A stretch of DNA of 64,000 bases from Streptomyces spirodelae (GTDB lineage: Bacteria > Actinomycetota > Actinomycetes > Streptomycetales > Streptomycetaceae): positions 1 to 64,000 of the forward strand of contig NZ_JAFFZN010000012.1 of NCBI RefSeq assembly GCF_017676385.1. Direction: 5' to 3'. The stretch's first letter is position 1. Every line of letters starts with the position of its first letter. The notes beneath the pieces are model-generated. The model worked only from the letters and a program-made list of their open reading frames with translations. It was not told where the DNA came from and ran no database searches. Positions 1 to 64,000 of this stretch are shown piece by piece. The position numbers were made by a program, and so were the translations under genes.

Positions 1-227
1 TGACGCCCGGCCCCTTCTCGTGCGGGGCGCGGGCTGCTGATGGGCTGTCCCGTGCGGTGCGTTGCAGTCTGCGGGCTGTTCTCGGCTGTGGGGGCACCTC
101 CCGGCCGGAGGCTGGGGAGCAGTTCCCCGCGCCCCTGAAGGGGCGCCCCGCAGGGACTGGCAGACTGGTGGGGGTATTCAGAGTCATCGGTGCGGCCCGA
201 GCGCCAGGCGGAGAGACAGAGGACGGC
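1..227. other. Intergenic region upstream of map, with a dispersed repeat
   Basis: The first three bases (TGA) could be the stop codon of a gene left of the window; in streptomycetes adk normally precedes map, but nothing else of it is visible. Bases about 60-150 hold a GC-rich palindromic repeat of the kind scattered between Streptomyces genes. Its 24-base core at 121-144 recurs exactly at 54127-54150, and a 23-base part (114-136) recurs inverted at 13558-13580. No convincing promoter was seen. Confidence 0.6.
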
Positions 228-1064
228 ATGGTGGAGATCAAGACCCCGGAGCAGATCGCGAAGATGCGCGAGGCGGGGCTGGTCGTCGCCGCCATGCACG
301 AGGCATGCGCTCAGGCCGCAGTGCCCGGCGCGACGACCAAGGACCTGGACGAGGTCGCGGCGAAGGTGCTGGCCGATCACGGCGCGAAGCCGAACTTCCT
401 CGGATACGGCGGCTTCCCCGGCAACATCTGCACGTCGGTCAACGATGTCGTCGTCCACGGCATCCCCAGCAAGGACACCGTGCTCAAGGCCGGTGACCTG
501 CTCTCCATCGACGCCGGCGCCATCGTCGACGGCTGGCACGGCGACGCCGCGCTGACCGTCTTCGTCGGCGAGGGCCATTCGGCGGAGCTGCACGAGCTCA
601 GCCGGGTGACTCAGGAGTCCATGTGGGCCGGGATCGCCGCCATGCGCAAGGGCAACAGGCTCGTCGACATCTCCAAGGCCATCGAGAGCTACATCCGCCG
701 CCAGCCGCGCCCGGCGGGCGGCAAGTACGGGATCATCGAGGACTACGGCGGCCACGGCATCGGCTCCCAGATGCACATGGACCCGCACCTGCTGAACTAC
801 GTCGAGCGGCGGCGCGGCAGGGGCCCGAAGCTGGTGCCCGGGATGTGCCTGGCCATCGAGCCGATGGTGAGCCTGGGCACACCTCGCACGCACGTTCTGT
901 CGGACGACTGGACGGTCAAGACGAACGACGGCACCTGGTCCTCGCACTGGGAGCACTCCGTCGCACTGACCGAGCAGGGCCCGCTCGTGCTGACCGCGCG
1001 GGACGGCGGCCGCGCCAAGCTGGCCGAGCTCGGCGTCGAGGCGGCGCCGGACCCGCTGGGCTGA
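228..1064 (+). CDS. map: Methionine aminopeptidase type I
   Basis: A 278-residue cytosolic metalloprotease that removes the initiator methionine from nascent proteins. The pita-bread fold metal ligands are visible: the Asp pair in SIDAGAIVDGWHGDAALT, the His in GGHGIGSQMHMDPHLL, the Glu in AIEPMV and the Glu in SHWEHSVALTE. The frame is open upstream to position 57, but that stretch is repeat sequence. The ATG at 228 gives the usual MVEIKTPEQIAKMREAG start and has a purine-rich AGAGG a few bases upstream. It sits in the conserved adk-map-infA order at the end of the ribosomal protein superoperon. Nothing in the protein looks unusual. Confidence 0.95.
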   Translation: MVEIKTPEQIAKMREAGLVVAAMHEACAQAAVPGATTKDLDEVAAKVLADHGAKPNFLGYGGFPGNICTSVNDVVVHGIPSKDTVLKAGDLLSIDAGAIVDGWHGDAALTVFVGEGHSAELHELSRVTQESMWAGIAAMRKGNRLVDISKAIESYIRRQPRPAGGKYGIIEDYGGHGIGSQMHMDPHLLNYVERRRGRGPKLVPGMCLAIEPMVSLGTPRTHVLSDDWTVKTNDGTWSSHWEHSVALTEQGPLVLTARDGGRAKLAELGVEAAPDPLG

Positions 1065-1116
1065 GACAGCGGTCGCTTCCAGCCCGGTGGATTAACCCCC
1101 TCGCACGACGGGGAGA

Positions 1117-1141
1117 CTCCCCGATTCGTCTATTCGGGGAG
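1117..1141 (+). terminator. Hairpin between map and infA
   Basis: CTCCCCGA (1117-1124) and TCGGGGAG (1134-1141) form a perfect 8-bp stem with a 9-base loop. It fits termination after map or attenuation ahead of infA. There is no long T tract, so termination efficiency is uncertain. Confidence 0.5.
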
Positions 1142-1149
1142 CGGTGTCG

Positions 1150-1155
1150 TAGACT
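1150..1155 (+). promoter_or_regulatory. Possible -10 element for infA
   Basis: TAGACT at 1150-1155 resembles the -10 hexamer of the principal Streptomyces sigma factor. It lies just after the map terminator-like hairpin and about 90 bases before infA. No good -35 sequence is seen at the right spacing. Confidence 0.35.
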
Positions 1156-1242
1156 GGCTCGTCGGCCCAGGTGTACCCGTATGTCACTCGGTGAAGCCAG
1201 GGCCTCCCAGGTAGCCGATCCCGGAAGGTGAAGCGCTCAAGC

Positions 1243-1464
1243 ATGGCCAAAAAACAAGGGGCCATCGAGATCGAGGGCACCGTCGTCGAGTCTCTCCCGA
1301 ACGCGATGTTCAAGGTTGAGCTCCAGAACGGGCACCAGGTCCTCGCGCACATCAGCGGCAAGATGCGGATGCACTACATCCGTATCCTTCCCGACGACCG
1401 GGTCGTGGTGGAGCTCTCTCCCTACGACCTGACGCGCGGACGGATCGTCTACCGCTACAAGTAG
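1243..1464 (+). CDS. infA: Translation initiation factor IF-1
   Basis: A 73-residue S1/OB-fold protein that occupies the ribosomal A site during initiation with IF2 and IF3. The family core is complete: [20 protein letters not shown] at the start, the [20 protein letters not shown] strand region, and the typical RGRIVYRYK end. The ATG at 1243 is chosen over an upstream in-frame start because it gives the canonical N-terminus and follows a GGAAGG ribosome binding sequence. It is followed by rpmJ as in nearly all bacteria. Confidence 0.97.
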
Positions 1465-1529
1465 ATCGACAGATCGTGCCGGCTTCCCGCTCCCGTGGGG
1501 AGAAGGCCAGACCCGGAGAACCTCACACC

Positions 1530-1643
1530 ATGAAGGTCAAGCCGAGCGTCAAGAAGATCTGCGACAAGTGCAAGGTGATCCGCCGCCACGGCCGGGTCAT
1601 GGTCATTTGCGACAACCTGCGCCACAAGCAGCGCCAGGGCTGA
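1530..1643 (+). CDS. rpmJ: 50S ribosomal protein L36 (bL36)
   Basis: A 37-residue protein beginning [19 protein letters not shown]. Cys11, Cys14, Cys27 and His32 form the zinc ribbon, so this is the zinc-binding (C+) paralogue. Zinc-free copies are typically Zur-regulated and lie elsewhere in streptomycete genomes. It sits 65 bases after infA with an upstream GGAGAA ribosome binding sequence. Confidence 0.96.
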
Positions 1644-1692
1644 GTAACGACCTGCCTTTCGCAGTTCCTTCGCGCGACGCGAGCAACAGTTG

Positions 1693-1725
1693 TATAAGCA
1701 GGGCCCGACACCGCTGACGGTGTCG
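1693..1725 (+). promoter_or_regulatory. rpsM leader: -10-like TATAAG and a perfect hairpin
   Basis: TATAAG at 1693-1698 resembles a -10 element and suggests rpsM can be transcribed separately from infA-rpmJ. Just downstream CGACACCG (1706-1713) and CGGTGTCG (1718-1725) make a perfect 8-bp stem with a CTGA loop. In other bacteria the leader before S13 of the alpha operon is a target of ribosomal protein S4. Whether this hairpin plays that part here is a guess. Confidence 0.35.
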
Positions 1726-1823
1726 ATACCCCCGGTCGGAGGCCGGGGACCCTCGGCCTCGTTCTGCGAGGCGACGGGAACGGCACTGCTGCAGACCTCC
1801 GACGGAATCATCAGGAGCCATCC

Positions 1824-2204
1824 ATGGCACGCCTCGCTGGCGTCGACCTCCCGCGCGAGAAGCGCGTCGAGGTCGCCCTCACCTACGTCTTCGGCATCGG
1901 CCGCACCCTTGCCCAGCAGACCCTGCGCGAGACCGGGGTCAACCCGGACACCCGCGTGCGGGACCTGGGCGAGGAGGAGATGGTCAAGCTCCGCGAGTAC
2001 GTGGACAACAACCTTCGGGTCGAGGGTGACCTCCGCCGTGAGATCCAGGCCGACATCCGCCGCAAGGTGGAGATCGGCTGCTACGAGGGTCTGCGCCACC
2101 GGCGCGGCCTCCCGGTCCACGGCCAGCGCACCAAGACCAACGCTCGCACCCGTAAGGGCCCGCGTCGCGCCATCGCCGGCAAGAAGAAGCCGGGCAAGAA
2201 GTAG
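1824..2204 (+). CDS. rpsM: 30S ribosomal protein S13
   Basis: A 126-residue protein of the 30S head that contacts 5S/23S rRNA through inter-subunit bridges and the P-site tRNA. It begins [20 protein letters not shown] and contains the helix-hairpin-helix segment [15 protein letters not shown] and the basic tail [20 protein letters not shown] ending in a lysine-rich stretch. Length matches the family. An AGGAG ribosome binding sequence lies shortly upstream. First gene of the rpsM-rpsK-rpsD group. Confidence 0.97.
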
Positions 2205-2271
2205 TCCACACCGGACACGCTGCAAGCGGTCCGCGTAGTAGGACCGACCACCTCACGGGAGTTATCTCTAT

Positions 2272-2676
2272 ATGCCTCCGAAGGGCCGTACGGCCGGCGC
2301 CAAGAAGGTGCGCCGCAAGGAGAAGAAGAACGTCGCCCACGGGCACGCTCACATCAAGAGCACGTTCAACAACACCATCGTCTCGATCACAGACCCCACC
2401 GGCAATGTGATCTCCTGGGCCTCCGCCGGCCACGTCGGCTTCAAGGGCTCGCGGAAGTCGACGCCGTTCGCCGCGCAGATGGCCGCCGAGAACGCGGCGC
2501 GCCGCGCGCAGGAGCACGGCATGCGGAAGGTGGACGTCTTCGTCAAGGGTCCCGGCTCCGGCCGTGAGACCGCGATCCGCTCCCTCCAGGCCACCGGCCT
2601 CGAGGTCGGCTCCATCCAGGACGTCACCCCCACCCCGCACAACGGCTGCCGCCCGCCGAAGCGTCGCCGGGTCTGA
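2272..2676 (+). CDS. rpsK: 30S ribosomal protein S11
   Basis: A 134-residue protein of the 30S platform. It has the characteristic [20 protein letters not shown] segment, [20 protein letters not shown], and the C-terminal [15 protein letters not shown] signature. The ATG follows CACGGGAG by about 10 bases. It lies 67 bases after rpsM and 25 bases before rpsD, consistent with co-transcription. Confidence 0.97.
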
Positions 2677-2701
2677 AACTGAAGTAGGAGATCACAGAAC
2701 T

Positions 2702-3328
2702 ATGGCGCGTTACACCGGGGCCGACTGCAAGCGTTGCCGTCGGGAGAAGCAGAAGCTCTTCCTCAAGGGAGCTAAGTGCGAGAGCGCGAAGTGCCCGATC
2801 GAGATCCGTCCTTACCCCCCGGGTGAGCACGGACGCGGGCGCACCAAGGACTCCGAGTACCTGCTGCAGAAGCGCGAGAAGCAGAAGGCCGCCCGTATCT
2901 ACGGCGTGCTGGAGAAGCAGTTCCGCGGGTACTTCAACGAGGCCAACCGCCAGCAGGGCAAGACGGGTGAGAACCTGCTGCGCATTCTGGAGACCCGTCT
3001 GGACAACGTCGTGTACCGGGCCGGCTTCGCCAAGTCCCGCGACCACGCACGTCAGCTGGTCAAGCACGGCCACATCGCGCTGAACGGTCGCAAGACCGAC
3101 ATCCCCTCGGCGCGGGTGTCCGTCAACGACATCGTCGAGGTCCGCGAGTCCTCCCGTAACCTGACCCCCTTCCAGGTGGCGGCTGCGGAGGCCGGCGAGA
3201 AGACGGTCCCGGCCTGGCTGGAGGCCATCCCGTCGAAGCTGCGGATTCTCGTCCACTCGATGCCCGAGCGCCAGGTGATCGACACCCAGGTGCAGGAGCA
3301 GCTGATCGTCGAGCTGTACTCGAAGTAA
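2702..3328 (+). CDS. rpsD: 30S ribosomal protein S4, zinc-binding type
   Basis: A 208-residue primary 16S rRNA-binding protein that nucleates 30S assembly. Cys9, Cys12, Cys26 and Cys31 form the N-terminal zinc knuckle of the C+ type. The S4 RNA-binding domain follows (LETRLDNVVYRAGFAKSRDH, then QLVKHGHIALNGRK). The start is ATG 2702, 25 bases after rpsK, giving MARYTGADCKRC. Its last 17 codons plus stop (3278-3328) are the first copy of a tandem repeat that extends to 3624. From memory, in S. coelicolor rpsK is followed directly by rpoA and the rpsD gene lies elsewhere and lacks the cysteines, so this arrangement differs from the best-known relative. Confidence 0.96.
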   Translation: MARYTGADCKRCRREKQKLFLKGAKCESAKCPIEIRPYPPGEHGRGRTKDSEYLLQKREKQKAARIYGVLEKQFRGYFNEANRQQGKTGENLLRILETRLDNVVYRAGFAKSRDHARQLVKHGHIALNGRKTDIPSARVSVNDIVEVRESSRNLTPFQVAAAEAGEKTVPAWLEAIPSKLRILVHSMPERQVIDTQVQEQLIVELYSK

Positions 3329-3624
3329 TCGGGTTCGGCTTGTGGCTTCGGCATCTGGCCTGAGGCTGCGCCGTGTGCGTGGCTTGGGGTCCGGGGATCA
3401 TTCCCCGGGGGGTTGCAGCATCGACACCCAGGTGCAGGAGCAGCTGATCGTCGAGCTGTACTCGAAGTAATCGGGTTCGGCTTGTGGCTTCGGCATCTGG
3501 CCTGTGGCTGCGCCGTGTGCGTGGCTTGGGGTCCGGGGATCATTCCCCGGGGGGTTGCAGCATCGACACCCAGGTGCAGGAGCAGCTGATCGTCGAGCTG
3601 TACTCGAAGTAATCGGGTTCGGCT
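3278..3624 (+). repeat. Tandem 142-bp repeat, 2.4 copies, derived from the rpsD 3' end
   Basis: Unit 1 is 3278-3419, unit 2 is 3420-3561 and a partial third unit is 3562 to about 3624. Each begins with the last 51 bases of rpsD including its stop codon. Units 1 and 2 differ at one base that I could see (A at 3363, T at 3505). Each full unit carries a CCGGGG-6-CCCCGG hairpin (3391-3408 and 3533-3550). Copies 2 and 3 have no start codon or ribosome binding site and cannot be genes. After the third copy the sequence runs into the rpoA leader. The near identity points to a recent duplication or to homogenisation. Confidence 0.95.
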
Positions 3625-3641
3625 CCGGGCTCAGTGCCCGG
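3625..3641 (+). terminator. Short hairpin in the rpoA leader
   Basis: CCGGGC (3625-3630) and GCCCGG (3636-3641) form a perfect 6-bp stem with a TCAGT loop directly after the third rpsD-tail copy. It may be the original rpsD/rpoA intergenic hairpin, acting as a weak terminator or RNA-processing element. Confidence 0.4.
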
Positions 3642-3745
3642 AAAGCGGGTGCAGGGCGGTCTTGGCTGTGTTTCGGCCGGGCCGCCCGTACCCTTGCAGT
3701 ACCGGCATCAAATAGCGGTTGCCGAAAACTGGAGGAACACATCTC

Positions 3746-4768
3746 ATGCTGATCGCTCAGCGCCCTTCCCTGACCGAAGAGGTCGTCGACGAGTTCCGCT
3801 CCCGGTTCGTGATCGAACCGCTGGAGCCGGGGTTCGGCTACACCCTCGGTAACTCCCTGCGTCGTACGCTCCTCTCCTCGATCCCCGGCGCTGCTGTGAC
3901 CAGCATCCGGATCGACGGTGTCCTGCACGAGTTCTCGACCGTGCCGGGCGTCAAGGAAGACGTCACCGACCTGATCCTCAACATCAAGTCCCTCGTCGTC
4001 TCCTCGGAGCACGACGAGCCGGTCGTGATGTACCTGCGCAAGCAGGGCCCCGGCCTGGTCACCGCCGCGGACATCGCGCCGCCGGCCGGTGTCGAGGTGC
4101 ACAACCCCGACCTGGTCCTGGCCACCCTGAACGGCAAGGGCAAGCTGGAGATGGAGCTGACCGTCGAGCGCGGTCGCGGCTACGTCTCCGCCGTGCAGAA
4201 CAAGCAGGTGGGCCAGGAGATCGGCCGGATTCCGGTCGACTCCATCTACTCGCCGGTTCTCAAGGTCACCTACAAGGTCGAGGCGACCCGTGTTGAGCAG
4301 CGCACCGACTTCGACAAGCTGATCGTCGACGTCGAGACCAAGCAGGCCATGCGGCCGCGTGACGCCATGGCGTCCGCCGGTAAGACACTGGTCGAGCTGT
4401 TCGGCCTGGCGCGCGAGCTCAACGTCGACGCCGAGGGCATCGACATGGGCCCGTCGCCGACGGACGCCGCGCTCGCGGCAGACCTGGCGCTGCCGATCGA
4501 GGAGCTGGAGCTCACCGTTCGCTCGTACAACTGCCTCAAGCGCGAGGGCATCCACTCCGTGGGTGAGCTCGTGGCGCGTTCCGAGGCGGACCTGCTGGAC
4601 ATCCGCAACTTCGGTGCGAAGTCCATCGACGAGGTCAAGGCGAAGCTCGCCGGTATGGGTCTCGCGCTGAAGGACTCGCCTCCCGGGTTCGACCCGACGG
4701 CTGCGGCTGACGCCTTCGGTGCCGACGACGACGCGGACGCGGGCTTCGTGGAGACCGAGCAGTACTGA
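3746..4768 (+). CDS. rpoA: DNA-directed RNA polymerase alpha subunit
   Basis: A 340-residue subunit that dimerises to start core assembly. The N-terminal domain (about 1-230) has the assembly motif [20 protein letters not shown]. The C-terminal domain (about 250-320) has the helix-hairpin-helix DNA/activator-binding segment with [20 protein letters not shown] and [16 protein letters not shown]. The C-terminus is acidic, as in streptomycetes. GGAGG at 3731-3735 fixes the start at ATG 3746; upstream in-frame codons lie in the leader. The gene lies 417 bases after the rpsD stop, behind the tandem repeat. Confidence 0.98.
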
Positions 4769-4782
4769 GCACGTCCTGAACG

Positions 4783-4808
4783 ATGGGGGCTCCGACCGGA
4801 GCCCCCAT
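4783..4808 (+). terminator. Strong hairpin between rpoA and rplQ
   Basis: ATGGGGGCTCC (4783-4793) pairs perfectly with GGAGCCCCCAT (4798-4808) across a 4-base loop. It could terminate part of the rpoA transcripts or stabilise their 3' ends. Just downstream the 14-mer CCTGACACGGCCGG occurs twice, at 4820-4833 and 4849-4862. Confidence 0.65.
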
Positions 4809-4887
4809 GACCCCCGGTACCTGACACGGCCGGGACTGCCGCCGGTGCCTGACACGGCCGGTGCAGGAACAACAAAGGAGAGACACC

Positions 4888-5394
4888 ATGCCGAAGCCCA
4901 CCAAGGGTCCCCGTCTGGGCGGCAGCGCCGCGCACCAGAAGGCGATGCTGGGCAACCTGGCGACCGCGCTGTTCGAGCACGGCCGCATCACGACGACCGA
5001 GGCGAAGGCCCGCCGCCTGCGTCCGGTCGCCGAGCGCCTGATCACCAAGGCGAAGAAGGGCGACCTTCACAACCGCCGTCAGGTCATGCGCACGATCCTG
5101 GACAAGGGCGTCGTCCACACGCTCTTCACCGAGATCGGCCCGCGGTACGAGAACCGTCCCGGTGGCTACACCCGCATCACCAAGATCGGCCCGCGTCGTG
5201 GCGACAACGCCCCGATGGCGGTCATCGAGCTGGTGGAGCCGCTGACGGTGCAGCAGCAGGCGGTCGGCGAGGCCGAGGCGGCGACCAAGCGTTCCGCGAA
5301 GGACGCCGCTGGTGACGAGGCCGTCGCCGAGCTGAAGAAGGAGTCGGCCGAGGAGTCCGCGGAGCCCGCCGAGGGCGAGTCCAAGGAAGCCTGA
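4888..5394 (+). CDS. rplQ: 50S ribosomal protein L17
   Basis: A 168-residue protein lining the 50S exit-tunnel side. The conserved core [20 protein letters not shown] and [20 protein letters not shown] is followed by [11 protein letters not shown] and [21 protein letters not shown]. An acidic, Ala/Glu/Lys-rich tail of about 45 residues follows, common in actinobacterial L17. The start at ATG 4888 is supported by AAGGAG at 4875-4880. Confidence 0.97.
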
Positions 5395-5406
5395 ACCGGC
5401 AGACTG

Positions 5407-5437
5407 AGCGGGCCCGCCCCATCGGGGTGGGCCCGCT
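5407..5437 (+). terminator. Rho-independent-type terminator after rplQ
   Basis: AGCGGGCCCGCCCC (5407-5420) pairs with GGGGTGGGCCCGCT (5424-5437): 14 pairs including one G-U across a 3-base loop, followed by TTCGCTTT. It lies only about 20 bases before truA, so truA needs readthrough or its own promoter. Confidence 0.75.
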
Positions 5438-5457
5438 TTCGCTTTGGAGGGTGTCGC

Positions 5458-6288
5458 ATGGTGCGGATTCGGCTGGACCTGGCCTATGACGGGCGGGAGT
5501 TTTCCGGGTGGGCGCGACAGCGCGGGCAGCGGACGGTCCAGGGGGAGATCGAGGACGCGCTGAGGGTGGTGCTGCGGCAGAGCGAGACGCCGGAGCTGAC
5601 CGTCGCCGGACGTACCGACGCGGGGGTGCACGCGCGAGGACAGGTCGCCCACGTCGAGCTGCCGGCCGAGGTGTGGGCCGAACACGGTGAGCACCTGCTG
5701 CGCCGCCTCGCGGGGCGGCTCCCGATGGATGTCCGGGTGTGGCGGCTGAGTGAGGCCCCGCCCCACTTCGACGCCCGGTTCTCGGCGGTCTGGCGCCGGT
5801 ACGCGTACCGCGTCACCGACCATCCGGGCGGCGCCGACCCGCTGCTGCGCGGACATGTGCTGTGGCACAACTGGCCGCTGGACGTCGACGCCATGAACGA
5901 GGCCGCCCGCGGGCTGCTGGGGGAGCACGACTTCGCGGCGTACTGCAAGAAGCGCGAGGGCGCGACGACGATCCGCACGCTGCAGCGGCTGGAGTGGGTG
6001 CGCCGCCCCGACGGGGTGCTGGAGGCGACGGTGCAGGCGGACGCGTTCTGCCACAACATGGTCCGCTCCCTGGTGGGCGCCATGCTCTTCGTCGGCGACG
6101 GCCACCGCCCTCCGGAGTGGCCCGCGAAGGTGCTGGCCGCGGGCGTACGGGACTCGGCCGTCCATGTCGTACGCCCCCACGGCCTCACCCTGGAGGAGGT
6201 CGCCTACCCGCCGGACTCGGAGCTGGAGGCCCGCAACCTGGCCTCCCGCAACAAGCGGACGCTGCCGGGCGTGGCGGGCTGCTGCTGA
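5458..6288 (+). CDS. truA: tRNA pseudouridine(38-40) synthase TruA
   Basis: A 276-residue enzyme converting uridines 38-40 of the tRNA anticodon arm to pseudouridine. The catalytic Asp54 lies in [15 protein letters not shown]. Other family segments are [20 protein letters not shown] at the N-terminus, [12 protein letters not shown] and [21 protein letters not shown] at 5446-5450 precedes the ATG at 5458; GTG 5461 is the alternative start. The gene follows rplQ as in most actinobacteria. Confidence 0.95.
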
Positions 6289-6341
6289 GAAGCCCGGTCC
6301 TGCTCCAGCCCCTGCCTCGGCTCACCTTCTCCGGTCCTGCC

Positions 6342-7253
6342 TCAGTTGCCCTTCGCGGCTGCCTCCGACTGCTCCTTGCCGCGTTTGAGAACCCGCGCAT
6401 AGGCGTAGTTGGAGCCGTCCAGCGCGGCCTGCTGGGCCTTCTTGTCGCTCGCGCCCGAGGGCTGCCCGTTGGTGCGGCCCGCGATGGTGAAGTACGCGTA
6501 CCGGCCCAGGGAGTTCGCCGTGGTGCGGCAGGTGACCGTGCGGCAGAAGTCGGGGACGTCGCCCCCGGGGAGGGCCACCAGGTTGGGCTGGTACTCCTTC
6601 TTGACCTTCTCGGCGGTCCTGGCGTCCTTGAAGACGGCGATACCCACCGTGACGGCGAGGTCCTTGTTCGTATAGGTGGCGCGGTAGAGCGCCGTGCAGT
6701 TGTTACGCGTCAGTACGGGGCCCAGGCCCGCGTGGGCGGCCTCCGCGCAGTTCTTGCTGGTGTCCGTCTTGGCCAGCTTGTAGGGGTGGCCGTTGATGGT
6801 GACGCGCTCGGTGGGGTACAGCGTCTTCGCGCTGAGCGGCGCCTTGTCCCGCTTGACGTCCGAGATGAAGTCCCGGGGTGGCGGCGGGGGCGGCGGCTCG
6901 TCCTTGAAGGTGGGCTCGGGCGCGTCGCTGGTCGGGGAGACGTCCTTGGCCGGGGGCAGCGAGTCCGAGGGCTTGTCGGAGGCGCCCGAAGAGCCGTCCT
7001 CGTTGACGACGGCCACCGCGACGATGCCGGCGATGGCGGCGGTGGCCAGCGCCCCGCCGCCCGCCATCAGCCAGCGGCGGCGCCGGGCACGGCTGCGCTC
7101 GGCCTGCTCGGCGAGGGCCGCCCAGTCGGGGCCCGGGCCCCCTGGGCCCGAACCACCGGGACCCGCGGAGTTCCAGCCCTCGGGGTTCCCTCCGGAGTTC
7201 CACCCGGATCCGCCTTGGGACCCCCACCCGGGTCCCCCCTGCCCAAAGCTCAT
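6342..7253 (-). CDS. Membrane-anchored protein of unknown function
   Basis: 303 residues. The N-terminal 45 residues are Gly/Pro/Ser/Trp-rich ([16 protein letters not shown] and similar). A basic RSRARRRRW stop-transfer segment leads into one transmembrane helix at about 63-84 ([19 protein letters not shown]). Next come a Ser/Pro linker with a run of seven prolines (about 122-128) and an exported domain of about 170 residues with four or more cysteines ([33 protein letters not shown]) that could form disulfides. I recall such proteins beside rplM in streptomycetes but know no function. It is convergent with truA and its promoter faces that of rplM. Confidence 0.8.
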
Positions 7254-7553
7254 GGGCGCATCCTATTGCGCCTCGTACACGGTCGGCGCAGGCGTGGTCG
7301 GAACGTGACAATCGTGGGTACGGGCCGCCTCCGGACGGGGAGCGTTTTGACCCTTGAGGGTGCGGGTCGGTACTCTACTGGTTCGTTGTGTGTATTGGCT
7401 TGCCTGTTCTCACGTGGGGGGCTATACACCGGCCTACCGGTCGATGACCAGCGATCAGCATGCGGATGCGTCACCGCATGCGATCTTGCCTGTCGTGATC
7501 TGCCTGGTTGGCCCTGTCAGGACCCAATCACTGAAGAAGCGAAGGCTACGACC
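7254..7553 (+). promoter_or_regulatory. rplM-rpsI promoter and leader
   Basis: This 300-base gap holds a probable promoter: TTGACC at 7347-7352 and TACTCT at 7371-7376, spaced 18. That implies a leader of about 170 bases. Inside the leader GCATGCGG (7458-7465) and CCGCATGC (7474-7481) form a perfect 8-bp stem. Ribosomal protein L13 autoregulates through its mRNA leader in other bacteria, so this hairpin may be part of such a control element; that is inference only. Confidence 0.5.
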
Positions 7554-7997
7554 GTGCGTACGTACAGCCCCAAGCCTGGCGACATTCAGCGCCAGTGGCA
7601 CGTCATCGACGCCCAGGACGTCGTCCTCGGCCGTCTGGCCTCCCAGGCCGCCACCCTGCTGCGCGGTAAGCACAAGCCCGTGTACGCGCCTCACATCGAC
7701 ACCGGTGACTTCGTCATCATCATCAACGCCGACAAGGTGCACCTCTCGGGCAACAAGCGCATCCAGAAGATGGCCTACCGGCACTCCGGCTACCCGGGTG
7801 GTCTGCGGTCCGTCCGCTACGACGAGCTGCTGGAGAAGAACCCGGAGAAGGCCGTGGAGAAGGCCGTCAAGGGCATGCTCCCCAAGAACTCCCTGGGCCG
7901 TCAGATGCTCTCGAAGCTGAAGGTCTACGCGGGCGACCAGCACCCCCACGGTGCGCAGCAGCCCGTGCCGTTCGAGATCAGCCAGGTCGCGCAGTAA
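7554..7997 (+). CDS. rplM: 50S ribosomal protein L13
   Basis: 147 residues, an early 50S assembly protein. The sequence starts [20 protein letters not shown], with the conserved [20 protein letters not shown] and [18 protein letters not shown] and [13 protein letters not shown]. The frame stays open for about 560 codons upstream, but that is an artefact of base composition. GTG 7554 gives the family N-terminus and follows GAAGG. Co-transcribed with rpsI, 42 bases downstream. Confidence 0.96.
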
Positions 7998-8039
7998 GTC
8001 CGGCCACCCCCTACGACTGAAGAGAAGCTGAGGAGAATC

Positions 8040-8543
8040 GTGGCCGAGACCACCGCTGAGACCCCCGTCGAGGGTGTCGAGGAGTACACGACCGAGACCC
8101 CCGAGGCCCCGGAGGAGTACACCTCCGAGTCCCTCGCCTCCCGGTTCGGCGACCCGCAGCCGGCCGCCGGCACCGGTCGCCGCAAGAACGCCATCGCCCG
8201 CGTCCGGATCATCCCGGGCTCCGGTCAGTGGAAGATCAACGGTCGCACCCTCGAGGGCTACTTCCCCAACAAGGTGCACCAGCAGGAAGTCAACGAGCCG
8301 TTCAAGGTCCTGGAGCTGGACGACCGCTACGACGTGGTCGCCCGTATCTCCGGCGGCGGCATCTCGGGCCAGGCCGGCGCCCTGCGCCTCGGTGTGGCCC
8401 GCGCGCTGAACGAGGCGGACGTGGACAACAACCGCGGCCCGCTCAAGAAGGCCGGCTTCCTCACGCGTGACGCCCGCGCGGTCGAGCGCAAGAAGGCCGG
8501 TCTCAAGAAGGCCCGTAAGGGCACGCAGTACAGCAAGCGCTGA
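8040..8543 (+). CDS. rpsI: 30S ribosomal protein S9
   Basis: 167 residues; the C-terminal tail reaches the P-site tRNA. An acidic extension of about 40 residues (many Thr, Glu, Pro) precedes the S9 core [20 protein letters not shown], followed by [19 protein letters not shown] and the basic tail ending GTQYSKR. The start is GTG 8040 with GAGGAG at 8030-8035. Confidence 0.96.
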
Positions 8544-8577
8544 CCCGGCGCTCGCTGGAGCGAAAGACGGCAGCCCG

Positions 8578-8618
8578 GATGCCCCGTCGGCACCTCACCT
8601 CGGTGCCGGCGGGGCATC
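8578..8618 (+). terminator. Terminator after rpsI
   Basis: GATGCCCCGTCGGCACC (8578-8594) pairs with GGTGCCGGCGGGGCATC (8602-8618): 17 pairs with one G-T mismatch/wobble and a 7-base loop. It is 35 bases after the rpsI stop. Confidence 0.85.
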
Positions 8619-8625
8619 GGTCGTT

Positions 8626-8664
8626 CGGGCCGTACGCCGTAGGAGTCGTACGGCGTACGGCCCG
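8626..8664. terminator. Second, perfect 16-bp hairpin after rpsI
   Basis: CGGGCCGTACGCCGTA (8626-8641) and TACGGCGTACGGCCCG (8649-8664) are perfect complements around GGAGTCG. Its close succession to the rpsI terminator makes a double stem-loop; it could be a second terminator, an RNA end-protector or a protein-binding palindrome. Confidence 0.75.
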
Positions 8665-8794
8665 ACACCCGGTCTTGTGACGGCGGCGCACCCGCCGTCA
8701 GGCTGACAACGGGGCGTATACCTGGTGTGCCGGGCCTGATCAGGCCCGCCCGGTGAATGCCCGGAGAACGCCCCCAGAACTCGGAGGAACGACT

Positions 8795-10180
8795 GTGGCA
8801 CGACTCTTCGGTACCGACGGTGTACGTGGTGTCGCGAATGAAGGGCTGACGGCCGAGCTGGCGCTCGGGCTGTCCGTCGCGGCGGCCCATGTGCTGACCG
8901 AGGCGAAGGCGGGAGCGGACGGCGGTCCTGAGGCGGCCGCCGACGGCGCCCGGCCGGTGGCCGTCGTCGGGCGGGACCCGCGGGCCTCCGGTGAGTTCCT
9001 GGAGGCCGCCGTCGTCGCCGGACTGGCCAGCGCCGGGGTGGACGTGCTGCGGGTCGGCGTGCTCCCGACACCCGCCGTCGCCTATCTGACCGGCTCCCTC
9101 GGTGCCGACCTGGGCGTGATGCTCTCGGCCAGCCACAACCCGATGCCCGACAACGGCATCAAGTTCTTCGCACGCGGCGGTCACAAGCTCGCCGACGAGC
9201 TGGAGGACCGGATCGAGGCCCTCCACCGCGAGCACGCCGCCGGTGAACCCTGGGCGCGGCCCACCGGAGCCGGGGTCGGCCGGGTCAGGGACTACGACGA
9301 GGGCTTCGACAACTACGTCGCCCACCTGGTCGGGGTGCTGCCGAACCGGCTCGACGGGCTGAAGGTCGTCATCGACGGGGCGCACGGCGCCGCGTCCCGC
9401 GTCTCGCCGGAGGCGTTCGCGCGCGCCGGTGCCGATGTGATCACCATCGGGACCGACCCCGACGGTCTCAACATCAACGACGACTGCGGCTCCACCCACA
9501 TCGACGGGCTACGGGACGCCGTCCTACGGCACGGCGCGGACCTCGGCGTCGCACACGACGGCGACGCCGACCGCTGCCTGGCCGTCGACGCCGACGGGCA
9601 CGAGATCGACGGCGACCAGATCCTCGCCGTCCTCGCGTTCGCCATGAAGGAGGCGGGACAGCTCCGCAAGGACACCGTCGTCGCGACGGTGATGTCCAAC
9701 CTCGGCTTCAAGCTGGCGCTGGAGCAGGCGGGTGTGGCACTGGTGCAGACCGCGGTAGGGGACCGTTATGTGCTGGAGGAGATGAAGCGCGGCGGCTTCT
9801 CGCTCGGCGGCGAGCAGTCGGGCCATGTGATCGTCCTGGACCACGCCACGACCGGCGACGGCACCCTGACAGGTCTGATGCTGGCCGCGCGTGTCGCCGC
9901 CACAGGGAAGCCGCTGGCCCAGCTGACCGCGGTGATGGAGCGGCTGCCGCAGGTGCTGGTGAACGTGCCGGACGTGGACAAGTCGCGGGTGGGCACGGCG
10001 CCCGAGCTGGTCTCCGCCGTCGCGGAGGCGGAGCGGGAGCTGGGGGAGACCGGGCGGGTGCTGCTGCGGTCCTCCGGGACCGAGCCGCTGGTGCGGGTGA
10101 TGGTGGAGGCCGCCGACATCGAGCACGCGCGGGCCGTGGCCGGGCGGCTGGCGGACGTGGTGAAGCGCGCGCTGGGATGA
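8795..10180 (+). CDS. glmM: Phosphoglucosamine mutase
   Basis: 461 residues. It interconverts glucosamine-6-phosphate and glucosamine-1-phosphate for UDP-GlcNAc and peptidoglycan synthesis. Domain 1 starts [20 protein letters not shown]. The phosphoserine loop SASHNP puts the active Ser at about residue 113. The Mg-binding loop is DGDADRC, the sugar loop is GGEQSGH and the phosphate-binding loop is [16 protein letters not shown] 8795 is selected by GGAGG at 8783-8787 and the canonical N-terminus. It follows rplM-rpsI as in S. coelicolor (from memory). Confidence 0.96.
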
Positions 10181-10198
10181 CGCCGGGGCCGGCCGCCG

Positions 10199-11158
10199 CT
10201 ACAGCTTCCTGAGCGAGAGCCGTCGCACCTTGTGGTCCGGGCCCTTGTGCAGCTGGAGGGTGGCCCGGCCACGGGTGGGCGCTATGTTCTGGCGGAGGTT
10301 GGGCTCGTTGATGGTGCGCCAGGTGGTGCGCGCGTAGTCGAGGGCCTCTTCCTCACGGACCGCTGTGAAGCGGTGGAAGTACGAGCGCGGGTCCTGGAAG
10401 GCGGTTTCGCGCAGCTTGCGGAACCGCTCCAGGTACCAGCGCTCGACGTCGGCCGTACGGGCGTCCACGTACACCGAGAAGTCGAAGTAGTCGGCGACGG
10501 CCAGCCGGGTGCGGCCGTCCTTGCCGGGCAACGCGGGCTGGAGGACGTTGAGGCCCTCGACGATGAGGATGTCCGGCTGGTGCACGGTCAGCCGCTCGCC
10601 GGGCACGATGTCGTAGATCAGGTGTGAGTAGACCGGCGCCGTCACCTCCGGCTTGCCCGCCTTGACGTCGGCGACGAAGCGGGTGAGCGCTCGCCGGTCG
10701 TACGACTCGGGGAAGCCCTTGCGGGACATCAGACCGCGCCGCTCCAGCTCTGCCTTGGGCAGCAGGAAACCGTCCGTGGTCACCCTCTCCACACGCGGGT
10801 GCTCCGGCCACCGGGCGAGGAGGGCCTGCAGCAGCCGGGAGACCGTGGACTTGCCGACGGCGACGCTGCCCGCGACGCCGATCACGAACGGGGTGCCGCG
10901 CTGTGGCGCGTGCCGGCCCGCGCGGTGCGGGTCGTCGAGGAAGGTGTTGAGCGCCCGGCGCAGCTCGTGCGTGGCTCCGACGTAGAGGTTCAGCAGCCGG
11001 GACAGCGGCAGGTAGATGTCCCGCACCTCGTCCAGGTCGATGACGTCGCCGAGCCCCCGCAGGGCCTCCACCTCCGCGGCCGTCAACGGGAGAGGGGTGC
11101 GCTCGCGCAGGGCGCTCCACTCCGAGCGGCCGAGGTCGACGTAGGGCTTCGTGGACAC
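10199..11158 (-). CDS. coaA: Pantothenate kinase type I
   Basis: 319 residues. It phosphorylates pantothenate in the first step of CoA synthesis. The P-loop [15 protein letters not shown] lies at about residues 105-119, and the family segments [47 protein letters not shown] and [12 protein letters not shown] are present. GTG 11158 gives the N-terminus [14 protein letters not shown]; the open frame further upstream has no family resemblance. It converges with glmM, leaving 18 bases between the stops. Confidence 0.95.
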
Positions 11159-11291
11159 GGGGCCATTCTGCGCGGGTGCCCGGGGGTGCTCACCTCCGGG
11201 GCGGCCGACTCCGGTGCCGTGCGTACGATCTACGGACGATCTACGGACAAACGGTGTACGAGATGTGCCGACAGGGGCTATGTTCCGTTCC

Positions 11292-11537
11292 ATGTCCTCC
11301 CCCCTGAGTCGCATACGCCGCCCCCGCACCACCCGGCGCACCTCCGGAACCGACCCGCTGGGCCCCGCGGGCCACGTCTACAGCGATCTGACCGACGGGC
11401 TCCCGGACGAGGACCTGACCGAGGACCTGACGGACTCCCTGGAGCTGTACGTCATGGGCAGCAAGCCACGCTGCGAGGAGTCGGAGTACCTGGAGCTCAT
11501 GGAGGACGCCATAGAACGGATGGCGCGGGGCGAATGA
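11292..11537 (+). CDS. Small conserved protein of unknown function
   Basis: 81 residues from ATG 11292; an ATG at 11280 would add MFRS. The N-terminus is basic and disordered-looking ([13 protein letters not shown]). The C-terminal half is acidic with a repeated [20 protein letters not shown]-type stretch, ending [17 protein letters not shown], probably helical. Divergent from coaA and just upstream of acpS. I do not recognise a domain. The upstream region has a duplicated ACGATCTACGG at about 11225-11246. Confidence 0.6.
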
Positions 11538-11585
11538 GCGAGTGAGCACGCGGGGAACGCCCTGACGTGCGCGTACCCTCGATCC

Positions 11586-11615
11586 GTCGATGACAGTCGA
11601 TGACAGTCGATGACA
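11586..11615. repeat. Three perfect copies of a 10-mer before acpS
   Basis: GTCGATGACA occurs head to tail at 11586-11595, 11596-11605 and 11606-11615, about 36 bases upstream of acpS. It could change the spacing of promoter or leader elements if copy number varies. Confidence 0.9.
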
Positions 11616-11651
11616 ACGGGCGACGGGACGAGGTACGGAAGTGGGACAGCA

Positions 11652-12020
11652 GTGATCATCGGGGTGGGAATCGACGTCGCGGAGATCGACCGCTTCGCCG
11701 CCTCGATGGCGCGGACGCCCAGCCTGGCCGACCGGCTCTTCATCGACCGCGAGCTGTGGCTGCCCAGCGGAGAGCGGCGCGGAATCGCGTCGCTGGCGGC
11801 ACGGTTCGCCGCCAAGGAGGCACTCGCCAAGGCACTGGGTGCCCCCGGCGGACTGCGGTGGACCGATGCCGAGGTGTGCACCGCGGACTCGGGACAGCCG
11901 TATCTGCGGGTACGCGGCACCGTGGCGGAGCGCGCCGCCGAGTTGGGGGTGCGCGCGTGGCATGTGTCCCTCTCGCACGACGCGGGGGTCGCCTCGGCGG
12001 TCGTGGTGGCGGAGGGCTGA
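11652..12020 (+). CDS. acpS: Holo-[acyl-carrier-protein] synthase
   Basis: 122 residues. It transfers 4'-phosphopantetheine from CoA to the conserved Ser of acyl carrier proteins. The Mg/CoA-binding motif [12 protein letters not shown] is at the N-terminus and the second motif [15 protein letters not shown] is near residue 55; WHVSLSHD follows. GTG 11652 gives the typical [15 protein letters not shown] start. Function fits the neighbourhood: CoA is made by coaA upstream. Confidence 0.95.
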
Positions 12021-12063
12021 GCCCCGGGACGCGGCCCGATGAGGCGGACGCCACACTGGGGGC

Positions 12064-13551
12064 ATGAGGACTGGTTACGGCGTGGAGACCGTGCGTGCCG
12101 CCGAGCGGGCGCTGATGGCCCGGCTTCCGGAGGGCGCGCTGATGCGGCGCGCCGCCGCCGGGCTGGCGGCGGCGTGCGGACAGCTGCTGGGACGTACCTA
12201 CGGGTCCCGCGTGGTGCTGCTCGTCGGCAGCGGCGACAACGGCGGGGACGCGCTCTACGCGGGCGCCCGGCTGGCCCGGCGCGGCGCCGGGGTGACGGCC
12301 GTGCTGCTGACGCCCGAACGCGCGCACGAGGGCGGGCTGGCCGCGCTGCGCGCCGCCGGAGGGCGCGTACGGGTGGCCCCGGGCGCCGTGGTCGAAGGGG
12401 TCGCCGAGCCGGTCGGCGACCTCATCGCACGGGCCGACCTGGTGGTGGACGGCATCGTCGGCATCGGCGGCAAGGGCGGACTGCGGCCCGCCGCCGTGGA
12501 GTTGGCCGACCTGGTACGGGACGCCGGAGTGCCGGTCGTCGCCGTCGACCTGCCCAGCGGGGTGGACGCGGACACCGGCGAGGTGCCGGGATCGGCGCTG
12601 CCCGCCGAGGCGACCGTCACCTTCGGCGCGTACAAGCCGGGGCTGCTGATCGACCCGGCCCGGGAGCACGCGGGAGCCGTCCGGCTGATCGACATCGGGC
12701 TCGGCCCGCACCTGCCGGGGACGCCCGACGTGGAAGCCCTGCAGCACGCCGACGCGGCGCGTCTGCTGCCGAGGCCGAAGGCGGAGAGCGACAAGTACCG
12801 GCGCGGCGTCGTCGGTGTCGTGGCGGGCTCCGGGCGCTATCCGGGAGCCGCCGTGCTGGCCGTCTCCGGTGCGCTGCGCAGCGGTGCCGGCGCGGTGCGG
12901 TACGTGGGGCCCGGCGCGGAGGCGGTGATCGCCCGCTATCCGGAGACCCTCGTCTCCGAGGGGCCGCCCGGACACGCGGGGCGGGTGCAGGCATGGGCCG
13001 TCGGGCCGGGACTGGGCGACGAACCGGCGGCACGGCAGGCCGTCGACGAGGTGGTGGCCTCCGAGGTGCCGCTGCTCGTGGACGCGGACGGGCTGCGGCT
13101 GATGGACCTGGAGGCCGTACGCGCCCGGACGGCCCCCACCCTGCTGACCCCGCACGCCGGTGAGGCGGCCGCGCTGCTCGGCGTGGCACGCGAGCAGGTC
13201 GAGGCGGGGCGCCTGACGGCGGTACGGGACTTGGCGGAGCGAACGGGGGCCACCGTGCTGCTCAAGGGCTCCACGACGCTGATCGCCGAGCCGACAGCGC
13301 CCGGGGCCGCACCTGCCCCCGTACGAGTGAACGCCACCGGCACCGGCTGGCTGGCCACGGCGGGCAGCGGCGACGTCCTCACCGGCCTGGCAGGTGGCCT
13401 CCTGGCAGCCGGCCTGTCCGCCCGCGACGCCGCTTCGGCCGCCGCCTACCTCCACGGCCTCGCCGGCCGCCTGGCCCCCGACCCGCCCTCCGCGATGGAT
13501 GTGTCCGCCGCACTGGCCACCGCCTGGCAGGACGTACTCCGCGGCGACTAG
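12064..13551 (+). CDS. nnr: Bifunctional NAD(P)H-hydrate epimerase / ADP-dependent dehydratase
   Basis: 495 residues in two fused repair domains. The YjeF_N epimerase (about 1-210) has LLVGSGDNGGDALYAGARLA and VAVDLPSGVDADTGEVPG. The ribokinase-like dehydratase (about 220-495) has VGVVAGSGRYPGAAVLAVSG, LLVDADGLRLM, LTPHAGEAAALLG, LLKGSTTLIAEP and the catalytic GSGDVLTGLAGGLLAAG. Together they recycle hydrated NAD(P)H. The start at ATG 12064 has no ribosome binding site; CACACT at 12052-12057 lies 6 bases upstream, so the mRNA may be leaderless. Confidence 0.93.
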   Translation: MRTGYGVETVRAAERALMARLPEGALMRRAAAGLAAACGQLLGRTYGSRVVLLVGSGDNGGDALYAGARLARRGAGVTAVLLTPERAHEGGLAALRAAGGRVRVAPGAVVEGVAEPVGDLIARADLVVDGIVGIGGKGGLRPAAVELADLVRDAGVPVVAVDLPSGVDADTGEVPGSALPAEATVTFGAYKPGLLIDPAREHAGAVRLIDIGLGPHLPGTPDVEALQHADAARLLPRPKAESDKYRRGVVGVVAGSGRYPGAAVLAVSGALRSGAGAVRYVGPGAEAVIARYPETLVSEGPPGHAGRVQAWAVGPGLGDEPAARQAVDEVVASEVPLLVDADGLRLMDLEAVRARTAPTLLTPHAGEAAALLGVAREQVEAGRLTAVRDLAERTGATVLLKGSTTLIAEPTAPGAAPAPVRVNATGTGWLATAGSGDVLTGLAGGLLAAGLSARDAASAAAYLHGLAGRLAPDPPSAMDVSAALATAWQDVLRGD

Positions 13552-13555
13552 GTGA

Positions 13556-13640
13556 CCAGGGGCGCGGGGAACTGCTCCCCCGGACTCCGTCCGGGAGGTA
13601 CCCCAGCAACCACACACAACCGGCAGTCGCCCGACATGGC
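13556..13640. repeat. Dispersed GC-rich intergenic repeat (inverted copy)
   Basis: Between the nnr stop and the convergent GNAT gene. Bases 13558-13580 are the exact inverse of 114-136, followed by the typical CCCCCGGACTCCGTCCGGG half-palindrome. No gene is seen in the 135-base gap. It may act as a bidirectional terminator. Confidence 0.7.
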
Positions 13641-13686
13641 TCGGGGGCAGGACATCAGGCGCCACCGGGCTCGTCAGCCGGCCCAC

Positions 13687-14214
13687 TCACATCGACGGCT
13701 CCGGCGAAGCGGGCACCAGCGGCTTGCCGAACCAATGGTCGGCGTAGGGCGAATCGTTGAACGGTGCGATCTCCTCGTAGCCGAGCCGCGCGTACAGCCG
13801 CCTGGCCTCCACCAGGTCGTCCCGGGTGTCCAGCCGTACGGCCGTCGCGCCCATGTCGAGCGCGGCGTGCTCGGCGGTGTTGACCAGCAGCTTGCCCAGG
13901 CCGCTCCGGCGCGCGTGCGGGGCGACCCAGACCCGGCGGATCTCGGCCGTCGTCCCGGTCACCATGAGGACGGCGACACAGCCGCCGACGTTGCCGACGG
14001 CGCCGTCGCGATGGTCGCGGGCCAGCATGAAGACACCCTTGGGCGGGACGAGTCCGTCGTCCGGCTCCCCGGCCAGCGCGGCATCGATCTCCTGCTCGGT
14101 CGCCGGGCGCCCGTAGTAGCGGCCGGCTATCTCGCGGATGTACGCGCGGACGGTGGCGACCGCGTCGGGGCTGTCGATGGGCTCAGGTCGGATGATCCAT
14201 GTCACGCCAGTCAT
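13687..14214 (-). CDS. GNAT-family N-acetyltransferase
   Basis: 175 residues from ATG 14214 (MTGVTWIIRPEPIDSPDAVA). The acetyl-CoA-binding core is visible as IRRVWVAPHARRSGLGKLLV (the R/Q-x-x-G-x-G/A type pyrophosphate loop) followed by ARRLYARLGYEEI. The substrate is unknown. The longer open frame upstream overlaps the divergent DinB gene and is rejected. Confidence 0.85.
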   Translation of the reverse strand: MTGVTWIIRPEPIDSPDAVATVRAYIREIAGRYYGRPATEQEIDAALAGEPDDGLVPPKGVFMLARDHRDGAVGNVGGCVAVLMVTGTTAEIRRVWVAPHARRSGLGKLLVNTAEHAALDMGATAVRLDTRDDLVEARRLYARLGYEEIAPFNDSPYADHWFGKPLVPASPEPSM

Positions 14215-14275
14215 TGTCCGAACGCCCGCAACCGGTTTTCCGTCGGCTGTCAGTGGCCGGTGCCACACTCGGGAC

Positions 14276-14833
14276 ATGACTGAGAAGAGTGCCACGAGCG
14301 GGATGCCGACCGTCTTCGCCGAGACGTTGCCGGACGACACCAGGGAAGCGGTGCCCCTGGTGGGCGACGAGCGGGAGCTGCTGACCGGGTTCCTGGACCG
14401 CTATCGCGAAACGCTGCTGCTCAAGTGCACAGGTGTGCCGATCGCAGAGCTCTCGGAGCGCAAGGTCCCGCCCTCGGGGCTGAGCCTGCACGGGCTCGTA
14501 CGGCACCTCGCGGCGGTGGAGCGCTGGTGGTTCCGTATCCAACTCGCGGGCGAGCAGGTGCCGTTGCTGTACTACACGGACGACGACCCCGACCAGGACT
14601 TCGACTCCCTGGACGGGGACCCCGCCGAGGCGCTGGCCGTATGGCGGGGCGAGTGCGAGCGCTCCCGCGAGATCGTGGCCGCCATGGAGCTGGACGCGAC
14701 GGGAACACACGCCCGCACGGGCAGCCCCGTCTCGGTGCGCCGGGTGCTCATCCAGATGATCGCGGAGTACGCCCAGCACTGCGGCCACGCCGACCTGCTG
14801 CGCGAGCGCATCGACGGGGTGACCGGACACTGA
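14276..14833 (+). CDS. DinB-like / DUF664 family protein
   Basis: 185 residues. Helical bundle of the DinB/YfiT superfamily: SLHGLVRHLAAVERWWFRIQ holds the conserved first metal-ligand His and IAEYAQHCGHADLLRERIDG holds the last two. Streptomyces DUF664 proteins are often annotated mycothiol-dependent enzymes, but activity cannot be assigned. The start is ATG 14276 with CACACT at 14264-14269 only 6 bases upstream and no ribosome binding site, suggesting a leaderless message. Confidence 0.85.
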   Translation: MTEKSATSGMPTVFAETLPDDTREAVPLVGDERELLTGFLDRYRETLLLKCTGVPIAELSERKVPPSGLSLHGLVRHLAAVERWWFRIQLAGEQVPLLYYTDDDPDQDFDSLDGDPAEALAVWRGECERSREIVAAMELDATGTHARTGSPVSVRRVLIQMIAEYAQHCGHADLLRERIDGVTGH

Positions 14834-14871
14834 GGAGCCGCCCCGGGACCGGCACCTGCGACACTGAACCG

Positions 14872-16056
14872 GTGAACGACGTGTACGAGCACCCTGACGG
14901 CGACACCCGGGCCGAGAATCACGGCCGGGCGCGCGCCGAGATCGACCTCGGCGCGCTGCGGGACAACGTGCGGACGCTGCGCGGGTACGCGCCGCGCGCC
15001 GAGTTGATGGCCGTCGTCAAGGCGGACGGATACGGGCACGGAGCGGTGCCCTGCGCCCGGGCAGCGCGGCAGGCGGGGGCGGGCTGGCTCGGCACCGCCA
15101 CCCCCCAGGAGGCGATCGCGCTGCGGGAGGCCGGGGACCGCGGCCGGCTGATGTGCTGGCTGTGGACGCCGGGCGGCCCCTGGCGTGCGGCGATCGAACG
15201 GGACATCGACGTCTCGGCGAGCGGTACCTGGGCGCTGGACGAGATCGTGGCGGCCGCCCGCGCCACCGGGCGCACCGCGCGGGTGCACCTGAAAGCCGAC
15301 ACCGGGCTCGGCCGCAACGGCTGCCAGCCCGCCGACTGGCCGGGGCTGGTGGCTGCCGCGCGCGCCGCCGAGGCCGAGGGCACGGTGCGGGTCACCGGCG
15401 TCTGGTCGCACTTCGCCTGCGCCGACGAACCGGGCCACCCCGCCAACGCCGCGCAGCTCGACGCCTTCCGGGAGGCCCTCGCCGTCGCCGAACGCGCCGG
15501 GCTCGACCCCGAGGTGCGGCACCACGCCAACTCACCGGCGACGCTCACCCTGCCCGAGTCCCACTTCGACCTGGTCAGGACCGGCGTCTCCGTCTACGGC
15601 CTCTCCCCGTCCCCCGAGGTCGGCACGGCGGACAGCCTCGGGCTGCGCCCGGTGATGACACTCAGCGCCTCGCTCGCCCTCGCCAAGCGCGTGCCCGGTG
15701 GCCATGGAGTGAGCTACGGATACGCCTACACCACCCCGGGCGAGACGACGCTCGGGCTGGTGCCCGTCGGTTACGCCGACGGCCTGCCCCGGCACGCGTC
15801 CGGCACCGGTCCTGTGCTGGCGGCGGGCAAGTGGCGGACGATCGCCGGGCGGGTCGCCATGGACCAGTTCGTCGTGGATCTCGGCGGCGACCGGGCTGCG
15901 GCGGGCGACCGCGTCGTCCTCTTCGGCCCCGGCGGCCAGGGCGAGCCCACAGCCGAGGACTGGGCCCGCGCGGCGGGCACCATCTCCTACGAGATCGTCA
16001 CCCGGATCAGTCCCCGGGTCCCGCGGGTATACGCCAATGAGCGGGCCGACGGCTGA
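14872..16056 (+). CDS. alr: Alanine racemase
   Basis: 394 residues. This PLP enzyme makes D-alanine for peptidoglycan. Lys50 in AELMAVVKADGYGHGAV carries PLP. The second catalytic residue is the Tyr in GHGVSYGYAYTTPGETTLGL, and GRVAMDQFVVDLGG is near the C-terminus. GTG 14872 is chosen because GACACT (14860-14865) sits 6 bases before it, the leaderless pattern seen at several starts here; the frame is open further upstream through DinB sequence. From memory this is SCO4745 in S. coelicolor. Confidence 0.95.
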   Translation: MNDVYEHPDGDTRAENHGRARAEIDLGALRDNVRTLRGYAPRAELMAVVKADGYGHGAVPCARAARQAGAGWLGTATPQEAIALREAGDRGRLMCWLWTPGGPWRAAIERDIDVSASGTWALDEIVAAARATGRTARVHLKADTGLGRNGCQPADWPGLVAAARAAEAEGTVRVTGVWSHFACADEPGHPANAAQLDAFREALAVAERAGLDPEVRHHANSPATLTLPESHFDLVRTGVSVYGLSPSPEVGTADSLGLRPVMTLSASLALAKRVPGGHGVSYGYAYTTPGETTLGLVPVGYADGLPRHASGTGPVLAAGKWRTIAGRVAMDQFVVDLGGDRAAAGDRVVLFGPGGQGEPTAEDWARAAGTISYEIVTRISPRVPRVYANERADG

Positions 16057-16143
16057 GCCGACCGCGCACAAGCACGGCGCTCGGCCGTCGGCACCGGTGA
16101 CGGACAGGGTGCGACCGGGCGGACGGGACAGACGGGGGCGGTC

Positions 16144-17607
16144 ATGAGCGAGGACAGCAGGGCGCAGCGGGTGGCGGACGCGCTGGAGGCCGCCGGTGCC
16201 GCACAAACCGCCCGGAGCGTGTGGCGCACGGCGGCGGCAGCCGCCGAGGGCGCGGGGGAGTACGCGCAGGGTCCGCGCGCGCCGAGCGGTGCGGGCTGGC
16301 CCCGCCGGGCGGGGGTCGCGGGCGCCGCTCTCGGTGTCGTGGCGGCCGGCGTCGCACTGGAACGCCTCACGGTGCACCGGACCGTACGCCGCAAGGCCCG
16401 GGTGGCGCTGGATGCCGCAGGCCCCTACGGCACGCTGCGCGGCGCCTCGGGCCGGGCGCGTGCCGAGGACGGCACGGAGCTGTACTACGAGGTCGACGAG
16501 CCCGCCGACCACCCGCTCGGCTGCACGGACACCGAGGCGGCGGCCACCGCCTCCGGTGACGGCCTGGGCGGTCCCGAGGTCGGCCCCGTACCCCTCCCGG
16601 AGGTTTCGGCGGGGCGGGGATACCCCGACGACGGAGGCCCGGGCCGGCTCGCCGGACGCTGGGCGCGGCTGCTGGGGCTGCTGCGGCGCCGCAGCACGAG
16701 CGACGCAGCGCCGTTGACCGTCGTCTTCTCGCACGGCTACTGCCTCAACCAGGACGTGTGGCACTTCCAGCGGGCCGCCCTGCGCGGCGCGGTCCGGTGC
16801 GTCTACTGGGACCAGCGCAGCCATGGCCGCTCCGGCCGGGGCCCGGCCGGAGAGCCCGTCTCCATCGATCTGCTGGGCCGCGACCTGAAGGCCGTGCTCG
16901 ACGCCGCCGCGCCCGCGGGCCCGGTGGTGCTGGTGGGGCACTCGATGGGCGGTATGACGCTGATGGCGCTGGCCGAGCAGTATCCGGAGTACGTCGCCGA
17001 GCGCGTCGCGGGCGTCGCCCTGCTGGGCACCAGCGCGGGCGGCCTCACCGAGGTGACATACGGCCTGCCGGCCGCCGGGGTGCGGGCCGTGCGACGGGTG
17101 GTGCCCGGGGTGCTGCGGGCGCTGGCGTCCCAGTCCGAGCTGGTCGAGCGCGGGCGCCGGGTGACTGCCGACCTGTTCGCCGGCGTGGTGAAGCGCTACT
17201 CGTTCGGCAGTCCGCGCGAGGTGGACCCGGGGGTGGCCCGATTCGCCGAACGCCTCATCGAGTCGGTCCCGGTGGACGTGGTCGCGGAGTTCTACCCCGC
17301 CTTCGCCGAGCACGAGAAGAGCGGCGCGGTGCCCGCCTTCGACGGGCGCCCCTCCCTGGTGCTGGCCGGCGACCGGGACCTGATGACGCCGAGCGAGCAC
17401 AGCGAGCGGATCGCGGCCGCGCTGCCCGACGCCGCGTTCGTGGTCCTGGAGGCGACCGGTCACCTGGCCATGCTGGAGCGTCCCGAGCCGGTCAACGAGC
17501 ACCTGGCCCGGCTGCTGACGCGTACCATCCGGACCCATGGAAGCACCGCAACACCAGCATCCTGTCCCGCCTCCTCAGGCTCCGTCCGGCGACCCTTCGG
17601 GCGGTGA
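16144..17607 (+). CDS. Alpha/beta hydrolase with N-terminal membrane segment
   Basis: 487 residues. A hydrophobic stretch at about 57-75 (AGVAGAALGVVAAGVALERL) suggests an N-terminal anchor. The hydrolase domain starts near 195 with VVFSHGYCLNQDVWHF (oxyanion HG). The nucleophile elbow is GHSMGG, the acid is in AGDRDLMTP and the His in EATGHLAMLERPE. The region between anchor and core includes a Gly/Pro-rich insert (about 135-185). Substrate unknown. Its 3' end overlaps tsaE by 71 bases, so its last 24 residues share DNA with the tsaE start. Confidence 0.85.
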   Translation: MSEDSRAQRVADALEAAGAAQTARSVWRTAAAAAEGAGEYAQGPRAPSGAGWPRRAGVAGAALGVVAAGVALERLTVHRTVRRKARVALDAAGPYGTLRGASGRARAEDGTELYYEVDEPADHPLGCTDTEAAATASGDGLGGPEVGPVPLPEVSAGRGYPDDGGPGRLAGRWARLLGLLRRRSTSDAAPLTVVFSHGYCLNQDVWHFQRAALRGAVRCVYWDQRSHGRSGRGPAGEPVSIDLLGRDLKAVLDAAAPAGPVVLVGHSMGGMTLMALAEQYPEYVAERVAGVALLGTSAGGLTEVTYGLPAAGVRAVRRVVPGVLRALASQSELVERGRRVTADLFAGVVKRYSFGSPREVDPGVARFAERLIESVPVDVVAEFYPAFAEHEKSGAVPAFDGRPSLVLAGDRDLMTPSEHSERIAAALPDAAFVVLEATGHLAMLERPEPVNEHLARLLTRTIRTHGSTATPASCPASSGSVRRPFGR

Positions 17608-18142
17608 GAGCGGCACCGGCGGCCTGCCGGACACCCCCGCCGAGGGTGCCCGCGAGGTCACCGTCACCGTGCCCACCGCCGAGGCCATGCGCGCACTCGG
17701 CACCCGGCTCGCCGGGCTGCTGCGCGCCGGGGACCTCGTCCTTCTGACGGGTGAACTCGGCGCCGGGAAGACGACCTTGACGCGCGGCCTGGGGGAGGGC
17801 CTGGGCGTGCGCGGCGCGGTCACCTCGCCCACCTTCGTCATCGCGCGCGTCCATCCCTCGCTGACCGAAGGCCCGCCGCTGGTGCACGTGGACGCCTACC
17901 GGCTCGGCGGCGGCCTGGAGGAGATGGAGGACCTCGACCTGGACGTCTCGCTGCCCGAGTCGGTGGTCGTCGTGGAGTGGGGCGAGGGCAGGGTCGAGGA
18001 GCTGACGGAGGAGAGGCTGCACGTGGTCATCGCCCGCACGACGGGCGAGGGTGCCGAGGAGGGCGCCGACGACGTGCGGACCGTCACGTTCCTGGGAGTG
18101 GGGGAGCGCTGGGAGCGGGCGGATCTCGAAGCCCTCGGCTGA
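17537..18142 (+). CDS. tsaE: tRNA t6A biosynthesis ATPase TsaE
   Basis: 201 residues. The Walker A motif GELGAGKTTLTRGLGEGLGV is at about 73-92, followed by VTSPTFVIARVH, LVHVDAYRLGG and VVVVEWGEG, all typical of TsaE. It works with TsaB and TsaD, encoded 2.5 kb downstream, in N6-threonylcarbamoyl-adenosine formation. A Pro/Gly-rich N-terminal extension of about 40 residues precedes the domain. The start is ATG 17537 with TACCAT (17523-17528) 8 bases upstream: a likely internal promoter inside the hydrolase gene giving a leaderless message. Confidence 0.92.
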   Translation: MEAPQHQHPVPPPQAPSGDPSGGESGTGGLPDTPAEGAREVTVTVPTAEAMRALGTRLAGLLRAGDLVLLTGELGAGKTTLTRGLGEGLGVRGAVTSPTFVIARVHPSLTEGPPLVHVDAYRLGGGLEEMEDLDLDVSLPESVVVVEWGEGRVEELTEERLHVVIARTTGEGAEEGADDVRTVTFLGVGERWERADLEALG

Positions 18143-18250
18143 CCGCGGCGCCCTCGGCCGGCCGCGCGCCGCTGTTCCGACACGGTTCCGACATGGCGTC
18201 GGCAAGATGTTGCGCGGTCGGTGCGGGCCGTGGTCCCATGGGAGGTGAGA

Positions 18251-18272
18251 GCAAGGTTAGGTATGCCTAAGT
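18251..18272. promoter_or_regulatory. Iron-box-like palindrome
   Basis: TTAGG-TATG-CCTAA (18257-18270) is a perfect inverted repeat. The 19 bases ending at 18270 match about 13 of 19 positions of the DmdR1/IdeR-type iron box as I recall it. It lies 31 bases before the small gene at 18302, where a repressor could block transcription. Confidence 0.45.
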
Positions 18273-18301
18273 GCCACCGTGCCGACGCCCCTGGAGGAGC
18301 C

Positions 18302-18493
18302 ATGACCGCACAGCAGCAGCGAGCACCGCGGGTGCCGCACGCGCCCGCGCGGGACGAGGCGGCGTCCGTTGGCGGCCACCCCGCCAGGCATGACGGCACG
18401 CCGCCCATGAGTCAGCTGCTCGCATCCTGCGCGGCCGCGGCGGCGGTGTCCCGCCCCCCGCGCGACGAGCCCCTCACGGACGAGGCCGACTGA
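18302..18493 (+). CDS. Small protein of unknown function
   Basis: 63 residues from ATG 18302 with GGAGG at 18293-18297. The first 35 residues are polar and rich in Gln, Ala, Pro and His; then MSQLLASCAAAAAVSRPPRDE, a short hydrophobic Ala-rich segment with one Cys. No domain recognised. The good ribosome binding site and the iron-box-like palindrome upstream argue that it is expressed, perhaps under iron control. Confidence 0.6.
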   Translation: MTAQQQRAPRVPHAPARDEAASVGGHPARHDGTPPMSQLLASCAAAAAVSRPPRDEPLTDEAD

Positions 18494-18545
18494 CCGCAGG
18501 CTGCGGCGGGACAGGGGCAACCCCTGTCAGCGCATGGGGCCCCAG

Positions 18546-19121
18546 TCAGCGGACTACCACCACATGCGTACCGATCGGCGCATGCAACCACAGTGCCTCG
18601 CCGTCCTCCCGCTTCTCACGGATGCCGCCCGTCTTCCGGGCGGCATCCGGCGTGGGCGTGGAGCCGTCCAGCGCGGCGCTGAAGCCGATCGTCACGCCGT
18701 CGACGCTGGCGAACCGCACGACGTTCTCGACGGGAACGCCGTCCGAGCCGGTCACATGGGAAGAGCGCGAGGTGACCTTGTAGGTGCCCGGCTCGGGGGT
18801 GACCGAGCTGGGGGAGACCGTGTAGGTCCTGGTGACCTTGGAGCCCTTGCCGACCAGCCACACCCGCTGCCGCTTGAGCGAGTAGACGACGCGGTGGCCC
18901 TGGCCCGAGGCGGCGGGCAGCGCGGTCTCCTTCCGGGCGCGCTCGCGGTTCTTCCCGTCCGAACTGCCGGGGGAGGGCTTGGCCGTCTTCCCCGCCGAGG
19001 GCTTCTCGGCGCGCTCCTGCGCGGCCGACGCCTGGAACGCGAAGAAACCGATCACGGCGAGGGCCGCTGCCGTCAGCCCGGCGACGATCACTCCGGCGCT
19101 GCCGCCACTGCTCCGTGCCAC
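18546..19121 (-). CDS. YkuD/L,D-transpeptidase-like protein lacking catalytic residues
   Basis: 191 residues from GTG 19121, preceded by GAGGTGG. One N-terminal transmembrane helix at about 10-30 (VIVAGLTAAALAVIGFFAF), a Lys/Ser/Pro linker, then a domain from about 77 that follows the YkuD layout: VVYSLKRQRVWLVGKG, TYTVS, TPEPGTYKV and a C-terminal REKREDGEALWLHAPIGTHV. In active enzymes the segment before that reads S-H-G-C-I/V-R. Here it is KTGGIREK, with Gly166 in the Cys position, and the upstream His site reads GFSAALDGS. I infer a catalytically dead relative, perhaps a wall-binding or regulatory protein. Confidence 0.75.
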   Translation of the reverse strand: MARSSGGSAGVIVAGLTAAALAVIGFFAFQASAAQERAEKPSAGKTAKPSPGSSDGKNRERARKETALPAASGQGHRVVYSLKRQRVWLVGKGSKVTRTYTVSPSSVTPEPGTYKVTSRSSHVTGSDGVPVENVVRFASVDGVTIGFSAALDGSTPTPDAARKTGGIREKREDGEALWLHAPIGTHVVVVR

Positions 19122-19262
19122 CGTGCGCTGCCACCTCTCGTGCCCGCCGCGAATGCTGACTGTCCGGCCTGTGGTTGACGGTAGCAGGAGAGAGGCGGGT
19201 GGCCGGGGGGAGGCGGGAGGGGGAACTTGGAGTAACAGCCGCGCTTGTGTTCGCATGAGGCG

Positions 19263-20612
19263 ATGACCCCCCACGGTTCATCGACAAACTCCACAACCCC
19301 CATACCGGAAGTCCCCCACCCCCACAGCCCGGCCAATCCGTACGAGGAACTGGCCGCGCTCGCCCCGCCGGACGACGCCGGCCCGCCGAACGGCGCCGCT
19401 CCGCCGAGCGGCCCCGGCCCGAACCCGTACGAGGCGCTGGGGGACGGCGCGTCCGAGGAGCCCTACGACAGCGGGCTGCGCGGCCTGGGCATCCGCTCGG
19501 ACTACGACGAGCCCGCCTACGAGGACCGGATGCCCTACTTGCGGGCTGTGCGCAGGCGCCGGCGCTCCCGGCTGTCGCGCACCGTCAAGCTCGGCATCGC
19601 CTGCTGCGCCCTGCTGGCCTTTCTCGGGGTGGGGGACCGGTGGGCCGTGCTCTACGCCGAGGGGAAGGCGGCCGAGAAGGTGCAGGACTCGCTGCACCTG
19701 CACGCCCGCCCGGAGGTGCACATCAACGGCTTCCCCTTCCTCACCCAGGTGGCGAAGGGGCGCCTGGACCATGTGGAAGTAGCCGTCCCGGACGTGCCCG
19801 CGGGCCGGGTCTCCGTCGCCCAGGTCAGCGGCACCGTCAACGACGTCAGGATCGTCGGCGACGCGCCCTCCGCCATCCGGGGCGCCGTGCTCGGCCGGAT
19901 GAAGGGCGACGTCCTGCTCGACTTCGACGATCTCGACCGTGAACTGGGAACCTCCCAGGTGAAGTTCACCGCCGGCGGTGAGCACACCGTGCGGGCCGCC
20001 GGTGAGCTGCCCGTCGCGGGCAGCGAGGTCAAGGTGCGCGCCCGCGCCCACCTCGAACGCACCGGCGACCGCAGCGTGGGCACCACGGTGGACGACATGC
20101 GGCTGGTCGTCCCCGGGATGTTCAGCTTCACACCCGGTACCGGCAAGCAGGCGGGCCTGCGGCTGTCCCGCCCGCTGGCCGAGCGTGTCCAGCACGACCG
20201 CGAGAAGGCGCGGGCGCTGTTCGGGGTGCGCTCCATCGCCCGGCGGTTCGGTATGACGCCCGAGCACGCGCGGCAGGTGCGAAGCAGCGACCGGGAGCTG
20301 CGCCGGGTGACCGGGACCCCGCGCTTCACGGAGAAGGTGATGCGGGTCAACCTCCTCGACGCCGTCGTCCAGCACCCGCAGGTGCTGGAGAAGATGGGGA
20401 TCGACCCGGCGCTGGTCGAGGCACTCAAGAAGGTCGAGGAGCCGAAGCTCGCCGACAAGCTCGCTCTCCACGTCGAGCTGCCCGAGATGCCGGGGGACGT
20501 CAGGCTGCGCGGCGTCTCCGTGGCCGACCAGGGCATCCGCGCCGAGGTCACCGGCGTCAACGTACCGTTCGGCCGGACGGCTCAGAAGGAGGGCAAGGCG
20601 GCGGGAAAGTGA
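19263..20612 (+). CDS. DUF2993 (LmeA-like) membrane-anchored lipid-binding protein
   Basis: 449 residues from ATG 19263; a TTG at 19245 is in frame. A Pro/Gly/Asn-rich N-terminal third of about 85 residues (NPYEELAALA and NPYEALGDG are degenerate repeats) is followed by one transmembrane helix near 105-120 (LGIACCALLAFLGVGDRW). The DUF2993 domain follows: INGFPFLTQVAKGRLDHVEV, GTVNDVRIVGDAP, GDVLLDFDDLDRELG. It may bind phospholipids or glycolipids outside the membrane, as the mycobacterial LmeA family does. Ligand unknown. Confidence 0.8.
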   Translation: MTPHGSSTNSTTPIPEVPHPHSPANPYEELAALAPPDDAGPPNGAAPPSGPGPNPYEALGDGASEEPYDSGLRGLGIRSDYDEPAYEDRMPYLRAVRRRRRSRLSRTVKLGIACCALLAFLGVGDRWAVLYAEGKAAEKVQDSLHLHARPEVHINGFPFLTQVAKGRLDHVEVAVPDVPAGRVSVAQVSGTVNDVRIVGDAPSAIRGAVLGRMKGDVLLDFDDLDRELGTSQVKFTAGGEHTVRAAGELPVAGSEVKVRARAHLERTGDRSVGTTVDDMRLVVPGMFSFTPGTGKQAGLRLSRPLAERVQHDREKARALFGVRSIARRFGMTPEHARQVRSSDRELRRVTGTPRFTEKVMRVNLLDAVVQHPQVLEKMGIDPALVEALKKVEEPKLADKLALHVELPEMPGDVRLRGVSVADQGIRAEVTGVNVPFGRTAQKEGKAAGK

Positions 20613-20689
20613 CCTGCCTGGCCCACCCCGACGTGCGGCGGCGTCCCGCAGGGGCCGAGCGGGCCGCGCGGGCGCCGTAGGCTGGTCGG

Positions 20690-21364
20690 GTGTTGATGCT
20701 CGCGCTGGATACCGCTACACCCGCCGTCACCGTCGCGCTCCACGACGCGGACGGCGACCGTACGCTCGCCGCCGCCCACAAGATCGACGCCCGTCGGCAC
20801 GGCGAACTGCTGCTGCCCTGTGTCGACGCGGTGCTCACCGAGGCCGGGCGGAAACTCACCGAGGTCACGGACGTGGTGGTCGGCGTCGGCCCCGGCCCCT
20901 ACACCGGGCTGCGGGTCGGCCTGGCGACGGCCGAGGCGTTCGCGGCGGCGCTCGGCCAGCGGGTGCACGGGGTGTGCACGCTGGACGGTATCGCCTACGC
21001 CTCCGGGCTGACGGAGCCGTTCGTCGTCGCGACGGACGCCCGCCGCAAGGAGGTCTACTGGGCCCGGTACGCCGATGCGCGCACCCGGACCACCGAGCCG
21101 GCCGTCGACCGGCCCGCGGAGCTCGCCGCCCGGGACGAGGAGATCGCCGCCCTCCCGGCCCTGGGCGCGGGCGCGGTGCTGTACGAGTCCGTCTTCGGCG
21201 GCGCACGGGCCGACCTGCCCACCGACCAGTCGGCCACGGCCCTCGCCCGGCTCGCCACCGAACGGCTCGCGCGCGGCGAGGAACTGCTGCCGCCCCGGCC
21301 GCTGTACCTGCGAAGGCCGGACGCGCGCGTGCCCGCCGGCTACAAGGTGGTCACCCCGAGGTGA
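20690..21364 (+). CDS. tsaB: t6A biosynthesis dimerisation protein TsaB
   Basis: 224 residues, the inactive ASKHA partner of TsaD. N-terminal MLMLALDTATPAVTVALHDA, then RRHGELLLPCVDAVL, VVGVGPGPYTGLRVGLATA and VATDARRKEVYWARY are diagnostic. The start is GTG 20690 (ATG 20696 is an alternative). No ribosome binding site, but TAGGCT at 20678-20683 lies 6 bases upstream, so translation is probably leaderless. Its stop overlaps the rimI start (GTGA), indicating coupling. Confidence 0.94.
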   Translation: MLMLALDTATPAVTVALHDADGDRTLAAAHKIDARRHGELLLPCVDAVLTEAGRKLTEVTDVVVGVGPGPYTGLRVGLATAEAFAAALGQRVHGVCTLDGIAYASGLTEPFVVATDARRKEVYWARYADARTRTTEPAVDRPAELAARDEEIAALPALGAGAVLYESVFGGARADLPTDQSATALARLATERLARGEELLPPRPLYLRRPDARVPAGYKVVTPR

Positions 21365-22017
21365 GCACCACGGACGGCCCGTCGCACGACGGGGTTCCGC
21401 ACGGCGAGGTGCCGACGAACGGCGAGGTTCCGCACGGCGGAGCGCCGCGCCGTCATGGCTCCGGTGGCGGGGTCACGCTGCGTGAGATGCGCTGGTGGGA
21501 CATCGAGCTCGTGCTCGGGCTCGAACAGCGGCTCTTTCCCGAGGACGCCTGGTCGGCCGGGATGTTCTGGTCCGAGCTGGCCCACGCGCGGGGCTCCGAC
21601 GCCACGCGCCGCTACCTGGTCGCCGAGGAGCCGGACGGCTCCCTGATCGGCTACGGCGGCCTCGCGGCCGTCGGCGGCACCGGCGACATCCAGACCATCG
21701 GCGTACTGCCCACCCACCGGGGCACCGGCCTCGGCTCCCGGCTGCTGCGCGCGCTGCTGCGGGCCGCGACCGACTTCGAGTGCGCGGAGGTGCTGCTGGA
21801 GGTGCGGGTGGACAACGCCCCGGCGCAGCGCCTCTACGAGCGCTTCGGCTTCGTGCCCATCGGTATACGCCGCGGCTACTACCAGCCCGCGAACGTCGAC
21901 GCGCTGGTGATGCGGCTGGCCGACCCCGCCTCGTACGCGGCCGCCGCCGACACCCCGGGGGACCTCCCCGCGAACACCCTTCCGCACACGCACCAAGGAT
22001 CGAAGAGCCATGGCTGA
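21361..22017 (+). CDS. rimI: Ribosomal protein S18-alanine N-acetyltransferase RimI
   Basis: 218 residues. GNAT fold with [40 protein letters not shown] (acetyl-CoA loop) and [20 protein letters not shown]. An unusual N-terminal extension of about 37 residues consists of degenerate HG-E-V-P repeats. The start GTG 21361 overlaps the tsaB stop, and the end overlaps the tsaD start by 8 bases, so tsaB-rimI-tsaD form one tightly coupled operon, the usual bacterial order. Confidence 0.92.
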
Positions 22018-23134
22018 CGAACCGCTCGTTCTCGGCATCGAGACCTCCTGCGACGAGACCGGCGTCGGAATCGTGCGCGGCCACACGCTGCTGGCCGACG
22101 CCGTCGCCTCCAGCGTGGACACCCACGCGCGGTTCGGCGGTGTCGTCCCGGAGATCGCCAGCCGGGCGCACCTGGAGGCGATGGTCCCGACGATCGAACG
22201 CGCGCTGAAGGAGGCCGGTGTCGCGGCCTCCGACCTCGACGGCATCGCCGTCACCGCGGGGCCCGGACTCGCCGGGGCACTGCTCGTCGGCGTCTCGGCG
22301 GCCAAGGCGTACGCGTACGCGCTGGGCAAGCCGCTCTACGGTGTGAACCACCTCGCCTCGCACATCTGCGTCGACCAGCTCGAACACGGTGCGCTGCCCG
22401 AGCCGACGATGGCGCTCCTCGTCTCCGGCGGCCACTCCTCGCTGCTGCTGGCCCCCGACATCACCGCCGACGTACGGCCGCTGGGCTCCACCATCGACGA
22501 CGCGGCGGGTGAGGCATTCGACAAGGTCGCCCGCGTGCTCAACCTCGGCTTCCCGGGCGGCCCTGTCATCGACAAGTACGCCAAGCAGGGCGACCCCGAG
22601 GCCATCGCCTTCCCGCGCGGCCTCACCGGCCCGCGCGACGCCCCCTACGACTTCTCCTTCTCCGGCCTCAAGACCGCCGTTGCCCGCTGGATCGAGGCCA
22701 AGCGGAACGCGGGCGAGGAGGTGCCTGTCGCCCATGTCGCCGCCTCGTTCCAGGAGGCCGTCACCGATGTGCTCACCCGCAAGGCCGTCCGCGCCTGCCG
22801 CGACGAGGGCGTCGACCACCTGATGATCGGCGGCGGCGTCGCCGCCAACTCCCGGCTGCGCGCCATGGCCGAGGAGCGCTGCGCCGCTGCGGGCATCACC
22901 CTGCGGGTGCCCCGCCCCAAGCTGTGCACCGACAACGGAGCCATGGTCGCGGCACTCGGCGCCGAAATGGTGGCCCGCAACCGTGCCGCCTCCGCCTGGG
23001 ACCTGCCCGCTGATTCCTCCCTGCCGGTGACCGAACCCCACGTGCCCGACCCCTCGGCTCCCGCGCACCCCTCGGCCCACTCCCACTCGCACGATCACGT
23101 CCATGAGCTGAGCAGGAAGAACCTCTACACCTGA
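22010..23134 (+). CDS. tsaD: tRNA N6-adenosine threonylcarbamoyltransferase TsaD
   Basis: 374 residues, the catalytic ASKHA subunit that transfers threonylcarbamoyl to A37 of ANN-decoding tRNAs. [13 protein letters not shown], the metal ligands His114 and His118 in [40 protein letters not shown] and [14 protein letters not shown] are all present. The C-terminal 45 residues are Pro/His-rich ([14 protein letters not shown]), an addition to the family core that may bind metal. ATG 22010 overlaps the rimI end. Confidence 0.96.
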
Positions 23135-23400
23135 TGCCGACCGTCGCTCTGATGTGGGAGGCCAAGGCCGCTCCCGGCCGCGCGCCCGAACTGCTGTCCT
23201 GGGCTCGCGACCAGCACCTGCCCCCGTCCCCGGTTCCCTGCGAACGCCGCGAACACTTCACGGCACCCGGCGACCGGGTCCTCGTCATCACCTGGTGGCA
23301 GGGCGACTACGACACCACCGTCCCCGAACTCCCCGATCCACCCCCCGCACTGACCGCCCGCCCGGTGCACCGATGGCGCTTCGAGCGGGTGCACGACTGA
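23134..23400 (+). CDS. Small conserved protein, unknown function
   Basis: 88 residues. ATG 23134 shares its A with the tsaD stop (TGATG), so it is translationally coupled to tsaD. The sequence [20 protein letters not shown] and RVLVITWWQGDYDT suggests a compact alpha/beta (ferredoxin-like) fold with several tryptophans. I know no function; the tight coupling suggests membership in the t6A operon, at least for expression. Confidence 0.7.
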   Translation: MPTVALMWEAKAAPGRAPELLSWARDQHLPPSPVPCERREHFTAPGDRVLVITWWQGDYDTTVPELPDPPPALTARPVHRWRFERVHD

Positions 23401-23473
23401 GGCGGATGTGGTGACGGTGGGTGAGGGGGCAGGATGGGGGCGTTGAGGTTGTAGTCGGGTACGGGGGGCCGGG

Positions 23474-25651
23474 ATGGGCGGGGTCGTCGCGGCGGGCCGT
23501 GTGCGGTGGTGGGCGCGTTTCGGCGCCGTGCTGCTGGTCGCGGTGGTCGCGCTCGGCGGGGGTGCCGGGCCTGGCGTGGCGGCCGACGACGTGGACTCGC
23601 CTGCCGCCTACCTCGCCGCGCAGTTGCGCAAGAGTCCCGTGTACCTCTCGGACCAGCTTCCGCGTACCAACCCGCTCTCGGCCCGCCCCGCCTTCGTGAA
23701 GGAGGCGAAGCGGACCGGGGTGCCGACCTATGTGCTGGTGCTGCCCGGCTCCGGGGTCAGGCACGGGAAAGGGCTGCTGGCGGCGGTGCACGAACGGCTC
23801 GGCAAGGACGGGCTCTATCTGCAGTTCGGCGGGGACGGTGGGAGGCCCGAGGTGGCGACGTTCGGGGTGGACGTGCCCGCGCGGAACGCCGCCACCGCGA
23901 CGATGTACGAACTGCCCTACGACGCGGGCACGCTGGAGACCTTCCGGCACTTCGTCGACGTCCTGCGCTCCGGGCACGCGACCGAGCGGGCCGAGCGGGG
24001 CGGGGAGGCCGGCGAGGAGCCGGACAAGCTGTACACCAGCCGCACCGACCGCGCCGACCAGAGCTTCCTGACCGGCATCCTGCTGACCGGCGTACCGCTG
24101 CTGATCGTGGCCGTCGGCTGGTACACCCGCCGGTGGCGCGGCGGCAAGTGGCCGGGGCTGCGGCTGCTGGTGCCGGTCGCCGCCGCCACAGCGCTGGTGA
24201 TCGGCGTCGGTGCTCCGCTGGTCTTCGACGACACCCGTTCGGACGGCGACCCGGTGCCCACCGCCGCCGATATGCGCGCCAGGACCGATCGGCTGGCCCG
24301 CGCGATGCGCTCCGGCCCCGTCCATGTCGACCCGCTGGCGGCCGGGCTGCTGAGCCGCGGCGAGCTGGGCCGGCTGCGAAAGCGCGCCGAGCGGCTGGAC
24401 GTGCCCGTACACCTCGCGGTCGTCCCCCTCGACACGGCGGACGAGTCGGCCGGCGACGGAGAGCTCCTCGCCAAGAAGCTGCACAGCCGCCTGGGTTCGC
24501 GCGGTGACGGCGTCTACGTGATCGCGGACGCCGCCGACGACGGCGAGCTGGAGATCGTCAACTACGGCGCCGAGGTGGACAGCGCGGCGCTCTACGACGC
24601 CACGGAAGACCTGCGCTTCGGTACGGACGAGGAGAGTCGCGGGGCGAACGACGAGGCGGGCGACGACGATGGCGGTCGGTTGTTCTCGCGGCTGGACGAA
24701 GCGCTGCGGATCATCGACCGACTGCCCTCGGCGCCGCCCGGCGACCCCTACCTGGACCCGCTGGCCCCGGACGACCCCGTCACGGAGGACGAACTGCCCG
24801 CCCTCTACTCCGGCGATTTCGGGCCCGGCACTCTCATGGGTGCTGTGGCCGCGCTTGCCGTGCTGGGAGTGACGGCGGCCGGACTGGGCATCGCCCGGCG
24901 TACCGGCCTCGGCAGCGCCCGGCGCATCGGCCTGGGCGGCGCGTCGGCCACCGCCCGCCGGGCCCCCGGCCGAGCGGGTCGGGGCGCGGCCTCCGACGGC
25001 GGTACGGCCCCGCAGACCCCCGCCCGCCCCTCGACCGGCTGGCTGCGCAGAACCGCGCGGCGGGAACTGGAGGAGCTGAACGACGAGTTCGAGCGGCTGT
25101 CCGACACGCTCCCGGACGCGGCACGCACCCGCGTGTGGGACTGTCTCGACGCCGCGACCCTCCTCCTCGACCAGGAGGGCGACAACAGGGTGGACGCCGA
25201 CGCCGACGCGCCCACCCTCGCCGCCGGACTCGCCCTCATCCGCGGCGGCCGCGGGGCGCTCGACGACGGCCGCCACCGCCGGGGCAGCGGCACCGGGCGC
25301 ATCCGGCTGTGCACCCTCAATCCGCTGCACGGACCCGCGACCGCCACCGGCAAGCTGAAGCTGCCCGGCGAGACCAGCGGGGCCCGGTCGCGCTCCGTCT
25401 GCGCCGGGTGCCGTGCCGCGCTCCACGTACGAGGCACCGCCTCGCCCAGCACGCGGGCAGCGCGGACCGCGGACGTCGTCGGGTCGCGTCTGCTGTGTCT
25501 GCGCGCTCCCGGCGCCGCCCGGTCAGCGCCGTACGAGCCCTACCACCGGGTTCCGGGCCCGCTGGAGGCCCCGCGGGGCGTCGGCGGGGGCCAGGGGCCG
25601 ACCACCGAAGAGATCGTCCGTCGTGTACGGGAGCAGCTAGGTGTCCACTGA
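23474..25651 (+). CDS. Large secreted/membrane protein with two TPM-like repeats
   Basis: 725 residues. Signal peptide at about 10-37 (FGAVLLVAVVALGGGAGPGVAA). A first exported domain (about 40-190) begins with RKSPVYLSDQL. Two transmembrane helices lie at about 198-215 and 225-245. A second related domain (about 265-400) begins with MRSGPVHVDPLA and contains GDGVYVIADAADDGELEIVN, reminiscent of TPM/YgcG-type phosphatase domains. A further helix lies near 452-472, then a cytoplasmic part ending with CTLNPLHGPA and SVCAGCRAALH, a possible zinc ribbon. It overlaps the downstream paralogue by 11 bases. Function unknown. Confidence 0.75.
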   Translation: MGGVVAAGRVRWWARFGAVLLVAVVALGGGAGPGVAADDVDSPAAYLAAQLRKSPVYLSDQLPRTNPLSARPAFVKEAKRTGVPTYVLVLPGSGVRHGKGLLAAVHERLGKDGLYLQFGGDGGRPEVATFGVDVPARNAATATMYELPYDAGTLETFRHFVDVLRSGHATERAERGGEAGEEPDKLYTSRTDRADQSFLTGILLTGVPLLIVAVGWYTRRWRGGKWPGLRLLVPVAAATALVIGVGAPLVFDDTRSDGDPVPTAADMRARTDRLARAMRSGPVHVDPLAAGLLSRGELGRLRKRAERLDVPVHLAVVPLDTADESAGDGELLAKKLHSRLGSRGDGVYVIADAADDGELEIVNYGAEVDSAALYDATEDLRFGTDEESRGANDEAGDDDGGRLFSRLDEALRIIDRLPSAPPGDPYLDPLAPDDPVTEDELPALYSGDFGPGTLMGAVAALAVLGVTAAGLGIARRTGLGSARRIGLGGASATARRAPGRAGRGAASDGGTAPQTPARPSTGWLRRTARRELEELNDEFERLSDTLPDAARTRVWDCLDAATLLLDQEGDNRVDADADAPTLAAGLALIRGGRGALDDGRHRRGSGTGRIRLCTLNPLHGPATATGKLKLPGETSGARSRSVCAGCRAALHVRGTASPSTRAARTADVVGSRLLCLRAPGAARSAPYEPYHRVPGPLEAPRGVGGGQGPTTEEIVRRVREQLGVH

Positions 25652-27020
25652 GCTTCGCGCCGCACCCGGCGCCGCCTCCACCCGTCCCTCCCGCGCCGCC
25701 CGATTGACGGCAGCCGTACTCGCGCTCGTCCTCGCTGCGCTCGCGTCGGCGCTCGGTACGGCGGGCCGCGCCGCCGCCGACGGCGACAGCCCCGCGCAGC
25801 GGATCGTCGACGGGCTCCGCAAGTCACCTGTCTACGTCGACCCGTCCTACGAACAGGCGTTCCCGACCGACCAGCAGCGCCGGCTGGTGAAGAAGATCAA
25901 GGCGTCGGGTCTGCCGGTACGGGTCGTCGTCGTCCCGTTCATCTCCGGGGACGCCTGGGACGGCGACCCGGAGAAGATGGTCGATGTCGTGCGCTACCGG
26001 CTGGGCGAGGGGTCGGACAAGGAAGCCGTCTACATGACCCTCAGCAGGACCGAGGGTTTCCTGAACGGCTACGAGTTCCCCCGCAACGGCAAGCACCAGG
26101 CATTCTGGGGCGTCGCGGCAGTGGGCCACCAGGAGGACATGAAGGGCAAGAGCCTCTACGCGAAGTTCACCCGGGCGCTGGAGATCGTGAAGTCCGGCAA
26201 CGGCGACAAGGCGTACGAGAAAGCCACCAAGGATCTGCAGCGCGACCGCCCCTCGTCGGGCGGTGACGGGGCCGGGAGCGGCGCGGGCGGGCTGTCCCCG
26301 GTGCTGCTCACCGTGGTGATCGCCGCGGCGGCGGCCGTGCTCCTCGCCGCCGTACTGGGCTACCGAACCGTGCGTACCCACCGCGCCCGCACCTCGGCCC
26401 GGGCGCCGTTCACCTCGCCGCGCTCCGTCTTCGCGACCGCGCGCAAGACGCGCGTACGCGACCTGCGCAAGCGCGCACAGCGCGAACTCCTCGCGTACAA
26501 CGAGGAACTCCTCGCCCACGAGCCGAGCGAGGACGGCGCCGACGGCGACCTGCTCCAGCTCTCCCTCGACGCCTACGCCGCCGCCGGCAAGGTGCTGGAC
26601 GAGGCACGGGACATACCCGACCTGGCCGGTGTCCTCGCGCTCATCCACGAGGGACGGGGCGCGCTGCGCCGGTCCGAGCCGTCCGCGTCGGCCTCCGCGC
26701 TGCCGCTGTGCTTCTTCCACCCGCTGCACGGCCCCGCCGCCAAGCGGGTCAGCTGGCGCCCGCTGGGCCGCCGCGAGTCGCTGGACGTGGCGGCCTGCGC
26801 CGACTGCGCCGCCGCTGTGGCCGCACGCCGCGCGCCGGAAGTCCTCACCCAGGCCCACGGTGACGTCCGCCAGGCCCAGGGCGACGTCCGCATCCCGTAC
26901 TTCGAAGTTCCGCCCGAGTCCAGCCTGTGGGCCGCCACCGGCTACGGCTCCCTCACCGAGGACACCTTGACCGAACGCGTGCTGCGCGGCGACTTCACCA
27001 GGACCTCGCGCAGGCCCTGA
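25641..27020 (+). CDS. Paralogue of the upstream TPM-like membrane protein
   Basis: 459 residues from GTG 25641. Signal segment at about 20-48 (LTAAVLALVLAALASALG). The exported domain starts RKSPVYVDPSYEQAF and includes VRVVVVPFISGD. One transmembrane helix lies at about 215-240 (LSPVLLTVVIAAAAAVLLAAVLGY). The cytoplasmic C-terminus has CFFHPLHGPAAKR and AACADCAAAVAARR, matching the Cys-x-x-Pro-Leu-His-Gly-Pro-Ala plus CxxC pattern of its neighbour. It looks like a one-domain version of the two-domain upstream protein; the two probably act together. Confidence 0.75.
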   Translation: MSTELRAAPGAASTRPSRAARLTAAVLALVLAALASALGTAGRAAADGDSPAQRIVDGLRKSPVYVDPSYEQAFPTDQQRRLVKKIKASGLPVRVVVVPFISGDAWDGDPEKMVDVVRYRLGEGSDKEAVYMTLSRTEGFLNGYEFPRNGKHQAFWGVAAVGHQEDMKGKSLYAKFTRALEIVKSGNGDKAYEKATKDLQRDRPSSGGDGAGSGAGGLSPVLLTVVIAAAAAVLLAAVLGYRTVRTHRARTSARAPFTSPRSVFATARKTRVRDLRKRAQRELLAYNEELLAHEPSEDGADGDLLQLSLDAYAAAGKVLDEARDIPDLAGVLALIHEGRGALRRSEPSASASALPLCFFHPLHGPAAKRVSWRPLGRRESLDVAACADCAAAVAARRAPEVLTQAHGDVRQAQGDVRIPYFEVPPESSLWAATGYGSLTEDTLTERVLRGDFTRTSRRP

Positions 27021-27026
27021 CCCGGG

Positions 27027-28214
27027 TCAGCGCAACGGGTGGCCCAGCAGCATGCTGGGCGCGCCCGCGACGCGGGTCAGGAAGACGGTGCAGGAACCGC
27101 TCGCCGCCTTCGGGTCCAGCTTCAGCTTCCGCCGCAGCTCCTCGGGCTCCACCGCCGAGCCGCGCTTCTTGACGGTGACGACACCGATCCCCCGCTCCCG
27201 CAGCAGCGCGCGCAGCTTCTTGACGTTGAACGGCAGTACGTCGGTGATCTCGTACCCGGTCGCGTACGGCGTGGAGTGCGCGGCGTCCGCCGTCACATAG
27301 GCGATCGTCGCGTCGATCAGCCGCCCCGCAACCTGCTCGGCCAGCTCGGCGACCAGGTGGGCGCGGATCACCGCGCCGTCCGGCTCGTAGAGGTATCGGC
27401 CCACCTCGCCCACCCCCGGGTCGGGCAGCCCGCGCCCGGCCAACGTGTCCCCGGCGGGCAGCAGGGTCGCCCGTACCCCGCCCGGGTCCACCCGGCCGGC
27501 GCCGAACCACAGCACCGCCTCCTTGACGTCACCGGCGTATGACACCCACTCGGCCTCCGCCTGCTCCGGCACCGCCTCGTGCGGAATGCCCGGCGCCACC
27601 TTCAGCGCGGCCAACGGTGCCGCACCGGCCGTCTCCACGGCCCAGCTCAGCGGCGGGGAGTACGCCTCCGGGTCGAACACCCGGCCCCGCCCGGTGCGGC
27701 GTGCCGGGTCGGCGAAGACCGCGTCGTAGCCGTCGGTGGCCACCTCGGTGACATCCGCGCAGCGCACCTCGACGAGGCCGCCGAGCCCCAGCGCCTCGGC
27801 GTTGGCGCGGGCCACCGCACACGTCACCGGCGAGCGGTCGACCGCCAGCACGCTGATTCCCTCCCGGGCGAGCGCGAGCGCGTCGGCCCCGATGCCGCAG
27901 CACAGGTCGACGGCGCTGCGGACGCCGAGCCGCCGTATCCGCCGGGCCCGGTGCGCCGCCACCGGGGTGCGGGTGGCCTGTTCGAGCCCGTCAGCGGTGA
28001 AGTACAGCTCGTGCGCCTCGGCGGGGCCGAACTTGGCCTCGGCGCGGCCGCGCAGCCGGCTTTGCGCCAGCGCCGCCGAGACGAGATCGGGCTCGTACCG
28101 ATGCCGCAGCCGCGTCGCCACGGCCAGCTCCTGCGCCGGCTCGACGCCCCGCACCTGACGCAACAGCGCCTGCCCCTCGTCGGAGAGCAGCCGCGCGAAG
28201 ACCTCACCATCCAC
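27027..28214 (-). CDS. Class I SAM-dependent methyltransferase with THUMP-like domain
   Basis: 395 residues from GTG 28214. An N-terminal helical part is followed by the SAM-binding motif AVDLCCGIGADALALARE, VLAVDRSPVTCAVARANAEA and VFADPARRTGRGRVFDPEA. The C-terminal region FNVKKLRALLRERGIGVVTV with KRGSAVEPEELRRKLK is the THUMP-like RNA-binding domain. Substrate unknown, probably RNA. It converges with the preceding gene (6 bases between stops). GACAAT upstream of the GTG may be its -10. Confidence 0.82.
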   Translation of the reverse strand: MDGEVFARLLSDEGQALLRQVRGVEPAQELAVATRLRHRYEPDLVSAALAQSRLRGRAEAKFGPAEAHELYFTADGLEQATRTPVAAHRARRIRRLGVRSAVDLCCGIGADALALAREGISVLAVDRSPVTCAVARANAEALGLGGLVEVRCADVTEVATDGYDAVFADPARRTGRGRVFDPEAYSPPLSWAVETAGAAPLAALKVAPGIPHEAVPEQAEAEWVSYAGDVKEAVLWFGAGRVDPGGVRATLLPAGDTLAGRGLPDPGVGEVGRYLYEPDGAVIRAHLVAELAEQVAGRLIDATIAYVTADAAHSTPYATGYEITDVLPFNVKKLRALLRERGIGVVTVKKRGSAVEPEELRRKLKLDPKAASGSCTVFLTRVAGAPSMLLGHPLR

Positions 28215-28282
28215 CCACCCATTGTCCCGCCCCGCCAGGCCGGAGCGTTCGCTGACCCAGCCGAGTGAATCGGAGCCGCGCC

Positions 28283-28400
28283 AGGGGCGCCCCGTCAGGG
28301 GCGCGGGGAACGGCGCGAGCAACCAGAGCACAGCCGCACCCGGCAAACGCCCGGAACCCCCACGGCGAATCCCCGCAGAAAACCGGGAGAGGGGGCGCCC
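28283..28400. repeat. Dispersed GC-rich intergenic repeat
   Basis: GGGGCGCGGGGAA at 28298-28310 belongs to the same repeat family as the copies near 114, 13558 and 54127. It occupies most of the gap between the methyltransferase start and the groES promoter. Confidence 0.6.
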
Positions 28401-28426
28401 CCGCACATCGCCACAAGCCGGTGCGG

Positions 28427-28499
28427 CTAGCACTCCGCTTGACCGAGTGCTAAGCCAGGCATAATCTCAACCTTGGCACTCTCCCCGTGGGAGTGCCAG
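28427..28499 (+). promoter_or_regulatory. groES promoter with two CIRCE operators
   Basis: CIRCE 1: CTAGCACTC-N9-GAGTGCTAA (28427-28453). CIRCE 2: TTGGCACTC-N9-GAGTGCCAG (28473-28499). The promoter is TTGACC (28439-28444) and TAATCT (28462-28467), spaced 17. Operator 1 covers the -35 region and operator 2 the start-site region, so the HrcA repressor should block initiation until heat shock. The leader is about 135 bases. Confidence 0.93.
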
Positions 28500-28610
28500 C
28501 AGTACGCGACGGGCAGATCCGGCACCCGCGACGACGGATCTACCAGGTCGCCACCCCAGACATAAGCCCTCATTTGACGTATTGAGATCTCCGAAGGGGG
28601 AGGTCGGATC

Positions 28611-28919
28611 GTGACGACCGCCAGCTCCAAGGTTGCCATCAAGCCGCTCGAGGACCGCATCGTGGTCCAGCCGCTCGACGCCGAGGAGACCACGGCCTCT
28701 GGCCTGGTCATCCCGGACACCGCCAAGGAGAAGCCCCAGGAGGGCACCGTCCTGGCCGTGGGCCCGGGCCGCTTCGAGGACGGCAACCGCCTGCCGCTCG
28801 ACGTGTCCGTCGGCGACATCGTGCTGTACAGCAAGTACGGCGGCACCGAGGTGAAGTACAGCGGCGAGGAGTACCTCGTCCTCTCGGCCCGCGACGTTCT
28901 CGCGATCGTCGAGAAGTAA
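28611..28919 (+). CDS. groES: Co-chaperonin GroES
   Basis: 102 residues forming the heptameric lid of Gro[22 protein letters not shown], the mobile loop [19 protein letters not shown] and [20 protein letters not shown] are typical. Start GTG 28611 with GGGGGAGG a few bases upstream. First gene of the CIRCE-controlled groESL1 operon. Confidence 0.97.
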
Positions 28920-29091
28920 TACGGCGAGAAGCAGTACGGACTACGGACGCAGCCGCGCTCTCTCCAGCTTCCCAGCGGCAGCGTGCAGTCGAAACGCGCC
29001 CTGGTGCCGGCTCCTCGTGAGAGGTAGCAGGGACCAGGGCGCGGCTCGTACGGGCCGATACGCGCGCGTACGAGACGTGCGAGACGTGTGA

Positions 29092-30741
<1,650 letters not shown>

Positions 30742-30759
30742 GGCACCCGGCCTCTTGGT

Positions 30760-30790
30760 GAGGGCGCACTCCACTGCGGGGTGCGCCCTC
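30760..30790 (+). terminator. Terminator after groEL1
   Basis: GAGGGCGCAC (30760-30769) pairs perfectly with GTGCGCCCTC (30781-30790), 18 bases after the stop codon; TCTGCTTC follows. It may serve both groEL1 and the convergent SDR gene. Confidence 0.8.
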
Positions 30791-30811
30791 TCTGCTTCGC
30801 GGGGTGCGGTC

Positions 30812-31585
30812 CTACTTCGGCCCGTACTTCCGCCCCGTCGTCGACGAAGCCCGCGCCAGCACCCCGCGCGGCAGCAGCTTGGAAGCCCCCAGCAGCGCCT
30901 TGTACCGCGGGTCGGGCACGGACAACGTGCGCCCCCGCGCAAGGTCCCGCAGCGCCGTCTCGACCACCTGGTCGGCATCGAGCCACATCCACTTGGGGAT
31001 GTCTGCGGAGTCCATCCCGGCCCGCTCGTGGAACTCCGTACGGACGAACCCGGGGCACAGTGCCAGCAGCCGTACGCCCCGACCGGCGAGGTCTTTCGCC
31101 GCGCCCTGGGTGAACTGGGTGACCCATGCCTTGGAGGCGCCGTACGTCCCACGAGGGAAGAACGCGGCGACGGAGGCGACGTTGATGACCCCGCCGCGCC
31201 CCCGTTCGCACATCGACTCCGTGGCGGCGGACGTCAGCCGCAGCACCGCTTCACAGTGCACCTTGAGCATCTTCAGCTCGTCGGCGACCGGCACTTCGAG
31301 ATAGCGGCCCTTGTTGCCGAACCCCGCGTTGTTGACCAGCAGGTCGACGGGGTGCTCGCGGTCGCGCAGCCGCTCTTCGACGGCCTTGATGCCGTCCTCC
31401 GTCGCCAGGTCGGCAGTGACGACGTCCGCCTCAACGCCGTGCCGGTCGTGCAGTTCGGTCGCCTCACGCCAGAGCCGGTCGGTGTTCCGCGCGGCGAGCA
31501 CGAGGTGGTAGCCGCGGCTCGCGAGCCGCCGGGCGAAGGCGGCGCCGATGCCGGCGGTGGCTCCCGTGATGAGTGCAGTCGTCAT
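30812..31585 (-). CDS. Short-chain dehydrogenase/reductase
   Basis: 257 residues from ATG 31585. Classical SDR: NAD(P) motif TALITGATAGIGAAFARRLA, NNAG in LLVNNAGFGNKGRY, and the catalytic Ser/Tyr/Lys set in NVASVAAFFPRGTYGASKAW. Family members of this type act on acyl or keto substrates, but no specific substrate can be assigned. The longer open frame upstream overlaps GC-rich noncoding sequence and lacks similarity. Confidence 0.88.
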   Translation of the reverse strand: MTTALITGATAGIGAAFARRLASRGYHLVLAARNTDRLWREATELHDRHGVEADVVTADLATEDGIKAVEERLRDREHPVDLLVNNAGFGNKGRYLEVPVADELKMLKVHCEAVLRLTSAATESMCERGRGGVINVASVAAFFPRGTYGASKAWVTQFTQGAAKDLAGRGVRLLALCPGFVRTEFHERAGMDSADIPKWMWLDADQVVETALRDLARGRTLSVPDPRYKALLGASKLLPRGVLARASSTTGRKYGPK

Positions 31586-31705
31586 GCGGGCCACGCTATC
31601 GGCCCGCGCCGAGCCCGGACGCCGGCCGTACGCGGCGGTCGCCCGGCCGCGTGCAAGCCCCCGGCCCGGCAGTGGGCGTGGCACCACGTCAGGTGTGGCG
31701 AGCCG

Positions 31706-32374
31706 TCAGCTCCCGATACGCCGCAGCGCCTTCTCCCGTGCCTTGGGGTCCAGTGCCTCGCCGGCCGCCAGGACGCGCGGCAGCAGTTCGGGCTCCTGGG
31801 TCAGCGAGCGGAACACAAAGCTGACCGAGACCTCGTGGCCTGGACGGTGGACGACGGTGACCGGGTCGCCCGCGCACACCTGTCCCGGCTCGATGACCCG
31901 CAGATACGCACCGGGCATACGTCGGTTCGTGAACCGCTTCATCCAGCCCTGCTCACCGAGCCAGCCCGCGAACGTCCGGCAGGGGATGCGCATGGAGCAC
32001 ACCTCCAGCAGCGGCCCGGTGCCGGGGGCGCCGACCTGCCAGCGCTCGCCGATGAGGGCGTCGTCGACGGGGACGTCACGCGTGGTGAAGTTCTCGCCGA
32101 AGGAGCCGTTGGGCAGCTGCCGGCCCAGCTCGCCCTCCCAGAAGTCGAGCTCTTCCCTGGCGAAGGCGTAGACCGCCTGTTCCTCGCCGCCGTGGTGGCG
32201 CAGATCGCCGATGGTGTCGCCGGCCAGTCCGCTGCCGCCGGTGCCGCGCGGGCCGGGCGCGGCGACGGCCACCTGGCCCTCGGCCGGCTGTTTGTCGATG
32301 CCGGTCCACCGGCCCTCGGCGTCGGTGTGCTCGGAGCGGTGTGGCTTGGCGAGGTTCACGGAAAGCAGTCGCAT
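31706..32374 (-). CDS. MOSC domain protein
   Basis: 222 residues. Resembles the YiiM type of MOSC (molybdenum cofactor sulfurase C-terminal) proteins: GDTIGDLRHHGGEEQAVYAF, GSFGENFTTRDVPVDDALIG, and the conserved Cys in VCSMRIPCRTFAGWLG. Probably handles sulfur on the molybdenum cofactor or reduces N-hydroxylated compounds with a partner. TAGCCT (complement of 32381-32386) lies 6 bases before the ATG, the leaderless pattern. Divergent from the LysR gene. Confidence 0.85.
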   Translation of the reverse strand: MRLLSVNLAKPHRSEHTDAEGRWTGIDKQPAEGQVAVAAPGPRGTGGSGLAGDTIGDLRHHGGEEQAVYAFAREELDFWEGELGRQLPNGSFGENFTTRDVPVDDALIGERWQVGAPGTGPLLEVCSMRIPCRTFAGWLGEQGWMKRFTNRRMPGAYLRVIEPGQVCAGDPVTVVHRPGHEVSVSFVFRSLTQEPELLPRVLAAGEALDPKAREKALRRIGS

Positions 32375-32456
32375 GCGCTGAGGCTATCGACGGCTTCTCC
32401 AAGCCGCTAACCGGAATTTCCTGCCCGGTACCCAAGGCAGCCTTATGCTCGGTGTC

Positions 32457-33371
32457 ATGATCGAGGCCCGTCATCTGCGTGTCCTGCGCGCGGTCGCCAC
32501 CACCGGTTCCTTCTCGGCCGCGGCCCGTGAGCTGGGCTGCACCCAGCCCGCCGTCAGCCAGCAGATGAAGGCGCTGGAGGCCACCGCCGGCACCCCGCTG
32601 CTGGTGCGTGCCGGACGCGAGATGCGGCTGACGGAGGCGGGCGAGGCGCTGGTACGGCACGCCACGGGGATTCTGGCGGGCCTGGCGGCGGCCGAGGAGG
32701 AGGTCGCGGCGCTGGCCGGGTTGCGTGCGGGGCGGGTGCGGCTGGTGTCCTTCCCGAGCGGGAGTTCGACGCTGGTGCCCACCGCTGTCGCGGCGATGCG
32801 GGCCGACCACCCGGGCACCCGGGTCTCGCTGGTGGAGGCCGAGCCGCCGCGCTCGGTGGAGATGCTGCAGGCCGGGGACTGCGAGATCGCGCTGGCCTTC
32901 CGCTACGAGGCGGCGCCCTGGGGGAACCTCCCGGCCGAAGGCGGGGGGAGGGAGGACCTGGTGGTACGGCCGCTGCTGACCGACCGGCTGGTGGGGCTGG
33001 TGCCCGAGGGCCATCGGTTCGCGGACGCCGAGGAGGTCGACATCGGCACGCTGGCCGAGGAGCCCTGGGTCGCGGGGTGCCCGCGCTGCCGCCAGCACCT
33101 CGTGCAGGTGTGCGAGGCGGCGGGGTTCACGCCGCGGATCGACTTCGCGACCGACGACTACCCGGCGGTGGTGGGTCTGGTCGGCGCGGGCCTGGGGGTC
33201 GCGGTCCTGCCGGAGCTGGCCGTGGAGTCCGTACGGCCGCGGGGGACGCGGGCCGTGCGGGTCGTCCCCGCGGTGCAGCGCGAAGTGGTGGCCCTCACCT
33301 TGCCGGACCTGGCCCAGGTGCCGGCCGTCGCCGCGATGCTGAGCCGCCTGGTGGCGGCAGCACGCCGATGA
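32457..33371 (+). CDS. LysR-family transcriptional regulator
   Basis: 304 residues. The N-terminal winged helix-turn-helix reads MIEARHLRVLRAVATTGSFS, AARELGCTQPAVSQQMKALE, with a substrate-binding domain after about residue 90 (RLVSFPSGSSTLVPTAVAAM). TATGCT (32444-32449) is 7 bases before ATG 32457, favouring this start over ATG 32445. Divergence from the MOSC gene suggests that gene as target. Residues about 155-166 (PWGNLPAEGGGRE) are encoded by sequence resembling the dispersed intergenic repeat, which looks like an in-frame insertion. Confidence 0.88.
   Translation: MIEARHLRVLRAVATTGSFSAAARELGCTQPAVSQQMKALEATAGTPLLVRAGREMRLTEAGEALVRHATGILAGLAAAEEEVAALAGLRAGRVRLVSFPSGSSTLVPTAVAAMRADHPGTRVSLVEAEPPRSVEMLQAGDCEIALAFRYEAAPWGNLPAEGGGREDLVVRPLLTDRLVGLVPEGHRFADAEEVDIGTLAEEPWVAGCPRCRQHLVQVCEAAGFTPRIDFATDDYPAVVGLVGAGLGVAVLPELAVESVRPRGTRAVRVVPAVQREVVALTLPDLAQVPAVAAMLSRLVAAARR
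32917..32957. repeat. Repeat-like insertion inside the LysR gene
   Basis: GGGGGAACCTCCCGGCCGAA (from 32923) closely matches GGGGGCACCTCCCGGCCGGA (about 91-110) in the intergenic repeat before map. The reading frame is kept, adding about a dozen Gly/Pro-rich residues in the effector domain. Confidence 0.5.
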
Positions 33372-33377
33372 GGGGCA

Positions 33378-33405
33378 GTCCCTCCCGGACGAGTCCGGGG
33401 GAGCA
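33378..33405. terminator. Imperfect hairpin between LysR and whiD
   Basis: CTCCCGGAC and CCGGGGGAG form an imperfect stem about 10 bases after the LysR stop, between convergent genes. It resembles half of the dispersed repeat and could terminate in both directions. Confidence 0.4.
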
Positions 33406-33458
33406 GGGCCGAAAAGCGCAGCATCCACGCCGGGTACGCGGGACGGGTGGGTGAGCCC

Positions 33459-33785
33459 CTAGTCCTCGGGGGGCGGGTCCGCCGTGTGGTGGGCGGTCAC
33501 CAAGCGGGTGCGGGCGCGGCCCAGCAACTCTTCGCGCTCATCCTCGGTGAGCCCGCCCCAAACCCCGTAGGGCTCCCGCACCTGGAGCGCGTGCGCCGCG
33601 CACTCGGAGCGCACCGGGCAGCGCATGCACACCTCCTTGGCCGACGCCTCACGCGCACTGCGGGCGGCGCCGCGCTCCCCCTCGGGGTGGAAGAACAGCG
33701 AACTGTCCACCCCGCGGCAGGCTGCCAGAAGCTGCCAGTCCCACAGATCCGCGTTGGGGCCAGGAAGGCGGGAGAAGTCTGCCAT
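33459..33785 (-). CDS. whiD: WhiB-family iron-sulfur regulator WhiD
   Basis: 108 residues. The four [4Fe-4S] cysteines are Cys23, Cys53, Cys56 and Cys62; GVWGG (75-79) and a basic C-terminal DNA-contact region follow. The sequence MADFSRLPGPNADLWDWQLL and its place beside bldM identify it as the orthologue of S. coelicolor WhiD (SCO4767 from memory), required for spore maturation and septum spacing. An AGGAG ribosome binding site lies 8 bases upstream. Confidence 0.93.
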   Translation of the reverse strand: MADFSRLPGPNADLWDWQLLAACRGVDSSLFFHPEGERGAARSAREASAKEVCMRCPVRSECAAHALQVREPYGVWGGLTEDEREELLGRARTRLVTAHHTADPPPED

Positions 33786-34149
33786 CGCGTTTCTCCTGAG
33801 TGCTGCTGGGGTGATCTGACACTCGTGCGTAAATATGACTCTTTCGCGAATCTAGCGATCGATCTCACAAAACGGAAGGAATGCATCTGAATAGGGCACT
33901 TCGGGAGGAAAGGGGTGTCGGGTCGAGGAAAGCCAGGATGTTGCTGCTCCGTGTACGAGTGCTCACGTAGAGTGCTGATGACGGTGGTCGGAAGCCGTAA
34001 CTCTTTCGGGTGACCGTCGTTGAGAGAGCGAAAGCGATTGGCTCGGAACCGGCCGGGCATGCACGTCCGAGGCCGTCAATCGCGCAGGTGACGATTCTCA
34101 AAGCAGCCTGGAGGCTCAAGGTGATGCGCATCAGCAGCGGAGGGCGGCC
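33786..34149. promoter_or_regulatory. whiD-bldM divergent control region
   Basis: This 364-base gap is less GC-rich than its flanks and holds promoters for both genes. The clearest element is the sigma-BldN-type promoter of bldM (listed separately). A GACAC motif at about 33817 near the whiD side resembles the core of WhiA sites, but alone it proves little. Confidence 0.6.
33996..34023 (+). promoter_or_regulatory. Sigma-BldN-type promoter of bldM
   Basis: CGTAAC (33996-34001), 16 bases, CGTTGA (34018-34023): an exact match to the consensus I recall for sigma-BldN promoters. In S. coelicolor bldM has a sigma-BldN-dependent promoter. The predicted leader is about 120 bases to the bldM ATG at 34150. 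Confidence 0.88.
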
Positions 34150-34761
34150 ATGACATCCGTCCTCGTATGCGACGACTCCCCGCTCGCCCGAGAGGCCCTG
34201 CGCCGCGCGGTCGCGACCGTGCCCGGCGTCGAGCGTGTGACGACGGCGGCCAACGGCGAGGAAGTCCTCCGCCGCTGGGGCGCCGACCGGTCCGACCTGA
34301 TCCTGATGGACGTGAGGATGCCCGGCCTGGGCGGAGTGGAGACCGTCCGCCGGCTGCTCTCCGCCGACCCCGGCGCCCGCATCATCATGCTGACGGTGGC
34401 CGAGGACCTCGACGGCGTCGCCCTGGCCGTCGCGGCCGGCGCCCGCGGCTATCTGCACAAGGACGCGTCCCGGGCCGAACTGCGCGCGACCGTGACCCAG
34501 GCCCTGGCCGACCCCACCTGGCGGCTCGCCCCCCGCCGGCTGCGCTCGGCCGAGATGGGCGCGGCGCCGACGCTGACAGCGCGCGAGATCCAGGTGCTGG
34601 AAGGCATGAGCCACGGCCGCTCCAACGCGGAGATCGGACGTGAGTTGTTTCTCTCCGAGGACACGGTCAAGACGCACGCCAGGCGGCTGTTCAAAAAACT
34701 CGGCGCATCGGACCGCGCGCACGCGGTGGCGCTCGGCTTCCGCTGGGGTCTCGTCCGCTGA
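34150..34761 (+). CDS. bldM: Atypical response regulator BldM
   Basis: 203 residues. Receiver domain (1-120) with Asp54 in LILMDVRMPG, then a LuxR/NarL-type helix-turn-helix (about 140-200) with LTAREIQVLEGMSHGRSNAE and FLSEDTVKTHARRLFKKLG. Matches BldM of S. coelicolor (SCO4768 from memory), an orphan regulator that controls aerial growth as a homodimer and sporulation genes as a heterodimer with WhiI. GGAGGG at 34139-34144 sets the start. Confidence 0.94.
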   Translation: MTSVLVCDDSPLAREALRRAVATVPGVERVTTAANGEEVLRRWGADRSDLILMDVRMPGLGGVETVRRLLSADPGARIIMLTVAEDLDGVALAVAAGARGYLHKDASRAELRATVTQALADPTWRLAPRRLRSAEMGAAPTLTAREIQVLEGMSHGRSNAEIGRELFLSEDTVKTHARRLFKKLGASDRAHAVALGFRWGLVR

Positions 34762-34860
34762 CCAGGGGCGGGGCGCCCGCCCGGGGGCACTCCCTCAGCT
34801 GCGGCCGGGGGCGGCCCCGCCCAGCCGGAGGCTGGGGAACGGGGGCCCGCAGCCTCGCCG
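34762..34860. repeat. Dispersed GC-rich repeat after bldM
   Basis: ACCAGGGGCGGGGCGCCCGC (from about 34760) and GCCGGAGGCTGGGGAACGGG (from about 34819) belong to the intergenic repeat family. The remainder of the 287-base gap up to the sigma factor gene holds no gene. Confidence 0.55.
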
Positions 34861-35048
34861 GACCCCGCTCGCCCGCCCGCTCGTCCGCGCCCGGCGCCGG
34901 TCGCAGACGGGTGGGAAGGCGGCCCTCGGACGGGTCGGGGTCCCCGCGGATTCCCCCGCGGCAGCCGGGAAATCTCGCGCGTGCCGCATGCTTGTTGTAT
35001 GGAGTTCCTCGGGGACCGTTCGGTCAGGCGTGAGGGGAGGGCGTGGAC

Positions 35049-35750
35049 ATGAGGGCCAGTGCGCCTGCTCATAACGCTTCGGCTCACATCTACGAGCGCG
35101 GTGCGGCGAACCGCGCGGCATCGGTGCACCATGGACCGATGCGCGACGAGGAGAACGGGCCACAGCCCGCGGCCGCGGACGCGGCCGAGGTCGCGAAGGT
35201 CAGCAAGCTCGTCCAACGGGCGGTCGAGGGCGACCGCCAAGCCACGCACGATCTGCTCGCCCACGTTCATCCACTGGCTCTGCGCTACTGCCGTACCCGG
35301 CTGACGAGACTGCCGGGTGACGCGCGTCACTTTGTCGACGACCTCGCGCAGGAAGTCTGTATCGCGGTGCTCTGCGCGCTGCCGCGCTACCGCGACACCG
35401 GAAAGCCGTTCGAGGCGTTCGTCGTCGCCATCGCCCAGCACAAGGTCGCCGATCTGCAGCGGGCCGCCATGCGCGGGCCCGGTTCCACCGCCGTGCCCTC
35501 GGACGAGATGCCCGAGCGGCCCGACGACTCCCTCGGCCCCGAGGAGCGGGCGCTGCTCTCCAGCGACGCGGAGTGGGCCAAGAAGCTGCTGGCCAACTTG
35601 CCCGAACACCAGCGCGAGCTAGTGCTGCTGCGGGTCGCCGTGGGGCTGACGGCCGAGGAGACCGGACAGATGCTGGGAATGTCACCCGGAGCCGTCCGCG
35701 TTGCCCAGCACCGGGCGCTCAGCAGGCTGCGGGCCCTGGCCGAGCAGTAG
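35049..35750 (+). CDS. ECF-like RNA polymerase sigma factor
   Basis: 233 residues from ATG 35049, with GGGGAGG at 35034-35040; GTG 35043 is too close to that site. Region 2 is [20 protein letters not shown] to [20 protein letters not shown]; region 4 is [20 protein letters not shown] and [20 protein letters not shown]. The N-terminal 40 residues precede region 2. From memory this corresponds to SCO4769; its regulon is not known to me. Located between bldM and guaB. Confidence 0.88.
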
Positions 35751-35818
35751 TTCCCCGGCGTCGCGGGTCCCGGGAGGGTTGTCCACAGGCGGTCCGGCAC
35801 ACCTCGCCGGGCCGATAG

Positions 35819-37363
<1,545 letters not shown>

Positions 37364-37379
37364 CCCCTCCGGTAGGGAC

Positions 37380-37407
37380 GGCGACGAGGCGGCCCTCGCC
37401 CGTCGCC
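37380..37407 (+). terminator. Hairpin after guaB
   Basis: GGCGACG (37380-37386) and CGTCGCC (37401-37407) form a 7-bp stem. Downstream, GATACT at 37425-37430 may be the -10 of the next gene. Confidence 0.45.
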
Positions 37408-37463
37408 GGGTGCGGCGTGTCGGCGATACTGGTCGCGGCACACCAGAGTGAGAGGCAGTAGAC

Positions 37464-38579
37464 GTGACTGAGATCGAGATCGGGCGCGGCAAGCGCGGGC
37501 GGCAGGCGTACGCCTTCGACGACATCGCCGTGGTGCCCAGCAGGCGCACCCGTGACCCGAAGGAGGTCTCGATCGCCTGGCAGATCGACGCCTACCGCTT
37601 CGAACTGCCGTTCCTCGCAGCCCCCATGGACTCGGTCGTCTCGCCCGCCGCCGCCATCCGCATCGGAGAGCTCGGCGGCCTCGGCGTCCTCAACCTCGAG
37701 GGCCTGTGGACCCGCTACGAGGACCCCGAGCCGCTGCTGGCCGAGATCGCCGAACTCGACGACGCCACCGCCAACCGCCGGATGCAGGAGATCTACGCCG
37801 AGCCGATCAAGGAGGAGCTGATCGGCCAGCGCATCAAGGAGGTCCGTGACTCCGGCGTGGTGACCGCGGCGGCGCTGTCGCCGCAGCGCACGGCGCAGTT
37901 CTCCAAGGCCGTCGTGGACGCCGGCGTGGACCTGTTCGTCATCCGCGGGACCACGGTCTCCGCCGAGCACGTCTCCAGCGCCGCCGAGCCGCTGAACCTC
38001 AAGCAGTTCATCTACGAGCTCGACGTGCCGGTCATCGTCGGCGGCTGCGCCACGTACACCGCCGCGCTGCACCTCATGCGCACGGGTGCCGCCGGGGTCC
38101 TGGTCGGCTTCGGCGGTGGCGCCGCGCACACGACGCGGAACGTACTGGGCATCCAGGTGCCGATGGCGACCGCCGTCGCCGATGTCGCCGCCGCGCGGCG
38201 GGACTACATGGACGAGTCCGGCGGCCGCTACGTCCACGTCATCGCCGATGGCGGCGTGGGGTGGTCCGGCGACCTCCCCAAGGCGATTGCCTGCGGCGCC
38301 GACGCCGTGATGATGGGCTCGCCCCTGGCGCGGGCCAGTGACGCCCCCGGGAGGGGGCACCACTGGGGCATGGAAGCCGTGCACCTCGATGTGCCGCGGG
38401 GCAGGGTGGTCGACCTCGGTGCGGTCGGCACCATGGAGGAGGTCCTCCTGGGGCCCTCCCACACCCCTGATGGGTCCATGAACTTTTTCGGGGCGCTGCG
38501 GCGGGCGATGGCCACCACGGGGTACTCCGACTTGAAGGAGTTCCAACGCGTAGAGGTAACCATCGCCCGCTCCCGCTGA
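37464..38579 (+). CDS. guaB3: GuaB3-type IMP dehydrogenase paralogue lacking the catalytic Cys
   Basis: 371 residues, no CBS domains. Barrel with YAFDDIAVVPSRRTRDPKEV, FLAAPMDSVVSPAAAIRIGE and VIADGGVGWSGDLPKAIACG. The active-site loop reads GFGGGAAHTTRNVLGIQVPM: His222 stands where IMP dehydrogenases have the nucleophilic Cys. So normal IMP oxidation chemistry is unlikely unless another residue substitutes. I recall the same His in other streptomycetes, so this may be a lineage trait. GTG 37464 has a GAGAGGC ribosome binding sequence. From memory SCO4771. Confidence 0.85.
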   Translation: MTEIEIGRGKRGRQAYAFDDIAVVPSRRTRDPKEVSIAWQIDAYRFELPFLAAPMDSVVSPAAAIRIGELGGLGVLNLEGLWTRYEDPEPLLAEIAELDDATANRRMQEIYAEPIKEELIGQRIKEVRDSGVVTAAALSPQRTAQFSKAVVDAGVDLFVIRGTTVSAEHVSSAAEPLNLKQFIYELDVPVIVGGCATYTAALHLMRTGAAGVLVGFGGGAAHTTRNVLGIQVPMATAVADVAAARRDYMDESGGRYVHVIADGGVGWSGDLPKAIACGADAVMMGSPLARASDAPGRGHHWGMEAVHLDVPRGRVVDLGAVGTMEEVLLGPSHTPDGSMNFFGALRRAMATTGYSDLKEFQRVEVTIARSR

Positions 38580-38630
38580 TCCCCGCCCATGGCTGAGGGA
38601 CCCATCCTTGGGCCCCGTCCCGTTCATGGA

Positions 38631-38682
38631 GGCTCCGCCCCCTAGCCCCGGGCCCCCGCCGGACGGGCGTTGGGGCGGAGCC
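38631..38682. terminator. Bidirectional terminator
   Basis: GGCTCCGCCCC (38631-38641) pairs perfectly with GGGGCGGAGCC (38672-38682) around a 30-base GC-rich loop, exactly between the convergent guaB3 and sugar dehydrogenase genes. Confidence 0.7.
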
Positions 38683-38683
38683 C

Positions 38684-39943
38684 TCATAGGCGGTGGGCCG
38701 CCCCGGAGGGGCTGGCACCGCGGGTATCGAGCAACAACTGTGCCTTCGCCGCAAGCCCCTGCAGGTCGTACACCCGATGGTTCTGCAACAGCAGCGTGAG
38801 GTCAGCCGCGGCGGCGGCTTCATACAGCGAGTCCGCGCGGGGCACAGGCTGCCCCGCGACACGCCACTGCGGCACATAAGGATCGTGGTAGCTCAACTGC
38901 GCGCCCAGCTCCTTGAGGCGCCCGGCGACCTCACGGGCCGGCGCCCCCTCCTGACTGGCGAGGTCGGGCTTGTAGGTGACCCCCAACAAGAGGATGCGCG
39001 CCCCGCGCGCGGACTTGCCGTGCTCATTGAGCAGCACCGCCGCGCGCTGTGAAACATAGCGCGGCATACGCTCGTTGACTTCCTGCGCGAGCTCCACCAT
39101 GCGGAGCGGATAGCCCAGCGAACGGCTGTGGTAGGAGAGGTAGCTGGGGTCTACGGGGACACCCGGACCGCCCACGCCCGGCCCCGGCCGGAAGGACTGG
39201 AAGCCGAAGGGCTTCGTCTCGGCGCACCGCACCACATCCCACAAATCGATGCCCAGATCGTGGCAGAAGACCGCCATCTCGTTCATCAGCGCGATGTTGA
39301 TGTGCCGGTAGTTGGTCTCCAGCAACTTGGTCGTCTCGGCCTCCCGCGGCCCGCGGGCCCGCACCACCTTGGTGAGCCGCCCGTAGAACGCGGCGGCCGC
39401 CTCCGTACAGGCCGGGGTGAGGCCGCCGATCACCTTGGGGATGGCGGCGTAGCCGTAGGCGCGGTTGCCGGGGTCGACCCGGGTGGGGGAGTAGGCGAGG
39501 TGGAAGTCCTGCCCGGCGCGCAGCCCGGAGCCCTCTTCCAGGAGCGGCCGTACGACGTCCTCGGTGCAGCCTGGGTAGACGCTGGACTCGATGATGACGG
39601 TGGTGCGCGGCCGCAGCCGGGCGGCGAGGGTGCGGGCGGCGGTGCGCACCGCGCTCATATCGGGGGTCCGGTTGGGGCCGAGCGAGGTGGGTGCGCAGAT
39701 GACGGCGGTGCGCACCCGGCCGAGGACGGCCGGGTCGCTGCTGGCGCTGAACCCCTTGGCGAGCATCCGCCGCACCTCGGCGGCGGTGAGCGGCGCGTCA
39801 CCCGGTGGGCGGCCCGCGCCGATGTCGGCGACGGTCGCATGGTCGGGGTCGTACCCGAGGGTGCTGATTCCGTTCGCCGTCGCTGCCTGGGCGAGCGGCA
39901 GCCCCGAATGGGCGAGTCCCAGCACGGCGAGATCTGCGGGCAT
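38684..39943 (-). CDS. UDP-sugar dehydrogenase homologue lacking the catalytic Cys
   Basis: 419 residues with the three-part UDP-glucose/UDP-ManNAc dehydrogenase fold: Rossmann start LAVLGLAHSGLPLAQAATAN, ESSVYPGCTEDVVRPLLEEG, a central helix with KLLETNYRHINIALMNEMAV, and the C-terminal UDP domain (ILLLGVTYKPDLASQEGAPA). The active-site segment is GPGVGGPGVPVDPSYLSY. Active relatives of this subtype read GPGVGGHC, so His260 is Pro and Cys261 is Gly here. The two-step oxidation uses that Cys as a thiohemiacetal, so the protein is probably not a normal dehydrogenase. Cell-wall or teichuronic role possible, unproven. Confidence 0.82.
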   Translation of the reverse strand: MPADLAVLGLAHSGLPLAQAATANGISTLGYDPDHATVADIGAGRPPGDAPLTAAEVRRMLAKGFSASSDPAVLGRVRTAVICAPTSLGPNRTPDMSAVRTAARTLAARLRPRTTVIIESSVYPGCTEDVVRPLLEEGSGLRAGQDFHLAYSPTRVDPGNRAYGYAAIPKVIGGLTPACTEAAAAFYGRLTKVVRARGPREAETTKLLETNYRHINIALMNEMAVFCHDLGIDLWDVVRCAETKPFGFQSFRPGPGVGGPGVPVDPSYLSYHSRSLGYPLRMVELAQEVNERMPRYVSQRAAVLLNEHGKSARGARILLLGVTYKPDLASQEGAPAREVAGRLKELGAQLSYHDPYVPQWRVAGQPVPRADSLYEAAAAADLTLLLQNHRVYDLQGLAAKAQLLLDTRGASPSGAAHRL

Positions 39944-40160
39944 GACAGCGGTCTTCCCTTCCCCTTATCGTCCCGGTTCCGTCCCCGGGCAGCACCGGGA
40001 GTGGCGAGCGGCGCGCATTAAGGTTAAGAGCCCATATGACAGATAAGTCGGATTGCGCGCTCAGCAGGGCCGAGGGACAGCCAAAGTCGCGGGAATGGGG
40101 GACCATCGACAGGGGGACCACGTGGGCGGTGTCCGAGATCCGACGGCGACAACCTGACGG

Positions 40161-40230
40161 CGAGCACCAGCGAGCACCAGCGAGCACCAGCGAGCACCAG
40201 CGAGCACCAGCACGAGCACCAGCCGAGCAC
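40161..40230. repeat. 10-bp tandem repeat array before glpD
   Basis: CGAGCACCAG occurs five times perfectly (40161-40210), followed by two imperfect units to about 40230. GGAGG of the glpD ribosome binding site starts at 40234. The 302-base gap from 39944 otherwise holds a slightly AT-richer stretch near 40012-40050 that may contain the promoter. Confidence 0.95.
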
Positions 40231-40245
40231 CCTGGGAGGCAAGCA

Positions 40246-41952
40246 GTGAGGACAGCGGCACTGGGACCGGAACAGCGCGCGAACGCACTGGCGAGGATGG
40301 CCGAGACCGAGCTGGACGTGCTGGTGGTCGGCGGCGGCATCGTCGGCGCGGGCACAGCACTGGACGCGGTCACCCGCGGCCTGTCCACCGGCATCGTCGA
40401 GGCGCGCGACTGGGCCTCGGGCACCTCCAGTCGCTCCAGCAAGCTCATCCACGGCGGGCTGCGCTATCTGGAGATGCTGGATTTCGCGCTGGTGCGCGAA
40501 GCGCTCAAGGAGCGCGGACTGCTGCTGGAGCGGCTGGCGCCGCACCTGGTCAAGCCGGTGCCCTTTCTCTACCCGCTGCAGCACCGCGCCTGGGAGCGGC
40601 TGTACGCGGGCACGGGCGTGGCGATGTACGACGTCATGTCGGTCTCCTCCGGGCACGGCCGCGGGCTGCCGAGGCACCGTCACCTGTCCCGGCGTCATGC
40701 TCTCCAAGTGGCACCCGCGTTGCGGAAGGACGCGCTCGTGGGTGCGCTGCAGTACTACGACGCACAGGTGGACGACGCGCGGTTCGTCGCCACGCTGGTG
40801 CGCACGGCGGCGGAATACGGGGCGCTCGCGGCCAACCGCGCGCGGGTGGTCGGCTTCCTGCGGGAGGGTGAACGGGTCGTCGGGGCGCGTATCGAGGACC
40901 TGGAGCAGGGGGGCGAGTACGAGGTGCGGGCCCGTCAGGTCGTCAACGCGACGGGCGTATGGACGGACGACACCCAGGGGCTGATCGCGGAGCGCGGTCA
41001 GTTCCACGTACGAGCGTCCAAGGGCATCCACCTGGTGGTGCCGAAGGACCGTATCAACTCCACGACAGGGCTGATCCTCCGCACGGAGAAGAGCGTGCTG
41101 TTCGTCATCCCGTGGGGGCGACACTGGATCATCGGCACCACGGACACCGACTGGGACCTGGACAAGGCGCATCCGGCCGCCTCCAGCGCCGACATCGACT
41201 ATCTGCTCGACCACGTCAACTCGGTGCTGGCCGTGCCGCTGACGCGGGACGACGTGGAGGGTGTCTACGCGGGGCTGCGGCCGCTGCTGGCGGGCGAGTC
41301 GGAGGCGACGAGCAAGCTGTCGCGCGAGCACACGGTCGCCCACCCGGTGCCGGGCCTGGTCGTCATCGCGGGCGGCAAGTACACGACGTACCGGGTGATG
41401 GCCAAGGACGCGGTGGACGAGGCGGTGCACGCGCTCGCCCACCGGGTCGCCGACTGCGTCACCGAGGAGGTGCGGCTCGCCGGGGCCGAGGGCTACCACG
41501 CGCTGTGGAACGGCCGTGCCCGGCTCGCCCAGCGCGCCGGGCTGCATGTGGCGCGGGTCGAGCATCTGCTGGGCCGCTACGGCTCGATGACCGAAGAGGT
41601 GCTGGATCTGATCGAGAAGGACCCCAAGCTGGGCGAGCCGCTGCCCGCGGCCGACGACTACCTCAAGGCCGAGGTCGTCTACGCCTGTACACACGAGGGC
41701 GCCCGTCATCTGGACGACGTCCTCACCCGCCGGACGCGCATCTCCATCGAGACGTTCGACCGGGGCGTACGCAGCGCGCGCGAGTGTGCCGAGCTGATGG
41801 CGCCGGTGCTGGGCTGGGACTCGGACCAGATGGACCGGGAGGTCGAGCACTACGAGAAGCGGGTCGAGGCCGAGCGGGAGTCGCAGTTGCAGCCGGACGA
41901 CCAGACGGCGGACGCGGCCCGGTTGGGAGCACCCGACATCGTGCCGGTGTAG
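40246..41952 (+). CDS. glpD: Glycerol-3-phosphate dehydrogenase (FAD-dependent)
   Basis: 568 residues from GTG 40246, supported by GGAGG at 40234-40238. The upstream open frame is repeat-encoded (HQRAPAST) and rejected. The FAD motif DVLVVGGGIVGAGTALDAVT, SGTSSRSSKLIHGGLRYLEM, the substrate region FVIPWGRHWIIGTTDTDWDL and GGKYTTYRVMAKDAV are present, plus a C-terminal helical DAO_C domain. It feeds electrons from glycerol-3-phosphate to the quinone pool at the membrane. From memory S. coelicolor has another copy in its glycerol operon. Confidence 0.94.
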   Translation: MRTAALGPEQRANALARMAETELDVLVVGGGIVGAGTALDAVTRGLSTGIVEARDWASGTSSRSSKLIHGGLRYLEMLDFALVREALKERGLLLERLAPHLVKPVPFLYPLQHRAWERLYAGTGVAMYDVMSVSSGHGRGLPRHRHLSRRHALQVAPALRKDALVGALQYYDAQVDDARFVATLVRTAAEYGALAANRARVVGFLREGERVVGARIEDLEQGGEYEVRARQVVNATGVWTDDTQGLIAERGQFHVRASKGIHLVVPKDRINSTTGLILRTEKSVLFVIPWGRHWIIGTTDTDWDLDKAHPAASSADIDYLLDHVNSVLAVPLTRDDVEGVYAGLRPLLAGESEATSKLSREHTVAHPVPGLVVIAGGKYTTYRVMAKDAVDEAVHALAHRVADCVTEEVRLAGAEGYHALWNGRARLAQRAGLHVARVEHLLGRYGSMTEEVLDLIEKDPKLGEPLPAADDYLKAEVVYACTHEGARHLDDVLTRRTRISIETFDRGVRSARECAELMAPVLGWDSDQMDREVEHYEKRVEAERESQLQPDDQTADAARLGAPDIVPV

Positions 41953-42169
41953 CCCATGAGGTGGGAGCCGGGACGGTCGGGGTCCGGCCGTGGGTCCCCC
42001 GTTGGGCTGGTCGTCCGGGCACGGGCTGTTGGGCGTGTGAACCCGGGTGAGAAGCGGTGGGGCTGTGGTGTAACCGTGCTGCCCCCGTACACGTCTTGTC
42101 AGAGCGATGGTTCACAATGAAGGCTCTGCCGGGGGCGGGCTCTCACGCAGAGGGGACACAAGGGGATTC

Positions 42170-44551
42170 ATGAGCGAGGACGCGGGACGGCTGGTAGGCG
42201 GCCGCTATCGGCTCGGGGGTGTCCTCGGGCGTGGCGGTATGGGCACCGTCTGGCGTGGCGAGGACGAAGTCCTGGGCCGGCGAGTCGCGGTGAAGGAGCT
42301 TCGGTTCCCCTCCAGTGTCGACGAGGAGGAGAAGCAGCGGCTCATCACCCGCACCCTGCGTGAAGCCAAGGCCATCGCCAGGATTCGCAGCGGCAGCGCG
42401 GTCACCGTCTTCGACGTCGTCAACGAGGACAGCCGCCCCTGGATCGTCATGGAACTGGTCGAGGGCCGCTCCCTCGCCGACAAGATCAAGACCGACGGCC
42501 CGCTGGACCCGCAGCGCGCCGCCGAGGTCGGCCTCGCCATCCTCGACGTGCTCCGCGCCGCTCACCGCGAGGGCATCCTGCACCGCGATGTGAAGCCCTC
42601 CAACGTGCTGCTGGAGGACGGCACAGGCCGGGTCGTCCTCACGGACTTCGGCATCGCCAAGGTCGAGGGCGACCCGTCGGTCACCTCCACCGGCATGCTC
42701 GTCGGCGCCCCCTCCTACATCTCGCCCGAGCGTGCGCGCGGCAAGCCGCCCGGGCCGCCTGCCGATCTGTGGTCGCTGGGCGGCCTGCTGTTCGCCGCCG
42801 TCGAGGGCCGTCCCCCTTACGACAAGGGCTCCGCCATCTCGACGCTGACCGCCGTGATGACCGAGCCCGTGCCCTACCCCGAACACGCGGGCGAGCTGAG
42901 CGAGGTCATCTCCGGGCTGCTGGTCAAGGACCCGGAGAAGCGCCTCGACGTCAACGGTGCCCGGCTGCTGCTGGAGCCGGTCGCAAGCGGTCACAAGAGC
43001 CCGTCGGGACCGGCCGCCCGGGAGGCGGACGGTCCGGCGGAGCGCACGTCGATACTGCCTCCGGTGCCCTCCTCGCCCTCCGGCTCCTCGTCGTCCCCCT
43101 CGGGCCCGTCGTCCCCGGGCGGCGGCGGTTCCCGCGCAGGCGGCCCCGCCTACAGCTCGGGCACCACCGGCGGTAGGCGCAAGCGGCGCTCCGAGGGCAG
43201 CAGTTCGGGCGAGCGGCTGCGCGGCGCCTTCAAGTCCGTGCGCAACGCGGCGGGCGCCGGTGGCGCCGCCGCGGGGGCCGGCACGGCCGGTACCCCGGGC
43301 CGCACGGGCACCGGCTCCGGCACGGGCCCGGGTTCCGGTTCAACCGGGCGACGCGAGGGCTCGGGCGACGCGGCCTCCGGCACCGCACGCTCCGGCCCCA
43401 GACACGGCGGCGGCTCCTCGGGCGGGGCCGCCTCCTCCGCCGCGCGTGCTTCCTCGGCGCCGCCCGCGCCCGCGAGCCCGCCCCGCCCCGCCGGTCCGCC
43501 CGCTTCCTCGTCGGGCCGGCACTCGGGCCGCAAGAGCGACGGCGTGAGCGGGTACGGCAGCGGCCAGGGCGCCCGTACGAGCAGCGGAGCGGCGGCCGAC
43601 AGCGGGGTGGGACCGGGCAGTGGCGCCTCCAGCGGCGGAACGACGCCCGGGTCCGGTCCCGGCACCGGCGGCCCCGACGTCGGCGGTTCCGGCGGCGGCT
43701 CACTGCCGGGTACCGGCAGTGGCGGCCGGGCGCTGCCCCCCGAGAGCGGCGGCAGCGGCGCGATCACCTCGCTGCGGGACCTGCGGGAACTGCCCGAGCT
43801 GCGCAAGGGCCTCTCGCGGCGGACGCTGGCCATCGCGGCAGCGGCTCTGCTCGCCGTGATCCTCGTCATCGTCCTGATCGTGGTGAACCTCGGCGGCGAC
43901 AGCGGTGACGCGTCCAAGGGCGGCTCCGGCGGGACCGGGACCAGCGCCGAGGGTCAGGGCGGCGACCGGGAGGCCGAGGAGGCCGGCACGGCAGGCCAGT
44001 CGGACGGCAAGTCCGGCCAGAACGGGGACGGCGAAGCGGCGGACAAGGCCGACGACGGGAAGCCGGGCGACGCCAAGGGCGACTCCGCGCTGCCGGACGG
44101 CTATGCCAAGGTCTCCGACGGCCGGTTCCACTTCTCCGTCGCGCTGCCCGAGGGGTGGAAGCGCGCCGGAATAGCCGGCAAGAACTCCGGACGCAAGTAC
44201 GCGGCGCCAGGCGGCGGTTATCCGCGTATCCAGATCGACCACACCAGCAGTCCCGGCCCCGACGCGGCCGCCGCCTGGCACCAGCTGGAGTCCGCCGTCA
44301 AGCGCTCCAGCCCCGGGTACAAATCGCTGGGCATCAAGAAGGTCGAATGGCGCGGCTATCCGACCGTCGCCGACTGGCACTTCGTGCGCAAGGAGAACGG
44401 CAAGAAGGTCCGCGTCGTCAACCGGGGCTTCAAGGTCGACGGCAAGAACGGTTACGCCATACTCATCACCTGCCGGGCCGACGCCTGGCAGGACAAGGCG
44501 TGCGAGACCCTCCGGAAGACCGCGTTCAAGACGTTCCGGCCGCGCGCCTGA
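42170..44551 (+). CDS. Receptor-like Ser/Thr protein kinase (active type)
   Basis: 793 residues from ATG 42170 with AAGGGG just upstream. Kinase domain about 11-275: GRGGMGTVW glycine loop, Lys42 in RRVAVKEL, HRDVKPSN with Asp140, DFG with Asp159, APSYISPE. Then a very long Gly/Ser/Pro/Ala linker (about 285-545), one transmembrane helix at about 550-575 (LAIAAAALLAVILVIVLIVV), a charged Gly/Ser segment, and an exported domain of about 150 residues (FHFSVALPEGWKRAG). First of three adjacent kinase genes; from memory the S. coelicolor region SCO4775-4779 encodes kinases such as PkaI, PkaH and PkaD linked to spore-wall synthesis. Confidence 0.92.
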   Translation: MSEDAGRLVGGRYRLGGVLGRGGMGTVWRGEDEVLGRRVAVKELRFPSSVDEEEKQRLITRTLREAKAIARIRSGSAVTVFDVVNEDSRPWIVMELVEGRSLADKIKTDGPLDPQRAAEVGLAILDVLRAAHREGILHRDVKPSNVLLEDGTGRVVLTDFGIAKVEGDPSVTSTGMLVGAPSYISPERARGKPPGPPADLWSLGGLLFAAVEGRPPYDKGSAISTLTAVMTEPVPYPEHAGELSEVISGLLVKDPEKRLDVNGARLLLEPVASGHKSPSGPAAREADGPAERTSILPPVPSSPSGSSSSPSGPSSPGGGGSRAGGPAYSSGTTGGRRKRRSEGSSSGERLRGAFKSVRNAAGAGGAAAGAGTAGTPGRTGTGSGTGPGSGSTGRREGSGDAASGTARSGPRHGGGSSGGAASSAARASSAPPAPASPPRPAGPPASSSGRHSGRKSDGVSGYGSGQGARTSSGAAADSGVGPGSGASSGGTTPGSGPGTGGPDVGGSGGGSLPGTGSGGRALPPESGGSGAITSLRDLRELPELRKGLSRRTLAIAAAALLAVILVIVLIVVNLGGDSGDASKGGSGGTGTSAEGQGGDREAEEAGTAGQSDGKSGQNGDGEAADKADDGKPGDAKGDSALPDGYAKVSDGRFHFSVALPEGWKRAGIAGKNSGRKYAAPGGGYPRIQIDHTSSPGPDAAAAWHQLESAVKRSSPGYKSLGIKKVEWRGYPTVADWHFVRKENGKKVRVVNRGFKVDGKNGYAILITCRADAWQDKACETLRKTAFKTFRPRA

Positions 44552-44854
44552 CAGACCATCGGCGTCGGCGGGTCCGACGTCGGTGGCGGCATCGGCAACC
44601 GTGTCCGCAACGGTGTCGGTGCGTGGTGCGTCCGCCGAGCACGCCCCCGGCGCACACGGATCAGGCCCGCGCCCCTCCGTGCACGGTCCGGGCGAGCGTT
44701 CCGTACGCGTGCGTCGGCAGGTGGCACCGGACGGCCGAGGCGCGGTGACGTAGCCCGTTCCCGGACGTATCGTGAGGGACGCGGACCGTGGCTATCCGCA
44801 AGGGGACGAAAACAGAACGGTATTGGCGGTCTCGTGCGCGGTGGGGAGGGCGTC
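44552..44854 (+). other. Gap between kinase genes
   Basis: 303 bases with no gene I can support. The last 50 bases are less GC-rich (GACGAAAACAGAACGGTATT) and probably contain the promoter of the following gene; no clear hexamers can be assigned. Confidence 0.5.
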
Positions 44855-47800
44855 GTGGAGGAGAACGCGGAGTACGCGGGCCGACTGCTGGCCGATCGCT
44901 ACCGCCTGCCCTTGCCGCCTGCCGACGCGTACGAACTGGTCGAGTCACTGGCGTTGGACGTGGCCAGCGGACAGGAGGTCTTCGTCCGGCAGGTGCCGCT
45001 GCCCGAGGTCGTCGACGCGGAGGTGGTCGGGGCCGAGGCGGCCGACGACGGCCACGGCGACGGTTACGGCAACGGATACGGCTACGCAACCGCCGCACGG
45101 GGCGCGGGCGGAGGGCCGCGCGGCGCATCCGGGCGCACGAGCCGCCGGCCTGCCGACCCCGCCGTGCGCAGAGCGATGGAGGCCGCCGTCGCCGCGGCGC
45201 AGTTGCCCGACCATCCCCGGCTCGACCAGGTCTTCGACGTCTTCGTGGAGGACGACGGGCTGTGGATAGTGAGCGAGCTGGTCCCCGCCCGCCCCCTCGC
45301 CAGCCTGCTGGCGGAGCGGCCACTGGGCGCGCACCGCGCCGCCGAGATCGCCGCCGATCTGCTCGCCGCGCTCCGCATCGTGCACGCGCACGGCTGGATT
45401 CACCGCAATGTGACCGCCCGTACCGTTCTCATCTGCGAGGACGGGCACGCTGTGCTGACCGGGCTGGCGGTCGGGGCCGCCGAGGAGGCGCTGTGCGGTT
45501 ACGACCCGCTGCCGCCTCCCTCGCTCGACGGCTCCGCCGCGGGAGCCGAGGCAGGCCACGGGGCGGCCGCCCACGACGGCCCCGGAGCCGCGGGCGGCCC
45601 GGCATCAGTCCCGGCACCCCGTCCGGCAGGGACGCCGACACCGAAGCCATCGCCCGCACAGCCACAGCAGGACCACCCGGCCCCCGCGACCTGGACCGGG
45701 CACCGGCTCCCCGAAGGCTTCACGGCACGCGAAGGCGGCTCGTATCCGCCACAGCGGGACGAGCGGCACCAGGGCGACGAGGGCCACGGCGCGGGCGGCA
45801 GCCGGTACGGCGGCACCGAGAGCCGGTACGGGGATGTGGAGCGCCCCCGGGGCATCTTCGGCTTCGAGGGCATCGACCCCGAGGAGGACGTACGCGGACC
45901 GCAGGGGCAGGGCCTCCGCGGACGGGACGGACCCTCGGAGGACCTCTCCGCGCGGGCGGCGCGGCGCGGCGCCATCGCCGCGTACCGCGAGGGCGCCCAG
46001 CGCGCGGCGGCCGACTCCCGGGACGCCGGGCGGCGCGCCGGGGACGGCAACGACGGCGCGGAAGCGGACGGGAGCGCGCGGCGGCCGCCCGTCACCGACT
46101 GGTGGTCGACGGGGCCCGGCGGCAGCACGGCCGGGCAGGACACCGAGGCCCGGCGCGGTCCCACCCACGCCCTCGACGACGACGTGCGGTGGCTGCCGTC
46201 CGATGAGGACGAGGTGCTGCCCGACGCGCTGACCGACGGCGGCGTGCGCGAGGTCGAGCGCGGCGACATCTACGGCCCGCACGCGACCGGCCCCTACGGC
46301 ACCCCACCGTCACGCCCGTCACACCACCGGCAGCCCGGCAGCGGGTACGCCGAGGAGCCCGCCGAAGGGCCTGCCGACGAGCCCGCCGAGGGACCCGGCT
46401 CGTCGTACGGCACAGGTGCCGAGGCCCTCCCCGGCCTGTACGGCACCGGGACCGGCATCGGGGCGCCAGGCGAACCGCCCGGCGAACCCCCAGGCCATGC
46501 GCCCGGCGAACCGTCCGGCGAGCTGCCCGTCGAGCCGGACGGCGGTCCCTGGGGCGGCATCGAGGCGTCACCCGGCCGCTACCGTGGTCCGGCCACGGCG
46601 CTGGCGGCGGAGCGCGCACGGCACGCGCGGATGACGGTGGTGGGTCCGGTCACCGAGCGCTGGGCCCCTGAGCAGGCGGGACCGGTGTACGAGAACTGGC
46701 GGCTGGCCCCGCCCGTCGGCCCGGCCGCCGACCTGTGGGCGCTGGGCGTACTGCTCTTCCGCGCGGTGCAGGGGCACGCCCCCTACCCCGAAGACAGCGC
46801 GGCCGAACTGGTGCAGATGGTGTGCGCCGAGCCGCCGGCGTTCGCGGAGGACTGCGGGCCGCTGCGCCCGGTGGTCGAGTCGCTGATGCGTCAGGACCCC
46901 ACCGAACGGCCGGACTTCGAGGAGCTGCGGGGCTGGCTGCGTTCGATCATCCGCTCGGCTCCGGAGCCGGACGTCGGGCTGCGCACCGTCACGGCGCCGC
47001 TCACCCTGGACGCGGGCGGCCCGGCCGATCCGCGCCGGCTGCCGATCCTGCGGCGGCGCGGCGAGCTGGTGCGCAGGCGCCGACGGGCCAGGCGGGCGGC
47101 CGCCGTGGACCAGCCGCCCCGCCGTGAGCCGGAGCAGCCCCCGGCCGAGCCCGCCGCCCCGGAGCCGGTGCGGCGGCACCGCAGCCCGGAGCGGAGTGGT
47201 GGTCCGCGGCGGCTGGGCCTGCTGGTGCTGGCGCTGATACTGCTCGGGATGGCGGCGGCGGTGGCGTTCGTCGCCCTGTTCCTGCCGGACAACGACGGTG
47301 GCGAGGGCGCACAGAAGGGCTCGGTCGTGGTGCCGGAGGAGGACAAGTCCCGCCCGGGGTCCGAGCGGACGGGCGAGGGCGGGTCCGACGGCAGGTCCGA
47401 CAGCGCGTCCGGCGGAAAGCCGGACAACAAGTCGGGCGGCAAGTCCGACGGCAAGAGCGACAACGAGTCCGGCGACGGGAACGACGGGAACGACGGGAGC
47501 GGGGCCCGGAACGACCAGGGCCCCGAGGCCCCCAAGGGCTACCGGATCGCCCGCGACCCCGCCGGGTTCCGGATCGCCGTGCCCAAGGAGTGGGACCGCC
47601 GTTCGGCCAACGCGCGGGGCCAGGTGCGCTTCAACGGCGGCGAGGTCGAGATGGTCGTGGTCAAGGGCCGGGACCGCACCGCAGAGTTCGGCGAGGACCC
47701 GATGGCCTATCAGAGCGAGGACGAGCCGGAGCTGTCCGCCTACCGTGCCTCCGACTGGGCGAGCACCGGCGGGCTGCGCCGCATCGACGTGGGGGACACG

Positions 47801-47989
47801 GCGATGGCCGAGGGCACCTTCAGCTGGCGCGAGGACGGCGGGCGTCAGGTGTACGCGCGCAACCGGGCGATGATCCTGGACGGGCGCTATCACGTGCTGC
47901 TCGTCCTCGGCTCCAAGAGCCACAAGGCGGAGATCGACCGGCACTTCGAGGCCGTCGCCGACACCTACCGTGTGACCCGGGCGCGCTGA
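44855..47989 (+). CDS. Membrane pseudokinase of the Ser/Thr kinase family
   Basis: 1044 residues from GTG 44855 (GGGGAGGG at 44843-44850). The kinase fold is degenerate. No glycine loop is present, and the beta-3 Lys is Arg45 (EVFVRQVPLP). HRD is HRN with Asn185 (HGWIHRNVTARTVLI). DFG is GLA at about 203-205. The domain is split by about 400 residues of low-complexity sequence; the C-lobe resumes near 617 (VGPAADLWALGVLLFRAVQG) and ends near 700. A transmembrane helix lies at about 790-812 (LGLLVLALILLGMAAAVAFV), then an exported domain (GFRIAVPKEWDRRSA). I infer a signalling scaffold or sensor for its two active neighbours. Confidence 0.85.
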   Translation: MEENAEYAGRLLADRYRLPLPPADAYELVESLALDVASGQEVFVRQVPLPEVVDAEVVGAEAADDGHGDGYGNGYGYATAARGAGGGPRGASGRTSRRPADPAVRRAMEAAVAAAQLPDHPRLDQVFDVFVEDDGLWIVSELVPARPLASLLAERPLGAHRAAEIAADLLAALRIVHAHGWIHRNVTARTVLICEDGHAVLTGLAVGAAEEALCGYDPLPPPSLDGSAAGAEAGHGAAAHDGPGAAGGPASVPAPRPAGTPTPKPSPAQPQQDHPAPATWTGHRLPEGFTAREGGSYPPQRDERHQGDEGHGAGGSRYGGTESRYGDVERPRGIFGFEGIDPEEDVRGPQGQGLRGRDGPSEDLSARAARRGAIAAYREGAQRAAADSRDAGRRAGDGNDGAEADGSARRPPVTDWWSTGPGGSTAGQDTEARRGPTHALDDDVRWLPSDEDEVLPDALTDGGVREVERGDIYGPHATGPYGTPPSRPSHHRQPGSGYAEEPAEGPADEPAEGPGSSYGTGAEALPGLYGTGTGIGAPGEPPGEPPGHAPGEPSGELPVEPDGGPWGGIEASPGRYRGPATALAAERARHARMTVVGPVTERWAPEQAGPVYENWRLAPPVGPAADLWALGVLLFRAVQGHAPYPEDSAAELVQMVCAEPPAFAEDCGPLRPVVESLMRQDPTERPDFEELRGWLRSIIRSAPEPDVGLRTVTAPLTLDAGGPADPRRLPILRRRGELVRRRRRARRAAAVDQPPRREPEQPPAEPAAPEPVRRHRSPERSGGPRRLGLLVLALILLGMAAAVAFVALFLPDNDGGEGAQKGSVVVPEEDKSRPGSERTGEGGSDGRSDSASGGKPDNKSGGKSDGKSDNESGDGNDGNDGSGARNDQGPEAPKGYRIARDPAGFRIAVPKEWDRRSANARGQVRFNGGEVEMVVVKGRDRTAEFGEDPMAYQSEDEPELSAYRASDWASTGGLRRIDVGDTAMAEGTFSWREDGGRQVYARNRAMILDGRYHVLLVLGSKSHKAEIDRHFEAVADTYRVTRAR

Positions 47990-48048
47990 CGTCACAGCTG
48001 TGTGAACTCACTGGAAACCGCGCTGCTCAGTGCGTAAGGGTTGGGGCC

Positions 48049-49710
48049 ATGAGCAACGAGGGGGACCGGTTGGACGAGTCGACGACCAGCTATGGACTGC
48101 AGCCGCCACGTCAGCCGGGCCCGACGGAGCTGCCCGGAGCGCGGCTCTCCTCCCCTCGTGCGTACGAGCCGACCGAGATCGCGCCCCCGGCCGCCGCCTC
48201 CGGCGGGGACCCGGGCACCGGACGGCTGATCGGCGGCCGCTACCGCCTCATGGCACGGCTGGGGCACGGCGGTATGGGCACCGTGTGGCGGGCGCACGAC
48301 GAGGTGGTGGACCGGGATGTGGCGGTCAAGGAGCCACGGCTGCCCGACCATCTGTCCGAGCGTGAGCGCGAGACGATGTACACGCGGATGCGGCGCGAGG
48401 CGCGTACGGCAGCGCGGATCGACCACCCCTCCGTCGTCACCATCCACGACGTGGCGGTGGAGGACGAACAGCCGTGGATCGTCATGGAACTCGTGCAGGG
48501 GCGCTCACTGGCCGATGTGCTCGAGGAGGGCACCATCGATGTGCGCGAGGCCGCCAGGATCGGGCTCGCGGTGGCCGGGGCGCTGGACGCCGCGCACGAG
48601 AAGGGCGTGCTGCACCGCGATGTGAAGCCGGACAACGTCATGCTGGGCCGCTACGACCGGGTGGTGCTCACCGACTTCGGCATCGCCAAGGTCCAGGGCG
48701 AGCAGGGGCTCACGGAGACCGGCGCGTTCGTCGGTTCGCCGGAGTTCGTTGCGCCCGAGCGGGTGCTGGGCCAGCGGCCGGGACCGGAGTCGGACCTGTG
48801 GTCGCTCGGAGTCGTGCTGTACGCGGCCGTCGAGGGTGTGTCGCCGTTCCGCCGTTCCAACTCTCCCGCCACCCTCCAGGCGGTGCTCTCGGCCGAACCG
48901 CAGCGTCCGGCACGCGCGTTGAGCGGCTCGGGCGCCTTCGGGATGCTGCTCACCCGGCTGCTGAGCAAGGAGCCGGCACTGCGCCCGGACGCGGCCGAGG
49001 TCCGGCAGACCCTCGCCGATGTGGCCCGTCCGCCGCAGCAGTCGCCTCGGCCGGTGCCGGGCCCGGGCGGCGGCAACGGCCTCGCCCGTCTGCTGCGCGG
49101 CTTCGGCGGCAGGCTGCGGAGCAGCCGTCCCTGGCAGTTCGGCACGGGCGGCGCGGTGGTCGCCGCCGCGGCCGCGCTGGCGCTGTTCTTCGTCTACACC
49201 GCCGACCAGGCGCCGGAGGGCTATACGACGAAGAACGAGGACAAGCGGGTGCGGGCGTCTCTCGCTGTACCGGAGGACTACAAGCGCAGCGCGAACGAGG
49301 ACGAGGTGACCTACATCGACCCGGGGAACGTCATCTCCCTCAAGCTGAGCCGCAGCAGCAAGGACATCAAGGAGAGTTCTCTGCTGGAGGCCAACTCCTG
49401 GAAGGGCTACTACGAGGAGGGGGCCAAGGCGGACGGCTACCGGGAGACGATGGAAGAGGTGGTCTCCCGGGTCACCGAGGCGAAGCAGCAGGGCAAGGAG
49501 GCGGCCGAGATCTCCACCGGCTACCGTCCGCGCGCCGACATCGGTGAGGACAAGGAGCCGAAGAAGTTCCGGCACGAGTTGGTGTACGTCAACAAGGACG
49601 GCGTCCGCTGGCGGCTGTATGTGGACATGCCGGCGGCGGGCAAGACCCGGAAGGACGGCGAGGCCGTCTACCAGGAGGCGAAGAAGTCCCTCAAGATCAA
49701 CGATCTGTAG
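48049..49710 (+). CDS. Receptor-like Ser/Thr protein kinase (active type)
   Basis: 553 residues from ATG 48049. A 60-residue Pro-rich N-terminus, then the kinase domain at about 63-330: GHGGMGTVW, Lys94 in DVAVKEPRL, Asp191 in HRDVKPDN, Asp209 of DFG, GSPEFVAPE. One transmembrane helix at about 365-383 (FGTGGAVVAAAAALALFFVY) and an exported domain of about 170 residues starting RVRASLAVPEDYKR, related in pattern to those of the two upstream kinases. Last gene of the kinase cluster. Confidence 0.92.
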   Translation: MSNEGDRLDESTTSYGLQPPRQPGPTELPGARLSSPRAYEPTEIAPPAAASGGDPGTGRLIGGRYRLMARLGHGGMGTVWRAHDEVVDRDVAVKEPRLPDHLSERERETMYTRMRREARTAARIDHPSVVTIHDVAVEDEQPWIVMELVQGRSLADVLEEGTIDVREAARIGLAVAGALDAAHEKGVLHRDVKPDNVMLGRYDRVVLTDFGIAKVQGEQGLTETGAFVGSPEFVAPERVLGQRPGPESDLWSLGVVLYAAVEGVSPFRRSNSPATLQAVLSAEPQRPARALSGSGAFGMLLTRLLSKEPALRPDAAEVRQTLADVARPPQQSPRPVPGPGGGNGLARLLRGFGGRLRSSRPWQFGTGGAVVAAAAALALFFVYTADQAPEGYTTKNEDKRVRASLAVPEDYKRSANEDEVTYIDPGNVISLKLSRSSKDIKESSLLEANSWKGYYEEGAKADGYRETMEEVVSRVTEAKQQGKEAAEISTGYRPRADIGEDKEPKKFRHELVYVNKDGVRWRLYVDMPAAGKTRKDGEAVYQEAKKSLKINDL

Positions 49711-49817
49711 GCCGGGGCTCCCGTGCGGGGAATCCGCCAGCAATCACTGGCAGATTCCGTGAAAAGGGGTTACCGCTGGGTATACGAGCCCGCTTCCGCA
49801 GTCGTACGCTCACTCGC

Positions 49818-51437
49818 ATGACGGACTCGAAGGCTCCCCGCACGGGCTCGAAGGACAGCAACCCGGTCGCCCCCGCCCCCGCCGAGGCCCGGACGGCGGC
49901 CGACGTCGTCACCCCGGCGCTCGTCACCGGGCTGGCCAAGGGCGTGGTGGGCAGCGGCAGGACCAGCAGCCGTTCGCCCCTCACCGGCCAGGTGCTGGCC
50001 GAGCTGCCCGAGTCCACACCCGAGGACGTCGCCACCGCCTTCGAGAAGGCCCGCGCGGCCCAGCGGGCCTGGGCCGCCACTCCGGTGCGGCAGCGTGCCG
50101 CGGTCCTGCTGCGCTTCCACGACCTCGTGCTGTCCCGCCAGTCGGAGGTCCTGGACCTCATCCAGCTGGAGACGGGCAAGGCGCGGCTGCACGCGCACGA
50201 GGAGGTGCAGGCGGTCGCCGTCGCGGCGCGGCACTACGGGCGCAGGGCCGCGGCCTACTTGCGGCCCAAGCGGCACACCGGCGCGATACCCGTACTGACC
50301 AAGGTCACCGAACTGCGCCACCCGCGCGGGGTCATCGGCCAGATCGCACCCTGGAACTACCCCTTCGAGCTGTCCGTCGGCGACGCGCTGCCCGCCTTCG
50401 TCGCGGGCAACGCCGTGGTGATGAAGCCCGACACCCAGACCGCGCTGACCGCACTGTGGGCACGCCGACTGCTGGTCGAGGCCGGGCTGCCCGCCGACGT
50501 GTGGCAGGTCGTACTCGGCGAGGGGCCGGTGATCGGGCCCGAGGTCGCCGACCGCGGCGACTACATCTCCTTCACCGGCTCCACCCGCACCGGACGGGAG
50601 GTCGCCCAGCGCGCCGCCGCCCGCCTGGTCGGCAGCTCGCTGGAGCTGGGCGGCAAGAACGCGATGCTCGTACTGGAGGACGCGGACCTCGACAAGGCCG
50701 CGGCGGGCGCGGTGCGCGGCGCCTTCTCCTCCGCCGGGCAACTGTGCATCTCCATCGAGCGCCTGTACGTCCACGAGTCCGTCGCCGACGCCTTCCTGGA
50801 ACGCTTCGTCGCCCGCACCCGCGCCATGCGGCTGGGCGCCTCGCTGGCCTACGGCGCCGACATGGGCTCCCTGGTCTCCGAGCGGCAGCTGGAGACCGTC
50901 GAACAGCATGTGAAGGACGCCGTCGCCAAGGGCGCCACCGTACTGACGGGCGGCAGGGCGCGCCCCGACATCGGCCCGCTGTTCTACGAGCCCACCGTGC
51001 TGGAGGGCGTCGAGCCCGCGATGACCGTCTGCGGCGAGGAGACCTTCGGACCCGTCGTCTCCGTCTACCGCTTCTCCGACGTCGACGAGGCCGTCGACCT
51101 GGCCAACACCACAGCGTACGGCCTCAACTCCAGCGTCTGGAGCGGCAACGGCCGCCGGGCACGGCAGCTCGCCGCCCGGCTGCACACCGGCACCGTCAAC
51201 GTCAACGAGGGGTATGCCTCCGCCTACGGCAGCGCCCAGGCCCCCATGGGCGGCATGGGCGACTCGGGACTCGGCCGCCGGCACGGCTCGGAGGGCATCC
51301 TCAAGTACACCGAGCCGCAGACGGTGGCACACCAGCGGGTGCTGCCCATGGCTCCGTCGCTGGGCATGAGCGACGAGGCGTACGCCGCGTTCATGTCCCG
51401 CTCCCTCAAGGCGCTGAAGGTGCTCCGCTTCCGGTGA
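49818..51437 (+). CDS. gabD2: Succinate-semialdehyde dehydrogenase [NADP+] type
   Basis: 539 residues. Aldehyde dehydrogenase fold: VIGQIAPWNYPFELSVGDAL, SFTGSTRTGREVAQRAA, the general-base Glu in LELGGKNAML and nucleophile Cys310 in FSSAGQLCISIERLYV. Closest in layout to mycobacterial GabD2-type enzymes (GABA/succinate semialdehyde). TACGCT at 49805-49810 lies 7 bases before the ATG and there is no ribosome binding site, so probably leaderless. Followed by a GMC oxidoreductase. Confidence 0.88.
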   Translation: MTDSKAPRTGSKDSNPVAPAPAEARTAADVVTPALVTGLAKGVVGSGRTSSRSPLTGQVLAELPESTPEDVATAFEKARAAQRAWAATPVRQRAAVLLRFHDLVLSRQSEVLDLIQLETGKARLHAHEEVQAVAVAARHYGRRAAAYLRPKRHTGAIPVLTKVTELRHPRGVIGQIAPWNYPFELSVGDALPAFVAGNAVVMKPDTQTALTALWARRLLVEAGLPADVWQVVLGEGPVIGPEVADRGDYISFTGSTRTGREVAQRAAARLVGSSLELGGKNAMLVLEDADLDKAAAGAVRGAFSSAGQLCISIERLYVHESVADAFLERFVARTRAMRLGASLAYGADMGSLVSERQLETVEQHVKDAVAKGATVLTGGRARPDIGPLFYEPTVLEGVEPAMTVCGEETFGPVVSVYRFSDVDEAVDLANTTAYGLNSSVWSGNGRRARQLAARLHTGTVNVNEGYASAYGSAQAPMGGMGDSGLGRRHGSEGILKYTEPQTVAHQRVLPMAPSLGMSDEAYAAFMSRSLKALKVLRFR

Positions 51438-51442
51438 GGGTG

Positions 51443-51535
51443 TGCCCCTGACCGTTGCTCGCGGGCTGCGGGCCGTATGTGGCTGGTCGCGCCCACGCGG
51501 CGGAGCCGCATATCAGACACAGCCCCGCGCCCCTC
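51443..51535. repeat. Dispersed GC-rich repeat between gabD2 and the GMC gene
   Basis: GTTGCTCGCGGGCTGCGGG, GTGGCTGGTCGCGC and CCCCGCGCCCCTCCCGGGCG follow the same order as the elements in the copies near 60-144 and 54066-54158, though diverged. Confidence 0.6.
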
Positions 51536-51571
51536 CCGGGCGCTCCCGTCACCGTGGAACCGGAGGTATTC

Positions 51572-53416
51572 GTGTCCCAGGCATCCCAGGTATCCCAGGA
51601 ACGTTTCGACTACGACGTGCTCGTCGTCGGCTCCGGCTTCGGCGGCGCCGTCTCGGCGCTGCGGCTGACCGAGAAGGGCTACCGGGTGGGCGTGCTGGAG
51701 GCCGGGCGGCGCTTCACCCGTGAGGAGTTGCCCAAGAACTCCTGGGACCTGAAGAACTTCCTGTGGGCGCCCTCACTCGGCCTCTACGGCATCCAGCGCA
51801 TCCATCTGCTCGCCAATGTCATGATCCTGGCAGGCGCCGGGGTCGGCGGTGGCTCGCTGAACTACGCCAACACCCTGTATGTACCTCCCAAGCCGTTCTT
51901 CGAGGACCGCCAGTGGGGCCACATCACCGACTGGCAGGCCGAACTCGCGCCCTACTACGAGCAGGCCAAACGGATGCTCGGCGTCCGGCTCAACCCCACC
52001 ACCACGCCCTCCGACGTCCATCTGAAGGCCGCCGCCGAGCGCCTCGGCTACGGCGACACCTTCCACCTCGCACCTGTCGGGGTGTTCTTCGGCGACGGCG
52101 AGGACGCCGACGGCACCGTGCGGGCAGCCGCAGGCGAGGCCGTCCCCGACCCCTACTTCGGCGGCGCGGGCCCCGACCGTACGGCCTGCGTGGAGTGCGG
52201 CGAGTGCATGACCGGCTGCCGCCGGGGCGCCAAGAACACCCTCAACGAGAACTACCTCCACCTCGCGGAGCGGGCCGGGGCCGAGATCCGCCCCCTGACC
52301 ACCGTCGTCGGCATCCGGGAGCACACCCCGGGCACCGAAGAGGACGGTTACGAAGTGCTGACCGTACGCACCGACAAACGGCGGGCGAAGCCGCACATCC
52401 TGCGCGCCCGGCACGTCGTACTGGCAGCGGGCACCTACGGCACTCAGAAGCTGCTGCACCGCGTCAAGGAAGCGGGCACCCTCCCCGGGCTCTCGGCCCG
52501 GCTGGGGGAGCTGACGCGCACCAACTCCGAAGCGCTGGTCGGCGCGCAGACCGTGCCGCGCCGGTACCGCAAGAAGTGGGGCAAGGACGCCGAACTCGAC
52601 TTCACCAAGGGCGTCGCCATCACCTCCTCGGTGCACCCCGACGCCAACACCCACATCGAGCCCGTCCGCTACGGCAAGGGCTCCAACTCCATGAGCGCGC
52701 TGACCACACTGCAGGTACGGCAGAACACGGTGCTGCCACGTGCGCTCGCCCACGTCGTCACCTGCCTGCGCCACCCGGCGCTCTTCCTGCGCTCTCTGTC
52801 CGCGCGCAAGTGGTCCGAGCGCATCATCATCGGACTGGTCATGCAGACCCTCGACAACTCGTTGACCACCTACCGCAAGGACAAGGGCCTCGGCAAAGGG
52901 ATGCTCACCGCACGCCAGGGACACGGCGCGCCCAACCCGGTGCACATCCCCGAGAGCGCCGAGGCGGCGAGCGCGCTCGCCGAGGAGATCAACGGCTTCG
53001 CCGGCACCAACGTGGGCGAACTGATGGGCACCCCGCTGACCGCGCACTTCCTCGGCGGCTGCCCCATCGGCGACAGCCCCGAGCGCGGTGTCATCGACCC
53101 GTACCACCGGCTGTACGGGCACCCGGGCATCTCCGTCGTGGACGGCTCGGCGGTCTCGGCCAACCTCGGCGTCAACCCGTCCCTCACCATCACGGCGCAG
53201 GCCGAACGTGCCATGTCGTTCTGGCCGAACCGTGGCGAGGAGGACCCGCGCCCGGCGCAGGACGCCGCCTATCAGCGGCTGGACCCCGTCGCCCCCGCCG
53301 GTCCCGCCGTCCCCGAAGGTGCCTTCGGAGCGCTGCGGCTGCCGATCGTGCCGGTGCCGCCGGTGCCGCCGGTGCCGCCGGTGCCGCCGGCACCGAAGGT
53401 CCCCGCGGGGGAGTGA
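51572..53416 (+). CDS. GMC-family FAD oxidoreductase (cholesterol oxidase-like)
   Basis: 614 residues from GTG 51572, GGAGG at 51562-51566. The FAD motif is YDVLVVGSGFGGAVSALRLT; AGAGVGGGSLNYANTLY lies near 90. A four-Cys cluster Cys206-x2-Cys209-x2-Cys212-x3-Cys216 (CVECGECMTGCRRGAKNT) is characteristic of the ChoD-like subgroup, and the C-terminal GMC signature includes VDGSAVSANLGVNPSLTITA. Substrate unknown, possibly a sterol or other alcohol. The extreme C-terminus is PVPPVPPVPPVPPAP, encoded by a 9-base repeat. Confidence 0.88.
   Translation: MSQASQVSQERFDYDVLVVGSGFGGAVSALRLTEKGYRVGVLEAGRRFTREELPKNSWDLKNFLWAPSLGLYGIQRIHLLANVMILAGAGVGGGSLNYANTLYVPPKPFFEDRQWGHITDWQAELAPYYEQAKRMLGVRLNPTTTPSDVHLKAAAERLGYGDTFHLAPVGVFFGDGEDADGTVRAAAGEAVPDPYFGGAGPDRTACVECGECMTGCRRGAKNTLNENYLHLAERAGAEIRPLTTVVGIREHTPGTEEDGYEVLTVRTDKRRAKPHILRARHVVLAAGTYGTQKLLHRVKEAGTLPGLSARLGELTRTNSEALVGAQTVPRRYRKKWGKDAELDFTKGVAITSSVHPDANTHIEPVRYGKGSNSMSALTTLQVRQNTVLPRALAHVVTCLRHPALFLRSLSARKWSERIIIGLVMQTLDNSLTTYRKDKGLGKGMLTARQGHGAPNPVHIPESAEAASALAEEINGFAGTNVGELMGTPLTAHFLGGCPIGDSPERGVIDPYHRLYGHPGISVVDGSAVSANLGVNPSLTITAQAERAMSFWPNRGEEDPRPAQDAAYQRLDPVAPAGPAVPEGAFGALRLPIVPVPPVPPVPPVPPAPKVPAGE
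53351..53395 (+). repeat. 9-bp coding minisatellite
   Basis: CCGGTGCCG is repeated four times and a fifth unit is CCGGCACCG, encoding the Pro-Val-Pro tail of the GMC protein. Length changes in steps of 9 would keep the frame. Confidence 0.9.
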
Positions 53417-53598
53417 TCGGGTTCCCCGCGCGGGACCGAGCTCCCCGCGCGGGACCGACCGGCCGTGGGGGCACGGGCACGACGAAGGGCCCCGGGCGCC
53501 GACCGGGTGGGAGGCGGCAGCCGCGGGGCCCTCGGGTCAGCACCGGCGTCAGGGCAGCGCCTGTGCTGAGGGCGCGGCGCCGGGGGGAGCGCCGCTGA

Positions 53599-53613
53599 AT
53601 TGGTCGAACCAAT
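53599..53613. promoter_or_regulatory. Operator-like palindrome without an obvious gene
   Basis: ATTGGT-CGA-ACCAAT is a perfect inverted repeat resembling operators of GntR/FadR-type repressors (TGGT...ACCA). No gene starts within 500 bases on either strand. Confidence 0.4.
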
Positions 53614-54065
53614 GGCAGAACGTTGCCACGGTCCACCAACTGGCCTTGTGGTCAGGTTGTTTGGCTTCGTCGGTTCACTGCATCGTGCTGGATACGCCAC
53701 ACCCCGCGCAACCATTTCGACGGAGAGGGACCACAGGTTCTGGCGAAGATCCCGTGCGGGTTCCGTGTGCGTGGGTCCGGCATGCGACTCGGCGTACGGG
53801 AGAGCCGCGGAGCGGCCGGCCCAGAGCGTCCCCGGGACCGGCCGCTGTCGTGACCGGGCTGCTGTCCCCTGCCGTCCGGTCACAGCACCGGAACGAGGTC
53901 CCACGACGCCCGGCGTCTCCCCTCCCGGGGAGGACGGGCGTCTCATCGCTCCGGTGACGCCGCCCCGCTCGCCGCCGGGCGCCCGGCGGAGATCAGGGAC
54001 ACCGGGTCCAACGAAGGCCCTGCGGGGCGGTCACGCGCCGTACGGGTGAGGGCCTCTCTCCTGTG

Positions 54066-54158
54066 CCGGTGAGGGGCTGCCCCTTGCTGTCCGTCGCGGG
54101 CGCGGGCGCACTGTGGCTTGTCGCGCAGTTCCCCGCGCCCCTGAAGGGGCCATCTCAT
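54066..54158. repeat. Dispersed GC-rich repeat next to the chorismate mutase gene
   Basis: The core at 54127-54150 is identical over 24 bases to 121-144 upstream of map. The palindrome CAGGGGC/GCCCCTG-type arms may terminate the minus-strand chorismate mutase transcript. Confidence 0.75.
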
Positions 54159-54190
54159 CCGCGCTCAGGAGGTCTGGAATGGGGCCTGCC

Positions 54191-54427
54191 CTAATGGCCG
54201 CGGCACAAGCGCAACAGCGTGAGCGCGAGATCGCGGCCCGGGGCGCCGAGCTCGGTGCTGTAGTGGCCGAGGATCTCCATCTCGCGGGCCAGGTTCACCC
54301 GCCGTCCGCCGCTGCTCTCCGACAGCGTCATACGGTCGCGCACGAGCGCGATCAGCCGGGCGTCGAGCGCGTCGATCCGCTCCCGCATCGCCGCTTCCGT
54401 ACCGGTGCTGATGTTCGTGGTGCTCAT
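54191..54427 (-). CDS. Small AroQ-type chorismate mutase
   Basis: 78 residues from ATG 54427, with GAGGAG about 8 bases upstream. An all-helical chorismate mutase pattern: MRERIDALDARLIALVRDRM (helix 1 with the Arg and Asp residues), then RVNLAREMEILGHYSTELGA, and a C-terminal helix with ALTLLRLCRG. It would convert chorismate to prephenate for Phe and Tyr. It is shorter than typical AroQ domains (about 90 residues) but of the size usual for this Streptomyces family. Preceded by an apparent aromatic-amino-acid attenuator; divergent from guaA. Confidence 0.82.
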   Translation of the reverse strand: MSTTNISTGTEAAMRERIDALDARLIALVRDRMTLSESSGGRRVNLAREMEILGHYSTELGAPGRDLALTLLRLCRGH

Positions 54428-54496
54428 CTGGCGTGTACTCCTCGGTTCGCGGAGCCCGCGGGCCCGGCGGCCCGGACACGCATCGCGGATGCACAA

Positions 54497-54525
54497 GCGC
54501 CCCGGGCCTGACCGGCCCGGGGCGC
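54497..54525 (-). terminator. Attenuator terminator hairpin before chorismate mutase
   Basis: On the minus strand GCGCCCCGGGCC and GGCCCGGGGCGC form a perfect 12-bp stem with a 5-base loop, followed by TTGTGC. It lies between the leader peptide stop and the chorismate mutase start. Its 5' arm (complement of 54512-54520) can alternatively pair over 9 bases with the leader (complement of 54581-54589). Confidence 0.85.
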
Positions 54526-54551
54526 CTGGGGAAGTTCGTCTGTGGCTTCTC

Positions 54552-54623
54552 TCACACAGAACGACGACCACGGCAGCCGGCCGGGCCGGTGCCATAGGTA
54601 AACCACACGTTCTGCATGCGCAT
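54552..54623 (-). CDS. Aromatic leader peptide of the chorismate mutase attenuator
   Basis: 23 codons from ATG 54623: M-R-M-Q-N-V-W-F-T-Y-G-T-G-P-A-G-C-R-G-R-R-S-V. Codons 7, 8 and 10 are TGG, TTT and TAT: all three aromatic residues, with TTT and TAT very rare in such GC-rich genomes. CATACT (complement of 54630-54635) lies 6 bases before the ATG, so the message probably begins at or next to the start codon. ATG 54617 is an in-frame alternative. A stem TCTGTG/CACAGA (54539-54560) overlaps the stop codon. I infer a translation-sensing leader that controls the downstream terminator. Confidence 0.7.
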   Translation of the reverse strand: MRMQNVWFTYGTGPAGCRGRRSV

Positions 54624-54629
54624 GTGCCC

Positions 54630-54658
54630 AGTATGCCACCGCTCCGGCTGCGGGTCGG
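54630..54658 (-). promoter_or_regulatory. Promoter of the chorismate mutase leader
   Basis: On the minus strand CCGACC (complement of about 54653-54658) and CATACT (complement of 54630-54635) are spaced 17. Transcription would start near 54623, at the leader ATG. Confidence 0.5.
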
Positions 54659-54724
54659 GCGGCGGATGGGCACCGCTATCATCGGAGGTGAATCCCCGCT
54701 TCACCGCCGAAAGGCATCAGCTTC

Positions 54725-56311
54725 GTGGCTTCCAACCCGTCCGAGAGCAGCCCTCCGGACACCGTTCTCGTCGTCGACTTCGGCGCGCAGTACGCCCAGC
54801 TCATCGCGCGCCGCGTGCGCGAGGCGCGGGTGTACAGCGAGATCGTGCCGTCGACCATGCCGGCCGCCGAGATGCTCGCCAAGAACCCGAAGGCGATCAT
54901 CCTCTCCGGCGGTCCCTCGTCCGTGTACGCGGAGGGCGCGCCCTCCCTCGACCGTGCGGTCTTCGAGGCCGGCGTCCCGGTCCTCGGCATCTGCTACGGC
55001 TTCCAGCTGATGGCCACCACGCTCGGCGGCAAGGTGGACAACACCGGCGGCCGGGAGTACGGCCGTACGCAGCTGACCGTCTCCAAGCCGTCCTCAGCGC
55101 TCTTCGAGGGCACACCGGACGAGCAGCAGGTGTGGATGTCGCACGGCGACGCCTGCTCGGCCGCGCCCGAGGGCTTCGCCGTCACCGCGTCCACGGACCT
55201 GGTGCCGGTGGCGGCTTTCGAGAACGAGGAGCGGAAGCTGTACGGCATCCAGCACCACCCCGAGGTGATGCACTCCACATACGGCCAGCAGGTGCTGGAG
55301 CACTTCCTGTACCGGGGCGCGGGGCTGTCCCCCTCGTGGACGACGGCGAGCATCGTCGACGAGCAGGTGGCGGCGATCCGCGCGCAGGTCGGCAGCAAGC
55401 GCGCCATCTGCGGACTGTCCGGCGGGGTGGACTCGGCGGTGGCGGCGGCCCTCGTGCAGCGCGCCATCGGTGATCAGCTCACCTGCGTGTACGTCGACCA
55501 CGGACTGATGCGCAAGGGCGAGACCGAGCAGGTCGAGAAGGACTTCGTAGCGGCGACCGGCGTCCAGCTCAAGGTCGTGGACGCGGCCGACCGCTTCATC
55601 GACGCGCTGGCCGGGGTGTCGGACCCGGAGCAGAAGCGCAAGATCATCGGCCGGGAGTTCATCCGGGTCTTCGAGCAGGCGCAGGCTCAGATCGTCGCCG
55701 AGGCGCCGAGCGACGAGCCGGTGGCCTTCCTGGTGCAGGGCACGCTCTACCCGGACGTGGTGGAGTCCGGCGGCGGCACCGGCGCGGCCAACATCAAGTC
55801 GCACCACAACGTGGGCGGGCTCCCCGAGGACCTCGAGTTCGAACTGGTCGAACCGCTGCGCAAGCTGTTCAAGGACGAGGTGCGGATGGTCGGGCAGGAG
55901 CTCGGGCTGCCGGACGAGATCGTCCACCGCCAGCCGTTCCCGGGCCCGGGCCTGGGCATCCGGATCGTCGGCGAGGTCACCCGCGAGCGGCTGGACCTGC
56001 TGCGCGAGGCGGACGCCATCGCCCGCGAGGAGCTGACGGCCGCGGGTCTCGACCGGGACATCTGGCAGTGCCCGGTGGTGCTGCTCGCGGACGTGCGCAG
56101 CGTCGGCGTGCAGGGCGACGCGCGGACCTACGGTCACCCGGTGGTGCTGCGTCCGGTCTCCTCCGAGGACGCGATGACGGCCGACTGGTCGCGGCTCCCC
56201 TACGACGTGCTGGCCCGGATCTCGACGCGGATCACCAACGAGGTCGCCGAGGTCAACCGCGTCACGCTGGATGTGACCAGCAAGCCCCCGGGGACCATCG
56301 AGTGGGAGTGA
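54725..56311 (+). CDS. guaA: GMP synthase (glutamine-hydrolysing)
   Basis: 528 residues. Class I amidotransferase domain (about 15-210): catalytic Cys in [17 protein letters not shown] and His/Glu in [15 protein letters not shown]-PPase domain with [16 protein letters not shown], then a C-terminal dimerisation domain ending [11 protein letters not shown]. It aminates XMP made by GuaB. GTG 54725 gives the N-terminus; divergent promoter region shared with the chorismate mutase leader. Confidence 0.97.
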
Positions 56312-56352
56312 GCCCCCGTCGCGCGCGGCGCTCCGCCGCCTGAAGTACCCCT

Positions 56353-56388
56353 GTGTGCCCCGCGCTCAGCGCCGAGCGTGGGGCACAC
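56353..56388 (+). terminator. Terminator after guaA
   Basis: GTGTGCCCCGCGCTC (56353-56367) pairs with GAGCGTGGGGCACAC (56374-56388), 15 pairs with one G-U and a 6-base loop, about 40 bases after guaA. Confidence 0.85.
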
Positions 56389-56429
56389 GTGTGTTCGGGT
56401 GCGGGGTGGGGCTGGGATACGGTGCCGGG

Positions 56430-57713
56430 GTGTCGGATGCGGAGGAACGACAGCCGGACGGGCCCGAGTCCGAGCCGGAGAGCGAACCCAGGAACGGGCC
56501 CGAGCCGGGCGGTGAGTCCGAGCGCGAGCCGGGCGGTGAGCGCGAGAGCGAGGACGAGCGGCGTGAGCGGTGGCGCCTGCTCCAGGAGCTGGCCGACCGG
56601 CGCCGGCGCCGTACGAGGATCGCCGTATGGTGCGGTCTCGGTGTGCTGGCGCTGGGCGGGGTCGGCTGGGCGCTCGAACCCACGGTCCAGGACAAAATGA
56701 TCACGGCCGACGCCTGCGACGGCGCGCTGCCCGACGGCAGCCTGGACACGCTGCGCGCCACGTCCGGCGACTCCGACAGGCACCTCGGCGAGTCCGAGTC
56801 CGAGACCGACAACGACCTGGGGCGCTACTCCTGCGAGGTGACCGACGAGGAGGGCCACCGCGTCCTCGAAGTCCGCGTCTACAGCCGCCGCGACGACATC
56901 GACCGCCTGCTGGTGCGGGAGTTCCAGGACAACGGAAGCCACCCGTGGGCCGCGCTGCCCGGCGGGCTGCCGGGCTTCGAGTCCCGGATGGCGGGTGTGA
57001 CGCTGATGCCCGAGTGCCCAGGGTTGGGCAAGGACGCGGCAGGCCGCCCCGGCCGGCTCCTGGTGGACGTGCTGGCCGGACACCTCTCCCAGCCGCACCA
57101 GTTGGTACGGGCCGGTGCGGCGGTCGCCGGCAAGGCGGCCGAGAAGCTCGGCTGCGACGCGGACCCGCTGCCCGTCCCGCCGAAGGAGATCGAGAAGAAG
57201 GCCCCCCGGGGGCTGCCGCCCTCCCGCGCGGCCGGTACGGCCTGCGCGGCGCTCGCCCGCGGTCCCTTCCGTGGTGCGGGCTGGACAGTGGACCTCAGAA
57301 TCCCGGAGAAGGGCGCCGCCCCGCTGACCAGTTGCGTGGTGCGGCCGTCGGGAACCGACGAGGACGGGGAACCGCACGAACCGGTGGTCCGGCTCTACGG
57401 CCTGTACGGGGAAGGGGCGCAGCGGGTGATGTACGGCCGGGCCGGTCGAGTCGGCGCGCGCTCGGAGAGTTCGCGGGTTCAGCCGTGGCTCACCGACAGC
57501 AGCGCCTGGGCCATGGCGCGGTGCGGCGGCCGGCCTGCGGGCTTCCAGCTCCAGGTCAGCCGCCCGGACAAGGACTCCGGCGAGTCGGAGGGTGAGGTGC
57601 TGGACAGCAAGGAGCTGGACCGGGACGCGATGCGCGCGATGCTCGCCTCCTTCGCCGAGAAGGAGAGCGCCGCACGCGGTTGCACGGCGCTGCGGCTCCC
57701 CGCCGCGGACTGA
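56430..57713 (+). CDS. Membrane-anchored protein of unknown function
   Basis: 427 residues from GTG 56430. An acidic/basic N-terminus rich in Glu, Ser, Pro and Arg (about 1-58; ESEPESEP, GGERESEDE) leads to one transmembrane helix at about 64-82 (IAVWCGLGVLALGGVGWAL). The large exported domain has many cysteines (DACDGALPDG, RYSCEVTDEE, PECPGLG, TACAALA, TSCVVRP, ARCGGR), suggesting disulfide-stabilised repeats. Similar proteins are common in streptomycetes. No function recognised. Confidence 0.75.
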   Translation: MSDAEERQPDGPESEPESEPRNGPEPGGESEREPGGERESEDERRERWRLLQELADRRRRRTRIAVWCGLGVLALGGVGWALEPTVQDKMITADACDGALPDGSLDTLRATSGDSDRHLGESESETDNDLGRYSCEVTDEEGHRVLEVRVYSRRDDIDRLLVREFQDNGSHPWAALPGGLPGFESRMAGVTLMPECPGLGKDAAGRPGRLLVDVLAGHLSQPHQLVRAGAAVAGKAAEKLGCDADPLPVPPKEIEKKAPRGLPPSRAAGTACAALARGPFRGAGWTVDLRIPEKGAAPLTSCVVRPSGTDEDGEPHEPVVRLYGLYGEGAQRVMYGRAGRVGARSESSRVQPWLTDSSAWAMARCGGRPAGFQLQVSRPDKDSGESEGEVLDSKELDRDAMRAMLASFAEKESAARGCTALRLPAAD

Positions 57714-57735
57714 CCGGGACCGACCCGGCCGCGGG

Positions 57736-58926
57736 CTACAGCAGGTTGAGGGCGTTGGCGTACCGCGTGTCCATCTCGGTACGGAGCCCTTCGACCGTTC
57801 CCGCGGGTATGTGGCGCTTCCGCGCCCACGTGTCGAACACCGTGAAGAGCTGGACCCTGCCGTCCATCAGCCGTTCGACGGCCCTCTTTCCGCTGCCTGC
57901 CGAGGCGTCGGGCCGGCGCTGTGCGAGCGTGGCGTCCGAGGGCCGGGTGCGTACCCGGTGGTCGGCAGGGTGGTAGAGGCCCCGGGTGTGCTTGAGCACA
58001 GCGCGGTCGAAGGCCGCCAGTGAGGGCGCGAGCGCGAACCCGTCCTTGACGGCGGCCGTGCGGGCGCCCATGAGCTCGGCGACGAAGGTGGCGCTGCGTT
58101 CGAGCTCCGTCTCGGTGGACATCACGCCCTCCTTCGGCTTTTCCCCGGGCTCCTGCGCGTTGTCGGTCAGCCGCTCCAGGTACCAGGCGAAGCGGGCGCG
58201 TTCGGCGTCGTACAGCGTGGCGAACGCGCGCGGTGAGGCGGCCACCCGGCGCAGCACCTTCTCCGTCTTGCGGGGCTCGGGGAAGACGGCATGGATGTCG
58301 TGCCCGGAGGGGAAGGGCGTGGCCCAGTTGCCGCTGCCGTCCCCGTACTCGGCTTCCTCGTCGGTCGCCGTGGGGTGCTCCCAGTCCGACGGCGCCCCGC
58401 CCAGCACCGACCTGCTGGTGTCCTGGATGTACGAGGCGAACATCTGGGCCAGATAAGGGCTCAGGCCCAGCGGGAAGTCCGGCTGGTACTGGTCGCGGCC
58501 CCTGCCGAGCACATCCACGACGGCGTACGCGACGAGAGCCTGGCGCTCGGTGTGCGGACGGGCGGGCTCGGCCTGGTCCTCGGCGGTGCGGCCGGTCGTC
58601 GCGGCGACCAGTACGCGGCCCGCGAGCCGGGTGCCCTCGGGGCCCTCGCACAGCGGGGCGCCGGTGACGCCCAGCAGCCGCCTGACAGGTTCGGTGCCGG
58701 CGTGGGTGACAACCTTCCCCGGATCGAGGGCTTTTGCGGCGCGTTCCGGGTCGCGCGCCAGTGCGCGCGCGGTGGCGGGCGCCTGCCGGCACTCGGTCGA
58801 GTCGTCACCGTCCGGCACCAGCAGGGGGACGAGAACGGCGAGCAGTGCGAGAGCGAGGACCCCGCTCAGCACCACCAGAAGCTGGGTGCGCCGCGCGGCG
58901 CCACGTATCCGGCCGAGGAAAGACAC
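57736..58926 (-). CDS. Membrane-anchored protein of unknown function
   Basis: 396 residues from GTG 58926. One transmembrane helix at about 16-36 (LLVVLSGVLALALLAVLVPL), then an exported domain with two early cysteines, RQALVAYAVVDVLGRGRDQY, FASYIQDTSRSVLGG and a helical C-terminal half ending RYANALNLL. I know no function. It converges with the preceding gene and is divergent from the XRE regulator, 115 bases away, which may control it. Confidence 0.75.
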   Translation of the reverse strand: MSFLGRIRGAARRTQLLVVLSGVLALALLAVLVPLLVPDGDDSTECRQAPATARALARDPERAAKALDPGKVVTHAGTEPVRRLLGVTGAPLCEGPEGTRLAGRVLVAATTGRTAEDQAEPARPHTERQALVAYAVVDVLGRGRDQYQPDFPLGLSPYLAQMFASYIQDTSRSVLGGAPSDWEHPTATDEEAEYGDGSGNWATPFPSGHDIHAVFPEPRKTEKVLRRVAASPRAFATLYDAERARFAWYLERLTDNAQEPGEKPKEGVMSTETELERSATFVAELMGARTAAVKDGFALAPSLAAFDRAVLKHTRGLYHPADHRVRTRPSDATLAQRRPDASAGSGKRAVERLMDGRVQLFTVFDTWARKRHIPAGTVEGLRTEMDTRYANALNLL

Positions 58927-59041
58927 CGGCTGAGAGTACCCGCTCGCCCTGTCACTTGCTCCGGGCGCGGGGTCCCGGCTCGCCGTCCACTGGATATCCG
59001 CGTTGTTGCGTATCCGCTCTCGAATGTAGTACTTCTTATAC

Positions 59042-59323
59042 ATGAGCGAGCACGTACACAACAGGCTGGCGGTCGTCCGGGCAGAGCGGAAGGTCTCCCG
59101 ACAGGCGCTGGCCGAAGCGGTGGGCGCGCACTACCAGACGATCGGCTACATCGAGCGCGGGCAGTACAACCCGAGTCTCGATCTGGCGCTGCGCATCGCG
59201 GCCTACTTCCGGCTGCCCGTGGAGGCCCTGTTCTCCCTGGAGCCGTTCCGCCCGCTCACCGACGAGGTGTACGGCACGGGAGGCGCCGGCACCGCACGCA
59301 CCACGGGGAGGACCACCACATGA
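59042..59323 (+). CDS. XRE-family transcriptional regulator
   Basis: 93 residues. Compact helix-turn-helix: RLAVVRAERKVSRQALAEAV, GAHYQTIGYIERGQYNPSLD, LALRIAAYFRLPVEALFSLE, the YozG/HipB-like short form. The upstream 40 bases are AT-rich (TAGTACTTCTTATAC), so the start is near a promoter. The stop overlaps the next start (ATGA), making a regulator/membrane-protein operon. Confidence 0.9.
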   Translation: MSEHVHNRLAVVRAERKVSRQALAEAVGAHYQTIGYIERGQYNPSLDLALRIAAYFRLPVEALFSLEPFRPLTDEVYGTGGAGTARTTGRTTT

Positions 59324-59898
59324 CCACCAGCACCAGCACCAGCGCCGGCCCCGGCCCCGAGCCCCTCGCGCCCGCCACCCGCTACGACAGGTGGCTGTTC
59401 AAGACGATGAACGACGCGCGCACCAAGCGGTACCACGCGACCCGCGCGGCGCGGCGCCGCATCGTGCTGGCGCACATGGCCACCACCGCCGTAGGGCTGG
59501 CGGCCATGGTGGGCGCCTTTGTACGGGCCTCCCCCTGGCTGCTGGCGGCGCTGCCGGTGGCGCTCCTGGCCTGGGTCCCGCTCACCGGCTTCCTCAACTC
59601 CATGACCCGGGGGCTGCTGGAACTGCGGGTCCGGGTGCTGGATGAGCGGCAGGTGGCCGAGCGCGGCGAGGTGCACGCGCGGGCCCACCGCGCCGTTTCC
59701 TGGGTACTGACCGCTGCGCTGCTCGGTTTCTACGTCGCCTGGCTCGCGGGCGCCTCCGTGGCGGACCTGGCCGTTCCGCTCGCCGCCGCCGGGCTGCTCG
59801 TCTGGGCGCTGCACCGTCTGCTGCCGCTGTGGATCGCGGCCCTGCGGGTGCGGGACGAGCCGGAGGACGACGAGGTGGAGGCGCTGCCCGCAACCTGA
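59320..59898 (+). CDS. Integral membrane protein partner of the XRE regulator
   Basis: 192 residues, ATG 59320 overlapping the regulator stop by 4 bases. Hydrophobic segments lie at about 50-68 (AHMATTAVGLAAMVGAFV), 70-88 (WLLAALPVALLAWVPLTG), 128-145 (WVLTAALLGFYVAWLAG) and 150-172. Similar XRE-membrane pairs occur in many Gram-positive bacteria, where the membrane protein may sense stress. Function here unknown. Confidence 0.8.
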   Translation: MTTSTSTSAGPGPEPLAPATRYDRWLFKTMNDARTKRYHATRAARRRIVLAHMATTAVGLAAMVGAFVRASPWLLAALPVALLAWVPLTGFLNSMTRGLLELRVRVLDERQVAERGEVHARAHRAVSWVLTAALLGFYVAWLAGASVADLAVPLAAAGLLVWALHRLLPLWIAALRVRDEPEDDEVEALPAT

Positions 59899-59978
59899 TC
59901 CGACCTCAGATGGCTGGAATGCACCTCCGTCAGGCGGAAGTGACTGTTCGTATCGCGTAAGCGGTGCGCTGTTCGAGG

Positions 59979-60020
59979 GGACTCCGGAAGCTGTGTGCGC
60001 GTGGCTTCCGGAGTCCTTCT
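59979..60020 (+). terminator. Strong terminator just upstream of the deacetylase gene
   Basis: GGACTCCGGAAGC (59979-59991) pairs perfectly with GCTTCCGGAGTCC (60004-60016) over 13 bases, followed by TTCTT. It ends the XRE-membrane operon but lies only about 24 bases before the deacetylase ATG. Confidence 0.85.
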
Positions 60021-60043
60021 TGTGCCGGTGCTAACCAGAAATC

Positions 60044-60949
60044 ATGCGATCCGATAGTCATATTGTTTCGCGCAGGACTCTGCTGTGCGTCGGTCTCGGT
60101 GTCGGTACGGCGACGGTCACGGGCGTCGGCGTGGGTTTCCTCACCCACCAGGGCACCGCCGGCGGCGCGGACCCCGGACTCCCGCACGGGGCCGGTGACG
60201 CTCCGGCACCTGCGGCGGGAGGAGCGGCACCCGGGGCGCCCAAGGCAAAAAGGGCGCCCGAGTTGCGCCGAGCGACCCCCGACAGCTACCGGCTGCGCCC
60301 TCTCGCGGGCGAGACGTCCATGGGCGAGCCGGCCGCACACCCACCGGTGCGCACCCACGCCGAGAGCCGGCTGTCCTCGCTGCACGGCCGCCACGTCGTG
60401 GCCCTGACCTTCGACGACGGACCACATCCCGAACACACGCCCAGACTCCTCGAAGTGCTGCGCCGCCACGGGGTGCAGGCCACGTTCTTCGTCGTCGGCC
60501 AGAACGCCGCCGCCTTCCCCGAGCTGCTGCACGCCATCGCCGCCGACGGCCATGTGGTGGGGAACCACTCCTACACCCACCGGCAACTGCCCCGGCTGCC
60601 CTCCACCGAAATCCGCAGCGAACTGAGCCGCACCAGCGAACTGATCGACCGCGTCGTCGGAACCCCGCCCCGCTGGTGCCGCGCCCCCTACGGCGACTGG
60701 CACCCGCCCTCCCTGAAGATCTGCTCGGAGCTGGGCATGGAGCCCATGAACTGGTCCGTGGACACCCAGGACTGGGCCCGCCCCGGCACGGCCCGCATCG
60801 TGCGTGCCGTCCTTGAGAACACCACACCCGGCGCCATCATCCTCCAGCACGACGGCGGCGGCCTCCGCGACCAGACCGTCGCCGCGGTCGACCGCTACCT
60901 CCCGCTGCTACAGGAACGCGGCTTCACCTGCGTACGACCCTCCGTATGA
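60044..60949 (+). CDS. Secreted polysaccharide deacetylase (NodB domain)
   Basis: 301 residues. The N-terminal SRRTLLCVGLGVGTATVTGV resembles a twin-arginine signal. An Ala/Gly/Pro linker (about 40-70) is followed by the NodB domain at about 115-300: TFDDGPHP (metal Asp), NHSYTH (His-x3-His ligands), RAPYG, VDTQDW and ILQHDGGG (catalytic His). Expected to remove acetyl groups from peptidoglycan or chitin-like polymers in a metal-dependent way outside the membrane. The start context lacks an obvious ribosome binding site. Confidence 0.9.
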   Translation: MRSDSHIVSRRTLLCVGLGVGTATVTGVGVGFLTHQGTAGGADPGLPHGAGDAPAPAAGGAAPGAPKAKRAPELRRATPDSYRLRPLAGETSMGEPAAHPPVRTHAESRLSSLHGRHVVALTFDDGPHPEHTPRLLEVLRRHGVQATFFVVGQNAAAFPELLHAIAADGHVVGNHSYTHRQLPRLPSTEIRSELSRTSELIDRVVGTPPRWCRAPYGDWHPPSLKICSELGMEPMNWSVDTQDWARPGTARIVRAVLENTTPGAIILQHDGGGLRDQTVAAVDRYLPLLQERGFTCVRPSV

Positions 60950-61130
60950 AGGGGGTCAGTCGCCCAGCCAGGCTCTGCGCCCCAGCTGGTCCGTCCGATC
61001 GCCTGCCGCTGCCCCGCCGCCGTCAGCCGCCGTGTCCTTCTCGACTCGTCGCACACCCGGACAACCGTTGTGCGCCTGCTGGGGCGGAGAGGCTTAAGGG
61101 ACAGGGGGAGTTGGGGGGGACGAGTGCCGG

Positions 61131-62084
61131 TCAGGTGGCTGCCGACGGAGTGGTGGCGGCGAGTGCGTTCCGGGCGGCGCGGAAGGCGTGGAGGCCGGTG
61201 CCGGGTGGGGTTGCTGGTGCTGCCGCCGCTTGCGCGGCTGCCGAGGTGGTGCGGCATGCGGGGCACCGTTCCTCGTCGCCGACGGGAGTGAACAACAAGG
61301 GCTGGACGTGCGGACCCGCGCACTCCCGCATACGTGAGACGCGCGGCGATGACGGGGCGGCTTTGTTCGGTTGCGTGGCGATGGGCTCGGGCAGCGCGTG
61401 CTCCAGCCGCCAGCGGAGAGCCCCGAGCGGGGAGCGGGCCTGCTCCAGCCCTGCTGTGAGCGCCGTGCGGATTTCCTCGGTGCCGATTCCGCACTCCAGC
61501 CAGCGCGCCGCGAGGGGCGCCCAGCGGCGTGCCTTGCGGGCGGGCATCGCGAGGTAGGGCGCGGAGTGGGAGAGGGAGAGCAGCAGCGCCTCGGCGCGGG
61601 CGTGAGCGCGTGCATCGGTTTCGGCGTCGAGTTGGGGTGCGGCTTCGGCCTTGGTGGGAGGGTGGGAGGTGTTCCCTACGGGTGTTTTACGGGGTTGAGG
61701 GGCGACGGGCCGACGGGTCGGTGCACCGGCGGCCGGTACGGCGGCTGCCGGTTGGGCGGCGGGCTGGACAGCGGCGCGGGCTTCGTCGGGTGACAGGGGG
61801 ATGTTGGCGACGAGCTGGACGGTCTGCCACCGCCCGTGCTCGTTCTGGCGGCGCCACTCGAACAGGTAGCGCTCGGCGCGCAGTTGCCGCTTGGCGTGCT
61901 GGAAGGCGACCTTGCCGATCCCGGCGCGCTCTGCTGTCTTCCACAGCGGTTCGTCCGTGCCCTCGGGGAGGGAGAGCTGCCAGGCCAGAAGCCGTACGGC
62001 GTTCGCGGACAGGCGGGGGTGGCGGATGATGTCGTTCGGCAACTGGGAGAAGAAGCGCGTGGGCGCGCTAACATGCCTGTGCAT
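61131..62084 (-). CDS. Helix-turn-helix protein of replication-initiator type
   Basis: 317 residues from ATG 62084, GGAGGG about 8 bases upstream. The N-terminus MHRHVSAPTRFFSQLPNDII, NAVRLLAWQLSLPEGTDEPL, AERAGIGKVAFQHAKRQLRA is a winged helix like those of plasmid/phage RepA-type proteins that streptomycetes carry in several chromosomal copies. An Ala/Pro linker and a helical C-terminal half with one CPAC pair follow. Role unknown. It marks the start of the accessory end of the window. Confidence 0.75.
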   Translation of the reverse strand: MHRHVSAPTRFFSQLPNDIIRHPRLSANAVRLLAWQLSLPEGTDEPLWKTAERAGIGKVAFQHAKRQLRAERYLFEWRRQNEHGRWQTVQLVANIPLSPDEARAAVQPAAQPAAAVPAAGAPTRRPVAPQPRKTPVGNTSHPPTKAEAAPQLDAETDARAHARAEALLLSLSHSAPYLAMPARKARRWAPLAARWLECGIGTEEIRTALTAGLEQARSPLGALRWRLEHALPEPIATQPNKAAPSSPRVSRMRECAGPHVQPLLFTPVGDEERCPACRTTSAAAQAAAAPATPPGTGLHAFRAARNALAATTPSAAT

Positions 62085-62255
62085 CCCAGGGTCCCTCCAA
62101 GACCTTGGTGGTGAAGGCCCTCGATCGGTGCTGACGACACCGTCGGGGGCCGCCTCATATGCGGCACATGAGGCGAACTGACACGCGGCAGAGTACACCG
62201 ACTGTCGATAGTTGGCGACGGACGGTTACGGGGCGTAAGACCCTGCGCAGGGCTG
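62085..62255. other. Gap between HTH gene and DUF7848-like gene
   Basis: 171 bases with no gene or clear element seen, apart from the HTH gene ribosome binding site. Confidence 0.5.
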
Positions 62256-62528
62256 CTAGTTGGGGCGGTTGGGTGTTGAGTAGCCACGCATCCAGCACCG
62301 CCAGGGCCGGGTGACCAGTTCCCGGTAGGTGTGGTGGGACGGGTTGCGTCCGGAGTGGCGCAGCGCCCAGGCGTGTCCCTCGGTGTAGTCGAGGCTGGCG
62401 GCGGACTGCTCCTCGCAGACGGCGCACTGCATCGCGTACGTGATCGGCTCGGCGTCGGGCTCCTGGTCGGGCACGAACACCCAGTTCTCGAACCGGATGA
62501 CGGAACGGGGTCGACGGGCGCCGCTCAC
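62256..62528 (-). CDS. DUF7848-like protein
   Basis: 90 residues from GTG 62528. SVIRFENWVFVPDQEPDAEP, MQCAVCEEQSAAS and RHSGRNPSHHTYRELVTRPW follow a family frequent near XRE/DUF397 regulator genes in streptomycetes; the CxxC may bind metal. The family name is from memory. Its GTG overlaps a stop codon (GTGA) that belongs not to the upstream RloB frame but to the frame next to it, which suggests a rearranged junction. Confidence 0.75.
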   Translation of the reverse strand: MSGARRPRSVIRFENWVFVPDQEPDAEPITYAMQCAVCEEQSAASLDYTEGHAWALRHSGRNPSHHTYRELVTRPWRCWMRGYSTPNRPN

Positions 62529-62556
62529 GGGAGCCTGCTCTGCCAGTTGAGATCGG

Positions 62557-63168
62557 TCACCCGTGCGCGCAGCTCCTCACTGACCCGCGCGGGACGGATC
62601 GCGTTGGGCGGCACGTCCCACTCGCAACCAGGTTGTCGTCGACCTTCTTGATGTTCGCGCCGTAGGTCTTCACGAAATCGGGCTGCTGCCGCAGGCGGTC
62701 GCGTGCGTCGTTGCAGACGCAGCCGAAGGTGCCTGTGTAGTTCTGGTAGTGCAGGAGTCGCCACAGCTCGAAGCAGGGGTGCGAGTAGGCGATCCCGATC
62801 TTCTCCCGCTTGGCATACGCCACGGCTTTCTTGATGTCTTTGTGCTGGTCGCGATCGAAGAGGCACCACACCTGGGGCCAGCGGATGTCGTCTTCGGTGA
62901 GCTTGGCCTTCCGTGCTTCTCGCCGCACGCGGTGGGCGAGTGCAACCGCGTCCTCGACCAACGGAAGCGGCTTGCGCTCCTTCGGCGTGCGGAACTCGCA
63001 CTTCACGGGGAGGTCCGGGTGCTTGCGGACACCATGCTCCAGGACGATCTGTGCGTATTCGTCCTCCGTCACCTCGCCCTCGGCGAAGACGTAGACCTCC
63101 CGGTGCCGCTTGGCGCCCTGCTGCTTCCGCTTCCGATGTGCGTTGTCCCCGCCCCGCTGCCTGGCCAT
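62557..63168 (-). CDS. RloB-like protein (AbiLii type), C-terminus probably damaged
   Basis: 203 residues from ATG 63168, which overlaps the ATPase stop (TGATG). A lysine-rich start, then REVYVFAEGEVTEDEYAQIV (acidic residues typical of the Toprim-like RloB domain), VWCLFDRDQHKDIKKAVAYA, IGIAYSHPCFELWRLLHYQN and KTYGANIKKVDDNL. After about residue 178 similarity stops and a short tail follows. Family members continue about 30-60 residues with an Asn-Pro-Ser-Thr-like motif. A shifted frame contains PPNAIRPARVSEELRARVTD and ends at the DUF7848 start. Probably the nuclease-like partner of an abortive-infection pair. Confidence 0.78.
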   Translation of the reverse strand: MARQRGGDNAHRKRKQQGAKRHREVYVFAEGEVTEDEYAQIVLEHGVRKHPDLPVKCEFRTPKERKPLPLVEDAVALAHRVRREARKAKLTEDDIRWPQVWCLFDRDQHKDIKKAVAYAKREKIGIAYSHPCFELWRLLHYQNYTGTFGCVCNDARDRLRQQPDFVKTYGANIKKVDDNLVASGTCRPTRSVPRGSVRSCAHG

Positions 63169-64000
63169 CAGGAGTTTCCGGCCTCCATCGCGTCTCGCTC
63201 CCTCGCGTCCTGGATGTCCTCCGTCAGCCGCAGGCTGCGCCCGATCTTCCCCGCCGGCAGCCGGGGCACCCCGCCGAACGCCCCGGCAAGGTAGGAGTCG
63301 CTGAGGTCTTCCTCCTCGCCCGGGTCGATGTCCGCCAGCGGATACAACTCGGTGCTGCCGTCCCGGTCCTTCTCCGTCAGCCAGATCTGCCCCGGGTCCA
63401 GCAGCCGACCGCCTCGGGGAAGGCTCAGCAGGGAAGCGTCGTGCGAGGTGAAGAGAAGCTGTGCCCCGTTGGTGTTGACAGAGGGGGTCTGGAAGAGGCG
63501 GACGACCTCGGCCGCGAACTTCGAATGCAGGCTCGAGTCCAACTCGTCGACGAGCAGCACCGCGCCCCGGTCCAGAGCCAGCAGTATCGGCCCGAGCAGC
63601 GCGAACCAGGAGCGGGTGCCGAAGGACTCACGATCCCAGTCGATGGCGACCGGTTCGCCGCTGCTGCTGGTGTGGAGGAGGCTGATTTTCGGCTGCTCGC
63701 CCGGTTTCCGTTCGACCCGCGCCTCGCTGATGCCCAGGTCGGCGACGCGGAGCAGTTCCTCGATGCGCTCGCGGTCCTCGTCATTCAGCAACCGCTCGGC
63801 GGTGTAGGTTTCGCGATGTTTCTTTTCGGTCTCCGGGGTGACGTCCCACAGGTTCTGCTGGAACCAGCGGTGGATCGGCGTGAGCTGAGGGTGGTTGTCA
63901 TTGGCGGCGCGGGTGAGGAGGAGGGCGTTGGGGCGGGTGGTTTCGGCCAGTCGGGACCGGTCGCGTAGTCGTCCGCCCGGGAAGTCGTACACCTGGTCGC
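63168..64000 (-). CDS. AAA family ATPase, AbiLi/RloA type (5' end outside window)
   Basis: About 277 residues of the C-terminal part; the frame is open to the window edge, so the start codon and Walker A are missing. Visible are an ABC-like signature region (SFGTRSWFALLGPILLALDR), Walker B GAVLLVDELDSSLH, and LLFTSHDASLLSLP with the switch His. Such AAA_15/AAA_21 ATPases pair with RloB in AbiL-like phage defence. The stop overlaps the RloB start, so both are one operon reading leftward. Confidence 0.85.
   Translation of the reverse strand, partial: DQVYDFPGGRLRDRSRLAETTRPNALLLTRAANDNHPQLTPIHRWFQQNLWDVTPETEKKHRETYTAERLLNDEDRERIEELLRVADLGISEARVERKPGEQPKISLLHTSSSGEPVAIDWDRESFGTRSWFALLGPILLALDRGAVLLVDELDSSLHSKFAAEVVRLFQTPSVNTNGAQLLFTSHDASLLSLPRGGRLLDPGQIWLTEKDRDGSTELYPLADIDPGEEEDLSDSYLAGAFGGVPRLPAGKIGRSLRLTEDIQDARERDAMEAGNS

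Follow-up and report, generated by a model that had tools for sequence, protein, structure and literature searches.

Organization of the locus

The window, by which we mean the whole stretch of 64,000 nucleotides from Streptomyces spirodelae that was analysed, contains a chorismate mutase gene on the minus strand that is preceded by a short leader open reading frame and a series of hairpins. The features are as follows.

54725-56311, plus strand: divergent neighbour, the GMP synthase gene guaA
54630-54635, minus strand: -10-like hexamer CATACT, predicted to give a leaderless start, with the leader ATG 6 nt further on
54552-54623, minus strand: leader open reading frame of 23 codons, MRMQNVWFTYGTGPAGCRGRRSV (ATG at 54623-54621, TGA stop at 54554-54552)
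54594-54605, minus strand: TGG TTT ACC TAT, candidate codons for regulation (conserved for Phe and Tyr, limited to some clades for Trp)
54568-54597, minus strand: hairpin A (1:2); the Tyr codon opens its 5' arm
54568-54589, minus strand: region 2, predicted partner of the terminator 5' arm on a Trp, Phe or Tyr pause
54537-54563, minus strand: hairpin B, around the leader stop codon
54497-54525, minus strand: perfect 12-bp terminator-like hairpin, whose 5' arm is region 3
54191-54427, minus strand: chorismate mutase gene of the Rv0948c family (ATG at 54427), with a 7-residue internal deletion relative to its relatives

An earlier note on this DNA had described a 23-codon minus-strand frame carrying TGG-TTT-ACC-TAT, and the sequence agrees with it base for base (TGG 54605-54603, TTT 54602-54600, ACC 54599-54597, TAT 54596-54594). 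The CATACT that it had placed 6 nt 5' of the leader ATG is likewise there; the hexamer is invariant in an alignment of 28 Streptomyces loci, with a spacer to the start of 6 nt in 21/28 and 7 nt in 7/28, and from this we infer a transcription start that would leave the leader without a 5' untranslated region. A consensus scan found no sigma-70-type promoter at the locus. TTT and TAT, which the same note had called rare, account for 0/32 Phe codons and 3/31 Tyr codons, respectively, in two neighbouring genes of the window. A known Rfam element is ruled out, since no family matched the locus at its gathering score (up to E 10 there are three weak, unrelated hits, each on the opposite strand). Elsewhere in the window, at 4813-4866 on the plus strand, Rfam recognizes an L17-Actino-Proteobacteria ribosomal protein leader (RF03132; 43.7 bits, gathering 34.9).

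The chorismate mutase gene has GAGGAG at 54443-54438 ahead of its ATG. Its product matches Pfam CM_2 weakly (16.9 bits; cut-off 27). Rv0948c, a solved intracellular chorismate mutase of the AroQ-delta subclass, is hit at 3.7e-14 by an intact homologue of the genus. A homologue is present in 195 of the 199 sampled genomes of the genus. The seven residues absent from the window protein include an arginine that is invariant in 22 diverse homologues and aligns with residue 46 of Rv0948c, presumably a catalytic residue (R46); the window's own enzyme is probably impaired. The same genome encodes a second CM_2 protein (82.6 bits; G000:C14:55082-55318, L137), and no Phe/Tyr leader was seen in the 500 bases upstream of its gene.

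The leader is conserved within Streptomyces and its order

Reading the sequences upstream of the mutase gene, we saw the leader at 28/30 first loci of the genus, usually with the peptide MLTHxTFLFTYGNRPxGCHGRAA. The two exceptions are a locus whose contig ends 191 bases upstream (L004) and one that keeps CATACT and the ATG and has lost the aromatic codons (L020). In an even sample (40 genomes of the genus drawn evenly, 39 with the mutase gene), a script recovered the leader in 38/39; the genome that it missed, G239, has a match at 6.0e-32 to R1, a covariance model that we built from 28 leader elements of the genus. In 4/38 (G087, G095, G133, G236) the script chose an upstream TTG start, with the usual ATG inside. 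All 38 leaders read F-T-Y-G or F-S-Y-G; Trp precedes Phe in 3/38, and in 4/38 a different frame is read after FTYG, which alters the end of the peptide. Divergent members frequently read FWFTYG (L066-L077) or have FLFTYGTGRSGRHG (L078-L095). At E<=0.01, R1 has matches in 284 of the order's 293 genomes, mostly below 1e-12 within the genus; several matches outside the family are weak, and some of the weakest span the terminator only.

Codon use was counted in 111 distinct Streptomycetaceae elements, taken from 128 loci with duplicates dropped. The pattern that selected them requires TT[TC] together with TA[TC], TT[TC] or CA[CT] and so allows alternatives; TTT was nevertheless used in 107/111 and TAT in 108/111 elements. 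The earlier note had the leader sense all three aromatic residues. Phe and Tyr are indeed common to the leaders, but Trp is confined to 3/38 sampled leaders and part of the divergent group, being frequent among L066-L077; we therefore reject a general role for Trp, and on these sequences sensing of three aromatics is clade-specific at most. Trp sensing would also be odd, because the mutase draws chorismate away from Trp. Fold z-scores are strongly negative (window element, -4.18; relative L006, -7.36), and because the sequence, frame and position of the leader are conserved in addition, the element is beyond chance.

Phe/Tyr leaders precede the same gene in other actinomycete families

Leaders with Phe and Tyr codons (RFFYGYR, FYGGR, FFYG) also precede the same mutase family in other families, typical peptides being VLNMQRRFFYGYRPAVPVV (family f6, genus g12), MESSRTSRPGALLPPFYGDRARSPLHR (family f20) and VTSAATRFFYGYRPPVAVAAV (L103), so that the arrangement of codons and stems extends past the genus. 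Our first rule (strict -10 TANNNT, at most 45 codons) found two or more aromatics in 5/87 loci. The rule was loosened after we had read the sequences (looser -10, 60 codons), and the identical rule was applied to shuffles and reverse complements. Under it, at least three aromatics within five codons of a leaderless-looking short open reading frame occurred at 33/87 loci outside the genus (controls: 0.3% of 3480 shuffles and 0/87 reverse complements), and at least two at 64/87 (controls: 4.3% and 3/87), a count in which some two-aromatic cases are possibly chance and from which leaders readable by eye (e.g., L105, L119, L191) are missing. Three or more aromatics were found at 23/25 loci of f6 g12; family f3 adds three loci with RFFYGYG or RFGYGF. 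The script found no leader in ten loci of the f6 genera g39, g81, g86, g128 and g143, nor ahead of four second gene copies in f20 g72. In those four f20 g72 genomes the second chorismate mutase (L108, L110, L210, L211) is more distant and has no Phe/Tyr leader; the first copy does carry one.

The codons and peptides bear on a reading in which the leader reports translation trouble in general, such as ribosome-targeting antibiotics or nascent-chain arrest, and in which a ribosome held up at the rare TTT/TAT codons or by the FTYG peptide would open the terminator whatever the amino-acid supply. TTT and TAT are rare and are kept at the nucleotide level, as such a sensor would have it, and the mycobacterial whiB7 leaders are upstream-ORF attenuators according to the accessible parts of two reports (PMC4128351, PMC13236596). 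The peptide, however, varies by family (FTYG, FFYGYR, FYGGR, FFYALTG) with Phe/Tyr as the common element, and the gene downstream encodes an enzyme of the Phe/Tyr branch, which makes a general sensor very unlikely.

The leader is linked to the chorismate mutase gene

Linkage was assessed by searching the named genome collection with a 20-base DNA pattern of the mycobacterial leader, which gave 119 loci among the matches listed. In 114/119 of these, the same chorismate mutase lies within 900 bases downstream; in a subset of 80 of the loci the count was 77. The hosts among the matches listed include Mycobacterium szulgai, M. scrofulaceum, Mycolicibacterium vaccae, several Pseudonocardia, Actinomycetospora lutea, a Jatrophihabitans MAG and Rhodococcus sp. 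HNM0569. Among the other five, L273, L297 and L353 have at most 116 bases of contig left, and L346 has 533. The remaining one, L308 in a Desulfobacteraceae MAG, has the leader pattern and no chorismate mutase in 4,153 bases downstream; it is a true miss and probably a chance match.

We also re-examined 13 genomes that had earlier lacked a match to the leader or the gene. Seven of them (G229, G253, G393, G423, G103, G152, G215) have no gene match at E<1e-20 or at E<1e-6 and no strong leader match over the full length either. In G114 and G139 the leader is there and a contig end interrupts the gene, the G276 gene begins 150 bases from such an end, and G202, G204 and G213 have the gene together with a divergent leader recognized by eye.

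A conserved terminator and a small RNA would be equally expected if the short transcript or its peptide acted in trans, like peTrpL of Sinorhizobium (PMC7298713, from the part of that report available), with the hairpin merely ending a small RNA. Such a role is disfavoured by the adjacency of leader and gene at nearly all loci among the matches listed, by the lack of the leader in genomes that have no gene and by the shift of frame at the peptide end in some sampled Streptomyces leaders, and we regard it as extremely unlikely.

The terminator-like hairpin covaries and has a poor T-tract

The perfect 12-bp hairpin that had been reported between the leader and the mutase gene is present at 54525-54497, with arms GCGCCCCGGGCC/GGCCCGGGGCGC at 54525-54514 and 54508-54497 and the loop at 54513-54509. 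Across the 111 Streptomycetaceae elements, 97.1% of the cells are paired and 67 cells are changed on both sides; four covariation measures were reached by 0/500 shuffles and the fifth by 1/500. The T-tract after the window hairpin is poor (CTTGTGCAT): a consensus scan found no terminator with 5 Ts at the window locus, and among the elements measured, 94 of the 111, none has a T run above 4.

Such weak U-tracts would suit a leader whose hairpins act on Rho access or on translation initiation in place of intrinsic termination, as would two mycobacterial loci, L163 and L173, that keep the leader open reading frame with the terminator hairpin deleted or changed. On the other hand, it is a GC-rich hairpin that covaries to this degree, and it ends 69 nt before the mutase start codon, away from the ribosome-binding site. 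We consider action through Rho or initiation unlikely.

Hairpin A and the predicted antiterminator

Without a ribosome, the RNA of the window is predicted to fold into hairpin A, hairpin B and the terminator, to which L006 adds a longer outer stem. Inside Streptomycetaceae, hairpin A varies too little to reveal covariation, and in the alignment two pairs out of 12 do not form in 49 and 51 of the 111 rows. For hairpin A across families, 33 representatives yielded 30 hairpins, the most stable candidate per locus being kept (no hairpin was found for L105, L134 and L205), and 26 of these were aligned (L106, L118, L119 and L207 were left out). When folded from the Tyr codon on, 28/30 hairpins open within the first four bases, with stem sequences that differ; the opening comes later in L106 and L119, and L124 takes another fold. 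In the alignment, 80.1% of the cells are paired vs. 71.2% in shuffles, 25 cells vs. 12.7 are changed on both sides, and the covariation score is 0.300 vs. 0.154, with 0/500 shuffles as high for each of the three; double-changed pairs and pair types were not above shuffles in these 26 sequences. Thus, as to the conservation and covariation of the stems that the earlier note had named as support, the terminator and, between families, hairpin A covary, but the antiterminator pairs do not clearly do so.

The earlier note had pointed to a 9-mer just after the aromatic codons, CCGGCCCGG (54589-54581), as complementary to the terminator. It is the exact reverse complement of CCGGGCCGG (54520-54512). 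As a general antiterminator, however, the 9-mer was rejected: the outer part in relatives is CGGCCC/GGGCCG, followed by further short helices. In our models the antiterminator is a longer interrupted helix, and the quoted 9-mer is its clade-specific outer part. With Tyr in the A site and an assumed ribosome footprint of 13 nt from the first A-site base, only 3/9 bases of the 9-mer would be free, and pairing would fall to a segment further 3'.

When stalled states were folded under this assumed footprint and with the terminator 3' arm absent, the sequence freed by a Phe or Tyr stall paired with the terminator 5' arm. At least 8 pairs between this arm and upstream sequence were predicted in 111/111 elements with Phe in the A site and in 110/111 with Tyr, as compared with 8/111 with the stop codon there. 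With shuffled upstream sequence, 8 pairs were reached in 920/1110 (Phe) and 824/1110 (Tyr) folds. At 12 or more pairs, the Phe stall gave 109/111 real vs. 548/1110 shuffled; 45 of the 1110 shuffles in this control fold as well as the real sequence. The predicted antiterminator thus stands only modestly above its shuffled controls and is the weakest part of the model; its pairs (2:3) show no clear covariation, 15 to 114 of 500 shuffles being as high. In truncated RNA free of ribosomes, region 2 pairs with region 3 through at least 6 pairs in 99/111 elements, and the untranslated state is therefore not clearly terminating. Among five hand-picked elements of other families, the predicted exchange between hairpin A, antiterminator and terminator is clear in four and weak in the f20 element L122.

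Proposed mechanism

The locus has one mark of an attenuator, a short open reading frame whose codons correspond to what the pathway under control makes, here Phe/Tyr codons before a chorismate mutase gene. These codons, the start, the terminator hairpin and the predicted mutually exclusive folds are conserved in the genus, which supports the ribosome-mediated attenuation proposed at the outset by the earlier note. Taken together, the sequence comparisons indicate that a leaderless leader peptide very probably controls transcription of the mutase gene by classical ribosome-mediated attenuation in response to Phe and Tyr. With ample charged tRNA-Phe and tRNA-Tyr, the ribosome would reach the leader stop codon and cover or pass region 2, upon which the terminator hairpin would form and transcription would stop ahead of the mutase gene. 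Under a shortage of Phe or Tyr, the ribosome would stall on the TTT/TAT codons; since the stall would prevent hairpin A, region 2 would be free to pair in vivo with the terminator 5' arm, and RNA polymerase would read through.

We further suggest, as a tentative extension that we hold at somewhat less than even odds, that the attenuator is ancient and has been inherited together with the mutase since before streptomycetes, mycobacteria and the other families split, and that it is a graded sensor of Phe and Tyr to which some Streptomyces clades have added Trp. With hairpin A starting at the Tyr codon, Phe and Tyr stalls would free different lengths of the antiterminator.

Relation to known systems

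Enteric bacteria control a chorismate mutase gene through a Phe-coding leader peptide and a terminator, the pheL-pheA attenuator; there the mutase is fused to prephenate dehydratase, and the leader contains many Phe codons and is preceded by a ribosome-binding site. The locus described here resembles it in having a Phe-coding leader and a terminator-like hairpin ahead of a chorismate mutase gene, but here the mutase is a free-standing enzyme, and the leader appears leaderless with codons for Phe and Tyr. The aroR leader of Corynebacterium glutamicum is leaderless. Its Phe-Tyr-Phe peptide stands before the DAHP synthase gene aroF in the part of the report available (PMC4046766), and it is thus, like the window leader, an actinobacterial Phe/Tyr leader of the aromatic pathway, whereas the window leader precedes a chorismate mutase gene. 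In the window genome the DAHP synthase lies on another contig than the chorismate mutase, and no Phe/Tyr leader was found in the ~200 bases upstream of the class II DAHP synthase gene.

The trp attenuators of Streptomyces have a leaderless leader peptide and competing hairpins, as predicted here, but as far as the accessible parts of two reports go (PMC1262725, PMC8079986), they have consecutive Trp codons and precede another gene. A weak R1 match in the window's own genome (L033; G000:C71:113571-113712, minus strand; E 0.2) has a leader, MHAHSTMNWWWPARTAARHDARMH, with three Trp codons, by which we take it to be a trp attenuator; it is divergent from a class II DAHP synthase match at C71:113849 (+). 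Another weak own-genome match, L034, was taken as chance. The leaderless polycysteine short open reading frames of mycobacteria resemble the window leader in that their codons specify what the downstream pathway makes (PMC4633059, available in part), but the codons are for Cys, and a 2005 analysis, in the portion available, saw no conserved terminator hairpin there (PMC1262725). PepX of S. venezuelae was considered as the leader peptide and rejected for its different sequence and neighbours.

Altered regulatory codons were without effect in the comparable ilvB leader of S. coelicolor, according to the available portion of the same work (PMC1262725), and this counts against the attenuation reading, as does the probable impairment of the window's own mutase. 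Within what was accessible of earlier surveys, Seliverstov 2005 did not see conserved structures for other amino-acid pathways (PMC1262725), and the table for S. lividans TK24 has eight attenuators, none before a chorismate mutase gene (PMC8079986). The open-access library that was searched yielded no earlier description of a Phe/Tyr attenuator before chorismate mutase.

The element is of a known kind, a leader-peptide attenuator, and is notable for the breadth of its conservation and for its association with a free-standing mutase. The branch to Phe and Tyr begins with chorismate mutase, which competes for chorismate with the routes to Trp, folate, siderophores and antibiotics. A conserved, seemingly undescribed switch at this point in streptomycetes and mycobacteria would offer a testable case of coupling between leaderless translation and transcription in actinobacteria, and it would give a handle for the engineering of aromatic products.
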